Source of the DNA: Gambelia wislizenii
Lineage: Eukaryota; Chordata; Lepidosauria; Squamata; Crotaphytidae
Length of the DNA: 64,000 nucleotides
Direction: 5' to 3'
Assembly (NCBI GenBank): GCA_030847615.1
Contig: JAUMIR010000005.1
Location: forward strand, 79,394,492-79,458,491
The position numbers and the translations under genes were made by a program. Positions 1-64,000 of this stretch are shown here, in pieces. Position 1 is the stretch's first letter; the number at the start of each line of letters is the position of its first letter. The notes beneath the pieces were generated by a model. It did not search any database. It saw only the letters and a list, made by a program, of their open reading frames with translations, and was not told the origin of the DNA.

Positions 1-727
1 TCATTCAGTTCCATTACCCATTTGTTTGCAAGTCTTTATTTTATCAGTAGATTAATCCATAACTGCTGTCATTCCCATGAACGGCTGCTGCCTCTCCACT
101 CCTGTGGCTTCCCTTTGCCCTATGGTAAACTATAAAACTGTTTATAGCCATTGCAGAAGTATTTTTTTCTATGTGTGCTTAGGGACTATAAACCTCAAAT
201 ATTTCTTTGCCACTAATGGACACAAAAAGAAATTTTTTCTAATCCTTTGTTTACTGGCAATACAGACAGTGCCTAGTGTTTTACACTAGCATGTGCACAT
301 GAATTAAATTCTTGCCAGAAGTCTGCTTAAAGCCACAGAGCTAAAGCACTTAGTTTTGTAAAAATAAAAGGGGGAAAAACTGGCCTCCATTTGCCAGTTC
401 AGCCTTGGTTCTTAATAACAGGCTTCTTCTCTAGATTAAAGGTATTGTTTTGTTTTGTTTTTACTGAATGAAAATTGCAGCTAGCACTACCCTAAAGAGA
501 TCCTTATCTGGTCATATCTCAATAATCAATAAGAGGTACTGGATTCCCAATAACTTGAAATAGACCTGGTCATTCTGAACAAATTTCTGAGAAGAGGCGT
601 GGCTCATCTGTGTGTTTCTGGACACAATTCAAATAGCTTTAAATAAACCCAAGCCCTTTTACTGTACTTCTGGCTCTCTAGATGTTGTTTGTTGGTAACT
701 CCCATGATGCCTACTGACTATGGCTGC
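1..727. other. No gene seen
   Basis: A+T-rich DNA with short chance frames only. Confidence 0.6.
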
Positions 728-800
728 TATCACACTGCAGAAATAATCCAGTTTGACACTACTTTGGCTCAATGGCTCAATGCTAGGGAATTCTGAGCCC
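728..800. repeat. Fragment of the hAT-type MITE seen at 6046-6262
   Basis: CACTGCAGAAATAATCCAG and TTTGACACTACTTTGGCTC match the left end of the MITE; the rest is absent. Confidence 0.55.
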
Positions 801-957
801 TATTGACATGAATGACTTCTGGCCCAACTTCTGGCAGGAGCATACCTTACGTAGAATTGTGCTTGAGGACCTAGAAAATGCCTAGTGAGGAGGTATTTTT
901 CCAGGTGTAGATAAGTGAAACCATGGATACAAGTCCCGTGGATTAGGGGGTCATACT
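788..957 (-). mobile_element. Tigger/pogo-like MITE fragment
   Basis: Reverse-complement match to 32571-32789: the block GGCCCAACTTCTGGCAGGAG, then a diverged middle, ending in a stretch like GTGGATTAGGGGGTCATA. Confidence 0.55.
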
Positions 958-1045
958 ATATATATACACAAGGATGTACATATTCAGAAGTTTCCCTTCC
1001 ATTAACATGAGCAAATCAGAATATATACAGAGTTCAGGATTTATA

Positions 1046-1687
1046 GGAGATTATCAGACAGGAACAAAAAAGTGTTCCTGTCCCACAATCTCCACTCCCG
1101 CCCCTGTCCCTGTCATGCCGCAATCACCCTCCCCGCCACGCTTACCTCCTCTCCTGTTGTTCCAACAGCCCAGGAGTGAATGGAGCTCTAATGGAGCTCC
1201 CTTCACTTCCTGGGTCCTCTCCTGTTGTTCCAGCAGCCCAGGAGTGAACGGAGCTCTAATGGAGCTCCATTCACTTCCTGGATCGAAATCCCACGGATTC
1301 TCGTGAGAAGACGTGAGCACGGGAAATTCAAAAATAAAAATAAAAAGAACACAAAAAATGACAGCAAGAAGTAACCCGGGAAGGGTAATAAAAAGTGTGT
1401 CACTTACTTGGATGTTCCGATCTCACCCGGAAGTATTCTGGCAGGGACCTCCCATTGATGCCAGGATCTCACCAACATAACGGGGCACCTTTTTACTCAG
1501 GAATATCCATGACAGAAATGGAATGGGGATCTATTGACAGTTTATCCCATCAATAAAAAACAGTGCCGGTGGAACGGCAGCAGAACAGGTGCATTATGAG
1601 GGGGTAACAACGTCATCTGGTAAGGGAGCCCTTTTGCGATCTCCTGGCGTTCATGTAACATCACTTTTAACACATCTGATAATCTCC
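1046..1687. mobile_element. Harbinger-like MITE (family H)
   Basis: Terminal inverted repeats GGAGATTATCAGA and TCTGATAATCTCC bound a 642-bp non-coding element. The trinucleotide ATA lies on both sides, fitting a 3-bp target duplication (PIF/Harbinger type). The interior holds a self-complementary segment (GGAGTGAATGGAGCTC and GAGCTCCATTCACTTCC) that is present twice in tandem here (1148-1215, 1216-1283). No transposase is encoded, so it must be mobilised in trans. Confidence 0.82.
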
Positions 1688-2479
1688 ATAGTCTTACATT
1701 TTACTTTCCAGACGGTTGATTTTATGTTAGTCTCCACTGTGTTTGCTGGATATAAGAAAGATGATTTTGAGAAACGCATTGTGTGTTACCCAATATCAAC
1801 AGCACGGAAATTCTCTGTCCAAGAAAATCCAAGCTGTTTGCTATTTAGATGCACAGTTAGTTTAATTAGGTCCCTCAGACAGTAGCCACAAAAATATTGT
1901 ATTTTGGTTATTCTGGAAGCCAAGAACATTTTTGTCTGAATACACTATTCTTTGGAGATTAGCCAAAGCTATCTAAAAATGTAAATAACCATCCTTTATG
2001 TTCAGAAGAACCTCAGTTTGTACAAACCATTTGGGAACATCTCAGAATATAAATCATGTAGAATAGTCTTTGTCTCATAAATAGCCCATCCATGGCTTCA
2101 GGGATCAAAAAAATTAAATTTCATTTGAACCCATTGACTACATATGGCTTAAATTAGTTTCATTTTCATTTTGTGAGTTTTACAAGTATTTTAAAAAATA
2201 ATTTTCCTGTTCTCTGAGCAAATTACACAAGACATCTGTCCTATATTTAATCTATGAACCTCATAAAGGCAAGAGGCAGACATTTTATGGGCGATATTAT
2301 AAAAATTAGATAATTATCTTGTTTATTTTAGCAGTTTCTATTTGGTGTTTTAACAGTAGTCTCTCATTAAAGACATATATGTTCAGTCTTGCAGATGGCC
2401 AGTGAAATGCTCCAAATGTTAATGCTAAAACTCTTAGAGCCTAGCCCCAGTCTTATAAACTACTGGGATTGGGCAGCCA
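1688..2479. other. No gene seen
   Basis: Unrecognised A+T-rich sequence between a family H MITE and a SINE trace. Confidence 0.6.
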
Positions 2480-2705
2480 GTTAAGGTTAAAGATCACTTA
2501 CCACCTTGAACATCTGATTTTAGAAGCTATGCAGAGTCAGGCCTACTTAGAAGGGAAACCAGCAGGGATTTTCCAGCAGAGATAGGAAACAATTCTATCT
2601 GAAGCCCTGCCTAAGAGCCATAGCCAGTCAAGGTTGAAAATACTGGGCAGAATGGACTAATGGTCCGCTTCAAGTATAACACAGCTTTCTGTGTTCCTAA
2701 GGCTG
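2480..2705 (+). mobile_element. Diverged copy of the second SINE family
   Basis: The 3' part matches 4305-4465 (CTGAAGCCCTG, CTAATGGTCCGCTTCAAGTA, CAGCTTTCTGTGTTCC). The left limit is uncertain; the clear match starts near 2590. Confidence 0.5.
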
Positions 2706-3155
2706 AGGAACTACATATTAGGACCAAACTAGACCTTTCAATATTGAAACTCTTCATTTAAATCCAGTTTTGCCCTTATTACAAAAATGGGTTACAAGGG
2801 TTTGATTTCTGAAGAAACAACAGTCATTTGGGAGAGACTAGTCAAATGTTTTCCAGCTGGGGGTGGAGAACCACAGCTGACCTCAAATACTGTTCTTAAA
2901 TATTCAAATGCAGCTGATCATATTTTCTTTATCACAGCTTTGCTGATGTGGAAAGTACTTAACATAAGGGTACTTTAAGGATATGATATGAGATGAGATG
3001 AGATGAGATTGGAGGGATCCAACCTAACCTTTCTGCTTTATGCTTATTTTCTGTTAGGATCAGATCACCATCCCCATTTTATATATGAATGAAGCTGATT
3101 TTGATTTAAATGGGTAGATGTGCAAAACATATTTAGTTTGACCTTCAGTGATTGT
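2706..3155. other. No gene seen
   Basis: Unrecognised apart from the (GATGA)n run. Confidence 0.6.
2982..3010. repeat. (GATGA)n microsatellite
   Basis: Five near-perfect ATGAG units. Confidence 0.8.
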
Positions 3156-4290
3156 GGACCTTATCAGACGAGCATCTAATAATGCTGTAATTCTGCTATT
3201 GAGGAAAGCAGAGACATAGTGGCATGATCACAGTAATTATCAAACGTTGCTGTAATCATGCAATATTACCACCACATACTTATCACACAATCACCACTAG
3301 CAGTTTAAAAATGGAATTTCAGCTTACTCTATAGTAAAACTTCTTTTCACATTGCCTTCTAATGACAGAGTATTAACGCTTCATGCTGGCCCACGCATGC
3401 ACCATTAAGAATTTTTTTCTCTTACTTCTGTGATTTTGCATGGTCAAAATTTTGCATGGGCAAGCTATTCTCACAAGAAGACACAACTTCAGTTAAAAAC
3501 ACCAAAAACAAATACATAATGAAAGAACTTCACAAATAAGCACTTGAACAAACATAAAAACCTACCAAGCAAAGGTAGGTAGAGAACCAATTGATTACAG
3601 TAGAGGTGGGGAATCATGTTTAAATATTTGGAGGGATGTCATATTGAGGATGGAGCAAGCTTGTTTTCTGCTGCCCCAGAGACTAGGACATGGAGCAATG
3701 GACTCAAACTACAGGAAAGGAGATTTCCACCTAAACATTAAGAAAAACATCCTGACAGCAAGAGCTATTAGACTGTGAAACACACTGCCTTGGTGTATGG
3801 TAGAGTCTCTTTCCTTGGAGGTTTATAAACAGAGGCTGGATGGCCATCTGTCGGGAATGATTTGATTGTGTATTCCTGCATGGCAGGGGATTGGACTAGA
3901 TGTCTCTTGTGGTATCTTCCAACTCTATGGTTCTATGATTCTATGAAAGGCAACAGTTTATTAAAACAGTGTCCTGTTGGTCCTCTTCATGTTCTCCCCT
4001 GGAAGTTTAATTATGTGTTCTCATTGATATAGGGAGGGGGAAAAGAGGATGGCCCATTCAAACAGTAATCATGCAATTACAGTGGGACACGATTTCACAC
4101 ACTCGTCAATACTGCGAAAAGAGCAATATTGAGGTCTATTGATGGTTTTGCCTGTCAATGAAAACTTATGTGTAATTATGTGGAGCTCACACAGACCACG
4201 GGAGTACGACAACATCATGTGATAATAGGAACTCATTTGTGCTATTATCCTGTGATAATAACGTGATTTCAGCCTCATGTGATAAAGTCC
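3156..4290. mobile_element. MITE of family A (Harbinger-like ends), interrupted by CR1
   Basis: Terminal motifs GGACCTTATCAGAC and GTGATAAAGTCC. The two halves (3156-about 3595 and about 3948-4290) match the complete copy at 63040-63794 in reverse orientation. Shared blocks include ATTTTGCATGG and AATTATGTGTTCTCATTG. Without the insert it would be about 780 bp. Confidence 0.8.
3600..3947 (+). mobile_element. CR1 LINE 3'-end fragment
   Basis: Follows the familiar reptilian CR1 3' end: GGAGCAAGCTTGTTTTCTGC, CAGAGGCTGGATGGCCATCT, CTTCCAACTCTATGG, ending in the octamer-type tail ATTCTATGA. It is 5' truncated, as usual for CR1, and lies inside the family A MITE. The left limit is approximate. Confidence 0.9.
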
Positions 4291-4304
4291 TTAGACATTG
4301 TACC

Positions 4305-4465
4305 TCAGAAGTGGAGCAGATGCTCTGCTGGAATATAGTAGTTCCAGGTTCAATTCCAGGTACCTCTTGGTAGGGCTAGGAAGGGTTCATGTCTGAACCC
4401 CTGGAGATCTATTATATAGACCAATGGTCTAACTCAGTATAAGGCAGCATCTTATGCAACAGTTG
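4305..4465 (+). mobile_element. tRNA-derived SINE, second family
   Basis: Has a B box (GGTTCAATTCC, about 4348) and the reptile SINE block GACCAATGGTCTAACTCAGT followed by ATAAGGCAGCATCTTATG. No LINE-like tail is recognised. It lies 15 bp after the MITE ending at 4290. Confidence 0.6.
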
Positions 4466-4725
4466 CTCCAGTTCAGCTGTAACCTAGCTCAAATGTCTCT
4501 GGGTAATGTATGTCAATAAGCAATATAATTATTTTAAAATGGGAATTTTCTTCATATACTCCCTGCTTCATGTTAAATCATTCTGCTGTATAATCTGATA
4601 CCTGCAGAAAAACCAAAGGGTTGATACCCAGATTGCAACACTTCAGATAATCTATCATTTAGCATAATTAACTTCAAAACTCTTAACTGATTTCCTTTTA
4701 ACTGGGTAGCATATTATTACAGCAT

Positions 4726-4926
4726 GGTGTAGTTGGTGTGATTGTTCCACTAGGACTCTAGGAGGCCAGGGTTCAAGTCCTCACTCAGCCATGGAAACGG
4801 GCAAGTCACACTCTCTCAATTTTAGGCAATGGAAAATCCTCTCTGAACATATTTGCCAAGAAAACACCACCATAGGTTCAACTTAGGGCCACCTTAAGTA
4901 AAAAACAACTTGAAGGCACACAACAA
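4726..4926 (+). mobile_element. tRNA-derived SINE, Sauria type with RTE/BovB-like tail
   Basis: The head has a pol III A-box-like TAGTTGGTGTG and a good B box (GGTTCAAGTCC, about 4771). It continues with GGGCAAGTCACACTCTCTCA and ends GACTTGAAGGCACAC-like, a tail shared with BovB/RTE LINEs that would supply its reverse transcriptase. Such SINEs are typical of squamates and are the main reason for the organism call. Confidence 0.8.
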
Positions 4927-4928
4927 CT

Positions 4929-5206
4929 AATTGATCACCAACAATGGTCCACCCTGGCCTCACATCGAGAGGCATGGAGACACACTATCCACAATGCTGC
5001 AGCCTTATTTGAGAACTCACGCCAAACAAGTCTTGAAGAGAAACGACAACGCAGAAAGAATCACAACCCGGAAACATCACCCAAGGAAACCTTCTGCTGT
5101 GTGCTTTCTGCCACCGGACTTGTCTATCTTGGATTGGCCTTTTTAGTCATCAGTGCGCTTGCAGAAAGCGCGGGATGAGTCCTTCTTGAATCTTCCAGAG
5201 AGAGAG
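4929..5206 (+). mobile_element. LINE 3'-end fragment, same family as 46112-47320
   Basis: Covers only the last third of the C-terminal domain, the finger region and the 3' end. The frame reads to Met-Ser-Pro-Ser-stop at 5187-5189, then a purine-rich AGAGAGAGAG tail. About 15 bases present before the tail in the other two copies (GAAGAAAAGC region) are missing. It follows directly on the SINE at 4726-4926. Confidence 0.87.
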
Positions 5207-5331
5207 ACTGGAACACCAACAGGTACCAGATGCAGTCTTTGAAAATGAACCCTTCTTTTTCTCATATACCTCAGAATGCATATAATAAATGTAGAATGCA
5301 TATAATAAAGGTCACTTTTTATAACATACAG

Positions 5332-5480
5332 TTCACCCACCATATCTGCAGGGAATACATTCACAGACTTACCTTGAATACATGAAACCATGGGCAAACT
5401 TCATAAAATTGCACTGGAGGACCTAGGACATGCCTAGAGAGGCTGCCTCTGGAGGACCTAGGAAATACAAGTGAAGAAGG
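5332..5480. mobile_element. Tigger/pogo-like MITE fragment
   Basis: TTCACCCACCATATCTGCAG, then CTGGAGGACCTAGGACATGC and CTAGAGAGGC blocks shared with 39722-39895 and 45482-45706. It is cut by the hairpin element at 5502. Confidence 0.55.
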
Positions 5481-5501
5481 AGGGGGAAACACCATGAGCT
5501 G

Positions 5502-5797
5502 CTGAAAGGTAAGAGGTATACTCTGGTGTTGTGGGTGGAAAGAAAAGTTGGTTAAGCTGAGTTTCGTAGAAAAACTTGTTTTATTGAGCTGATGCATTTT
5601 GAATTTCAATCCTTCTTCATGAACTGGTTACTAACCTGGCTTTACTACAAGAAAGAGAGAAGAGAGAAAACCAGTTCATGAAGAATGGTTGACACCTGAA
5701 ATGTGTCAGCTCAATAAAACAAGTTTTTCTACAAAAACTCAGCTTAACCAACTTTTCTTTGCACCCACAACACCAGAGTATACCTCTTACTTTTCAG
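5502..5797. repeat. Long inverted repeat (hairpin element) with 43-bp loop
   Basis: Left arm 5502-5627 and right arm 5671-5797 are inverted copies, about 90% alike (e.g. AAGAAAAGTTGGTTAAGCTG on the left and its complement on the right). The loop at 5628-5670 is purine-rich. The surrounding DNA (5332-5501, 5798-5820) resembles the Tigger-like family at 39722-39895, so the hairpin probably inserted there. Confidence 0.85.
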
Positions 5798-5823
5798 GAC
5801 CTAGGAAATGCCTATAGAGACCA

Positions 5824-6262
5824 TGGCTAGTATGTGATCAATAAGGTTTGCACATGACAGGATAGACCCTCAAGTCCTCCCAATTATTTGGGACTCTGTG
5901 CTTGTTGACAAGGCAAACCTACAGGTTGTCTTGTTATACCTTTTGTAAAGGTAAGTAAGCTCTCATTTTTATCTAGGGTTTTGCAACTATATAAGAGCTG
6001 GCCAAACTGATCTCAAGAGGGAAGAGAAAGTTAGACAACTCTGTGGGTGCATCTACATTGTAGAAATAATGCAGTTTGACACCACTTTAACTGCCATGGC
6101 TCTATGGTATGGAATTCTGGGATTTGTAGTTTTGTGAGATATTTAGACTTCTCTGCCAGCAAGCTCTGGTGCCACAACAAACTACAAATCCCAGAATTCC
6201 ATAGGAGGGAGCCATGATAGTTAATACCATGTCAAACTGCATTATTTCTGCAGAGTGTCAGC
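5824..6262. repeat. Composite dispersed repeat, copy 1
   Basis: Positions 5824-6045 match 54207-54428 at well over 90%, and 6046-6262 match 54429-54652. The second part is a hAT-type MITE with inverted ends (GTGCATCTACATTGTAGAAA and TTTCTGCAGAGTGT) and inner symmetric blocks (TGGGATTTGTAGTTT and AAACTACAAATCCCA). The identity of the first part is unknown. Confidence 0.85.
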
Positions 6263-7181
6263 AGCCTTAGTAATCTAAACTACCAGAAAACTCAAGGTTA
6301 ATCATTCTATTTAATTAATTTCCTCATGCTTCATAAGGTATCTTCATAAGGTATCTTGAGCAGACTCTTCTTCCACTAAAATTGGCTAAGGGTGGGGAAA
6401 ACCATATTTTCATACTTTACAAAGGAAGCCATCAAGAAGGAAAAGAATATGGTCAGATGTAATTAAATGATGTGAAACTTTCCCTCCAAAATTACATCTC
6501 ATCACCTTATTTTAAAGAACAGCCCTACTTAATTTGTCTAAGTTTAAGTATGTGAACAAGAATATTGTAAAAAATCCTAGAAGTGTGAAAATTTTAGGGC
6601 AGCAGCTTATAAATTTGCTGAGTTATGTTGTGAACTAAATCTTTTTTTTTTTTTCCATGCAAGTCATAAACCATCCTAAAAACAAGCATTACTCTGTTGG
6701 GTGTTTTCTTTTTCTTTTCTTTCTTTCTTTTTTAAATGATGTTATTTCCATGTGACTTTTATTCATCTGACATCATTACTGACATACCTTCCATGAGTGT
6801 GATATCTGATTCAGGCTTCCAGCCACACTGGAGTCAGACATTAGTCCAAGTAAGGTGGCAAAAAAAATTGTGTGTGTGTCTGTGTGTCATTCAGAAGTGA
6901 AAGAGTCTGCCTTGACTTCAGTTTGGCAAGATATAATTGAAATGGTCAGCAGAAAACCTTTCAAATTCTGTGATTGGGAAATCTTCCGTTTTTGTTGCCT
7001 GTTCACACACTACCATCTCTAAAAGAAGAAGCAATTCAATGTTACTTATCATTTGTTCATCGGCATATATTAGTGTTCCTTTTATAACACCTCATATAGT
7101 CAAAAGATGAATTGTTGACTATTGGATGAAGAAAAGTGTGTGGGGGGGGAGAGAATTGGGCCTCCCAAAGCATCTGGGGAT
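6263..7181. other. No gene seen
   Basis: A+T-rich, with a T run at 6643, a TTTCT-rich run near 6707-6733 and a short (TG)n at 6870. Confidence 0.6.
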
Positions 7182-7210
7182 GTCTGTCTGTCTGTCTGTC
7201 TCTCTCTCTG
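7182..7210. repeat. (TGTC)n / (TC)n microsatellite at a LINE 3' end
   Basis: Follows the LINE tail directly and was probably created by it. Confidence 0.8.
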
Positions 7211-8247
7211 GCTTTTCTTCGCAAACGAAGATTCAGGAAGGACTCATCCCACATTTTCTGCAAGCGCACTGATGACTAAAAAGGCCAATCCGAGATAAAC
7301 AAGTCCGGTTGCAGAAAGCACAGCAGAAGGTCTCCTTGAGTGATGTTCCCGGGTTCTGATTCTTTCTGCATTGTCGTTTCTCTTCAAGACTTGTTTGGCG
7401 TGAGTTCTCAAATAAAGCTGCAGCATTGTGGATAGCACGTCTCCATGCCTCCCGATGTGAGGCCAGGGCGGACCATTGTTGGTGATCAATTTGGCCGAGC
7501 TTGAGATGTTGTTTCAGGGAGTCTTTGTATCGCTTTTTTGGAGCGTCTCTCTTACGCTGACCCGTGGTGAGTTCACTGTAGAGTAGTATTTTTGGGAGGC
7601 AATGGTCCTCCATCCTAGAAACATGCCCTGTCCAGCGCAGCTGTGTTCTCAATATCATGGCTTCAATGCTAGTGATCCCTGCTTGGTCAAAGACAGCAAC
7701 ATTCGTCACATAGTCAGTCCAGTGTATATTTAGGATTGTGCGTATACAATGCTGATGAAAGTGTTCAAGGTGTCGTAAGTGATGGCGATAGGTGACCCAT
7801 GTTTCAGACCCTTAAAGGAGAATAGACAGTACAATGGCTCTATACACACTGATTTTTGTGCTTCGCCTCAGGTGTTTATTATTCCATACTCTTTTGTAAA
7901 GTCTTCCAAATGTGCTATATGACTTTGCTAATCTGTAATCGATCTCTTTGTCAATCTTGACATCTGAGGAGATGATGTTTCCCAGGTAGGTGAACTGCTG
8001 AACGGACTTGAGCACAGATTTGCCGACGGCAATATGGGGATGATGGCATTCGTCCTGTGGTGTAGGCTGGTAAAGAACTTCCATTTTCTTCAGGTTGACT
8101 TCCAGCCCATACAGCTCTGCAGCTGTTGCAAAGCAGGATGTTAGGTGCTGCAGAGTTGCTTCTGTGTGGGCAACAAGGGCAGCATCATCAGGGAAGAGCA
8201 GCTCACGAACTAGATAGTTTAGAATCTTAGTGCGAGCCCTCAGACGT
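7190..8247 (-). mobile_element. 5'-truncated LINE, minus strand, same family as 46112-47320
   Basis: Closely matches the 46-kb copy over its whole length. Its 3' end (low coordinates) runs into (TGTC)n and (TC)n simple sequence at about 7182-7210, the likely element tail. It is truncated on the 5' side near 8247, inside reverse transcriptase, slightly downstream of the 46-kb truncation point. Confidence 0.9.
7233..8247 (-). pseudogene. LINE reverse transcriptase, C-terminal part, one nonsense codon
   Basis: Frame order on the minus strand is reverse transcriptase core, C-terminal domain and terminal finger, ending Met-Ser-Pro-Ser-stop at 7233. One in-frame stop at 7812-7814 (TAT to TAA judged against the 46-kb copy) interrupts it. 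Upstream of the stop the catalytic box reads FPDD where the 46-kb copy has FADD, so this copy would be inactive even without the stop. The cysteine-histidine finger is retained. This is a dead truncated copy. Confidence 0.88.
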
Positions 8248-8571
8248 GATTCCTGACTAAACCCCCCACCCACACTACCTTTCCCAACCACTTTTAATCA
8301 AACTGGAAGCTTAATGAAACCAGAAATTAGATGTTTGACATGTAAGGGTAATGGGACTGGAAAATGAGGTGTGTGCTACCAATAAACCCTCCCTGGATCC
8401 TCCCTTAAGGGAAGACACAATAGCCTAAATCCAATTATTAGTCCCAATTAGAGTAGACTAATTGAATCAATTCATGAAGGATAAGTCAACACATGTAAAT
8501 ACCATTGATTCAATGGTTTCTACTGTGGTTGGATCTAGCAATTAGATTTCAGTCAATATGCTTAAAAAGTC

Positions 8572-8786
8572 TCTCAGCACCTTGATAGCAGGGTCAGCTC
8601 TGGTTAGTATTTGGATGGGAAACAACCAATGAATAGCAGGTGATGTAGGCTATATTTCATAGAAAGGAACTGGCAAAACCACTTCTGAGTATTCCTTGCC
8701 TAAGAAAATCCTGTGAAATTCATGGGGTTGCCGTAAGTGAGCAGATGACTTGAAGGCACGTACACAAACACATACACACATGACTA
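8572..8786 (+). mobile_element. 5S rRNA-derived SINE with RTE/BovB-like tail
   Basis: Positions 8588-8651 follow the 3' two-thirds of 5S rRNA closely: GCAGGGTCAGCTCTGGTTAG, then TATTTGGATGGGA and GGTGATGTAGGCT. The 5S internal promoter is therefore included, at least in part. The body then switches to the Sauria-type tail ending ATGACTTGAAGGCACG and an (AC)-rich run. The first part of 5S is missing or diverged. Such 5S-headed squamate SINEs are an established class. Confidence 0.85.
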
Positions 8787-9498
8787 CAATTATCATGCTC
8801 TAATGGATACATGGGTGGAATGCACAATTTTGTGCTGCTGAATCACTGGCCAAGTTTGTCCCCCGAGCTCTAAAGATTTTTAGGTAACTACAAAATGGTT
8901 AAGGAGTAGCTCTGGTTCCAATCTTGTTTACAATTTTAATTATGAAATATGGGTTGTTTGTGGGTTTTTCTTGTAGTTTTGAGTTTCTCTTCTCATGGTA
9001 TGGAATCATTCTTAAAAAAAAAAAAGAATTAAAATATTTTAGGGCCTTTTAACCTCCCCCTAAACTGTGGTATATAACAAAATTTAAAAACACAAATAAA
9101 AACTATTAATACAGTAGACAAGCTCACAGAAGAATTCAAACTCAATTATAGGCTTAAGTAAACACTTAGGTTTTAGGGGGGCTGTGAAAGCTTCTGGAGA
9201 TGGGGTAGTACTCTACAAATACTCCCCCCCCCCATTTGAAGCTCTTTGGACTGTTTAGGAACTTTAAATTATATACCCTCCAAAATTTCATAGAAGAAAA
9301 CTGGGAGACATGTGGCCAATCAATATCAGAGTGTGGTCATGATGGTAAAAGTCATTAATGAGGAAGAACACTCAAGCTGGAAAGACTGCAGCAGTATGCT
9401 TTTCCCTGCCTCTAATAGGATGGCCAAGATTCCATCCTCTCCTCTCCCTTCCCTCCTGCTAAGTTACTTGAAGGCAAATTCCTTTTGCCCTTTGAACT
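8787..9498. other. No gene seen
   Basis: A+T-rich; C9 run at 9225 and A-runs. Confidence 0.6.
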
Positions 9499-10106
9499 CA
9501 GGTCCCATCTACACGATTTAAATAATACGTACGGCGTGCGGAAGTTCGCACTTCGGTACAAACGGCCCTTCGGATGCACACAAATGCAAAAGAGGGGCGG
9601 CGGTTTTCCACCCTGAAATACGCACACGCGGCATTTGGGAGGGAAAGCAGATCGCGAAGAGAAATCCGTACGCCGTTCGGATGGCTGACGGGTCTGTACG
9701 GTCCATTCGCACACATACAAACAGGCAAGGTAATCTGATTGGCTGGCCGAGTAGAGGGGGCGGGGCTAGCACGGAGGGGAATTGGGAGCGGCCGCCATGT
9801 TGGTTTCCCAGCTAGCGAGCATCTGGTAAGTCCGTGAATTTATATGTTTATTTATTTTTATTTTATATTGTAAATACGGAAAACCGAATGTCCGCAAACC
9901 AGGAACCTTTTTAAAAAAAAAGTGGCGGGAGATTTAAAACTGCTCCTTGGCTTGCTCGCTCCAGCCAGTTTCGGGAAGAGGGAGTCATACGGAGCTTAGG
10001 GGGCTTAAAAATCGTATAGCCGGTTCGTATGCATACGAACGACAGGCTGTTCGTATTTTGTGCCCCCCATACGGATTTTTTTATGATCGTATAGCCGCAC
10101 CCTAAG
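9499..10106. mobile_element. CpG-rich hAT-like MITE (family D)
   Basis: About 608 bp far richer in CpG than its surroundings (GTACGGCGTGCGGAAGTTCG, GTATGCATACGAACGAC). Ends CAGGTCCCATCTACACG and CGTATAGCCGCACCCTAAG are loosely inverted. Blocks TCTGATTGGCTGG, GGGGGCGGGGCTAGC and GCCGCCATGTTGG are shared with 22040-22583, so this is a repeat and not a unique CpG-island promoter. High CpG content suggests a young copy or protection from methylation. Confidence 0.65.
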
Positions 10107-10487
10107 TTTGCAGCAACTGAAGTAAGTTGAGGAGGAATGTGGGAGGAAGAGAGAGAAAATGGGACATTTTAAAAGCAGGTGAAAAAAATGGGATGACAAG
10201 AGGATTAATTGGGACTGTCACTGCCAGTTTGAGGACATGAAGCTGACTTAAATTGTACACACCTTCCTTCTTTTCTGAAACCAAGACTCAGCAACAATGA
10301 CAGTTCTGCTACTGGGACCATCATGGGGGCAGGGGGTACATGCACTATCCCAATTGCCAAAAAGCTTCAGGTGGGAACAAAACAAAATAATTATCCAAAA
10401 CCTCAGCCGACATACAAAGTTGTAATTCAACAAACGAATTGTTGAATGTTCTGACCAAGAGTGATTACACACACACTCTATCTCTCT

Positions 10488-10528
10488 CTGTATTTCTCTC
10501 TCTCTCACTCACACACACACACACACAA
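10488..10528. repeat. (TC)n-(AC)n microsatellite
   Basis: TCTCTCTCTG-type run followed by 10 AC units. Confidence 0.8.
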
Positions 10529-11727
10529 ATAAAACAAACTGTTAAAATAAGAATTATACAATTTTGCATAAATATCTCCTTTGGGTTCCTTTGGCAATTC
10601 ATGCTGTAGAGAAGCTTACACAGTAGAGTTGTTTTAAGCAAGGCTCACCAACACATTGTTTAGATGAAATTGTCTTTCAGAATGCAGTGGGCTGGGCTCA
10701 AGTAGTTCACTGATAAGGCACAGAGTTTTCACTTACAGGACAAACAGTTCAAGCCTCTTCCAATTTCATAAGTTAATTTAGTTATGCCAGCTATGCCCCT
10801 TTACAATGATAATACAATAGACATGCCACACATAGTTTATCCTTTTATGGCTACAGAGGACTATAATGATAATGATAACGATAACTATAATTGAAATGAA
10901 TATCCCCATTTGCTTCCAGATACATGTTTGGATGGTGGTTTGTGTTTCTTTCTTTCTACAAATCAGACAAACTGGCTGATAAAAATAAGTGACAATGAAA
11001 ACTGACAATTTTATTTCAAACCATGCCTGTAATTTCTTGGTTTCAGTGAAATATTATATATTGCTTGGTCATTGCTTGGACCAGGTGTAGTAAAGATATG
11101 CAGATTCCCACAAATTCTTCACCCATCCATGTCATTTTAAGTCCTTTGAATCAGGATAATATACAGAAGAAGACACAGATCCCTGTATTGATGTTTGTGT
11201 GTCTGAAATAAAATGTTATAATTTTGCAGAGATCTACAAGGAACTGCAAAGAAGAATGATACTTCAAAACTATGGGATTTTAACACCTGCCTTTGAAACT
11301 TCATATGGATTCAGGTTTGTGATCCTTTTGATAATCAACTTTCTAGCCATCCTAACATGGGAAGGAGTTAGCCCTACTGAATTTATAGAAATATACTTTG
11401 GAATAAACATTCTCGGGATTGTGCTGCACAGTTATTAGCTTCTATATTTACTAGTAACCTAGGTCTGAGAATCACAACACAATCCTTTTTACATCTCATC
11501 AGACGTACCCCACTGAATTCACTTCAAGTTACAGTACAGCAGTAGTAGAGGGTGTCCACAGGTCCAGGGGCCAATTTTCTACTCAGGGACCTTCCAGGGG
11601 TCTCGCAGAGTGCCAATTGTGTTGTTTTTTTTAGTAGCCAGAAGTCTACTTGCTGGTTTTGGGGGGAAATTTTTTGTGTGTGTTAAATATGATCTTCCAG
11701 GGGAGCTCATCATCATCCTCCCTTTCT

Positions 11728-11760
11728 TCTTCCTCCTCCTCCTCCTCCTCCTCCTCCTCT
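11728..11760. repeat. (TCC)n microsatellite
   Basis: About eleven units; it creates poly-Leu and poly-Arg frames that are not genes. Confidence 0.85.
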
Positions 11761-12481
11761 TGGGCTGTGTGTCAAGCTCCACTGTGATGGATCCCCTCTC
11801 CAGGATGGTTGCACAGTTCCCAAACCCTTGGGCTCCTGTCACTCATCTTTCCCTCTTGCTCCTCAAGATCCCTGCCTGAGTTGGGTACTTGGGCCTCAAG
11901 GTGATCCCTATATGGACCAGTGGTTGTGTTGTTGAGTGGGTTCACTGTGGTAAATGTGACCAGACTTTGTATCAAAACCTAACAGAAAAAGGCAGACATA
12001 GTTGTAAAAAACAAACAAAAAAAAACACAACAAAGCAGAAGTCTATTAATGCATTATTAGATCACACATTCACCCCTAAAGTATTTTGTAATTCACAGCT
12101 CCCCAAAACTTAATTCAGTTCTTCCCCCTGATTAAGTGTCCTAATCCTATCACAGCTTTTCCCTGTCTTTAGGCCATCTTTCCCTTATGTGCCTTCTATC
12201 AGAGACAAGCCTCAGTTTTTCTTATCCTTCCTCCCTCTTGGTCCCCCTTCACAGCATTCCCTGAGCTGTGATTGTCTGTCACCAAACAGGCTTGCTCAGC
12301 TCCTCCCTTCACAGCCACCAAAACAGCTGGGGGGACACATGTGGCCTCAGAGCCATATTCTGCCTACCCTGGTATATAGAACTGTCCTGCTGCAGAAATG
12401 TTCATTTGGTGAAAGAATGATCATGCACCATTGTGAGTGTAACATTTTGTAACTCTATACTGTATATTTCTGCACAAGACC

Positions 12482-12705
12482 TGACGGTTGCGTGAGATGT
12501 CTTCTTTGAGGGCCTTTTCAGCTGTGGCACCACATTTATAGAATGCTCTTCCCTTCAGGATCCAACTGTCACCAACACTGGTTTCTTTCCGGTGTCAATC
12601 CAGATCATGTTTTTTTATTAAAAACCCTTGGGGCCTAATTTGTTTTTAAATATACATAAACATGGTTTTAACTTGTAGTCTTTTAAGTCGTTTTAATGTA
12701 TTGAC
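12482..12705 (+). mobile_element. L2-like LINE fragment
   Basis: GTGGCACCACATTTATAGAA, TGCTCTTCCCTTCAGG and the following TTTTATTAAAAACCC region fit the 3' part of L2-like LINEs. Tentative. Confidence 0.4.
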
Positions 12706-12713
12706 TTGTTTAA

Positions 12714-12714
12714 G

Positions 12715-12740
<26 letters not shown>
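12714..12740. repeat. (AT)n microsatellite
   Basis: About 13 units following an L2-like fragment. Confidence 0.85.
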
Positions 12741-12746
<6 letters not shown>

Positions 12747-13054
12747 CTTGGATATGTTTCCTTTCCCAAAGTGCTGATTGGCCTCTTCCTCCACCAATCC
12801 CCTCCCTCCTCTCACTCCTTCAGCCAATCACCACCCACATGTAAAAAAAAAAATGCAATATTTTTTCCTAAAATAATATCATGTACCTGAACCATGTGAA
12901 AGGATTCTGAGAAAAAACATGTAAAACAATTTATGAAACATACAAATAAATATGTAAAATGAGTTATTCATTTATAACCTTTGTGATCTCCTATAACAGT
13001 GTATGTTATGCCGGGTACAGCTATCCTAGTATGTTTTTATTCTGTTTAAACTAC

Positions 13055-13514
13055 AATAGCATCCCTGTATCCATGGGGGATTGGTTCTGGGGGTCCCCAT
13101 AGATACTGAAAACTATGGATAGTAGTGAACGCCCTGCGATGGAGGAGGAAGAAGAGTTATGAAGGAGGAGAAGGAAGGGAGGGAGGGAGGCAGGAGGGAA
13201 GGAAGGAAGAGGAAGACAGCCCAGTGGGTTCCTGCCATGGAGAGAGGGTAAGGCAGATGGGAGGGGAGGGAACCAGGCTGGAGGAAGGTGGGGGGCAGGC
13301 TTTCCCATGTCCACCCCAACCACCTCCACTGTGCCACTGGAACCCCCCATGGAGAAGGGAGGCGAGCTCTCCTCCTCCCCCGTCCACCCCACCACCTCCG
13401 CCGTGCCACCGGAAACTCCCCCACAGGGAAGGGAGGTGAGCTCTCCTCCTCTTTTCCCTCCCGTGTCCACCCCCTGCTGTCGCCAATCACAGATAACTGA
13501 ATCAGTGGATACAG
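13055..13514. mobile_element. Tigger-like remnant with G+C- and purine-rich interior
   Basis: Ends carry Tigger-like text (GTATCCATGGGGGATTGGTT; ATCAGTGGATACAGTGG). Between them lie a (GGAA)-rich tract and a block repeated twice (CCACCGGAA / CCACTGGAA with CCTCCTCCC), which keeps long open frames in several phases. These frames show no domain and are not called as genes. Confidence 0.5.
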
Positions 13515-13662
13515 TGGTGTATTTTATTGTTTTAATCTGGAATTGTTTTAAATTGTTTATACTGAAAGGACGGGTGATTTTTAAACATTTTTTTATTTGT
13601 AAGTCACCCTGAGATCTCATGATAAAGGGTAAGATATAAATATGTTAATAAAGAAATAAAAT
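13515..13662 (+). mobile_element. L2-like LINE 3' end, diverged
   Basis: TTTTAATCTGGAATTGTTTT, AAGTCACCCTGAGATCTC and AGATATAAATATG resemble the tail at 43315-43606. Confidence 0.5.
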
Positions 13663-14091
13663 AACAATTTCCAATAGCTTTGTCTTATAGCTATGCACAA
13701 TAAGGATAAGCAGCCTTGGTAATACATTGACAGTTATAATAGCTACCTCAATCCCATCAGAAATACAAGTCTGTAGGCAGTTTCCAATCCTGCTTCAAAG
13801 AAGAGCCTTTTATATATATATAAAAAAATTCACTGATATTTGAAGTAACATCTCCTGTCCCAACAATTAGAACCCCATTGATATTAGGACACCATTGTGA
13901 TTCCTCTTCACAGCCTTGCTCACTGATGTGTCATCCTCCTTCCACTCCAACTGGCAGCTTGAATAAACCTTCCAATGTGGCTGCTGGTTGTTAAGGTGGG
14001 CTCAAAGAGGCATTTATGATTGTGATAATAGGCCCATGATCATGTTACAAAGTGTTGCTGAATCTGGAGCAGCTAGGGATCCGTAACTCTT

Positions 14092-14650
14092 AGGGCTCGT
14101 TTACATGGAAAAAAATACCCAAGAAGAATTCGTGTCAAACGCTAATAGTTCACACACATCACAGGCTATTCAGAAGGAGGGGTAGCAAAAAGTCCAGTTA
14201 ACCCATGACTTTCTATCCCCCTATTTTTCAGGAACTTTTTTGGAAAGTCCAAGATAACCCATGCTATTGGTTGTCTGAACAACCAGGAACCATCCCGAGA
14301 AATAGGATGATTTCTGATTGGTCGGATATTGGAGGGAGCAGGCTTGCAAGGGAAGCCTTGCAATTCTTGATCTGACATTTTGGTATGGCCCTACGCAGGG
14401 TCCTCCGCTGGTTCCAAAGCAGCCAGCTGAGAGCCAGGTGAGGTCTCTCCCATCCCTGGCTCTTTCTCCTGGCTCACCGCTGGCTGCAGAGGCTTCTTCC
14501 ACCGAGGGGCCATTCCCTTGGTGAAAGAAGCTGTCCATAGTCAGTGGTGAGGTGGGTGAGTGTCGAACTGGCAGTGGCCCACATGGCTATAGAGAAGCCC
14601 CCCTCCCCACGTGCCGTGCGGGATAAAAACTGCCATGTAACTGAGATCTC
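14092..14650. mobile_element. Possible hAT-like element
   Basis: AGGGCTCGTTTACATGG at the left and CCATGTAACTGAGATC at the right are imperfect inverted ends; the interior is moderately G+C-rich and unrecognised. Confidence 0.4.
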
Positions 14651-16256
14651 AGTTATCTATCTGTAACTACAGAATGCAAGCCAATAATAAAGTATTTTAG
14701 ACCAGAAGAAAGTAGTGTGCTGCTTGATTTACATGAAACTCATCATTGATAGAATCCAGTGAAGTTTCATGAGAAATTTTTTAGAACTTGAAATTTTGTA
14801 GAACCTGAAAGCATACAAATTTACAGACCATATTCCAGTTGAAGGTATTGCTTAATTTTATACAACTTGTAAATTATGCACATTGAGCATCATTGTTAAC
14901 ACCAGGCATTTTTGTTCAGTTGATTCTATAAAATAAGAAAGTCCCTGGAGTGCAAGCATTTAAACGAGCAAGCTTGATAAATATTGCAAAAATTAACAAG
15001 CTTCCTTCCAAGGTACATGCATAATCCCCAATACTAAAAATCAATTTTGATGGAATAGACAGTCAAATATTCTGTTTGTTTATTCTGTAGTTTACTAATC
15101 GATTTATGTAAAAGTGTGTGGAAATGTGAAACTGAGCAGATAAATGGGATGTCACAGCTAGGTCACTTATTTCTGTGTAGTATTATTCCCTTTAATAAGA
15201 GTCTGGTGTAAATGCTTTGATGACAGGATCTATGTGATGTAAATGTGGTATCAAAAGAATTTCCCATTGCTCTTGAGAACTAAATAGTACATCAAATGAC
15301 CTTCTTGTGTTATCTAGGTTTATATTTTGCTGATATGATTCATATTTCTGGGTAATAATCCTTCTTGATTTGCATTACTCTCTGTGATGATCAAGTTTCT
15401 CAGGAATGGAGTATCATGACACTTAAGGGTTTATTAAGTTTCACATTTGTCTTGGAGCAAATAATCTGGTTCTAAGCCAAGATTTCAATTTCCATGGAAG
15501 CACACTAAGCTGAATCTAAATCCTTGTTGGAAATGCACTTTCTATGAACTGTTTTAGATGCATTCAAGAAATATATCAAAGCAGATTTTTTTGTTTTTAT
15601 ATTATTCTGATCCTGATCCTGATCTTCCTCCTCCTTCTCATCATCCATAGCTTACCAAGATAAATACCATTTATGTGTACAACAATCCAACATACCTAAG
15701 AAACCATTCCTTTTTCCATGACCTTCTGTGGTGAACCTCTACGTAAGCTTCTCATCTAGGTAACAAGCTTGGGCAGCTATCACACACATAAATTAGTCAT
15801 GTTGGGGAGTGTAGCTGTAGCAACTACATCTGCTTTGGAAATAAATGGCTAAGGCTCAAAGTCTAAACATGTCCTAGGATGCTCTCAAGAAATCCCACAC
15901 TGAATAAATTGCACCAAGTTCAACTGCAGCAACCGACTGCTGCAGCCACCTCTAGAATAATGTCAAATAACTCTGCCGTTTCATGTTGGTTTGCTATGAA
16001 GCTGCCTACAAAACTAGTGTTCATAACAGTGCACTTTCACCTCCTAGGTTCAGATTCCGCCTTCAAATCAGCCCCAATATCATTCACCTTGCATCTACAA
16101 GTTAAAACTGGATGCAGCTTTAAAACACATCTCACAATTTAGCACCTCACCTCATTTTGGAAAGCACATTTAACTGAACTCTGTAGGCTTTACTTTTGAG
16201 TAAACAAAATTACCACTAGGGAGAAAGTAGCACAGAGTGAACATTGACTTTTCCTA
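14651..16256. other. No gene seen
   Basis: Plain A+T-rich DNA, 1.6 kb, without recognised repeats; a candidate for unique sequence. Confidence 0.55.
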
Positions 16257-16775
16257 GAGTCTTATCTACAGAAGCCAGGATTCAGAGGTGGCCTGTACCC
16301 CCACCCCCACTACCTCCAAAAGATGGGCTGGAGTTCAAACAGGACACCAGTCCATCACTGAAGCTGCCATGCAATTTTCTTGCTAACATAGAAGCCAGGC
16401 AGTGGTCCTGCAACATGTAATTGCAGCCCCCCTGCACGTGACCAGCCTCACTCACATGCTGCAGGACCCTGCCTGGCTTCCCAGAAGAACCAGGGAGCTG
16501 GCAGAGGCAGGGAGAAGTGGTGTGCCAGGCAGGTTCCCGTGGACACGCAGAGCCCAATCTGGTGGAAATGGAGTACACGGGGGGGGGGTTCTTGTATCAT
16601 AGTAAAGGGCCTTATCCCAACTTGCCCCTATTACAGTCCTGTATCTGCCCCAAGGGTTGTTTGGACTGCCCAGGGGCAGATCAGGGTAGATGCCCTGCAT
16701 TGTTTGGACTCCAGGGCTCTGGGATGGGGACAAGTTGGGTATTTGGCTAGTAGATTCTGGATTAAGCTTTGTGGA
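16257..16775. mobile_element. hAT-like element, second copy
   Basis: Left end AGAGTCTTATCTACAG; inner blocks GGACTGCCCAGGGGCAGATC and TGGGATGGGGACAAGTTGGG match 60882-61162. Several overlapping open frames of 60-119 codons here reflect G+C-rich composition. Confidence 0.6.
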
Positions 16776-17056
16776 GGATTCTTTGGAGTTTTGTGTCCAC
16801 AAATACATGAAGAGGGAGGGAGACAGGGAAGGGAGTTAGAAGAAAGCATGACACCTCCACCTTCTATTCCTAAGGCATATTTTACCTGGTGCTTTTGAAT
16901 AACTGTGATTTAGAGTTCAGATTTTGAGTTACATAAATACATAGCTATTTCCTTCATTCCTTCCATTGCTAAGTTCTTCTGTCACAAGAAAAACATATTC
17001 AGACATTCAGTACTGGGGTATGAAGTAGGGTGGGTGTTGGCTTCAAATTCTGTATA

Positions 17057-17286
17057 TAGTTGTCCCTCCGTATCCACGGATTTGGCATCCATGGATTTAA
17101 TTATTCATGGCTTGAAAATATTCTTTAATATTTAATAATCCAAAAAGCAAACCTTGATTTTGCCATCTTATATAAGAGATACCATTTTACTATGCCATTG
17201 CATATAATGGGACTTGAGTATTCATGGTTTTTGGTATCCACAGGGAGTCCTGGAACCAAACCCCAGTGAATATGAAGGGACAACTG
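17057..17286. mobile_element. Tigger/pogo-like MITE, 230 bp, TA duplication
   Basis: Ends TAGTTGTCCCTCCGTATCC and AGGGACAACTG with TA on both sides (17055-17056, 17287-17288). The internal sequence is the 'CCACGGATTTGGCATCCATG' type common in amniote Tigger derivatives. Confidence 0.82.
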
Positions 17287-17288
17287 TA

Positions 17289-18941
17289 TTTTACTTTTGT
17301 GAATCCATAAAGTCCTATCATCCTCATGTACTTTCAGTTATTTCTGATTGTTTCCTACAGTGAAAAAGCTATGCTATTTGTGACCAGACTGTTATTTTTT
17401 GCTTTGTTTCACTGTGACATCTGTTTGTTCTGTAGAATTTTGACAGCAAGTCTGCCCTTCCCTTTGTCTAGTTAGGAAAAAGGGAATTATTTATTTGAAT
17501 TTTCTCCCTGTCGTGTGTGTATTCATTGTGTGGTCTTGCAAAAAGGACTCTGTACTTATTGAAATTTTGGAAAACTCAGTTCCTGCAGAAAAGCCAACTA
17601 AGTAAGCACATTTCTTCCATTTCTTTCAAGAAATAACAGAGAACTATTGGTAGTGCTTTAAAAAATAAATACAACATTGCATACATGTAACACAAGAAGC
17701 ACTGTATATATTTATTAGAAATTTGGCAGACAACCCTAAGGGTTACTGTGCCTGCAGATTTCATCCAGTTAAGACAATGGGGAGAAAAATACTTCCCCCA
17801 CCCCATTTTCAGTAGTAGTCAGTAAAAGATACGGACCTTTGCATTTTCAAATCTCTACTTGGAACAAAAGCCAAATGAGACTGGTTCCAAACCAATTCAA
17901 GTTGAAATGGACTTGTTTTCCAAAGTGCTAAACTGGGTTACAAACTGAATACAGTAGTTGGTGCAAAACTCTAGTTGCAGTTACCTTGCATGATGAAGTC
18001 TGGAAGCAACTGAATGAAAAGAAAATTCATCAGAACACTTACCCTATCCTCTATAAAGTCTATGCATATAAACAACAACATATAGCAGTTTCCTGCTGAC
18101 TTGCCTTTTAAAACATGTTTTGTGCGTGTGTATTATACCACAGTACATTTTTTCTCAAAGTGCAAATACCTGGCAAGACTAAAAAGGCTGTTGGTATTTT
18201 TAACAAAGTTTATTTGAGAAGATTTTTTAATGTGTGCTGAAAATGCCAAGAGTCTGTCATAAGAGGAAGACTTGAATCATCTTGGTCTAAACACCAGCAT
18301 ATCAAACACATTTTATCACTGTTAGACAAAGACTAACCTCCACGTCTAGTGAAAAGGAAGATGAAACTCATCTGTCTGCTCTTCCCAGTCCAAGACTTGC
18401 TTTTATTCAGCCTTATTAAATTTTCATCTTGAAAAGGTATTTGGCTGCCTTCTCCAATTTGACATTGTTTTACAATGTTGCATTTCTTCTAGAAATTCAT
18501 AATAGTAACACATATAATGCTGAAGATTCTAATAACTCCTCTACCCAGAGCTATTAATCATATTTAATTGCCAGCCTAGTTGACTGAGTTTCCTTTCTGA
18601 GGCTGATTTTCAATGAGCCTCCTTTTAAAAATAATCTCTAGCTTCACTATCACACAGATACATGATTAGAAATGCAATGGTGATGTCCCTATTGTAAGAG
18701 AATTTTAAAAACAGTTTACTGTTTCTCCAGACAAATGTTCCTCAACTACAGGCAAACAATGTGTGTACCAAGCCATCTTAGCTTGAGTTGTAGCAACAGT
18801 ACTGTATATAATTATCAGTTGCCACAAACAGGAGTTGCCTATCCAGCATCTACAAATGTGCACCCAGTATGGCTGGGGCATTTATATGGAGAAGAGCAAG
18901 AACATCCAGCCCATCACCAGATCTTTCTCACCATATCATCC
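17289..18941. other. No gene seen
   Basis: Plain A+T-rich DNA without recognised repeats. Confidence 0.55.
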
Positions 18942-19064
18942 AGGGGTGGCAATTGTTGGCACTCTAGATATTTTTGGACTGTAACTCCTATGTTGGACTG
19001 CAGCCAACATAATCAATAAGGAGCAATGCTGAGAGTTGGAATCCGACAGTATCTGAAGGTCCAC
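18942..19064. mobile_element. Diverged hAT MITE of the 41247-41382 family
   Basis: GGGTGGCAATTGTTGGCACT, TTTTTGGACTGTAACTCCTA and GAGAGTTGGAATCCGACAG keep the family pattern weakly. Confidence 0.5.
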
Positions 19065-20937
19065 ACAATCCCCCCCCACTCGCTATGATATGTTGAAGCA
19101 TTTGTTTAAAATATTTGCATGTACACACAAAAGATAAATTGATATCACCAACAGTGGATCAGATGTTCTAGAGCTTGGCAGGCAGGAGTGGGGAAGGCTT
19201 TGGGGGACTAAAGCTTGCAGAATCCCCAGTGATCATACCAGCTGGGGGATTTGGGGAGCTTTACTCTCAAATAAGATATTTTAAAGTTCTAAGCCAAACT
19301 CTCACCCCAAGATTTCATGGTGGTCTTTCTAAATAATTGGTGCCTATGACTTGTGTGTCCCAAGGAACTGTGTGCCCCAAGGGTCATATGTGGCCCTTGG
19401 TGAGGTCCAGTGTCATCCTTGAGACTGCACCCCCCCCCAAAAAAAAAACTTGGCCAACACACGCACCAAAACCACTCCAGAACACTTTTAAAATACTCCA
19501 GAATTCTTTTAAAAACAAGAGAACCCTTCAAAAATAACTAGGAGTGATGCAACATCACATCTGTCTGCCCAAAATGGCAGCTGATAATAATAGAAATGAT
19601 ATTAGGGTTGACATGGCTTAGAATCCATATCAGAGTCAGTGCAAAAATGACTCTGAACCAGGTCTATAATCTATATTATCATTAGGAAGCTGAGCTTTTT
19701 GTTCCTGAGTCTAATGCAAAACCAGCACAGGTGACTCTTGCTTCAACCAGCCTAGAAAACTGAACTGTTGGGCCTGGTTTTAAATTTTTAACCTGCTTCT
19801 TACATTAGCTTGTTGCAATGACAGCTACTGCAATACCAGTCTTTTCCTGCACCAAGTAACATGGAAATCCCTAGGTCACATGGGGAAAGAGCTTGCACTG
19901 TGGATCTTCCATGCACTGTGTGTCTTCCATGCATCATTTCCACATGGATCTTCAATGCATCACTGCCATCCCTCTAGAGATCAAATCTGACATGGAGAAA
20001 TCTGACACAGCCTAAGATGCTACAGCTATTGGAAGGAGGAGTGTGGCAACAGTTCCCACACAAGCAGAATGACACATATCCTGACCCCCAAAAGCCTTAG
20101 CTGCTGTATCTATGGAAAAATTACCTTCCTAGGCTTTTTTTTTAAAAAATGAAACAAACCAAGGTTGTTTCAAGATGAGGCTTTAACAGTGCAATCTCAC
20201 TACCTCATTCAAGTTGTCAGGAGTATTCCATTTGCAGTCTTCATACACATTTTCTCATTCTTTCTTCTGCCCAGAGCAAATCAGTTAACAACCTCAAGCT
20301 GTTCACTCACCATCAAGTGTATTAATTTGACAGAAATGTGGGTGTATGAAATGTGGATGTCAGGTTGTATGAGTGTTTTTGCTCACTGTTATGATTTGGA
20401 AATAAGTTTGCACAGAAGGCATTCTGTGAGCTTGAAACTGACAAGATTATTGAGGGAGAAACATTTAGAATTCTGCATGATGCACAAATGATTATAATAT
20501 ATTTTATGACTGTCCCAAGAAAGTATAAATTGCTTTTTGTCACATTTGAGTAAAGAACACAAGATGATGTTATCAGCTCTTAATTTATTTTCTTATGGAG
20601 CCCTTAAAGTATAACTATGTTTACAATGGAGGTGGTGGTTCTTCTGTGAGTAATGAGAACAATATGGAACATGCTGCTGTAAATCATCATCTATTGCACC
20701 ATTGCATTAAACCTGATAAGACAGGAGTTATTACTTCCTGCCTTCCACCCCCACCCCCCAGAAGAGACTGGCAATTATCTGTAAATTCGTAATGAAGCAG
20801 TAGGGATAAATTTTGAAGATGACTTAAAAAAATTATTATTTTTATTTTCTAAAAAAATATTTTTATAAAATAAAAAGATTAAAACCTTTTCTTTAGTTTA
20901 CAGGATTCAGAAGAACACCTAATGGGACAAAGTGGAC
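19065..20937. other. No gene seen
   Basis: Short inverted similarity around 19330-19430; an open frame at 20165-20491 (108 codons) has no recognisable domain. Confidence 0.5.
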
Positions 20938-21080
20938 CAAATGGACTTTATGCCGAGGCTCATCTGGTGAAGTAGACTTAAGTCTACAAAAGCATATGCT
21001 ACCAACTTCTTTCTCTCAGTTAGTCTCAAAGGTGCTACAAGATCCCTTTGCATGCTGATCCAGTCTAACATGATCCTTTG
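20938..21080 (+). repeat. Dispersed amniote repeat, 3' end type
   Basis: CATCTGGTGAAGTAGACTTA, GTCTACAAAAGCATATGCTA and AGTCTCAAAGGTGCTACAAG form a motif I recognise as repeated widely in reptile genomes. Its element class is uncertain (Penelope-like or LINE 3' end). Confidence 0.5.
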
Positions 21081-22039
21081 AATTTGACCACAAATGGACT
21101 TTAATTTACCAGTGATGCAGAAAGGGGTAATGTATTTACAGCATGGTACAGCAACCCAGTACTACCTAAAGACATTACTGGGAGTTGCATATGTTCTGGG
21201 GTTATGTGAGCTGATGAGTTATGGAGATCAGGGCCTCCAACCTATTGATAAATCTCTAGAGTACACCCACTGAATAAGTTATCGAATGGTGATCTGTTCT
21301 TTGGATCTGTTCTAGTTGGGACTAATAATCAGGTCTATGTTTGAGTTTAGACATAATTTTATCCTCCACCATGAGCCTACCACAAGCATTCAGTCATCTT
21401 CAGAAAACCAATAGGTTCAATCCAGAATTAATCGCATGTAGGGTAAATCTTGTGAAATGATTTGACTTAAGTCAGTCATAATTATTTTGAATCTTGTCTG
21501 ATTTCAGTGAGGTCTACTCTCAGTATGACCAAGTATGAATGCAGCCCATTGTCTCTCAGGCTAACCTAACATATGATAAACAGTTTGATACACCGGAAGA
21601 TGCCATGGGGTTGAATATGTACTTTGATCACTCTCTTTTAGAGAACCATAATAATGTTTCTGGTTATATTTCTAATCTACAGCTGTCAGAAAGCTTACCC
21701 TCTCCCCAGGTAATAAGAAGTAGCCACCCTTTAGGGCAGGATTAACAGCTAATTAAAAATGTTTATTACCATTGAGAAAGCAATTTCAGCTGTCCCTGTG
21801 CTTGGAATAAAATGGAAACTCGGAATTGCCAAGAGGATATGTTCAATATCAACCACATCCCTTCAAACACATGCCTCTCATCTTTGCCTTGTTTTTGCCC
21901 AGGAAAAGTGTCATGATTATGTAAACTTATGTGTTTTACCAAAATCTTATGTTCAGAGCTGTGTAAACCTGGTGGGCCATCTAAATGGTGAAAATATCCC
22001 TCATGAAATTTGCTGGGAATCCTACCTGTCTAAATAGGA
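21081..22039. other. No gene seen
   Basis: Unrecognised; chance frames of 60-92 codons. Confidence 0.5.
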
Positions 22040-22583
22040 TCCAGTGCCAATCCACACTATTTGGAAGGAGGGAAGCCCAAAACGGCAAAAACAATGGGGT
22101 AAAAAACCTCACAGATTTTCCTGTACTTTTCCAAAACTGTTTTCCTGCTTGTTTTTCCTGCTTGTATTAAACAACAAAAAAATTCAAAGGGAAGCACAAA
22201 GCTGATTGGCTGGGCAAGAGCGGGGATGGGGCTTGTTAGCAGAGCAAGAGCCCACTGCTGCCATGTTGGATTTTCACCTTAGCGACCGTTCACTAAGGCA
22301 ATAAAATAGGATGAATAGTTTCTGTTTTGCTATCCTATAAAACTGGGAAATCGCTCTATCACACTAGCATACCTTGGAACGAGTTTTTTTTTAAAAAAAA
22401 AAACCTGCAACAGTGAAGAACTAATGCGAGTAAATCACTCGTGTCTGCAATTAGGAATGTGAGGCTTATGGGGGCTTCCAAGGCCAGAAAAACTGTTTAG
22501 ACATGCTGCTGCTGCTACGAGATGCCAATACTATGAGGCACTTCTGGATTTTTTTACCCTTGTGTATGTAGGTGGGCCCTAGC
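22040..22583. mobile_element. Family D element, older copy
   Basis: GCTGATTGGCTGGGCAAGAG, GGGGATGGGGCTTG and GCTGCCATGTTGGATTTT align with 9499-10106, but the CpGs are mostly lost, as expected after methylation-driven decay. Confidence 0.6.
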
Positions 22584-23639
22584 ACTTGGATAATGCTTCT
22601 TATATGTGATGGTGGACTGTAGTCCATGACTACTTATAACATAATGAATTTGTTCTTGTTTAAGAACTACTACTAGGCACTTTACTGTCACCAAAAGAAA
22701 GGCATCAGCATGAACCAAATTCTGTGCCAAGAAAAGCCAAGTCCACTGTCCTGTAGTCCAGTTGAGGCAAATGTTTATGTATCTTATTTATTTTCAGAAT
22801 TTAATTGGTTTCTTTACTTTATTCATGGAGTGTAACAAGAATGTGTGGAAGAGTTTGGTGCATTTTATCCTGATCATCAAAAGTAATGCTTATCCCAAAC
22901 TTGTACTGTTTAACATAGCATTCCCAAATATTTTAGCCTCTATGTATGCTAGCAGCATTTGTTTTGTTTAGCAGAAGGTGAGATTCTCAGAATACTTTGT
23001 TTTAAGACCAGTGCTTGCTTAGTGCTATCACAGAATAAATACAGCCCTGTTTACATGGAGCATTTGATCAGTCTGGTTATCTCCAGTGAGACTTAGGTTA
23101 TTTCTTGACACTGCAGATGATGTCAGCTGAACTGGTTTCATAACCTGACCTAGGAATATTGAGGATGTGGGTTTAAAAACAGGATTAATAGCAGGGTGTC
23201 ATACAAAATGTAAAAGTGTTGTCTTGCCCAACCACAGTTCAGACAGTGAATAAATACATGTGGAAGTGAGCAGGGAGAGAAGAAAGAATCTTTCAGACAG
23301 GAAGCTCTTCATATATAACAAATACAGCTACCTCTCCATGTTCCACCTTTAGTTGGCAGAGTTATAATGTCACAGTCCTTGCTACTGAATCAGGCTGGTG
23401 AATCACATTGTTAGCAAGTAGCTGCACAGGGGTTGTAAGAATACCTTTTGTACTAATGAGATCCCATGGCGATTTGACATATTGTGAAAGAGGGGAGGCA
23501 AAAATTCCAAATACTCCCTGGAAAAGACTTCACTGATTTTACCATTTAAAAAAAAACCTCTGTAGGAAATGCGCATTCCTGCTCATTCAAACACCAATTT
23601 CTTCTGCAATACTAAGGAGGTGGCACTTTTCATATGGTT
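22584..23639. other. No gene seen
   Basis: Short match to a hAT-like end near 23045 (CCCTGTTTACATGGAGC); otherwise unrecognised. Confidence 0.5.
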
Positions 23640-24226
23640 GGTCGGACGTGTGCAGGTGCAGGCTTGCTGTCAAGCACCCGGAAGCGCCAGCGATCATGTG
23701 CTTTCATAAACTTAGTTTTAAAAAACTGTTCTGTCAAAGGCCATGTTGTTTTGCATGGGAGGGTGAGGAAGGTGAAGGAAGAAGAGGAGGAGAATCGGCT
23801 GCCCTTAACCCATCCCGGTGGTGGTGGCCTCCAATTCTGATGGCAAAGAAGCAGTTAGCTTTCGCAGCCTCTGATTCCTTCTCCAGAACTGGAGGCTGCA
23901 AAAGGATGATAGCCTGGCTAGCCACTCGGGGAGGGAAGGGTGCAGTTCACCCCTCTTCTTCTCTGAGCGGCTGACCAAGCGGCTCCTACTGTCCCTTGCT
24001 GCCAAAATCAGAGGCTGCAAAGGAATGCTAGCCCCTTAGCCTTCCTTGCCCCCTCCAAAAAAAACCTGACACAGCCTCCATCTTGATTTGTGGCCTTGTG
24101 AACATCATGGAGAAGAGCTTTGCATACTATTGTTTTTTGCCAAAACACCATGGAGACAAAGGAAGGCTGCCACAAATTGCCTATACAGCAATGTGCATTC
24201 TTTGCTCCCGTATAGACAAGCCCTTA
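23640..24226. mobile_element. Possible hAT-like remnant, right end only
   Basis: CCCGTATAGACAAGCCCTTA at the right resembles the complement of AGGGCTTGTCTACAC-type ends. It contains a repeated motif (GCAGCCTCTGATT-like at 23868 and its complement-like partner at 24010). No left end. Confidence 0.35.
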
Positions 24227-24834
24227 GCTCCCCTTCTAGATAGCAGAGATGTCTTCTGCTCTGATGGCTGGTGGCTTCTATGTCAGTGGAGTGATTAATC
24301 CACCCCAGAGCTTAGTCAAGTAGCTATCCAAAGAGTTTAAAAGAACTATCTAGAGTGCTGGATCCTACCCTAGCCTCAAAACAATCTCAGCACCTTGACT
24401 ACCTAATTCAAAATTCAGACTAAAACCCAAAGTAGATCCACTACCTCTCTGACATGGAAGCCACCAACCAACATAAGCAGTAGCTATCTTTGCTAGCACA
24501 GTATAGCCTCAACTAGACTGGGACATTTGTACGTTTTAAATGTGATGTGTACAGATAGTAGTTTTGCACTGTTTTAAGGCCCTTTTAATATAGTCCAGAT
24601 TAGTAGGGTAGCAAGAGATTTCCCACTATTTCACCAGGCTTAATTGTTTAACACGTTCAGTGGCAAAATCTGATTGACACTATGCTTTAACTCCATCTTC
24701 ATGCTGTTTCCCTAGTGAAGATCACAGGTTTTGGATTTTCCGGTTTATCCCAACATTGCAAAAATAGAGTTTGGAAGTTATTTTTTGACTACAATACCAG
24801 TGGCCATGCTGATAAGAGGATCCTGGGAGTTATA

Positions 24835-25443
24835 AGAGATTTTCAGACACTCTAAATATGGTGTTATCACAACACCAGGAGATTGCTAAAGGGTTAGCAT
24901 TTCAGAGGACATTGTTCCTGTCCTGTTATGCTCCCGTTCCGCTGGCACTTTTTTTTTATTGATGGGCTAAGCTGTCAATGGAGCCCCCGTTCCATTTCTG
25001 TAACAGAATGGCATTTAACTGAAAAGGAGCCCCGTTATGCTGGCACGATGCCAGCGTCAGTGGGAGGTCCCTGCCAGAACACTTCCAGGTGAGATCTGGA
25101 CATCCAGGTAAAGTGACACACATTTTTGTACCCTCTCCAGATTACTTGTTATGTTTTAAGTATGTTTTTGTGCTTGCTGTCACTTTTTTCCTTTTATTTT
25201 GCTTTTAAAATTTGAATTTCCCATGCTCTATCCTCTCATGAGAACGGCTGGGATTTCAAACCAGGAAGTGAATAGAACTCCATTCAAACTCCATTCACTC
25301 TTGGGCAGCAATGAAGATGCTACCAAGGTAGGTCTGAAACTTTTGTTGATTGTGGCATGGCGGTGATGGGAGAGGGGCGGGAAAGGAGATTGCAGGACAG
25401 GAACACTTTTTTTGTTACTGTCTGAAAATCTCCAAAATCAAAA
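24835..25443. mobile_element. Harbinger-like MITE (family H)
   Basis: Ends AGAGATTTTCAGACA and TGTCTGAAAATCTCC; the interior matches the other family H copies in reverse orientation relative to 1046-1687. One internal hairpin is present (near 25255-25310). The target duplication is not clear. Confidence 0.8.
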
Positions 25444-26010
25444 GGTAACTTTTCCAGGTTTGTGGCCAAGAAAACTTGGAGGTAGGATCTTCCTAACTGG
25501 GAAAATGACATGGCCAACACAGTGAATAGTCATAGAGATCAGTGGTGGGACTTCCCACATAGGCTGTAAAGAGTTTTTAAAAGGAAGCAGGCAACCTGAA
25601 CATGTGTCACAATTATATCCTGATTTTTAAAGTCCCAGTGTTTTGAATGCCTACATTTTTATAATGTTATCTGATACCATTCATTTCTTACACTTACATT
25701 TACCCTTTCTCTTACCAGGATTTTTTTAAAAAAAATACCTCATATCTTTCTAGAGCATTATTTTTGTTTTTGTCTTTTTTGTTTTTAGGCAACAATACAC
25801 TCATCCAAATACATCACACAAAACACACAGATGTCCCCATGTTTATTTCAGCAATTTTGGAATCAGCAATATTGGTACACCAGATAATATGAGGGTAAAT
25901 GGAAAAGGACAACATATTTGTAACTTATCTCAAATCATTTTACTCTCATCTTCAAATGCTCACTACTGTTGCTCACCATCAAAGATATATAAAATCAGTT
26001 TAATAATGGT
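25444..26010. other. No gene seen; left flank of the copia element
   Basis: A+T-rich, unrecognised. Confidence 0.55.
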
Positions 26011-26015
26011 TGGGC
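26011..26015. repeat. Target-site duplication, left copy (TGGGC)
   Basis: Five bases directly before the left LTR match those directly after the right LTR. The length fits the Ty1/copia integrase. Its integrity shows that the two LTRs belong to one insertion and have not recombined with another copy. Confidence 0.95.
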
Positions 26016-26688
26016 TGTTAAGGAAAATGCAACATGGGACATACAGTGAAAGAAATAAAATATGTATGTGAAAGTCACAATGACTAAGCAAGAGCAATTA
26101 TGGGGCTACACAGGTGAAACTGCTAATGTAATCTAGAAGCCTGAGAGCCAAGGACAGAGGTACTGAATGCAGATTGGAAACACCTGAGAATCATCAAGTG
26201 TACAAGGTGAATTGTTGAAATACATGGGTTGGTCTTAGGCATGGGTGGAACTATGTGGACCAATCAGAATGGAAGTACACACCCACTGGGTGGAAACTAA
26301 CTAGTGGGTGGTGATAAACAATGGCTATAAAATTGCAATGTTTGCCAATGTATTGGGTGGAGTAGAGGTGGAGTAGTTTGGAGATATTGTGGAGTAATGT
26401 GTAGAGATTGTGGTTTGTTTACCATATAGTATATTTATATAGAAGAATAAAGTAGGTTTTATATAAAACTACTGAGTTGCCTGAGTGAAACCTGGAGACG
26501 TTTTGGAGACACCTGGAGAAGAGTGAGAAGGCTTGGAGAGTTTGTCAGGATCTTCAGCCTATTCTCTGAAACTCTGCTGCTTTGGAGGAAAGCATTAACC
26601 ACTGATCTAAGCTGGTTGGCTCTGCTGCATAACAAGGTGGTGAGTTTGAGCCAGAGGTGAAGAGCTACAACTCCCATCATCCCTGACA
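26016..26688 (+). repeat. 5' LTR of the copia element
   Basis: This 673-bp LTR repeats without a visible difference at 30904-31576 (offset 4888). A TATA-like box (TATAAAAT, 26326-26333) and a polyadenylation signal (AATAAA, 26446-26451) give a plausible U3-R-U5 layout. Transcription would start near 26355, R would run to roughly 26465, and U5 would fill the remainder. A CCAAT motif lies upstream near 26260 (ACCAATCAG). The last 25 or so bases resemble the core of a squamate hAT MITE; see the findings. The U3/R/U5 borders are inferred. Confidence 0.96.
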
Positions 26689-26906
26689 AGGGTTATGGGC
26701 CCAGTTACTAGAGCACCCAGCATCCACAGAAGCTAAAAGTTCCAGAGAGTGGAAGAAAGCTTTGTGGACGACAGATCAGAGCAAGCTGTTTGTGCTGCAC
26801 TGATAAGCCTCGTGAGTAAATCATTTTGTGTTTTGCTTGAGCCCAGACGGGTTGGCTGTGCATACTCAGAAGGACTGTGTCAAATTGAGTCACTGCACAA
26901 ATCAAG
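26689..26906 (+). other. 5' leader between the LTR and Gag-Pol start
   Basis: A 218-bp untranslated leader holding the primer-binding site and presumably the packaging signal. The ATG at 26907 is chosen as the start because the frame opens there, the N-terminus looks like copia Gag (an early Tyr-Ser-Thr-Trp motif), and nothing recognisable lies upstream in frame. Confidence 0.7.
26691..26704 (+). promoter_or_regulatory. Primer-binding site matching an internal part of initiator tRNA-Met
   Basis: GGTTATGGGCCCAG begins two bases after the left LTR. It is the exact reverse complement of CTGGGCCCATAACC, the anticodon stem and loop region of eukaryotic initiator tRNA-Met (CAU anticodon inside). 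A normal site would pair with the tRNA 3' end and carry TGG just after the LTR; that is absent. Drosophila copia is known to use the same internal segment, primed by a tRNA-Met cleaved in the anticodon loop. The match is direct; half-tRNA priming here is inferred by analogy. Confidence 0.9.
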
Positions 26907-29900
26907 ATGGAATTTCTAAAGTTTAGTAAATTGAATAGAAACAACTACTCTACCTGGAAGATTTATGCCCAATCTCTACTAGTAAAGGAAGGTCTGTGGT
27001 CAACAGTTGAAACAGGGCTGGCAGCTGATGCTGATGAAGCCACTAAAGAGAGAGATAGTAAAGCAAAAGCCTGTCTTTATCTCATGCTTGAAGAAGACTT
27101 AATTAATGACGTCAGAGATAAAACGTCTGCCAAGGCTGTGTGGGATACCTTGCAGAGATTACACACTCCTTCAACTGCTTTTGCAAAAATGCTATGGTCT
27201 AAAAGAATATACAGGCAAAAGATGGCTAAAGGGCAATGTGTGATAGAACATTTAAAAATAATGCAAGATTTGTTTGTGCAAGCTGAACTGAGGGGAGTGC
27301 AAATTAGCAAAGAGCAGCAATGCTACATTTTAATAGAATCGCTAGACTCTTCGTGGGACAATATAACGAACAGCCTGCAAAACCTGTCAGAAACTGAGCT
27401 TAATAGAGACTTAATTGTGGCCAGAATACTGGAAGAGAACCAGAGAAGAATGTCTGAGCAGGGTGACTCAGCAAGTTTAAAGACTGTGCCAAAACAACAA
27501 ACAACTCCTGACTGGCGAACGCAGGAGGAAGCAGCCTCTACAAGGGAGCAACGGAGGTGCTTTTATTGTAAGAAGATTGGTCATCTGCAGAGACATTGTA
27601 AACATTTTGCAGCTGAGAGACGCAAGCAAGCAGAGAGCAGATGGCAGCCGCGGCAGTATCAAAAACAGTCCAGACCTCCATTTTTGAGGGACAGTGGTAA
27701 TAAAAAGGGGTTTGCAACCATGATTAAGGAAAAACAAAATGCAAATTCTAAATGGCTAGTTGATTCAGGAGCCACATCTTTGATGTGTAATGATATAAAT
27801 TTAATAAGTAATAGAAAATCAGCTAATGTAAATGCTGTAGTTTTGGCTGACGGGAAAGAGTTAAGTACTGTAAATCAAATGGGTACTGTGTACATTCCAG
27901 GGCTAAAAGAGAATTTTAATGATGTCTTACATGTAAGGGAGTTAGAAAATAATTTGTTATCAGTAAGCAGATTAACAGAAAGAGACTACACAGTCATCTT
28001 TGAAAAGAACATGTGTAAGATAAAACTGAATGGGGAATTGCGTGGCATAGGTTTGAAAAAGGACAAACTTTATTATTTGGAGGACAATATTGATAGCTAC
28101 AGGGTTGAAGAAGCTAATAACATAGAAAATATTCCAATCCACAAAGACTGCATACACGAGCTTCACAGAAAATTCGGCCATGCGAGCTTCAAATGTTTAA
28201 AGAATTTAATCAGTAGGTGTCCAGATTTAAAAGTTACTGAATGCAAAAACCACTTAGATTGTACAGTGTGTCAACAGGTAAAGGTCAGAGCTTTTCCAGT
28301 AGCTAAGAAAACAAAAAGAATTGCTCAAAGACCATTTCAGTATGTACATGCAGATGTTGCCCAAGCTAATTGCTTGTCCTTAGGGGGAAGCAAGTATTTC
28401 CTAGTAATTGTTGATAGGTATACAAGGTTTGCATTTGTGAGAATAATGAAAAACAAATCTGACGCTGGGCAAAGTTTAAAAGCATGGGTAAGAATGGTGG
28501 AAAGACAATTTGATAGCAGAGTAGGCACCATCATTACTGATAGAGGAGGAGAATTTTTAAATAATCAATTGTTTAACTGGTTTCAAAAGGTGGGAATAAG
28601 GCATGAAACTACAAACCCTGCTTGTCCTAGTGAGGATGGGTTAGCAGAGAAGAAAATACAAGATATAAAAAGAATTACTGCTTGTATGATGGCAGATGCA
28701 GGGGTGAAAGATAGTTTTTGGGCAGAAGCAACTTTGACTGCAATACATATCAGTAACAGATTGTATCATTCAGAAATTGAAGACATTCCCTACAGGTTAT
28801 TGTATGGGAGAATGCCAAATTATAAGTACTTAAGGGTTTTTGGACAATTTGCTCATGTTTACACACCTGCTTGTTTCAGGAGGAAAGGAGAACCCAAAAG
28901 CAAAAGGCTTAGGTTTTTGGGGTATTCTGGAAATAGCTACAAGTTTCATTTGGGAGGAAAACAAGTGCAGTATTCTAGGTCTGCAAATTTTGAGAGACAT
29001 GCTGGTTGGGACAAACTGCATGCCAATAAAGAAGTGTTTTTGAGATTAGGGAGTTCAAATGAGCCAGAAGCACAAACTGAACCAACCTCAGGAAACGGAG
29101 GGGTTTCAGTTAAGCAGGAAGCATCACCTAGCAGCAGTGGTAGTTCTTCTGATGATGAGATAGCATCTAGGCCTACTGCTACTCGAATGACTGAAGACAA
29201 GAGATTTAGTCATAGAACTACAACTCCTAGTAGAGAAAGTGAGGATGAAAGAGACAGAACAGCAGATTTTATTCCCAGGCGTAGTCATAGAGTTAGAAAG
29301 CCTCCAGATAGGTTTGTTGTGACAAAGGCAAGAGCTTGTTTAGCAGTAGAAGAGCCTGAAAGTTTTGAAGAATTGGAAAGTTATTCTAGTGAAGAACAGG
29401 AAAGATGGTTTGATGCAATGGATAATGAGTTTGGTTGCCTGGTAAATAAAGATGTTTTTGAAATTGTTGACAGACCCAAAGACAAGAAAGTAATTGGTTG
29501 TAAATGGGTATACAAAAGGAAAGAAATGCCAGATGGAAGTATCAAATATAAAGCTAGGTTAGTGGCTAAGGGTTTTGCACAACAGCAGTATGAGAACTAT
29601 GATAAGACATATTCTCCAACTGCAAAGCCAGAAAGTCTGAGAATGGTTCTAGCTGTAGCAGTAAAAAGGAATTTAGTTGTAGAACATTTTGATTTTGAGA
29701 CAGCTTACTTGAATGCGGTTCTGGATGAAGAAATATTTATGGAACAGCCACAAGGTTTCGAAGAAAATGGTAGTCAAAGAGTATATAAATTAAAGAAAGC
29801 ATTGTATGGTTTAAAACAAAGTGCCAGAGCGTGGAATCTGTGCATCAATGATGAGCTAGTTAAGCTAGGTTACAAGAGGAGCATTGCAGATGCTTGTGTT

Positions 29901-30872
29901 TATACAAAAGGAGACATAGTGTTAGTAATTTATGTAGATGATTTGTGCGTAGCAGCAAAGTCAAAACAGGAAATTGAGTCAGTAAAAAGAGAATTGTCTA
30001 AGAAGTTTGTTTTGAAGGACTTAGGTGTATTGAAGTCTTATTTAGGTATTTGCGTTGAATGGACAGAAGAAGGACATTGTTTATTAAGTCAGAGAAATAA
30101 AATTGAAAGACTGATTGAAAAGTGTGGATTACAGAATGCAAAAATAGTAAGAGCTCCAATGACAACTGGTTTTGTGTCTGAGGAAACAACTAGAGCGTTT
30201 GAGGACAAGAATCTCTTCAGAAGTATAATAGGATCTTTACAATTCATATCTTGCCACACCAGACCAGACATTTCTTATGCTGTAAATGTATTGTCTAGAA
30301 GGGTTAATGATCCAAAAATTGAAGACTGGACAGCGGTAAAACATTTATTGAGATATTTAAAAGGAACCGTAGATAGGAAATTGATAATAAGAAACAATAG
30401 TTCAGATCTAGATTGTTATGTAGACAGTTCATTTGCATCAGAATTAGGAGACAAGAAGTCAGTTACAGGAATGATAATTAAATATAGTGAAAGTCCAATA
30501 GTTTGGAGAAGTAGAAAACAAACTAATGTAGCGTTAAGCACAACAGAAGCAGAATTTGCTGCTTTGAATGAGATAGTAAATGAGGTACAGTGGATTAAGC
30601 AATTGTTAAATGATTTAAATGAAAGTTACAAGATACCAGTGGAAATTCTGGAAGATTCACAGTCATGCATAGCGATGGCTGAAACTGAAAGTTTGAAGAA
30701 CAGAACAAAATATGTTGGTGTAAGATATCAAAATGTGCGAGACATGGTTCAGAAGGGTGAAATAGAATTGAGATATATAGAAACACAACACAACATAGCA
30801 GATTTGTTCACAAAAGCATTGACAGCAGAAAAACATGAAAGGCTGACACAAATGGTTGGAATGACATTGTAA
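26907..30872 (+). CDS. Gag-Pol polyprotein of a Ty1/copia retrotransposon
   Basis: A 1321-residue polyprotein that would assemble virus-like particles, copy the element RNA to DNA and integrate it. Gag has the copia N-terminus (NYSTWK near residue 12) and a CCHC zinc knuckle at C218, C221, H226 and C231. The aspartic protease has DSGA at 286-289. Integrase follows with a zinc-binding HHCC set (H420, H425, C452, C455) and a catalytic triad D483, D545, E581; the last two are 35 residues apart (DD35E). Reverse transcriptase has its first aspartate near D929 and the YVDD box at 1009-1012. RNase H has D1173, E1214 and D1250, ending in the copia-like ADLFTKAL. All catalytic residues I can place are present. 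Gag and Pol share one frame with no slippage site seen, so Gag excess would need splicing or proteolysis, as in copia. Length is close to the family norm of about 1400. Confidence 0.97.
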   Translation: MEFLKFSKLNRNNYSTWKIYAQSLLVKEGLWSTVETGLAADADEATKERDSKAKACLYLMLEEDLINDVRDKTSAKAVWDTLQRLHTPSTAFAKMLWSKRIYRQKMAKGQCVIEHLKIMQDLFVQAELRGVQISKEQQCYILIESLDSSWDNITNSLQNLSETELNRDLIVARILEENQRRMSEQGDSASLKTVPKQQTTPDWRTQEEAASTREQRRCFYCKKIGHLQRHCKHFAAERRKQAESRWQPRQYQKQSRPPFLRDSGNKKGFATMIKEKQNANSKWLVDSGATSLMCNDINLISNRKSANVNAVVLADGKELSTVNQMGTVYIPGLKENFNDVLHVRELENNLLSVSRLTERDYTVIFEKNMCKIKLNGELRGIGLKKDKLYYLEDNIDSYRVEEANNIENIPIHKDCIHELHRKFGHASFKCLKNLISRCPDLKVTECKNHLDCTVCQQVKVRAFPVAKKTKRIAQRPFQYVHADVAQANCLSLGGSKYFLVIVDRYTRFAFVRIMKNKSDAGQSLKAWVRMVERQFDSRVGTIITDRGGEFLNNQLFNWFQKVGIRHETTNPACPSEDGLAEKKIQDIKRITACMMADAGVKDSFWAEATLTAIHISNRLYHSEIEDIPYRLLYGRMPNYKYLRVFGQFAHVYTPACFRRKGEPKSKRLRFLGYSGNSYKFHLGGKQVQYSRSANFERHAGWDKLHANKEVFLRLGSSNEPEAQTEPTSGNGGVSVKQEASPSSSGSSSDDEIASRPTATRMTEDKRFSHRTTTPSRESEDERDRTADFIPRRSHRVRKPPDRFVVTKARACLAVEEPESFEELESYSSEEQERWFDAMDNEFGCLVNKDVFEIVDRPKDKKVIGCKWVYKRKEMPDGSIKYKARLVAKGFAQQQYENYDKTYSPTAKPESLRMVLAVAVKRNLVVEHFDFETAYLNAVLDEEIFMEQPQGFEENGSQRVYKLKKALYGLKQSARAWNLCINDELVKLGYKRSIADACVYTKGDIVLVIYVDDLCVAAKSKQEIESVKRELSKKFVLKDLGVLKSYLGICVEWTEEGHCLLSQRNKIERLIEKCGLQNAKIVRAPMTTGFVSEETTRAFEDKNLFRSIIGSLQFISCHTRPDISYAVNVLSRRVNDPKIEDWTAVKHLLRYLKGTVDRKLIIRNNSSDLDCYVDSSFASELGDKKSVTGMIIKYSESPIVWRSRKQTNVALSTTEAEFAALNEIVNEVQWIKQLLNDLNESYKIPVEILEDSQSCIAMAETESLKNRTKYVGVRYQNVRDMVQKGEIELRYIETQHNIADLFTKALTAEKHERLTQMVGMTL

Positions 30873-30894
30873 GACACATACAATATTTTATTTC

Positions 30895-30902
30895 GGAGGG
30901 GA
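30895..30902 (+). promoter_or_regulatory. Polypurine tract (plus-strand primer)
   Basis: GGAGGGGA ends one base before the right LTR and lies 22 bp after the Gag-Pol stop. This is where RNase H would leave the RNA primer for plus-strand synthesis. Confidence 0.85.
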
Positions 30903-30903
30903 T

Positions 30904-31576
30904 TGTTAAGGAAAATGCAACATGGGACATACAGTGAAAGAAATAAAATATGTATGTGAAAGTCACAATGACTAAGCAAGAGCAATTATGGGGCTACACA
31001 GGTGAAACTGCTAATGTAATCTAGAAGCCTGAGAGCCAAGGACAGAGGTACTGAATGCAGATTGGAAACACCTGAGAATCATCAAGTGTACAAGGTGAAT
31101 TGTTGAAATACATGGGTTGGTCTTAGGCATGGGTGGAACTATGTGGACCAATCAGAATGGAAGTACACACCCACTGGGTGGAAACTAACTAGTGGGTGGT
31201 GATAAACAATGGCTATAAAATTGCAATGTTTGCCAATGTATTGGGTGGAGTAGAGGTGGAGTAGTTTGGAGATATTGTGGAGTAATGTGTAGAGATTGTG
31301 GTTTGTTTACCATATAGTATATTTATATAGAAGAATAAAGTAGGTTTTATATAAAACTACTGAGTTGCCTGAGTGAAACCTGGAGACGTTTTGGAGACAC
31401 CTGGAGAAGAGTGAGAAGGCTTGGAGAGTTTGTCAGGATCTTCAGCCTATTCTCTGAAACTCTGCTGCTTTGGAGGAAAGCATTAACCACTGATCTAAGC
31501 TGGTTGGCTCTGCTGCATAACAAGGTGGTGAGTTTGAGCCAGAGGTGAAGAGCTACAACTCCCATCATCCCTGACA
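30904..31576 (+). repeat. 3' LTR of the copia element
   Basis: Direct repeat of the left LTR. It begins directly after the polypurine tract and is followed by the duplicated target bases TGGGC. The same TATA-like box falls at 31214-31221 and the AATAAA signal at 31334-31339, which would end the genomic transcript. No difference from the left LTR was found by eye, so the insertion has had little time to accumulate mutations. Confidence 0.96.
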
Positions 31577-31581
31577 TGGGC
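31577..31581. repeat. Target-site duplication, right copy (TGGGC)
   Basis: Exact match to 26011-26015. Joining the flanks across one copy gives the empty site, AATGGTTGGGCAGTGTG. Confidence 0.95.
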
Positions 31582-31916
31582 AGTGTGCACCAGTGTCACA
31601 AATGTAAAGTCCCTAGAAGAGATACATCACTTGTGCACTGCTTGTGTGCTGATCCACTTCTAGACGGTATGCCACTCACAGAAAACTATGGTGTTAGCAT
31701 GGCCAGCCCTAGCATTATTTAAGGTGAATCAGTTAGTTCAGACAGCAGTTGCCATGGTGTGCCACCCAGTCTGGTCTTTACCTGCTAAACTAGATCACTG
31801 CCACCTGGTATAATGCAGTATTGCTTCCCCATTGTCAATGTGGATGTTAGTTTCAACTGCCAGTGTAGTCAGTGTAGTTATACATGGAAAGGGGAGAGTG
31901 ACTCAAGACAGTTTTA

Positions 31917-32539
31917 GGAGATTATCAGACACCCTTAATATGCATTATAGGAATGCCAGGAGATCGCCCAAGGGCATCCCTTTCAGACTACATTGTCCTT
32001 GTCCTGTTATGCTCCTGTGCTGGCCCTGTTTTGCCCTCACTTCTTCCTATTCACAGCTTAAGCCATGAATAAATCACCCGTTCCGTTTCTGTCATGGAAT
32101 GACCGGTGAGTGAAAAGGTGCCCTGTTCCTGTAGCATGATGCCAGCTGTAGTGGGAGGTCGGTTCCAGAACACTTCCAGGTGCGATCGGGACATCCAGAT
32201 AAGTGACACCCTTTTTTTTTGTACCCTCCCTGAGTTACTTTGTAATTTTTTTGAGTCTGCTTTTGTGCTTGCTGTCACTTTTGGATATATTTTTGGCTTT
32301 TATTTTTTGAATTTCCCACACGCTTGTTCTCTTGCGAGAATGGCCTGGGATTTCAGCCAAGAACTGAATGCAGCTCAGTGTGAGCTGCATTCACTCCATG
32401 GCTGCCGAGGGGAGCAGACGGACACATGATTAAGGTAAGTGCAAAACAGTTCATTATAGTACTGGGACGGGGTTGGGGTGTAGCAGGAGAGGAGATAGCG
32501 AGATGGGGACACTATTTTTGTCCCCATCCAATAATCTCC
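31917..32539. mobile_element. Harbinger-like MITE (family H)
   Basis: Ends GGAGATTATCAGACA and CCAATAATCTCC, flanked on both sides by TTA, the canonical TWA target of PIF/Harbinger elements. It lies 336 bp downstream of the copia element. Interior as in other copies, with the hairpin near 32365-32395 altered (TGCAGCTC repeats). Confidence 0.84.
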
Positions 32540-32570
32540 TTAGGTACTAGACCTGGGAAATAACTAGTTA

Positions 32571-32789
32571 CATGTCAACCCCCATATCCACGGGACCGGT
32601 ATCCACTGTTTCACTTATCCACATTCACTCTACGCATTTTCTACATCCTCCAGCATGATTCTATGGTATGTGTCCACTGGAAGTTGGGCCTGAAGTCATT
32701 CATTTCAATAGGGTTGCCTATTATCCACAATTTCACATACCCACTGTAAGTCCAGGAACATGTCCCCTGCGGATATAGGAGGTGACCTG
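32571..32789. mobile_element. Tigger/pogo-like MITE with TA target duplication
   Basis: 219 bp, ends CATGTCAACCCCCATATCC and GGATATAGGAGGTGACCTG, flanked by TA on both sides as for Tc1/mariner/pogo elements. Relatives with the ATGCCTAGAGAG block are at 788-957, 5332-5480, 39722-39895 and 44790-45710. Confidence 0.75.
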
Positions 32790-32793
32790 TATT

Positions 32794-33422
32794 TCCAAGC
32801 TCTGAAATTTGCCTGTTACATTTAATTGCTATTAATTCTCTCTTTTAAAAAAAAAAAAAGTAATGAAGTTAAATTTTGATACATTATGATTGTCACTTAA
32901 CAAGTAACCACTTCTTTTCTGGCGTAACTATAACTATAACTTTTAGTTATTCTTATAATTGTGTGGGTGTTTCTTAACTGAGCAGTGGATGAGGTATAAT
33001 AGATGGTTCATGCTGTGCCCCTTACTTTATTGGGGATGTTCAGATAACAAAGGGGTAGATAGGAGAAGAGTAATTTTCAGACACAAGTCAGCAGCTTGTA
33101 GGATTCAGATGTGTTTAAGTGACTGCAAATGTCTCTTTTCATTACCACTGAGAAACAGAAAAACCAAAAGGTACATTTTTCAAATGGCAGTTGTAATAGT
33201 AGCTGCCAGTTTGGTGGGCCTTGAAACTATAGCTGTAACTAATTTCTTTTAAGAGTAACTTCATAAGCTCTGCTTCTATTTTGGTACGATGATGGCTGCT
33301 TTACTCAATGCAAAGTGTTGCACGGAAACACTCCTCATGGATTCTAGATGGCAAGCAAACTGTATAGCTTTATTACTTCCCCATTCGATATGGTGGGGAA
33401 CTCTATGAAAGGAACATTCTGG
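32794..33422. other. No gene seen
   Basis: A+T-rich, unrecognised; a 97-codon frame at 32959-33252 shows no domain. Confidence 0.5.
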
Positions 33423-33631
33423 GGAGATTTTCAGACAGCCTCTTGCCATGCAAGCAGCCTCCGGAGCAGTAACAAAGCTGCTATGCGGCAAGGGGTCCAT
33501 TTTGGATGACGCCGTTTCTCTCTCAGCGTCGTCCGTGACTGTTGCAGCTAGCATTGGAGGCGGCTGCGCTGTTTTTCACTCACGGAAGTTGTTGCGTGGC
33601 AAGAGGCTGAAAGAGGCATCTGAAAATCTCC
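33423..33631. mobile_element. Short Harbinger-like MITE with long inverted ends
   Basis: 209 bp bounded by GGAGATTTTCAGACAGCCTC and GAGGCATCTGAAAATCTCC. The terminal motif is that of family H but the interior is shorter and GC-rich, with partial inverted symmetry (GCATGGCAAGAGGC-like ends). Confidence 0.72.
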
Positions 33632-35232
33632 TTGGTCTCCAAAATGAAAGTTATCTGAGATGCCTCCCCCACACACACAGTGAAATGTCAACAAAATAAG
33701 TCTTTCTACAGAATATGGACTTAATTGTATTCTTGTTTTGCTGGAAAGTTCCACAGTAACCCTATTTTGTAGTCCAAATATATTCCATGTACCAGATGTG
33801 ATATATTTAGGAATCAGTCTCCCGGTCCCATCCCCCCCCCACCACACATTTTAAGTTGTCCAGATAACTGCATGGTTTCGATATATGAGTTCCACTAAAT
33901 GGGTGGATGCAATACCTTTAAGAATATCATTTGCACATACTTGGGGGCTAGAGAAGAGGGAGGAAAACAGGCAGCCACTTTTTATTTACTTAGTGTACCA
34001 CAGCTAAGATACAAGCCTCTGGTTTTAACAAGGATCTGCATATTAACTAAATGTCCCAGATGGCCACAGTGAAGCACAGTACAGTGAAATTTGGATTTTC
34101 TCAGAACAACCAAGCTAATCATTAGTTTCAGGCTTGCTAAAACTGATAATTTTATAAGCATTAAATCATGCTAGTGAGGAATTATTTCCCCCACTCCCAT
34201 TGTTAAAACACTTCTCCCTTTTCTGATGAGAGCCTACATATTTTACATTAAAAGCTTTGTCTAGGCCAGGGCAGGGAAACTTTGTCTCTCCAGATGTTTG
34301 GACTATGGACCATACTGGCTGGAGTTTCTGGGAGATGAAGTAAAAAACACCTGGAGGGACAAAGGTTGCCAACCCCTGATCTAGTCAACCCTGGGCCCTC
34401 AAAAGATCATCCCAGAAGGAACATGGGCTGAGCTAAACCATACCTAAAGACTTCAAAGTGGCCTAAGAATTTCTCCCAAAGCAACATTGCTTCATGTAGA
34501 ACCAACATATTTCTGTATGATAATATGAGTAGCTTTGAATTGTTACAGAAGTTTACCACCAGCTGGATGTATAATCACTAGTGCATCTATCTAGTGGTGT
34601 TTTGCAGTATCAAAACAGGTATTCATACATGAGATATGAGCAGGCTAGTGGGCATCTGCACCTTTCAGATTCCTCCTCTTGATGTTGCAATAACTGATCC
34701 AGCTTTGCAGCATTAGAAGATGTCTGCCCTTAAAGATATGTCTGTCCTCAGAGGCATGGGGGCCACTCCAGTAAACTCTTCATTACACTTAAGTTTCACA
34801 GATAATTGATAACATGCCATATAAATAGGCTAACTACAGCCTTATTTTCACAATTCCTCAGGTCTGTAAAGGGAGTGGTCAGCTTTCTACTGGCCTCCCT
34901 TTCTTTTACTATTCCATACAAAGACATGTAGGTCAGGTTTCCATGTTTATCAGTCTCAGGAGAGGACAATCTCAGGAGCAGCCCTAAATATGTGCAAAAC
35001 AGTTGTCTGTATCTTGGCAGCCTGTTGCATTAAGAGTTATATTTTGCTGGTGAATTCAATGTGTCCGCATGGTTTGCTTGTGATGAGAATAAGGATGATG
35101 GCAACATCATGCATGCAGCATATATATAAGTTTGAAAGTACTGCACTCATCTTTACCATGGAATCCAATGTATGTCTACTCCATGGAGAATTAATGACAA
35201 TGAGGTTTACTCCCAAAGGTGTCTATTAAATA
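33632..35232. other. No gene seen apart from the hAT MITE at 34265-34380
   Basis: C9 run at 33832; otherwise unrecognised. Confidence 0.5.
34265..34380. mobile_element. Diverged hAT MITE of the 41247-41382 family
   Basis: GGGAAACTTTGTCTCTCCAG at the left and CCTGGAGGGACAAAGGTTGC at the right form the same kind of hairpin. Confidence 0.75.
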
Positions 35233-35329
35233 GAGGTCTGTTATTAAATAATGAGACTGATACAATAACCCATCTTTATTTATACTTATTACAATTCTAA
35301 TGCTTGTCCCTTTCAATATATTCCCTGTT

Positions 35330-36560
35330 CACACTCACACACTGATGCAGTCTTGTCTTCCACTGGTCGAAGGCATGGAGCAGATCAGTATATGTCAGCT
35401 GCCGTTCAACACATCTGCCGTGTTCTTCTTTACTACATCAGTTGACTCAAAACATATTCCTTTAAGCACCAATTTCACTTTAGGGAAAAGAAAAAAGTCA
35501 CTTGGCACCAAATCTGGTGAATATGGAGGATGTTCAAATGTAGTAATGAATTTATTAGCCAAAAACTACTTCACAGAAAATGCTGTGTGAGCAGGAGCAT
35601 TGTCTTGATGAAGAATGAAAACACTGTTCCATAGTTCTGGCCCTTTTTTCTTACTTTTTCTCTCAGCTTTGTCAAAACTTCCTTATAATAATTCTGGTTC
35701 AGTGTTCTGCCTTCTGGAACCCATTCTGCCAAAATTATGCCCTTGATGTCAAAACAACAATGAGTATGGGTTTGAATGTGGACTTGCTTTGACATGCTTT
35801 TTTCATACTTGCATTGACTGTCGTTTTATCTCAGGATCACACTGCGATATCAGGATCCAGGTTTCATCACAAGCAATGATCTTTTTTAAAAGGTTTCGGT
35901 CTGCCTCAAGTTGCTGCAGAATGTCAGCGCAAATTTCCTTGCAGCACTCTTTTGCTCTGATGTGAGAGCCCAAGGGACCATCTTGGCACAAATTTTTCTC
36001 ATGTTGAGATCCTCATGCAAAATTTTCCATGCAGTGTTTTTGTCAATGTTCATTATTATTATTATTATGTTTATTTATATAGTGCCATAAGCTTCACATA
36101 GTGCTTTATAAAAAAGAAAAACAACAATCCACAATAAACACAAAAACCTGCCAACGGTGCACAATCTAAAACCAGAAACAAAATTATAAAATTAATAAAA
36201 CATTACTATAACAGGATTAAAACAATACTATAAAATACTATGTTCATGGCTTCAGCTATCATTTGGACACTTGAGTCGGTCTCCTTGTACAATCTGGCTG
36301 ATTTTTTTCCACAATTTCTTTGGTTCTTAAGTGGAAGGTTGTCCAGGGTGTTCTTCATCTTCCACATTTTCATGTCCTTCTCTGAATCTTTTGTGCCACT
36401 CAAAGACATGCATACAAGACATGCAATCTTCCCCATTGGTCTCAGTAAGTATTTGAAAAGATTCTGTTGGTGTTTTGTTCAATTTTACTATAATTTTCAA
36501 ATTGACACATTGCTCAACTTTTACACTTAGCATTTTTCTAAAACACGCAACAGACAACAC
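35330..36560 (-). pseudogene. Mariner transposase, broken
   Basis: Fragments of a mariner transposase, which would cut and paste the element at TA sites, can be followed on the minus strand. The N-terminal helix-turn-helix region includes VFEWHKRFREG. The first catalytic aspartate lies in CDETW (codon 35866-35868), the second in QDNAPAH (35602-35604) and the third in VPSDFF (35497-35499). The last two are 34 residues apart in one frame, the DD34D hallmark. It is broken by a stop at 35566-35568 between those two aspartates, by at least one frame change between segments, and by the insertion at 36054. It cannot make an active protein. Confidence 0.85.
36054..36239 (-). mobile_element. L2-like LINE 3' fragment inside mariner, 8-bp duplication
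   Basis: On the minus strand it ends ATATAAATAAACATAATAAT, the L2-like tail type. The target ATGTTCAT is repeated exactly at 36046-36053 and 36240-36247. It inserted after the mariner was in place. Confidence 0.78.
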
Positions 36561-36727
36561 AGCTGCTTTAAATGATGACTGACAATTAACTGAACAGCCA
36601 AGAATGTTGATGTTTCTAATGTAGGTTCAGACATGTTCAAGGTCACCAATCAAGTGTTCACAATCAGTTCTCCCTGATTTATTTGAAAGGTAGAAACACA
36701 GGCTCGTTATTTAATAGACAGGCCTCG

Positions 36728-38574
36728 TATATGACAACAGTCACTGTATTGGCCAAGATCCTGCACTGCACTGGTGGAACATCAAGCTCTGTCAGGAGTA
36801 GTTGTGTGTCTTCCCCCTCCCTGAACACTCAGTCTGTGTATTGCAAGGGTACGTGCCCTCCACCATGGACAGTGATTGGTGAGGATGGAGTTAGGCAAGG
36901 AACAGCCAGGCAGCAGCCACTTATATTCCTGCAACCAGCTTCAGGAAGATGATATTATGTTCCTGGATCTTAGGAGGACACCTAGGGAGTGCCTAGTGTG
37001 CAGAGAGGTGGCTGGCTTGGGGAAGGTGTGGTGGATGCAGGTGTTAGATTCCTGCATCTACCACAAGCAGAAAAGTGCATATGTGGGTGAAATTTTCAGT
37101 TTTATCTGCATATGTCATTAACAGGATGCCAGCCAATTTCTTCATGACTACACTCTGAGAAAGCCCTGTTGTTCCTCTTGTACAGACAGTGAACACTGAA
37201 GTTCAGAAAGTACCCTAATTCATTGGGTTACAGAGCACAAGTGAGGAGATCATGTTGTACAGATTTACACTTCTGAGAGATGTATTTATGAAACACATTG
37301 GGCTGTTAAATCTTGACAGTTATGGAACTTTGAAATTCAATCTTTTCTCCCTGACATTGGTGCCTTTCATCTTTATACTTTTTGTTCTTGGAACAGGCTG
37401 CCAAGTGAATCTGAGATGAGATTTGAATTGTACGGAGATGTTTCTGGTAATAAGTACCTACAACAAAAGTGGCCAACTTGTAATTCTGCAGCTACTGAAT
37501 TGTTGGTGTTGGCTCTCGTCGTGTTAACCAGTGATGAAGGCTGATGAGAAATGTAGTCCAACAATATCTTCAAGGCCACAAGTTTCTCATCCCTGATCTA
37601 CCACATGGGGTATTTTATTCTACCTAAGGTCCTTATTAATTGAAATATTACAGCTTTTCAAGAAGTTTTAAGAGTGAGCCAGAATATCTATTAGAATGCA
37701 ATCCTATGCAAGTTTCCTGACGTACGTCCCACTGTGTTCACTGCAACTTTCTTGCAAGTAAGTGCCCATATGACTAATGTGGTTGATTTTTTTAAAAAAA
37801 ATCATAGCTAACAATAGTTTTTTTAAAAAAAATGCAAACCTTTATGCTTTGTTTCAGCAATAGAATTTGATGTTCAGTGCAATAATTACTCCTGCATTTA
37901 TTAAAATAAGTGTAGTGAATAGGAATATTTCATCTTCCACCAAAACTAAAATATGGTAACATGGTATAATCAAACTGGGGCGTGGAGAGACAGTTGTAAA
38001 CAACTTCTGAAGGCACTGCATAGAGCTAAAGGAAAAGCTAAAGGAAAACGTGGCTTAGACAATCCCTTTCTCAAGTGTGCTAGCATAATTACCCTTAAGA
38101 GGAGATAATTTCAGTTCATGGGGCTTGCTGTTTAAACCTTTCAGGGCAAACATGAATTTTCCATTGACAGCAGTTCGATTTTGTGACACTGGAGCCAGAG
38201 TGAATTAAATGGAAGAACTACACAGTCTAAACAAACAGAGGTTCCCTATCGGAAAGGAAGCCTGCCAACAAATAGCACAAACCATGGTCACAAAAAGGTA
38301 TGGTTATAGTGTAATAACCAAACATTAAAGGGATTTTTTGTTAGTTTCATAATATGTAAGACATTATGTGGTTTTTAAAATTTGCTGTATAAAAAATACC
38401 TTCTTTTAAATAACTGCTAGTTCCAGCATTCCAGTATTCCAAGTACAAATAGTGTTAATGGTAAAATAAAACAAACAAGAATGATATATTACAGCTTAGA
38501 CACAAGCAAGGCTTGCAATGTTTCATATATCCTCTGTTGATTATAAGACATTGCCCTACACAGGCAGTCCTCTA
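36728..38574. other. No gene seen apart from the MITE at 37468-37600
   Basis: Unrecognised, locally richer in G+C at 36760-37040. Confidence 0.5.
37468..37600. mobile_element. Diverged hAT MITE of the 41247-41382 family
   Basis: GTGGCCAACTTGTAATTCTG and AATGTAGTCCAACAATATCT with CAAGGCCACAAGTTTCTC. Ends decayed. Confidence 0.55.
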
Positions 38575-38632
38575 GCCCTCTGAGATCTCTGGATAGAAAG
38601 CAGGATATAAATATTTTAATATGAAATGCATA
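38575..38632 (+). mobile_element. L2-like LINE tail, short
   Basis: CCCTCTGAGATCTCTGGATA then GGATATAAATATTTTAAT; a 58-bp trace only. Confidence 0.4.
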
Positions 38633-38765
38633 CATAAACACATATAATCATACAGTTAATTCAGCCTGCTAATATATGAATTTGTATTATAACTGGATTA
38701 AATTACATTTTCTCAGCAACAATGAATTTTTTTTAATATATTTTTTATATCTAGAATACCCCATG

Positions 38766-38970
38766 AACCTGTGTGGTGCAGTGGTTTGAGTTCTGGACAA
38801 GGGCTCCAGGAGACTAGGATTTGAATCTCCACTGGGTTACCTTGGGCAAGTCACACACTCTCAGCTTTAGAGGAAGGCAACAGCAAACCTCTCTGACTAA
38901 ATCCTGCCAAGAAAACTCTAATCATAAGTAGGAGTCAATTAGGTACATATCAGCAATGACTACTTAACAC
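38766..38970 (+). mobile_element. Sauria-type SINE, diverged
   Basis: Shares the head (GTGGTGCAGTGGTTTGAGT), the GGGCAAGTCACACACTCTCA block and the CCAAGAAAACTC block with 4726-4926. The BovB-like tail is degraded after about 38940. Confidence 0.78.
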
Positions 38971-39721
38971 TACCTGTTTGGAAGATATTATAACCCCAGC
39001 TTTATGTTAACTCTTACTTTTAGGGTACTTTTGTCACATGTGTTATCAGCTACTAGATGACCCAACACTAAATTGTATTATATTAAGAAGAGATTAGATT
39101 TGTCAAGAGAATATAATTAGTGATATGGTCAAGGCCACCTCTTGGTCATTATTATATGTACTGGAGTCAGACCATGATTTTTGTCAGGATCCCAGCTGGA
39201 AAGGGAAGAATTCAACTCCACCATCCTTCATGCTGATGAACTTTTAAAACAACAACAACTTACAATGGATTGATTCCACATTAATAACACTTGAAATTGG
39301 CCCATTGAAATCAACGGGCCTTAAGTTAGCATCACTGTCTCAAAGGCTATCGAGTTTGGTTATCTGCTCTAAGTAAACTTAAATCTGGAACTAATTAACC
39401 CATTGTCAGTTATTAAAAAATTAATAGCAGGTGCATGGGGAAGGGATCAGGGTTTCAGTATATGGGGTGGAGAAGATTTAATTTCTTCTCCTTAGACATG
39501 ATCCTGACAAAACCATGTTCATGTGGCCTTGGGAACTGGGGGAAATGCCCCTTTAGGTGCCAATCTCAACTTCTTTCCTGAGGGTAACAGACAATTTTTG
39601 TCAGAATCACATTTGGAATAAGAAAAGTTAAACTTCCCCTTTATATATGGAGTGCTTCTGAAGAAAATTTGGTTGCCTTTGCACATAGTACAGGTGATAC
39701 ACACATACCCTATATCCTAAG

Positions 39722-39895
39722 GAGATACATTCCTGAACTTACCATTTATAAGTGAAACCGCAGGTAATAGCGAACCACCATAGAATACCATAAAATTGTG
39801 CTGGGGGATCTAGAAAATGCCTAGAGAAGTCTGGTGGAAGTTAACCATAGAGTTGCACTGGAGGACCTCCAGATGCCTAGAGAGACCTGCCCCCC
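39722..39895. mobile_element. Tigger/pogo-like MITE fragment
   Basis: Carries the family blocks ATACCATAAAATTGTGCTGG, AAAATGCCTAGAGA and GTTGCACTGGAGGACC. No clean ends. Confidence 0.55.
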
Positions 39896-41082
39896 CCAAC
39901 TGGAGTGAAATGAAACTGTGATTACCAATACCACACATATGGGTGTGTGTGATCTGTATTACATATAAATGATCCTGATATGGCTTGTAATGACACACTT
40001 GACACATTTCACATACTGTATTGTTCGACCATAAGTATTAATCAAGTTTAACATGGGAAAAGGCTTTCACTTATATCTATGCATATCTATGTGTATGGTA
40101 TAAATGTACATGCATATACATATAATATACATTCTCATATTGCTTGTAAAGTCACATTTTGACAGTTTGTGATGATTATGACCAAGCCTTCATACAACCA
40201 CTTCATCATGGATAAAATGAATTCTGGAAATAAAATAATAAATATTACTCCAAATAGGCAAGTGGACATAAGAATCAGCAAGATAAAGACTGCTCTTAGG
40301 TTATTCAAGCTATAAAACTTTGTACTTTATTCTAAAAAGCAAACATAGGTAGACAAAATTGTCTTTCACTTCTAGCAATTTTTGCTATTTGAGATGGAAA
40401 ATAAAGCTGAAACTGAATTGAAACTGCAAATGATATCCTGAGACGGATGCATATATGAATAATGGTTTCCAATTAACCTCTCAAACAGCCCTTTTAAACA
40501 GATGCAGTAAATGTTTCATCACTGATAGGCTTTGTTCTTTTTTTAAAAAAAAAAAACAGGCACAGCCCTCCTGAAGGAGACGAATAGTTCATCAAGTGTA
40601 TCCTGATGAAGTCACATGAAAATCCATGGAATTATACCAATCTGATTGGCTCATTGGTAGAAGAACTCCTGCATTAAAATGTATGACCCATTGAAGTACT
40701 CATCCTAAAAAGTATTTTTGTTTGTTTGTTTCTAAAACATGAATGAATTTTAAAATCTTGATCAAGTGAGAGGACCCCACATCCCAATTTTTTGTATGAG
40801 ACATCACAATTCTTTCCTCATCTTCACAGAATTTATACAATAAGTACTGGAGAAGTAAATGTTAAGTTTGCAATGATTAAAATGAATGTTGGCAAACTTC
40901 AGAAGTCATTTTCTCCTCATATTATCATGGCTTCAGTTTGCTTTGCATAAAAAATAGACTATATAGTAGCTTGCTTGCTTTCCCTTTCTTTCTGGTAAAT
41001 TTAATATGTTGTACTTTAACTGTCTTGTCTGAAAACCCAGATTAATTAGTATGTTACACTTGTTTGTTCCTCCACTGAAACT
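39896..41082. other. No gene seen
   Basis: A+T-rich, unrecognised. Confidence 0.55.
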
Positions 41083-41090
41083 TTCTAATC

Positions 41091-41635
41091 CAGTGGCTCT
41101 TAACCTTTTATTTACCAGGGGGCCCCTTTAAATATCTTTTATCCCTGTGAACCCCCCAAGACTTAACTCAAGATTTAAAATTATTATTATTATTATTATT
41201 ATTACCACCTGCCATAATAATAATACAATTACACCATCCATTAAAACAATGGTGTCCAACCTGTGGCCCTCCAGGTGTTTTGGATTACAGCTCTCAGAAT
41301 TCCTGACCATTGGACCAGCTAGCTCAGGCTTCTGGGAGTTGGAGTCCAAAACACCTGGAGGGCCACAGGTTGGACACCACTGCATTAAACTTTCCCTCAG
41401 AGGCACTGGAGGGGGAGGGAAGACTTTTCTCCTGATTCATCCTGCAAGTTTGTGGCTGGAGAGGATTGAATGGCAACGTGCAGGCCAAGCCAGCCAGCCT
41501 TTGCCTTGGCTCCTGTCACATGGCCATTCCACTACAGGGAGGAGTTGGGCTGAGCAGCCTTCAAGCCTTTGGGGACCCCCTGTGAGGACACCATGGACCC
41601 CTGGGGGTCCCCTGACCACAGGTTAAGAACCACTG
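41091..41635. mobile_element. hAT non-autonomous element, perfect 8-bp duplication
   Basis: 545 bp with ends CAGTGGCTCTTAACC and GGTTAAGAACCACTG. TTCTAATC is repeated exactly at 41083-41090 and 41636-41643; 8-bp duplications and CAGTGG ends are diagnostic for hAT. The interior holds an (ATT)n run (41177-41204) and a second MITE (41247-41382). The 159-codon open frame across it has no transposase motif. Confidence 0.92.
41247..41382. mobile_element. 136-bp hAT MITE nested in another hAT element
   Basis: Inverted ends CAATGGTGTCCAACCTGTGG and its complement ending GGACACCACTG. The flanks CATTAAAA (41239-41246) and CATTAAAC (41383-41390) are an 8-bp duplication with one change. Nearly the whole element is a hairpin. 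Confidence 0.9.
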
Positions 41636-41643
41636 TTCTAATC

Positions 41644-43314
41644 AATTGTGGCTTCTCCTAGTTTCAAACTGAGTGCCTTTGAAAGTAACCATGGGGAAGA
41701 AGGGACTGGTTCTCCTCATTGCAGCCATCCCCATCCACTGTACATGCTACACAGCAGTGCTGAATGAGGTAGATTGTGGTGTGATATCACCAAAATCACC
41801 ACCTTTATTGAGTGAAGCTCTACTCATGAAAAGTGCCTCTGTCCCATTTTGAGGGTCACCTCTATTTCCACTATACTGACTGAAAGATTAAACGGTATTG
41901 TAGGCCACACATCTGGTGACCACTAGATTGTGGAAGCCTGAACTAAAGTATGACTTTATCTGGATCCAACCCGTGGTAATGATTATCTTGACCAATATGA
42001 TTGGTCATGGTTTTACCTTCACTCCCATGATGTTCTTTTGCATAACAACAGCAAATAGGCACTGTGACCCATAGGGCAGGCTCTCTATGAAATGTTAAAT
42101 ATCATAGCTATCCAAACTGTTACAATGAATATCATGAGCCAATTCCAACCCAGTTAACTATTCTAGGTAAACATATTGAGAAAGCTGTGCTTATATCAGG
42201 AAAATGATTCATACTTGGTCTGCTGAGAGCTTCAGCACCCTCTATTGGCTATAGTGATTTCTTCTCTTTACCATGCAAAAGGATATTGTCTGCAAACCTT
42301 AAGCATGTTTAAGTAAACAAAGCGAAACACTTTTTTGGCTTGCACTCCATTCAGTAAACAAATGTGGCATTAAGAAAAGAGAGTGGAGGCTATCTTAATT
42401 GGTTATAAACAATTAAGACAACAAATAATAAAAAGGGTTTCTCACAGAACCCAGTAAATTGGTGTTTATCTGCCATTTTCCCTCCAAATTTGAAAGATAA
42501 AAGTGTGGGTATGAGAATATACATACTTAAGGAGTAAGAGAGGGCGGGGGGGGAATTGACTAATTCCTGTAAAATATGGTGAAAGCAGAATTTAAAAGTT
42601 ACATATAACACTTCGATCTCAGTGGTGTGTCAAAACAATTTGAGTGTTGAGTACATTCAAAGGTAAAGCACATGGAATCTTAAAAGTGCACAAATGAAAC
42701 TATTTCACATGCATTGACCTTTATTGGAAAAGAACAATGGGGAAGAGCCAAGAGAATTCATAGCCAGGGTGTTTGCTTGTTTCAAACACATCTTCCCTCT
42801 TCTATGTGTGGATCTCTCCAAAGCACAGGAAGGCCCTAGCTAAAACCCAACAGCTGGATTCTGTCAGTCCTGATGGAGGGCAGTCTTGTTAGTGTAATGT
42901 GACCTCTAGAGCACTAACACAGATAATACTGGCACCTCTCTCTCTTCTAATCTACTACCAGTCTGAGCAATTCAGCAGGAGATGGGGGCATTAAGGCCAG
43001 ATTATTCCAAACAAAATTCAGCAATGGTAGCAAAGTATTATGACAGTATAAGATGGATTTTACTAGCCAGTCCTTCCTTTCCCAAGACATCCCCCCACAA
43101 CCTTCTCTTTTTGAAAAGGCTGAATATAAAATATTTTGCTGAAACCAGACTTTTGGAACTACTTTTTTTAAAAAGCTATGCAGTTTGAACTGTATCAGAC
43201 AGAAGTGTGACTGATTCAGTTCAAACTGACTTACTTCCAGGTAACATGTTTGAGATTGCAACACACACACACATAAACACACCCTGACTATTTCGGCAGG
43301 CCTTTCCAGAATAG
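41644..43314. other. No gene seen
   Basis: Unrecognised; short (AC)n at 43260-43273. Confidence 0.5.
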
Positions 43315-43606
43315 ATTATCCCGGCCTCGGGAACCCCCTCTCCTTCAGGAGAGTCCCCACAGCCTCCTTTGTTAACGGAACTGAATATCGCTGGGGATCT
43401 ACTGCTATTGTTAAATGTACGTATGTGTTTTATTAAGTGTTTTAATTGTTGTTTTAATTTGTAATTTGATTTAATAACTTTTTAAGGGGGGGAGGGAGTA
43501 TACTGTTTTACTTTGTATGGTGTTTTAATGTTGTTAACCACCCTGATTGGGTTACCAATGGCGGTATATAAATAAATATTATTATTATTATTATTATTAT
43601 TATTGG
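43315..43606 (+). mobile_element. L2-like LINE 3' end
   Basis: Ends in TTAACCACCCTGATTGGG, GGCGGTATATAAATAAATAT and an (ATT)n run (43578-43604), the usual squamate L2 tail. Upstream text (GGCCTCGGGAACCCCCTC) fits the same 3' region. No coding part. Confidence 0.7.
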
Positions 43607-44789
43607 AGTAAACGCCACTGAAATCTGTCTTACTTCTGAATAGGCACTTTTGAATTGTAAGTGTTTAAAGTCTATACAGTAAAAGCACAACGGTATATTT
43701 GACTGGATTTAAATAATGCTGGCTCCACTGACATTTTGCTTTATTTGTATTTCATATGTAATGTGAAAACACTTCTACTTAGATATGATATATGTATATC
43801 TAGGGCTGACATATTTCCCAGTCAGCTGGGTTTGGGGGGCCTAGTGATAATGGGGCTGGCAAAGGTACATTGGAGTAAACAACCAACAAACACAACCCTG
43901 CTGGGGAATAATGAGGTCAAAACTTTATATTTACAGCTGTATAAGGCCTGATCCAGCATAGAGCATGTATTCAGACATTAAACAGCCAGCCTGCTATCCA
44001 ATAGGCACACATTCTCCAGCTCGCCTACCGATGACAACCTGGTCATAGAAAGCAACAGTGAATATCAGGACAACAGTATACCCTTCCCCCCAACAAAAGA
44101 GAATAATAAATATGCAAGACTTCATACACATTCTGGCTTAAGCTTTAATTTATTTAATGACACCAAAGCTGATATTTCAACTCTAAACATTTAAACAGTA
44201 CCACTGCCAGCGTTACCCCCTTGCCTGCCTGTCTGCTCTCTATTAAAAGCAGTGCCAGCTGCTTTTGCACCATCGGTGCTGCTTTACAGATGGTAGGCAG
44301 ACAGTGGCATGAGGCAATGCAAGGAAGGAAAAGAAATTGAGGGTCATGGCATCATGGTGTGAGGCAAGAGAGGGAGTGGCAACAGAGGTGAGGCAGCAGT
44401 GGCAGAGGCCTTTCAGGAGGGGTGGGGAGTGGCACAATTCACTGATCCTGACACTCTGGCAACTGAAGGAGTGATCCTAGTCTTCCTAACAGAAAGGGCA
44501 GCTGTGTTGCCCCTAGTCCCCCATCCCATTTTGTTACTCTATACCAATGGCTGATTTGTTCCCCCAGGCAAAAGTACCCATTACAGCAGTGGTGACCAGA
44601 AGTCAGATCTCCATATGTGCCTTCATCTCTCAGACTCATTCCCAACCCAATTACTTTACTTAGTTGCATGTCAAACCTTCATGTTCCATTGACCTGTTTG
44701 CTCTTTTCCACAAACAAATCATCACCTGACAATACCAACAGCATCTCTGATCTCTACAGCTTTAGGGATGTAGAAACTGTATCTGTGGG
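43607..44789. other. No gene seen
   Basis: Unrecognised. Confidence 0.5.
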
Positions 44790-45710
44790 GAATACCGTAT
44801 GTTCCTGGACTTGCTGTAGAAATGCAAAACCATGGATAATAGTGAACCCTATTGAAATAATGACTCCCAGTCCAAGGAGATTATCAGATGTGCTAAATAT
44901 GGTGTTACATGAACACCAGGAGATCACTAAAGGGCTTCCCTTTCAGACAACATCATTTCCATGTCGTCATGCTCCCGTTCGGCTGTCGTTATGCCAGGGT
45001 TTCTTTTTATTCACAGGCTAAGCCCCCATTCTGCTTCTGTAACAGAATGTCCTACAAGTGAAAAGGTGCCTGTTATGCTGGTGCAATGTTAGCATCAATG
45101 GGAGGTCCATGCCAGAACACTTGCAGGTGATATCAGGACATCAAGGTAAGTGACACACATTTTATGACCCTCTCCAGGTTCTTTGTAAAGTTTTAAGTGT
45201 GTTTAGGTTCTTAATGTAACTTTTTGTCTTGTATTTTGCTTTTATAGTTTGAATTTCCCATGCTCTCATCTTCTTGCGAGAGCAGCTGGGATTTCAATCC
45301 AAGAAGTGAAAGGAGCTCTGTTCAAGCTCCTTTCATTCCTGGGCTGCCCTGCTGAAAGAACAAGGCATGAAAAAGATAGGTCTGAAAAGTTTTCCTTTTT
45401 TCACATGATAGGAACAGGAAAGGGGTGGGAGAGGAGATTGTGAGATGGGAACGCTTTTTTTCTTCCCATCTGATAATCTCCTGAGAGTACCACAGGATTG
45501 TGCTGGAGGACCTAAAAATGCCTAGAGAGAACAATTCTCTAGGCCCTTTCTAGGCCCTCCAGTGAGATTATATAGTATGCCTGGCCAGAGGTTGACCATA
45601 GAATTGCATTAGGGGACCTAGAAATGCTTAGAGAGAATATATTTTTTCAGACACAGGTAAGTGAAACCATGTATATTGGCTCCATGGACATGGAGGTCAT
45701 ATCTGGCCAT
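44790..45710. mobile_element. Tigger/pogo-like MITE split by a family H MITE
   Basis: The left piece (44790-44875, with CCATGGATAATAGTGAACCC) and right piece (45482-45710, with GGAGGACCTAAAAATGCC and GGGGACCTAGAAATGC) belong to the same family as 32571-32789. The Harbinger-like copy 44876-45481 separates them. Confidence 0.65.
44876..45481. mobile_element. Harbinger-like MITE (family H), inside a Tigger-like MITE
   Basis: Ends GGAGATTATCAGATG and CATCTGATAATCTCC; 606 bp. The flanks (44790-44875 and 45482-45710) belong to another MITE family, so this copy inserted into it. Internal hairpin AGTGAAAGGAGCTC / AAGCTCCTTTCA near 45302-45335. Confidence 0.84.
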
Positions 45711-46059
45711 TGTTTCACACAGATTACAACTCAAGTTTTTGCCTCCCTAGTAGGCTGGTCAATTACTAATTAAATTCAATTGTATTTTAAATCACATGTA
45801 CTCATTGTATGGGATCTTCCAGTGCTCATTAGACCGGTGCTATTTAAAGCAGTAGTCCATTAACTGGTGCTGGTCCATCAGCCATCAGTGCCAGTCTGTA
45901 GTGAGTGCCTATGAAACTATGTTAATATGACAATAATATGGTACAAACATGGCAGTGGTCTCTGGCACATGGACAGAAAACTACTTACTGGATAATTTGA
46001 GAAGCTCCGGGCTAGAGGATTCCTTTGAGCAAAAGTATGTGGCATATTGGTAGGAGTCT

Positions 46060-46111
46060 GGTTGGTTTTGAAACAAGAAGTCTTTCTTAGTGGCTTTTCC
46101 CAGGCTCTGGA
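46060..46111. repeat. 52-bp target-site duplication, left copy
   Basis: Begins GGTTGGTTTTGAAACAAGAA and ends CAGGCTCTGGA. It is identical by eye to 47321-47372. Such a length is far above the usual 5-20 bp for LINE insertions. Confidence 0.92.
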
Positions 46112-47288
46112 GCCCTTTCTAATAACTAATGGAGTGAAGCAAGGTTGTGTTCTTGCACCAACTTTATTTACAATCTTCTTTAGCACGATGCTCCAAAGGG
46201 CTATGGCAGAGCTTGAAGAAGACGACGGCATCTATATACGCTACCGTACTGATGGTAGCTTGTTTAACTTAAGCCGTCTGAGGGCTCACACTAAGACTCT
46301 AAACTATCTAGTCCGTGAGCTGCTCTTCGCCGATGATGCTGCCCTTGTTGCCCACACAGAAGCATCTCTGCAGCGCCTAACGTCCTGCTTTGCAACAGCT
46401 GCAGAGCTGTTTGGGCTAGAAGTCAACCTGAAGAAAACAGAAGTTCTTTACCAGCCTGCACCACAGGACGAACACCACCATCCCCACATTGCCGTTGGCA
46501 AATCTGTGCTCAAGTCCGTTCAGCAGTTCACCTACCTGGGGAGCATCATCTCCTCAGATGCCAAGATTGACAAAGAGATCGATCACAGATTAGCAAAGGC
46601 ATATAGTGCATTTGGAAGACTTCACAAAAGAGTCTGGAGCAATAAACACCTGAGGCAAAGCACAAAAATCAGTGTGTATAGAGCCATCGTACTGTCTATC
46701 CTCCTTTATGGATCTGAAACATGGGTCACCTATCGCCACCACCTACGACTCCTCGAGCGCTTTCATCAGCGCTGTCTACGCACAATCCTAAATATACACT
46801 GGACTGACTATGTGACGAATGTTGCTGTCCTTGAGCAAGCAGGGATCACCAGCATATAGGCCATGATATTGAGAACACAGCTGCGCTGGGCAGGGCATGT
46901 TTCTAGGATGGAGGACCATCGCCTCCCAAAAATACTACTCTACGGTGAACTCGCCACGGGTCAGCGTAAGAGGGGCGCTCCAAAAAAGCGATACAAAGAC
47001 TCCCTGAAACAACATCTCAGGCTTGGCCAAATTGATCACCAACAGTGGTCCGCCCTGGCCTCACATCGGGAGGCATGGAGACGCACTATCCACAATGCTG
47101 CAGCCTTATTTGAGAACTCACGATGAACAAGTCTTGAAGAGAAACGACAACGCAGAAAAAATCACAACCCAAAAACATCACCCAGGGAGACCTTCTGCTG
47201 TGCTTTTTGCAACCGGACTTGTTTATCTCGGATTGGCCTTTTTAGTCATCAGCGCGCTTGCAGAAAGCGCGGGATGAGTCCTTCCTGA
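46112..47288 (+). pseudogene. LINE reverse transcriptase, C-terminal part, two nonsense codons
   Basis: One reading frame can be followed throughout. It opens with the reverse transcriptase motif GVKQGC, then the catalytic FADD box (46326-46337), then a thumb-like region and a C-terminal domain with QLRWAGHVSRM. It ends in a cysteine-histidine finger (CAFC, then HQRAC; spacing C-x2-C-x12-H-x3-C) and a stop at 47286. Two in-frame stops break it, at 46857-46859 and 47124-47126; the minus-strand copy has a sense codon at each place, so these are point mutations in this copy. The N-terminal half, with the endonuclease, is missing by 5' truncation. The first 22 codons of the apparent frame from 46047 are flanking DNA. 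The finger presumably binds the element RNA or target DNA. Confidence 0.9.
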
Positions 47289-47320
47289 ATCTTCATTTGC
47301 GAAGAAAAGCCAGAGAGGGG
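46112..47320 (+). mobile_element. 5'-truncated non-LTR retrotransposon (LINE), with 52-bp target duplications
   Basis: A 1209-bp LINE 3' segment: the C-terminal half of reverse transcriptase, the C-terminal domain and a short 3' end finishing in AGAGAGGGG. It is bracketed by a perfect 52-bp direct repeat (46060-46111 and 47321-47372), which must be the target-site duplication. This fixes the insertion limits and the 5' truncation. There is no poly(A); the 3' end is purine-rich, and in sister copies it becomes a simple repeat. Two further copies lie at 7190-8247 (minus) and 4929-5206. The clade is unclear: a Vingi/Ingi-, RTE- or CR1-related LINE is possible. Confidence 0.92.
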
Positions 47321-47372
47321 GGTTGGTTTTGAAACAAGAAGTCTTTCTTAGTGGCTTTTCCCAGGCTCTGGA
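47321..47372. repeat. 52-bp target-site duplication, right copy
   Basis: Exact repeat of 46060-46111. Sequence outside both copies differs (GCCCTTT inside on the left, ACTCCTC outside on the right), so the duplication ends sharply. Confidence 0.92.
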
Positions 47373-47642
47373 ACTCCTCACAAAGACAGGTTAAGGGTTG
47401 TTTTCAATGCATGACAAATTCTTTCTTCAATACAACTGTAAATGCTTTGAGAGCTCCATTTTCTTTAAGATTTAGCCACCCTAGTTGAGTTTGGAGCAGG
47501 AAATCAGTTTGGAACAGGAAACCAGCAGGGGTTTGTTTGGTATCTGTTCCCAACTTACCATATGTTTTGCATAATTAGCAAATAATTTGCATAGCATGCA
47601 AATTAGGCCCACTGGATTTAGGAAGAGGTAGTAAGGCACACT

Positions 47643-47680
47643 ATAGATAGATAGATAGAGAGATAGAGAGATAGATAGAG
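47643..47680. repeat. (GATA)n microsatellite with GAGA interruptions
   Basis: ATAGATAGATAGATAG then AGAGATAGAGAG. Confidence 0.8.
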
Positions 47681-47753
47681 CCTTACTGCATTTTCCTAAA
47701 TCCTGTTTTAGAGTGGCCATGGGTCATGTTAGCTGGGAGATCCTTGGAGTTAT

Positions 47754-48494
47754 AGGGCTTGTCTGCACTAGAGGCAACAGTCTAAATTGACTCCTCAATG
47801 TGTTCTCCCCCAGACTCACCTCAGAGCCACTCTGCTACCTGTTTCTCCACAAGGACATCAGGTAGATGTCTACACGTGTCCCTGCATCCAGATGTTGCTT
47901 TGGTCCGCCACCACTGCCTTTCCTCTGTCAGTTCCCTGGCAGAGCCAACGAGATCACTGCTTGGAAGGCGCTGCCATTTACCTCAGTGTCTAGACCAGGA
48001 ACTGGCCTAGAACAGTTACCCAAAAGTTTTTTTCCTCTTCGGCACTGCTGGTGCATACTTGCTTGCTCCGAGGCAAATGAGGTGTCCAGCCATGTGATCT
48101 GGACACCTCATTTCTGCCCCCAGAGCAAGTGACATCAGAACACTAGAGGAGGGCAAAACTTTTATTTAACTCTTCCGGAAACTGGCCTGGAAATTGAGGT
48201 AAATGGCAGCATCTGCCAGGCAGAGATTGGTCCTGCCTCACACACACCCTCTGGTTCTAGGGCAGTTCTGTTGTTTACATTACAAGAAACATCAGGTTTC
48301 TTGGAAACTCTGGAGAAAACAGTGAGTTTTTAAAACCCAGGTTAAGGTGGTATACCCCAAGTTTGGTGCAGATAGGGCCAGGCATCATGTGGCCTTGCAA
48401 CACCAGGTTGGGGGATAAGGCCACATGTCATGTGATCTTACCGTGCCAGATTCAGGGTGGGGATACGGGTTTTTCCCCTTGTGTAGACAAACAC
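47754..48494. mobile_element. Probable hAT-like element
   Basis: AGGGCTTGTCTGCACTA at the left and TTGTGTAGACAAACAC at the right are similar to the ends at 60024/61162. The interior (CTTGCTCCGAGGCAAATGAG, CTGGACACCTCATTTC) is not otherwise recognised. No clear 8-bp duplication. Confidence 0.5.
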
Positions 48495-49321
48495 ACAGTC
48501 TCTATGTCCAAGCTCTTTATGTATTAGGTCCCCCCCTTTTTTTTTTAAAGAAAACCTGCAGTAGCTCTATGCCCATACCTCCCTTCCTTGTAAATGAGTG
48601 GTGCTATTTTGGCTGCATATGGATTTTCACTTGGATTATTGTTTTGTGCATGTGTGTGTGTGACAAATACATACGTTTAGGGAGGGTAGGTCTAACTATA
48701 GAGCCCCCTAAGCCAGTTACAATCACCACATTCTGTGATAAATAATTCCTGAAGTTAACTAATCCTTGTGAAAAGAGTTTGATTGTATCTGGTTTTTATG
48801 TGTTTTCTTATTTCAACTTTTTTAAAATTCAGTTTTTCAGTCAATATGGAATGGATACTTAGAGCAGACCAAATTAAATCAATAAGATAGAAGTTCCTGA
48901 TGAGTAACTTTGGTCCCACTGATTTCATGGGTGGATCTCAAGTATTAGATGTGTAGCTAAATGTGTATAATAACATAATATTGCAATGAAGAATCAGTTT
49001 AAGATATTCTCTGAATAACCTGCTAGTAATACTTATAATCATATGTTCTAAGATCACTTACTACAACAATGGCAAGAAATTTAAGCCATCAGTTAATATG
49101 GAAGACAACTAGATTTGAACAAATACATTCAGACCTTGAAAGAAGTGAATTACAAATAACAAATTATTTTCCTCAATAACTGAGCTATGATTATAACACA
49201 AGAAGGATAATTTCATTCCTCTTGAGGTATAAAATATTACAGAGTGTGTGTGGCCTCACTACTTAACTGTGCTTTGTTCATATACAAGCAGCTTGTAGCA
49301 ATTTAATGTGTTTTAGTAACT
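48495..49321. other. No gene seen
   Basis: A+T-rich, unrecognised. Confidence 0.55.
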
Positions 49322-49553
49322 GTGTGTGTTGTGTGCCTTCAAGTCATTTCTGACTTATGGTGACCCTAAGGAGAACCTGCCGTGGTTTTTTTCTGGCAAG
49401 ATTTGTTCAGAGGCATTTGCTTTTGCCTTCATCAAAGGCTGAGAGAGTGTTACTTGCCCAAGGTCATCCAGTGGAATGCTATGGCCAAGCGGGGATTTGA
49501 ACCCTTTTTTCCAGAGGTCCTACACCAAAACCACTACACCATACTGGCTCTCT
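49322..49553 (-). mobile_element. Sauria-type SINE, near full length, minus strand
   Basis: Read on the minus strand it runs from the tRNA-like head (near 49550) through ACTTGCCCAAGGTCA-type sequence (as written on the plus strand) to the tail at GTGTGTGTTGTGTGCCTTCA. It is the best preserved member here and has the canonical tail GACTTGAAGGCACAC (minus strand, one or two changes). Confidence 0.83.
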
Positions 49554-49945
49554 TTAATAACTAAGCAGGATACTCTTTCAATTACCTTTGAATAACAAGA
49601 ATTACATTTAAATTGTTAACTACAATGATAGTTTTCTGGAACCTTCAAACTATACATGTGACTATTTTGTCCAAGGAACTTCTCAGACTTTGTAAATATT
49701 CTGACATTTCATAGAACATCTTGCTTTAGCTCTGAATCTGCAGTGTCTAGTAAGGGCATGCTGTAGTTCATTCTTCTGCCGTGTGAATCATTGTTTTCTG
49801 GGAAATTTTTAGAACCACTGTCCTTGTATCAGTAAAATGAGTACCTGGCTTGTGTTAGCAATTAGCTAACACACATTGGAAACCGCTTAGACAGTGTGTA
49901 GCACGCTATAAAAGCAGTGTAGATATGTAAGTGCTACCACTTAAC

Positions 49946-50023
49946 AATGTATAAGCTGTTCTGAGAGCCTTTGTGGTTGAAGAGCAGGGAATAAATACTT
50001 AAATAAATAAATAAATAAATCCA
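49946..50023 (+). mobile_element. L2-like LINE tail
   Basis: GAGAGCCTTTGTGGTTGAAG, GCAGGGAATAAATACTTAAA then (TAAA)n. Confidence 0.5.
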
Positions 50024-50351
50024 TGTCTAATAAGTGACAAAAATACAAGTTACATATAAAAAATATTATGTAAAGTTGTGTCAGCTGAAAAAAACTTGTG
50101 TAAAACTGATTCATAAATTAGTACTACCACCCAATGCTGGCTCTATCATTGGACAGAATAAGGTACCTTGGGTAGGAGAAGTTGAGGGGGGAAGGGATGG
50201 ACAAAGCTGTATGGCTTATACAACCTGACCTGCATCCCCTTCACAACCATTTAAAAAACCTAGAGTAGGCACACTAAGTTTAAGGCCTGAAAACTGTGAT
50301 CCATGAATTTTTGCCATCCTGTTTGTAATCATTTAAACTAATAAGCAAATA

Positions 50352-50577
50352 CAGTTGTCCCTTCATATTCTCTGGAGTTTGGTTTCAGGACCTCCATGGA
50401 TACCAAAATCCGTGAATACTCAAGTCCCATTATATGCAATGGCAAAGCAAAAGGATGTCTCTTATATAAGATGGCAAAATCAAGGTTTGCTTTTTGGATC
50501 ATTTTTTAAAGAATATTTTCAAGCCGTGAATACTTAAATCCATAGACACCAAATCCGTGGATACGGAGGGAGAATTG
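50352..50577. mobile_element. Tigger/pogo-like MITE, 226 bp, TA duplication
   Basis: Same family as 17057-17286 but inverted: CAGTTGTCCCTTCATATTC at the left, CGGAGGGAGAATTG at the right, TA on both sides. Confidence 0.82.
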
Positions 50578-51384
50578 TAATTCAATATATACCAGAGAAA
50601 ATGAAAACTGTATTTAAGTTAACTAATCAATATGAGACGCCAAGGCAAATTAAAAAAGAGATTTCTTGTCCTACCCCTGTAAGGTTTCTAGAATATTTTG
50701 GTTTCTATCCTTCCCCGCCCCAAGCCCTGATGCCACTTGACTGCCACTTGACCACCTCGTTTTTGTAAAGTGCACAGGTTTTTGGACACTGCATTATAAC
50801 TACAGATTTCATATACAAAACAGCAGCTTTCATAAGACCTTCCAGTAAGTAATAATTGTGCAGTTCCCCCCCACTCCCAATCATAATGCAAAATATTCTT
50901 TAGACCACACATTTGTGTGCTGCAAAGGGATAAGCTTCATACTGGTTCCATTTTGAATTATTTTTTCAGGTTTTGATTATCATCCCATTCTGTTCCTTTT
51001 AATATTGGTATTTAGCCGCACCAGAAAGGATGAGTAATTTTATTATATTGTGCATGTACCAGTTAACTCTAAACGTTTTTTTCTCAAGAGAGGAGTGAGT
51101 TGACGGAGCATTTGGATGGCTTTATGTGTAGTTTGGGAAGGATAGCAAAATAATAATAATAATAATAATAATAATGGCAGCTCAAGGTTACGGCACTATA
51201 GACAAGCTTAGGGCTCGATGGATTTTGCCTCATCTCCCTTTCCATTGTAATGTACAGGCTTACCTCATTTAACAACTCTGAAAAATTAGCTCTTTTGCAC
51301 AAAGTCTTTTTATGCCTGGCCAGCTCCCTCTTTCTTCCTTGTCCTCTGCCTACCTAGGTATTTCTTTACCAGCATCAGCATTGA
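50578..51384. other. No gene seen
   Basis: Only the (AAT)n run stands out. Confidence 0.5.
51149..51175. repeat. (AAT)n microsatellite
   Basis: About nine units. Confidence 0.85.
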
Positions 51385-51870
51385 GGTCTTTATCAGATAT
51401 GGCAAATATGGTGTCATAAGGATGCCTAATAAATGCAAAAGGGTACACATACTGAAGTAGCCAGGTGAGCCCAAATATGTGTATGCCTGTATTGGCATGG
51501 CTAAAATGGGCTCACCTGACTACCGTACTTCAATACCACACAACAACATCCTTTAGTGTTCCACTGCTGTTAATGTGTTCTTTTATATTGATTGGCCAAA
51601 CTGTCAATACATCTGCCATGGCATTTTTGTGCCTGTATTGAGACCGTTTGAAACTGTGTGCTATTTTCCTCTCGTGATTACAGCATCAGTGGGCAGAACA
51701 CTTCCGGATGAGAACAAAAAAGCCAGGAACAGGACGCTCTTTTTATGAAACTCCCCAGTTTACTTGAGAGTTTGTGAGTGTGTTTCTGTGCCTGTGTGTA
51801 CATTTTCTGTTTCAATTTTGCTGTTTTTAAAATGTTTACCATGCTCACATCTTCTCCCAAGAACTGCTGG
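51385..51870. mobile_element. Diverged Harbinger-like MITE, truncated on the right
   Basis: Left end GGTCTTTATCAGATA. The interior keeps the order of family H blocks (GGTGTCATAAGGATGCC, TTGATTGGCCAAACTGTCAA, CAGAACACTTCCGGATG, CATGCTCACATCTTCTC). No right terminal repeat is seen; the sequence turns into unrecognised DNA near 51870. Confidence 0.6.
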
Positions 51871-52362
51871 TGTTACCTTTGCCTTAGGAAACAGCTCACA
51901 GATGCAGAACGGAAGATAGGCAACCAGTGGTTTGATTTGAAGCTCAGTTTATTTTCATTTGGCCAAATGGGTGCTGAAAGGCATTCAGGACAAAGATAAA
52001 ACACTTGGCCAGGACTTTTAAAGTTTTGGCTGAATTCATAACATAGATAGAATGACCAATCAATGTATTTCCTGTGTCCCCTTTGGAACGCCCATCTCTA
52101 TGTCACCAAGATATGGCTGTGCTTGCTTAGAGAATGGCCTGACCTATTTGTATACCTGTCTCTTGGAACATCTTATGGTACAAAAACATAGCCAGATCGA
52201 GACTAGCCTATACTTCCTGCCATTCTATGTGGACAGGCTAGCTACTTCCTCTTGCAGCTTAGCAAAGTGTCTGGTGTTTTGTCTTGTGGTTACAGCTCTG
52301 CAGAAAAAGACACTTTTAACTTAGTTAACTTGGTTGGAGGGAGGAAAGAGACAGAGAAAAAG

Positions 52363-52428
52363 AACTTTCATAGCATCAGGGTGTTGGAAGGGACCCTGAG
52401 AGGTCATTTAGTCCAACCCTGAATAAAA
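52363..52428 (-). mobile_element. CR1 LINE 3' trace, minus strand
   Basis: TTGGAAGGGACCCTGAGAGG and TCATTTAGTCCAACCC match the CR1 3' end in reverse complement. Only about 65 bp remain. Confidence 0.6.
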
Positions 52429-53059
52429 TGTTTGGAATCCAGTATTGGAGGCAGCGGAACTGGGAATCTTTAAGGATATCTTTCCTGTTCCTGCCTCCAC
52501 CTTATACCGGGATCACGAACATGGAAGTAAACAGCGCTAGCGTTCATGCTTCATTAATGCTGGGGCTGCTTTTTAACGCTATTACAGGTACATATGGTAA
52601 AAAGTGTTATGTTTCTGGGACAATTACACTGAAAAATATGATGCTAAAGAGATGCTTTTGGAAGTTCATCTGATAAAGTCCTGAGAGGAGAGCTGGAGAA
52701 ACACAGACATTTGGTGGCAGCAGTGTGTCTGCAGTAAACAATGCAATAAAGCTTTGCACTGGGAAAGACTGGGATTTTACTCTTACCCATCCTACTGAAG
52801 CTGTATGAGCTTGCCTATAGCAAGCAAGGTGAACAGTAGCTGCCTCCAGAGTTCCTGACTGAGCATGCATGAACAACAAAAACAGGCAAAGGGAGAACAG
52901 ATAAGCCTACCTTACCAACTACCACCAGCATGTTAAAAATACATAGATCTATACGACTGGACATCAAAATGGAAATGATAAGCAAAGTGGATGTTGCTGA
53001 AATTAAAAATAATCCCTGGATGCATTTTGGAAGAAGCTTTCAAGGGATCTCTAAAAGGT

Positions 53060-53063
<4 letters not shown>

Positions 53064-53090
<27 letters not shown>
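53064..53090. repeat. 27-base poly(T) run
   Basis: Uninterrupted T27. No retrocopy or LINE body is recognisable beside it; it could be the tail of a minus-strand insertion or an assembly-sensitive homopolymer. Confidence 0.85.
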
Positions 53091-53094
<4 letters not shown>

Positions 53095-53640
53095 ATAGAA
53101 GGCTTATCTGACCTGATTGTTTCCTTTCACAAGTGCATGTTGTGAGTTTTGAAACTGGTGTTCTTTTTTGGTGGTGCCAAACTTATCCCTATTCTTTCCA
53201 TGTTATTTCTGCCTCTGATACCAAATTTTCTGTTGAAGAAGTAATGCCCAGGAACACATCTACTCTGCTACTTTGTTAACTGAGGTATACTACCTATTCT
53301 TTATACTGCAGTGTAGGAGGCAGCAGCCCTTGAGTCTGGGGTCTCCTACAGAGTTGCAGGTAGAAGTAAACTGCATTCTGAGTGTCTCAGTATTGATTAT
53401 GGATGGAAAACAATTTCTTTGGCTCAATGAAAGTAGCCCTTTCGCACCACTTCAGACTTGTAAGAAGAAATGTGCTTTGCCTCATGAAGTCACACATCTG
53501 CAAATGCTTGCAGGGCATTTTGAAAAATAAAGCATGCATAAAACAAGGTGCACATATTAAAATACTTTAAAATGACTAAAGTGGCTACTTTTTCAAAATA
53601 TACACAAATATTCTCTTTTTTTCCTGGAGTTTAATAAGTT

Positions 53641-53728
53641 CTATATCATGATGAAGAGTGTGTGTGTATAGTAGCAATTCTGACTAGCATGGCTAAAGCA
53701 ACAACCTACAGCTTTATTGTAAAATGTA
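53641..53728. repeat. Unidentified repeat, copy 1
   Basis: TATATCATGATGAAGAGTGT and AGCAATTCTGACTAGCATGG are shared with 56157-56245. Confidence 0.6.
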
Positions 53729-54206
53729 AAATCCACATTGTTTTAAAAATAGACAATATTGTCTAAAATATGCACATTGTTTTAAAAATATCAGAACATG
53801 AGGGAATATCATGAGGGAAGCTCTATGATAAAAGTAGAAAGAAATACCGTATGGATATTACAAAATATGTAAAAATGTGCATGAATTTTCATGTTCTTTC
53901 ACCACAGCTCACAACTTTAATACAAAACAAGGATGGGAAGAAAATAAAGATGGGTTTCAGAGAGCTACAGTGGAACTGAGACATTTTTGTATCCTAGTCT
54001 TTTCCTTTCACTCATTGTAAAAATGATATTAAGGGACAAAACAGTCAGAAGGATGATTTAAAAAAAAATCCTAGTCTTGATGGGATCCTTGTTCATCCAA
54101 GTTTTTCTTCTATGACCTGCACACTGAAGAGACACTCTAAAGCTGATGGATTGGTAGTTCCTGGTACTGGTCCCGCTATCTTGGCCTGTGTCTATTTCAA
54201 CAGTTT

Positions 54207-54652
54207 GGTATGGCTAGTATGTGATCAATAAGGTTTGCACATAACAGGATAGACCCTCAAGTCCTCCCAATTATTTGGGACTCTGTGCTTGTTGACAAGG
54301 CAAACCTACAGGTTGTCTTGTTATACCTCTTGTAAAGGTAAGTAAGCTCTCATTTTTATCTAGAGTTTGCAACTGTATAAGAGCTCGCCAAACTGATCTC
54401 AAGAGGGAAGATAAAGACAACTCTGTGGGTGCATCTACATTGTAGAAATAATGCAGTTTGACACCACTTTAACTGCCATGGCTCCATCCTACAGAATCCA
54501 GGGATTTGTACTTTTCTGAGGCACCAGTATTCTTTAGCAGAGAAGACTAAGGACTTTGTAAAACTATAAACCCCAGGATTCCATAGGATGGAGTTACAGC
54601 ACTTAAAGTGGTGTCAAACTCAATTATTTCTACAGTGTGGATGCACCTTGTG
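54207..54652. repeat. Composite dispersed repeat, copy 2
   Basis: Same order as 5824-6262. The terminal inverted repeats of the MITE part are better kept here (GGTGCATCTACATTGT / ACAGTGTGGATGCACC). Flanking DNA differs from copy 1 on both sides. Confidence 0.85.
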
Positions 54653-56156
54653 TCTGAACAGGGAAAATGTAAGGGTTGTAAGCAAGGAAGAACTAGATAA
54701 AAGCTTAGGTTAAAAAACAACATGTGAGCCAGGAACTGATGGAAAGGAAATTTGTCCAAAAAGAAGTGCTTTCCACTAATGCAAAGCCACCACTGGAAAT
54801 CTGAAGAAATCCACATGTTTATTGGAAAAAAATGTTTCACGGGCTGCAGAAGGCACCTGTGAAGCAATTCCTGCAGACAATACTCCTATTAAACATGTGT
54901 TCTCTTAGCCAAGCCACACCGCTCACTTGTTAAAATTGAGGCCTTTACCCTTCACTTCCAAACTAATTGGAAGCCAATCCTAAACACTTATTTCCCAATA
55001 ATTTAAGATTAGGCTGTGAAAGGAACTAAAATACTTGCACCATTAGTAATCAGTCATTAGAAATGTCTACGAACTTCAGTGTCTCCTGTTCTAAGTGGGG
55101 GCTTACTCATTGTGAAATATCCAGTAAAATTCCTGTTTGCTTTTCCTTCTCGCTTCTGTTCCAAACCTACCTGGTAGATTTATTGGTTGATTTCACTCCA
55201 GTAGCCTGACTCCCTATGGTGATTCCCCAAACTTCTGCAGGCCCTAACAAGTGCTTACTCCTGCAAAAGATTATGACATCATGAAGGTTAGAAAGAGAAT
55301 GAATGATGTGGCTGGTCGTGTACTCAATACTAATAGAAGAGGAGGTTATATGCAAACATGGCCTTTCTGTCAGAAACAATGAATGAGATATATAATTCGT
55401 TTTGTCCTTCTTTTTAAAGAGCAAGTAGTAAGAGATCATCTATCTTAATAAGGGCATGCTTATAGTCTTAACCAACCAGACTGTACCATTTTTAAACCAT
55501 CCATATGTGATCCCATTATTAAATTAGGATGCTGAACCCAATGTAAATTATCAATTTATAAATCAGTCAGTCAAGTAAATTAGCCAGTTTTATACTGATA
55601 AATAGGAGTTAACAATGCAATTACTGCTTTCTGAACCATAAGGCATGAATTTTTACATCCCATCAAATCAAGAATGTGAATTATAGATTACTGACATAAT
55701 ATATGTTTCCATTTACTTGATTTAGCTTCCAATATTTAAGCATGTCTATATTATTGTTAAAGACAATAAATCTACAGTTAGGGAACCTAGCACTAAAGTA
55801 GTAAAGTATCAGAAGTCAGTGGCTGAAATCCAGCACATAATTAGGTACATTTAAACTTCATTGAAACCAGTGGAATTTAAGCATGCCTAAATCCTTTGCT
55901 GGAATCTGACCAGTGTATTGCCCATTAAGGGTGTCACTTCATTCTTAATCACTAGGCAGCTGTAGCACCTATTTGTTTGAGTGGAACTTGCAGAAGAAAT
56001 TAACTTCATTGTGTTGAACTTGAAATTGCCAGTGCTGTGCATTAAACAGTCAGCCATATTGACACCACTAATTCTAAAGTATGAACCATAAAGCTTTTTG
56101 TACACTAAAAAAAGAATTTAACAGCAGCTGCTGTACTTTCAACAACAACAATATGC
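54653..56156. other. No gene seen
   Basis: Plain A+T-rich DNA. Confidence 0.55.
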
Positions 56157-56245
56157 TCTATATCATGATGAAGAGTGTGTGCGGCAGCTAGCAATTCTGA
56201 CTAGAGTGGCTGAAGAAACAAACCAAGGTTTTATGGTAAGAGCTC
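56157..56245. repeat. Unidentified repeat, copy 2
   Basis: Matches 53641-53728 over about 85 bp with a few substitutions (AGCAATTCTGACTAGAGTGG). The two lie 2.5 kb apart in the same orientation. Confidence 0.6.
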
Positions 56246-56596
56246 CATCAAAGATAGGAAAACTCTCTAAGGGTGCTAGGCAAACCATCAACATTAGCAC
56301 ACCAGCCTCCTGTCTCTCAGTAATCATGTTAGTGAAGCAAATGGGAACATACTGGTATTGAAGCCCAAACTATTGCACCTCCTCTTCACTTGTGTGAATG
56401 TGATGTGATTGTGCTGGTTTGGCAATTTCCTTCCTACTAGCTATACCCGGCATAACATACTCCATTATCTACATATATGAAACACTTCAGTATGTTTCCA
56501 TTCCTGCTCTGCTCCTTGGCCACTTAGGAAATATGTCACAAGTATGATCATTTGATGCATTAATATATAACCTTTCAAATCAACTATAATGAATAC

Positions 56597-57062
56597 AGTC
56601 ATCCCTTGGAATCCACAGGCTTGGAATTCACAGTTTTCTGTATCCGCAGAAAGCTGCTGAGGCTTTGCTCGGCTTTCATTCCCGGGGAGGGGGAGCCAAA
56701 GGCCAAGCAACCCCTCAGTGGCTTTGCAAGAAAACACGGCTTTCCTCTGGCTTCATTCCATTTGGCAGGGGGGAGCTGGGCCAAGGAAAGCCAAAAGGTT
56801 TTCATCAGCCCTGGCTCACCTGCCAAACAGAACAAAGTAGGAGGGAAGCAGGAGAAGGGGGTGCAGGCAGGCAGCAGGGAGGCTTCACAAGCCTCCCCGC
56901 TGCTTTGGAAGGGGCAGGGGGATCAGGCAGGCAGCAACGAGGCTGCCGCTTTTCCAGGGGAGCTTGTTGGGAGGGGGGGCAGAAAGTTATTCACATTTTT
57001 TTCAATTTCTCAGGGGTGCTCTGCCAGAACCCCTGCAAATTTGAAGGGAGGGCTGTTGTTTT
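56597..57062. mobile_element. Tigger-like left end followed by G+C-rich DNA
   Basis: CAGTCATCCCTTGGAATCC and the following 50 bp match the Tigger-like family ends. The rest is G-rich and purine-rich, with no recognisable right end, and runs into the tandem array at 57063. The open frame over it is compositional. Confidence 0.4.
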
Positions 57063-57079
57063 ATGCTGAAAGACCTCCG

Positions 57080-57515
57080 CGACCATGCAACCACACATAC
57101 ACACACACCCCATGTGCACCAGGATGCAAGGGCCCCTCCTCCACAGCCACCATGTTACACACATACCACACTACACACGCACAGTTCTACACACACACCA
57201 CACTACACACACATACCACATGCATTCCAGGACATGAGAGCCACTCCATCACCACCATGCAATCACACAAACACCCCATCCTATACAACCACAACCTACA
57301 TTACACATACACACACACCATGTGTGCCAGAACATGAGAGCCCCTCTGCTGCCACTGCCATGCACAAACACAAACCCCACACTACAAACAAATACACCCC
57401 ACACTATACACACCCCATACACTACAAACCCCCACACCACATACATATATCCCACACACTACACACACACATCCATACATGCCAGGACACAAGAGCCCCT
57501 CCACTGCCATGTTTA
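57080..57515. repeat. Variable tandem array of CA-rich and unique blocks
   Basis: A block of about 45 bp (form CCAGGACATGAGAGCCCCTC...CCATG) recurs four times at about 57118, 57227, 57326 and 57480. The copies are separated by variable runs of ACAC, CCACACTACACAC and similar text. Period 100-155 bp. Long His/Thr/Pro-rich frames over it are compositional. Confidence 0.78.
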
Positions 57516-59479
57516 GAAATGACTTGAAGCTTTCCACATGCTTCCACCCCAAGGGACAAGAGCAAGAACAGCACAAAAGGGCCAAGAAGCAGCTACAGAC
57601 AGCACAGAAGACCATATTATGGTACCCAAAACTGAGGCCAAATGCCACTCTTAAATAGCAATTCCCCTGGCTTCTGCAGGTTTGCTGCATGATTGCAGCC
57701 GGCTGTGTCTGCTAGCTTGGCCCTGGTTCTTCCAAGACTCCCACAGCCAGGGCCTGAGTCTGCAAAGAGGCTGTGTTGGCTGCTGCAGCCAGGGACGTAG
57801 TCCAGCAAGGAGAGGCAGATCCTGACACCTAAAGAAACCAATCAGCACACTAAAAACGGCAACATATCCAAGAGAATTATATATATAGATCGCACCAGCT
57901 CCATAACCATGCCACTCAGTGTATGCATGCCTTTCATTTTTTCTTTTTCTTTTTGCCACGATTGTGTCTTTACAGGAAAATGATTTTAAAAATCATTTCC
58001 CCATAACTACGCAAGTGCAGCCAAAAAAAGTCGGGGGGGGGAGGCACAGAGAAAAGGCAATTTTTGCAAGCTTGGAACAGCAAGTAGGAGAGGAAAGAGA
58101 AGAGGGGAGGAGAGGAAGTCAGGAGGCCCCCTCATGCCATGTGACTTCCTTCATATTACTACTCCCATAGCAGCGATATTGGGAGTGACTGACATGTTTT
58201 CCTTGTTAATTATTACATGTGCTACAGAAGCAGATGAACAGCAGGACAACAATGGGATAGAGATGATATCATGCGATAAGTAAGGGCCACATCTACTACT
58301 ATCCTGCTGTGTTTCTGGAATATGAGCCATGTGTGATAATGTCCCATATCGCTGAGTTACTTTCAATTTTTGTAGAGGAATAAGGGGGCAGGAGAAGAAA
58401 AGGTGGAAAGATCCCTAAGCTGATCAGTTTGCATCTCAGAGATGTTGAGCTAGGTGGATAAGAGATGAGGAGACTTTAAGTCACTGAAAACTAATTAATC
58501 CTATCACTGTTGTACCATCTTAAAGTATCTTTACCTCTTTAAGTGCTTAGCATTGTTGCATTTCAAACACATCAGGGGTGGGGATAATACCATCTATGGT
58601 TTTTATGCTAGCCCCATCTCCCAATTTTGGGCCATCCCAGGAAACATCCAAAGTCCAAAGACACCCCCCCCCTTCCATAATTAAAAATAAATCTTTTGGA
58701 ATGAAAGAAACCACCCTCCAAACACCCAAACTGTCATAATAATGATTTGCTCCTCACTGCCTCCCACAACCCTCCATTCTGCACCCCCATTTTTTAAAAA
58801 AGAAAAAAACCAAATGGTCTATTTTTTGTCCAAAATGAGAAGTAGTGTCACATCACTTTCAGGTCAGGTGAAATTTGTTCAAATGGCTCCCTGAGGATAC
58901 AGCAGCAAAAATGGTCCCCAGAGCCCCCCTCCCCACAGTTCTATATGATGGTGAACTTTATATAATGCTGAATCGGATCCTTTATGGCTCCTTTTATGTT
59001 CTTAGGAACAATTTAGGATTTCTTTTCGGTTTCCATATTGCTTTAATTGCTGGTAACAGTTAAGTATGATATGTTGGTCTTGCCAATAAGAGCAGATTGG
59101 TGCTAATGCTTTGGCCCTCACAGGACAGTTGGAGAGTCTGAATGAGGAATGTTAATAACACATACTTAAAATAACCACAGTTCTGCTTAATAAGAAAGCT
59201 AGACTTAAGTGAAACTAAACTAACCAAAAACTCCTATAAAAGTGGAAATTATCCTAGTAAAGTCATTTTAAAAACCTCTTAATAAAGCTCATAAAAAATA
59301 GTAATGTCTAATAGACCTAGCAGAAACTGAGGAAATGAAGCAGCCACCTTCAGTGAAGCAGCAAAACGGCCACACTCCTTTGTGACACTACTTTATTCTG
59401 GCCTCAAATCAGAAATTAAAGTTACTGGTGTGTGAGATCAGTCCCTTCATGTTCAGACTTATTATGGGATCTATGCTAC
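57516..59479. other. No gene seen apart from the possible MITE end at 58160-58344
   Basis: G8 run at 58034 and C9 run at 58664; otherwise unrecognised. Confidence 0.5.
58160..58344. mobile_element. Probable partial family A MITE
   Basis: The right end GCCATGTGTGATAATGTCC matches the terminus of family A, and about 180 bp inward are loosely similar. No left end was found. Confidence 0.4.
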
Positions 59480-59930
59480 CGAAGTTATTGTTATTACTAT
59501 TTTATTCATTTACAGTATACCCTGTGTTTCTCCTAATAATGGGACTCAAGCCAGCTGATAACATGTTTAAAACAATACAAAAGTAAAAATAATAACCTAA
59601 ATATAAAATTTTTAAAAAACAATTTGTAAGTTAAAATGTTAAACATTAAAAATACTAAAATACATTTTAAAACTCTATAAAAACCCTTTAAAGTCTTAAA
59701 AACAGCACCACACTGCCTTAGAAGCCCAGCCCTTGTTTGTAAAAACCTGATGGCACAAAAATGTTTTAACCTGCTGCCAAAAGGCGAGCAAGGACGGAGC
59801 TATCCTCTCTGGGGAGGGAGTTCCAAAGTCTGGGAGCAGCTACCAAGAAAGCCTGCTCCCTTTTCCCCACCAAATGAGCCTGAAAAGGTAGTGGTACAGA
59901 GAGAAAGTTCCTACTTAGTCATATCCAGTT
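59480..59930 (-). mobile_element. Probable L2-like LINE fragment, minus strand
   Basis: GGAGGGAGTTCCAAAGTCTG and the following GGAGCAGCTACCAAGAAAGC are blocks often seen in squamate LINE 3' regions. The A+T-rich part at 59560-59700 would be its 3' side. The clade is uncertain. Confidence 0.45.
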
Positions 59931-60023
59931 ATTTACTTTTCCCCAGTATACCCCACGAAGCATGATAGTTCTGTGGTAGTAGCAGTGTTGTTTTCAATAG
60001 AAAACTGTTAACATACTGTGACT

Positions 60024-61162
60024 AGGGCCTTGTCTACACCGGCCACCAGCTACCCACTGGTATATTCTGGACATGGATCAGGCCTGTTGCTCCCCCATTA
60101 CCTCCATAGAATGGAGTCTGCACTGACACACTGGCCCATCTCTGCAGCTGCTGCTGCTGCTGTACGCATCACACTCTCCAAACCCAGGAAGGGAACTCGC
60201 AGCAAGGGTCAGCCTTGGTCACACACTGCAGTCCTGCTTCCTGGCTTCAGAGAGCATAATAATGGAAATTTTCACCTGGGAACAACAAAAGTGTTCCCCT
60301 CTCGCAATTTCCTCTCCCATCCCTCTCCTGTCCCTATAATGACATAAAATAAAAAGTTTTCAGACCTACCTTGTTCATGCCTCGTTCCCTCAGCAGGGCA
60401 GCCCAGGAGTGAAAGGAGCTCAAACGAAGCTCCTTTCACTTCCTGGATTGAAATCCCGGCGGCTTTCATGAGAAGATGAGAGCACGGGAAATTCAAACTG
60501 TAAAAGGAAAATACACATCAAAAAGTTACACTAAGCACCTAAACACACTTAAAACTTTACAAGTAACCCAGGGAGGGTACAAAAAAGTGTGTCACTTACC
60601 TTGATGTCCCGATCTCACCCAGAAGTTTCTGGCACGGACCTCCCATTGAGGCTGGCATTGTGCCAGAGTAATGGGGCACCTTTTCACTTGCAGGGCATTC
60701 CATTACAGAAGCGGAACGTGGGATCCAGTGATGGCTTAGCCCATCAATAAAAAGCAGCGCTAGTGTAATGGCAGCAGAGCGGGAGCATGACAACATGGGA
60801 ACAACGTCTTCTGAAAGGGAAGCCCTTTAGTGATCTCCTGGCATTATTATCACACCATATTTAGCACGTCCGATAATCCCCACAGACAGAAGCAGTGGCA
60901 GCTGCAGAGACAGAGGTGGCATGGCAACCTGCAGACCAATGGGGCCCAATCTGGTTTTTCCAAAAAGAAGTGTTTTTTCCCAGACAGTTTGCTGAAACAT
61001 TTCAACAGGCTTTACCCCATCTCCCGCAACTTAGCCCCATCTTTGCCCTGGGCATTGTGAGGACTGCCCGAGGCAAAACAGGGCAAAAGCCCTGCATCAT
61101 TTGGACTGCATGGTTCCAAGATGGGGGCAAGATGGAGTAAATAGCCCATCTAGACAAAGCCT
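60024..61162. mobile_element. hAT-like element, split by a family H MITE
   Basis: Ends AGGGCCTTGTCTACACC and ATCTAGACAAAGCCT. The inner part (GGACTGCCCGAGGCAAAACA, AAGATGGGGGCAAGATGG) matches 16257-16775. Minus the nested copy at 60264-60881 its length is about 520 bp, like the other copy. A (CTG)n run occurs at 60145-60163. Confidence 0.68.
60264..60881. mobile_element. Harbinger-like MITE (family H), inside a hAT-like element
   Basis: Same orientation as 1046-1687. The left end is degraded (GGAAATTTTCACC); the right end reads CCGATAATCCCC. Flanking segments 60024-60263 and 60882-61162 together match the element at 16257-16775, so this copy is nested. Confidence 0.8.
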
Positions 61163-61704
61163 GGCATGCTGATACAGTTTTTTTACTAAGCAGACCTTCT
61201 ACTGAGTCATCCTTTTTCTTTTTCAAATTAAATAAGCACATGAACTGGTCCAGTCATGTAAGGCAAGTATTGCATTGATCCCACTTCATGCTAAAGCTCT
61301 GTACACTACTGAGGATCCTGTGAGAGCCCAAGGATTGGCACTGCATCCAAAGACATATAGAAAACCTACATGAAGTGACAGTATGTTAACTCACTCTTAG
61401 TAAGCTCTCGTGTATTTAGAAGGCCCACCGAAAACAACAGCATTCTGTCGGGGGAAACGTTATACAAAATGATCAGTATGAAACTTGACCTGATGGACAT
61501 TTAAACTGATCCACAAGGATCCTTCTTATGTTCCAATAATTATGTGCTTAGTTCAAATTTCTGTGTTGATAATTTTATTAGAATTTTATTAGAATGCTAG
61601 GTCGTGAGCTCTAGGCTTTTCAATTTTATAGAAAAAGACCAAATGGAGTGTCATTCACAGTGGGTCATTTTAATCCTGATCCAGAAGAGCCTGTTGCTAA
61701 GGGA
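61163..61704. other. No gene seen
   Basis: Unrecognised A+T-rich DNA. Confidence 0.55.
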
Positions 61705-61709
61705 ATAGG

Positions 61710-62127
61710 TGTTGGGCGTGTTACAAAATAGTACAGTAGAGTTGTGGAGTTAAAAAATAGCGCTTTACTCAGCTGAGTGTAAGACAAAAAAAAATGTAAA
61801 AACAAAGAATATAGCATCATGGCTAAACACAAAAACAGTACAGCATAACTTCCTGCATACCTGCAGTACTATACCTTCATAGCAAGGAGAAAACCTTACT
61901 TCCCAGCAACAGGCTTCTAACCAGCATAGAGAGTAATACACTCTCCATACCCCAAGCAGACTCCCAATGCAATTATACACTACTAAGTGGCTATCAAGTC
62001 CACCTGGCCTAATTAGCTGACTGCATCATTAATTACTGGAGCTGGCTTATTATCATGGACTCCACCTGCCACTTTGCTATACCTTCATCCAGTCACAACT
62101 TAGTATGCAAACTGGCATACCCTGACA
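61710..62127. mobile_element. Solo LTR, 418 bp, with 5-bp target duplication
   Basis: Starts TGTTGGGCG and ends CCCTGACA, giving inverted TGTTGGG... / ...CTGACA termini. ATAGG is repeated exactly on both sides (61705-61709, 62128-62132). No internal region or second LTR is present, so the element collapsed by LTR-LTR recombination. It is not the same sequence as the copia LTR. Orientation and superfamily (gypsy-like or retroviral) are undecided. Confidence 0.75.
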
Positions 62128-62365
62128 ATAGGAGAGATAATTTTTGCCAATTTTCCCTTCCTTCCAAACTTTTGGAGCAGATTTTGAGGGCTACAAGGAG
62201 AAGAAGGAATTACTGGCAATGGTGAGTAGTGGCTTCCACATCAAATGAATGGTGATTCTGCTGTGGGTTTCAGTCTGCATGTAAAAAAGAGGTATTCAAG
62301 GTGCAAAACACTCATCCCCAAATAGATTAAGAACCTTGGATAGTTCCTTCAAATATTCAGATTAA

Positions 62366-62695
62366 GGACTTTTCAGATACCTTAAAACCCATCAGGGGAG
62401 GTTGGGAGAGGTATGCGGCTATCCCGCAGCAGGGGGTCAGTTTCGGACGATGCCATCCCCTCCTGTCATCGTCTGTGTTGCTCCTGTGTTCAATTGAAGG
62501 CAAAGGCACTACTTTTTACTCACGAAACCCTTCCGTGAGTAAAAAGCAGCACCTTTTCCTTCAATCGAACATGGAAGCAACAGGGACAATGATGGGAGAG
62601 GGACAGCATTGTCCGAAACTGACCCCCTGCCGCGGGATAGCCGCGTACCTCTCCCAACCTCCCCTGACAGGTTTTAAGGCATCTGAAAAAGTTCC
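62366..62695. repeat. Near-perfect palindrome, MITE-like
   Basis: 330 bp that fold back on themselves almost completely. The left arm (62366 to about 62530) and right arm (about 62531-62695) are roughly 90% complementary, e.g. CTTTTTACTCACG on the left against CGTGAGTAAAAAG on the right. Ends GGACTTTTCAGATACC and GGCATCTGAAAAAGTTCC relate it to the Harbinger-like families here. TAA lies at both sides with a one-base offset. No coding capacity. Confidence 0.85.
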
Positions 62696-62933
62696 ATAAT
62701 TGAGAGTGGACTCACCACCATCTGAACATGGAACTGACAATCATTACTGCTTACTTATAATCAACTCTACCCATCCTGTTAGCAGAGGTTTCTACTGGAC
62801 AAAAACCCTTATTGTGAATGGGAGGGCAGCAATAGATGCAACCCATTCTTTCTGCTGGATAGCATGTAACCTCCAAAATGAGTTACAGAGTTTGGGATTT
62901 TTGTGAAAGTATTTCCATGGGAATTTCTCTTGT

Positions 62934-63039
62934 TGTTATGTACCTTCAGAGTGACTCTGACCTGTGGCAATCCAGTCATAAGGTTTCCTTAGCAAGATTT
63001 ATTGAGGAGATTTGCCATTGCCTTCCTCTGAGAGAGCGT
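62934..63039 (-). mobile_element. Sauria-type SINE, 3' half, split by a MITE
   Basis: Tail half of a minus-strand SINE (GTTATGTACCTTCAGAGTGA through CTTCCTCTGAGAGAGCGT). It stops exactly where the MITE at 63040 begins and resumes at 63795. Confidence 0.8.
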
Positions 63040-63794
63040 GGACATTATCACACAAGGCTATAATCAAGTGATTATGATGGGATGGTAGCACAAATGGGCT
63101 TCTGTTATCAGACGACATCATCCTCCTCCTGTGTTTAGTCCATGCACCACCTGTTAGTAAGGCACCACTTTTAATTAATGGGGGAAAGCTGTCAATACCC
63201 CTTAATATCACTCTTTTCATGGTATTGACAAGTGTGTGGTAATCACATCCCACTGTAATCACTTGATTCCTGTGTGAATGGGTGGTCCTCTTCTCCCCCT
63301 CCCCTTTCCCAATGAGAACACATAATTAGACTTCCGGGGGAGAATGTGAAGAGGACTTACTGATGCTCTTTTAATCAATGTCACCTTTTCTTGATAACTT
63401 TTTATGTTCGTTTAAGTGTTTATGTGTGAAGTTCTTTGGTTATTTATTTGTTTTTAGTATTTTAGAGTGAAGTCATGTCTTCTCACAAGATCAGCCCAAA
63501 TCTCACCCATGCAAAATCATGGAAGTAAGAGAAAAAAATTCTTAAAGGTGCATGCACCGGCCAGCAGGATGCATTAATACTCTGTCTTTAGAAGGCAATG
63601 CGATGACAAGTGTTACTACAGCATGAGTTTCAATCTCATTCTTAAATTGCTAGTGGTGGTCATGCTATAATTCCGTGGTGGTAGTATTGCGCAATTACAG
63701 CAACGTGCGATAATGACTGTAATTATGCCACTATGTTTCCACTTTCCTCAATCATGGAATTACAGTGGTTTTACATGCTAGTCTGATAATGTCC
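63040..63794. mobile_element. Complete MITE of family A, inside a SINE
   Basis: 755 bp with ends GGACATTATCACAC and CTGATAATGTCC. Its insertion split a Sauria-type SINE; the flanks CGT (left) and TGT (right) against the SINE's single TGT give a 3-bp target duplication with one later change. This supports PIF/Harbinger ancestry. No transposase. Confidence 0.86.
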
Positions 63795-63905
63795 TGTGAC
63801 TTGCCCAAGGTCACCCAGCAGTTTTCCATGGCTGAGTGGGAAAATGAACTGAGGTCTCTTTGAGTTCTAGTCAAGCACTCAAACTACTACTTTGTGCTGG
63901 CTCAT
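63795..63905 (-). mobile_element. Sauria-type SINE, 5' (head) half, split by a MITE
   Basis: Continues the SINE of 62934-63039 from TGTGACTTGCCCAAGGTCAC to the tRNA-like head ending GCTGGCTCA. Joined across one TGT the two halves give the uninterrupted family sequence. Confidence 0.8.
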
Positions 63906-64000
63906 GATAATTTCTCTTACATTCTTCTGAAGTGAATGGGACCTGCCCAGACTACAGTTGTACACAGACTACAGTTGTTCTACAGTGTATAATGTTTGGG

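What the first reader, a model, noticed from the sequence alone, without database searches (positions are those of the whole stretch)
26016..31576. Young, apparently intact Ty1/copia element in a vertebrate-type genome
Both 673-bp LTRs read identically, the 5-bp duplication is perfect and all 1321 Gag-Pol codons are open with every catalytic residue in place. Ty1/copia elements are scarce in amniotes and mostly degraded, so a full-length copy with no visible LTR divergence suggests recent or ongoing activity in this lineage.
Basis: partly seen in the sequence, partly recalled or inferred. Interest (0 to 1): 0.9.

Follow-up and report, generated by a model that had tools for sequence, protein, structure and literature searches.

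The report
Young, recombining lizard copia retrotransposon family
This is an intact, very recently inserted jumping gene of the Ty1/copia type in a lizard genome; far from being a rare survivor, it belongs to a large young family whose copies appear to have swapped sequence with each other very often, a pattern shown directly for a plant relative.

Summary
Window 26016-31576 is a complete Ty1/copia element: identical 673-bp LTRs, TGGGC duplication, one 1321-codon Gag-Pol, copia-type primer site, polypurine tract. RAG1 points to a pleurodont iguanian lizard, an amniote.

The framing as a rare survivor does not hold. The same assembly has at least 162 distinct full-length open-frame copies. Of 14 copies with both LTRs read, 10 pairs are identical and 4 differ by 1-2 bases; 13 have a perfect 5-bp duplication. 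Coding sequence is under purifying selection across copies (pN/pS 0.13 in a stretch not used to rank them). Recent Copia activity is already reported in corn snake and anole; tuatara has an abundant one.

Less expected: the copies are close to linkage equilibrium. r2 falls from 0.24 under 20 bp to 0.06 at 50-150 bp (null 0.036), four-gamete pairs are 41% against 10-18% in clonal simulations, and LTR and RT distances are uncorrelated. Likeliest mechanism: template switching between co-packaged RNAs, as in Arabidopsis Onsen. A new member of a known kind.

The parts
26011..26015 (.). 5' target-site duplication TGGGC
26016..26688 (+). 5' LTR, 673 bp, TG...CA
26326..26332 (+). TATAAAA in the LTR, putative TATA box
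   Evidence: LTR position 311; a second TATAAAA at 447; function inferred
26446..26451 (+). AATAAA in the LTR, putative poly(A) signal
   Evidence: LTR position 431; a second AATAAA at 39; function inferred
26689..26704 (+). primer-binding site AGGGTTATGGGCCCAG, complementary to the anticodon arm of initiator tRNA-Met (half-tRNA priming; tRNA sequence recalled)
   Evidence: this 16-mer follows the 5' LTR in 14 of 14 copies; anticodon priming in Copia: PMC10886601 passages
26689..26906 (+). untranslated leader, 218 bp
26907..30872 (+). Gag-Pol ORF, 1321 codons plus stop
26970..27458 (+). copia-type gag (PF14223)
   Evidence: residues 22-184
27558..27599 (+). CCHC zinc knuckle CFYCKKIGHLQRHC
   Evidence: residues 218-231
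27762..27773 (+). protease motif DSGA
   Evidence: residues 286-289
28326..28622 (+). integrase core (PF00665)
   Evidence: residues 474-572; acidic motifs at 481 and 544, and the E at 581 just past the Pfam match
29451..30164 (+). reverse transcriptase RVT_2 (PF07727), YVDD at residue 1009
30417..30665 (+). RNase H motifs YVDS, TEAE, EDSQS
   Evidence: motifs recalled, no Pfam match
30895..30903 (+). polypurine tract GGAGGGGAT next to the 3' LTR
30904..31576 (+). 3' LTR, identical to the 5' LTR
31577..31581 (.). 3' target-site duplication TGGGC

Best explanation
A complete, autonomous-looking Ty1/copia LTR retrotransposon of a large, recently amplifying family in what is most likely a pleurodont iguanian lizard. 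Inferred cycle: Pol II transcription from the LTR; translation of a single Gag-Pol; packaging of RNA in virus-like particles; reverse transcription primed by initiator tRNA-Met at the anticodon-arm site; integration with a 5-bp duplication. Shown by sequence: anatomy, identical LTRs, many open-frame copies, purifying selection across copies, mosaic copies near linkage equilibrium. Inferred: that the shuffling comes from template switching between co-packaged RNAs of different loci.
For: Anatomy. Family size: 91 of 150 scored RVT_2 matches (frames of 1326-1327 codons) and 80 of 85 scored RT-RH matches (1324-1342 codons) have a full frame and no stop in the match; 162 distinct places, 9 shared. 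Youth: LTR pair differences 0 in 10, 1 in 2 and 2 in 2 of 14 copies. Selection: pN/pS 0.134 over 27864-29363, 0.048 over RT-RH (28 copies, 378 pairs). Recombination: four-gamete fraction 0.41 (89 sites) against 0.10-0.18 in 20 clonal simulations; for 44 commoner sites r2 is 0.235 under 20 bp, 0.11 at 20-50, 0.06 at 50-400, 0.05 at 400-1000 and about 0.04 beyond, with a linkage-equilibrium null of 0.036; LTR distance correlates at 0.01 and 0.07 with the two halves of RT-RH; L039 shares 2109 identical bp with the window copy between stretches with 17 and 10 differences. Host.
Against: No RNA, polymorphism or sister-species data, so present activity is not shown. The 30 copies used were ranked by RT-RH similarity to the window copy, which lowers pN there. 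Mean r2 at 400 bp or more (0.043) and overall (0.052) stays above the equilibrium null (0.033-0.039), so shuffling is not complete. The simulated alignments had more variable sites (364-438) than the real one (232), so the clonal control is not matched in every respect. Gene conversion among source copies before transcription would leave the same mosaics. One of 14 copies (L043) has no target duplication. Five of 85 RT-RH matches and 59 of 150 RVT_2 matches lacked a full stop-free frame; 28 of the 30 best RVT_2 loci belong to other copia families.
Confidence: 0.92

Rival explanations
1. Assembly artefact: two different LTRs collapsed into one sequence.
For: Identical LTRs are what a collapse would give.
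Against: LTR variants differ between copies (36 LTRs, mean 2.4%) while both LTRs within each of 14 copies agree to 0-2 bases and 13 of 14 have their own 5-bp duplication. Raw reads were not available.
Confidence: 0.02
2. An old element whose LTRs were homogenised by gene conversion.
For: Copies are mosaics, which conversion can make.
Against: Ten of 14 copies with identical LTRs, full frames in 162 places and 13 of 14 perfect duplications would need both conversion and preservation; between-copy LTR differences persist.
Confidence: 0.03
3. The mosaic structure arises by DNA-level gene conversion between integrated copies rather than by template switching.
For: Both make shared tracts; LD falls within tens of bases.
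Against: Conversion after insertion would leave one LTR of a copy changed in a cluster; 14 pairs show 6 substitutions in all. Conversion in source copies before transcription is not excluded. High-frequency recombination, attributed to reverse transcription of two packaged RNAs, is shown for Onsen, a plant LTR retrotransposon (PMC5668417 passages).
Confidence: 0.2
4. Recent horizontal arrival from an invertebrate, followed by a burst.
For: The gag search found no close relative: 11 hits, 21-29% identity.
Against: The element is CpG-poor like the lizard DNA around it (ORF 0.24, LTR 0.04, flanks 0.14-0.17 of expectation; arginine AGR:CGN 86:8), as after long residence in a methylated germline. 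Two other families of the same genome (48% and 66% identical in RT) group with it at 100/99. Synonymous differences between copies average 3.8-4.8%. An older transfer is not excluded, and vertebrate repeats may be poorly represented in the protein set.
Confidence: 0.06

Closest known systems
Corn snake Copia (5832 bp; OCA2 and CLCN2 insertions)
   Same: Ty1/copia in a squamate with very recent copies; the two insertions differ by one base; 85 copies in the wild-type assembly (PMC4657000, PMC11948899, passages)
   Different: Longer (5832 against 5561 bp) and found only in Pantherophis and Pituophis among the snake genomes searched there; sequences not compared here
Copia of Anolis carolinensis (Repbase Copia-6; polymorphic insertions)
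   Same: Pleurodont iguanian host; the table of polymorphic insertions gives 1962 for Copia (column header not seen) (PMC4657000, PMC7561263, passages)
   Different: Sequence relation not tested; Repbase is not held
Tuatara Mtanga-like Ty1/Copia
   Same: Ty1/copia 'especially abundant' in a lepidosaur (PMC7116210, passages)
   Different: Clade identity of the present family not tested
Onsen (Arabidopsis; a copia element, recalled)
   Same: High-frequency intra-family recombination, attributed to reverse transcription of two co-packaged RNAs (PMC5668417, passages)
   Different: Plant element observed over one burst; here inferred from standing copies in a vertebrate
Drosophila copia and yeast Ty5
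   Same: Priming at the tRNA anticodon region (PMC10886601, passages)
   Different: Different hosts; sequences not compared

Membership tests
Ty1/copia (Pseudoviridae) | Integrase upstream of reverse transcriptase, copia-type RT (RVT_2) | tested here: met
   rve 474-572, RVT_2 849-1086 (9.3e-70)
Ty1/copia (Pseudoviridae) | Copia-type gag and CCHC knuckle | tested here: met
   PF14223 6.1e-27; CCHC at 218
Ty1/copia (Pseudoviridae) | LTRs TG...CA and 5-bp target duplication | tested here: met
   window copy and 12 of 13 other copies; L043 has no duplication
Ty1/copia (Pseudoviridae) | tRNA primer site after the 5' LTR, polypurine tract before the 3' LTR | tested here: met
   the tRNA match is recalled, no host tRNA was fetched
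Ty1/copia (Pseudoviridae) | No envelope gene between pol and the 3' LTR | tested here: met
   31 bp between the stop codon and the 3' LTR
Mtanga, Hydra, GalEa or Zeco clade | RT groups with named clade members | not testable with these tools
   no named reference sequences of these clades were held; the tree of 134 rows has 7 host rows, plants, an alga, one moth and unnamed rows
Corn snake or Anolis Copia family | High nucleotide identity to the published element | not testable with these tools
   reference sequences not held
Currently active element | New or polymorphic insertions, transcripts | not testable with these tools
   single assembly only

The most novel reading that the evidence does not exclude
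A vertebrate LTR retrotransposon family that evolves as an almost freely recombining ('sexual') population: copies are put together by template switching so often that variants about 50-150 bp apart are nearly independent, so clonal subfamilies dissolve and selection acts on segments rather than on whole elements.
Probability: 0.6. Interest if true: 0.62.

Novelty: new member of a known kind. Interest (0 to 1): 0.45.

Why it matters
It shows that an iguanian lizard carries a large set of intact, very young Ty1/copia copies, so the copia superfamily has been a live force in this genome, not a relic. The near linkage equilibrium among copies makes an open question testable in a vertebrate: do LTR retrotransposons evolve as clonal master lineages or as recombining populations? 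It also warns that subfamily trees built from whole copies of such a family would mislead.

Tried and rejected
Gag-protease region (residues 1-380) as a probe for close relatives: 11 hits among 5204 candidates; the top hit is 27% identical and the range is 21-29%. RT-RH region: 4733 hits among 7974 scored candidates, of which 120 were listed, mostly plants and unnamed contigs, 28-42% identical. Solved structures, RT-RH: 0 matches. Rfam: none at the gathering threshold; three chance-level hits around the 5' LTR, E 1.4-6.8. The thought that the LTR end is tRNA-derived (as in Helenus) got no support: no tRNA in the window, no tRNA family match. The idea that a nearly CpG-free LTR (0-3 CpG in 36 of 36 LTRs) is a special escape from methylation is weak: of 572 overlapping 673-bp stretches outside the element, 9.8% are as CpG-poor by ratio and 14.5% have at most one CpG. 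PMC6050309 (squamate repeats) had no mention of Ty1 or gypsy in its main text.

A genome-wide count by exact pattern did not complete on any of 12 tries, so the copy number stays a lower bound. The two ranked lists of 91 and 80 full-frame copies share 9; simple recapture arithmetic of my own gives about 740-810, but neither list is a random sample. The first-look candidate numbers (2107, 5934, 8391) are unconfirmed. The 1326-1327-codon copies were taken as this family by frame length; of its first 30 loci only L031 (a shorter frame) and L038 were matched by LTR and RT. LD work used L040-L068 (29 copies) and left out L039, whose RT-RH equals the window copy's; one search also dropped L050 (a missing codon). 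The 30 loci are the best-scoring RVT_2 matches, not a random sample. Of the 29 copies for which a 5' LTR stretch was planned, 12 were fetched.
Full report
Observation. The element is real and complete. Two identical 673-bp LTRs lie at 26016-26688 and 30904-31576, begin TG and end CA, and are flanked by TGGGC. One frame of 1321 codons runs 26907-30872. Pfam shows copia-type gag, the Pol beta-barrel domain, integrase core, SH3-like domain and RVT_2 in the copia order, integrase before RT. Recalled catalytic motifs are present. The 16 bases after the 5' LTR, AGGGTTATGGGCCCAG, complement the anticodon arm of initiator tRNA-Met (tRNA recalled); anticodon priming is known for Drosophila Copia and Ty5 (PMC10886601 passages). 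They are the same in 14 of 14 copies. A polypurine tract precedes the 3' LTR, and the LTR holds TATAAAA and AATAAA.

Host. The window lies on a 270-Mb contig of a 2.466-Gb assembly in 68 contigs. Of the 12 contigs whose length was seen, six are 163-502 Mb and six are 19-45 Mb, which fits the usual iguanian pattern of six large chromosome pairs plus microchromosomes (recalled). The RAG1 protein is 92% identical to Sceloporus undulatus, 91% to Anolis sagrei, 88% to Elgaria and 86-87% to agamids. The host is therefore most likely a pleurodont iguanian lizard outside those two genera. The species was not identified.

Family size. The element is not alone. All 40 scored LTR matches are at least 96% identical to the window LTR, many in pairs about 4.9 kb apart, from 2107 first-look candidates. 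Of 85 scored RT-RH matches (8391 candidates), 80 have a 1324-1342-codon open frame with no stop in the match; of 150 scored RVT_2 matches (5934 candidates), 91 have one of 1326-1327 codons. Together these are 162 distinct places, with 9 shared. This is a lower bound, with family membership of most copies taken from frame length. The host also carries other copia families: among the 30 best RVT_2 loci, 2 belong to this family, 13 to one 65-68% identical in RT, 9 to one at 45-48%, 5 to one at 40-41% and 1 at 42%. The first two of these other families group with the window element at 100/99 support, apart from plants and the one named moth (134 rows, 7 from the host).

Age. Both LTRs were read for the window copy and 13 others. 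Ten of 14 pairs are identical, two differ by one base, two by two bases: 6 substitutions in about 9,340 bp. At a recalled squamate rate near 0.8e-9 per site per year this is a mean of roughly 0.4 million years; for the window copy alone, zero in 673 gives an upper bound near 3 million years (my arithmetic). Thirteen of 14 have a perfect 5-bp duplication; L043 has none and may be a recombinant. LTR variants differ between copies by 2.4% on average (36 LTRs), so neither an assembly collapse nor general homogenisation readily explains the identity within copies.

Selection. Copies differ mainly at silent sites. Over 27864-29363, a stretch not used to rank the copies, pS is 0.038 and pN 0.005 (ratio 0.13); variable sites shared by two or more copies fall 36:4:4 on codon positions 3:1:2 (28 copies). 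Over RT-RH the ratio is 0.048, but copies were ranked by that protein. So these are progeny of lineages that kept a working Gag-Pol while silent differences built up to 3.8-4.8% on average.

Recombination. Over 29 copies, LTR distance correlates at 0.01 (p 0.46) and 0.07 (p 0.27) with the two halves of RT-RH, and the halves at 0.07 with each other (p 0.27; Mantel). Over 3 kb of the internal region, 41% of pairs among 89 informative sites show all four combinations, against 10-18% in 20 simulations on the best clonal tree, although those had more variable sites (364-438 against 232). For the 44 sites whose rarer variant is in at least four copies, r2 is 0.235 below 20 bp, 0.11 at 20-50, 0.06 at 50-400, 0.05 at 400-1000 and about 0.04 beyond; the equilibrium null is 0.036 (0.033-0.039). 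Closeness matters (r2 under 50 bp, permutation p 0.0002), and the overall mean of 0.052 shows that equilibrium is approached, not reached. LTRs alone show the same fall, 0.20 under 20 bp to 0.024 beyond 400 bp (36 LTRs, 17 sites). One copy (L039) shares 2109 bp without a difference with the window copy, between stretches with 17 and 10 differences. Because the two LTRs of each copy still agree, the shuffling seen came mostly before integration. Template switching between two co-packaged RNAs, as argued from direct evidence for Onsen (PMC5668417 passages), is the likeliest cause; conversion among source copies before transcription is not excluded.

CpG. The LTR has one CpG in 673 bp (0.04 of expectation), the ORF 0.24, flanking DNA 0.14-0.17; arginine is coded AGR 86 times and CGN 8 times. 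All 36 LTRs examined have 0-3 CpG. An element this young can hardly have lost its CpGs since insertion, so the replicating lineage lost them, which fits long residence in a methylated germline (inference). The value is low but inside the host's own range.

Known or new. Ty1/copia activity in squamates is documented. A Copia insertion is the likely cause of corn snake amelanism and another is in the Stripe allele of CLCN2, differing by one base, with 85 copies in the assembly (PMC4657000, PMC11948899 passages). A table of polymorphic insertions in green anole gives 1962 for Copia (PMC7561263 passages; column header not seen). Hydrophiine snakes show Copia expansion (PMC8872380 passages), two phrynosomatid lizards carry 0.67% and 0.27% (PMC10699878, PMC12154890 passages), and tuatara has an especially abundant Mtanga-like element (PMC7116210 passages). 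Frog Silurana holds a few copies (PMC4131045 passages). So the element is a new member of a known kind. Of nine answered paper searches, two were aimed at recombination or linkage among copies; of the 20 papers listed by each, I saw none whose title or abstract start reports near linkage equilibrium among copies of a vertebrate LTR family. Papers on plants turned up (Onsen; a population-genetic study of plant lineages, PMC6527191, listing only). Most subscription papers are not in that library, so this is weak evidence of absence.

Noticed in passing
window 46029-47126 (+) and 7233-8297 (-): Two similar fragments of a non-LTR retrotransposon. RVT_1 matches 46029-46856 above the Pfam cut-off and 7812-8294 below it.
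   Followed up: partly
window 25006-25223 and 32097-32318: A diverged repeat (two blocks, 78% and 80% identical) lies on both sides of the element, nearly in register (spacing 7091 and 7095), so the insertion sits between two copies of another repeat.
   Followed up: no
window 26665-26683: The LTR end carries CTACAACTCCCATCATCCC, which resembles a ZNF143 site (recalled).
   Followed up: no
L043 with L070: A copy with identical LTRs but no target duplication, a possible product of recombination between two insertions.
   Followed up: no
L010, L027: Long open frames (1273 and 1066 codons) in the 45-48% and 65-68% related copia families suggest that these too were recently mobile.
   Followed up: no
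window 1147-1281: 68-bp tandem repeat, two copies, 95% matching.
   Followed up: no
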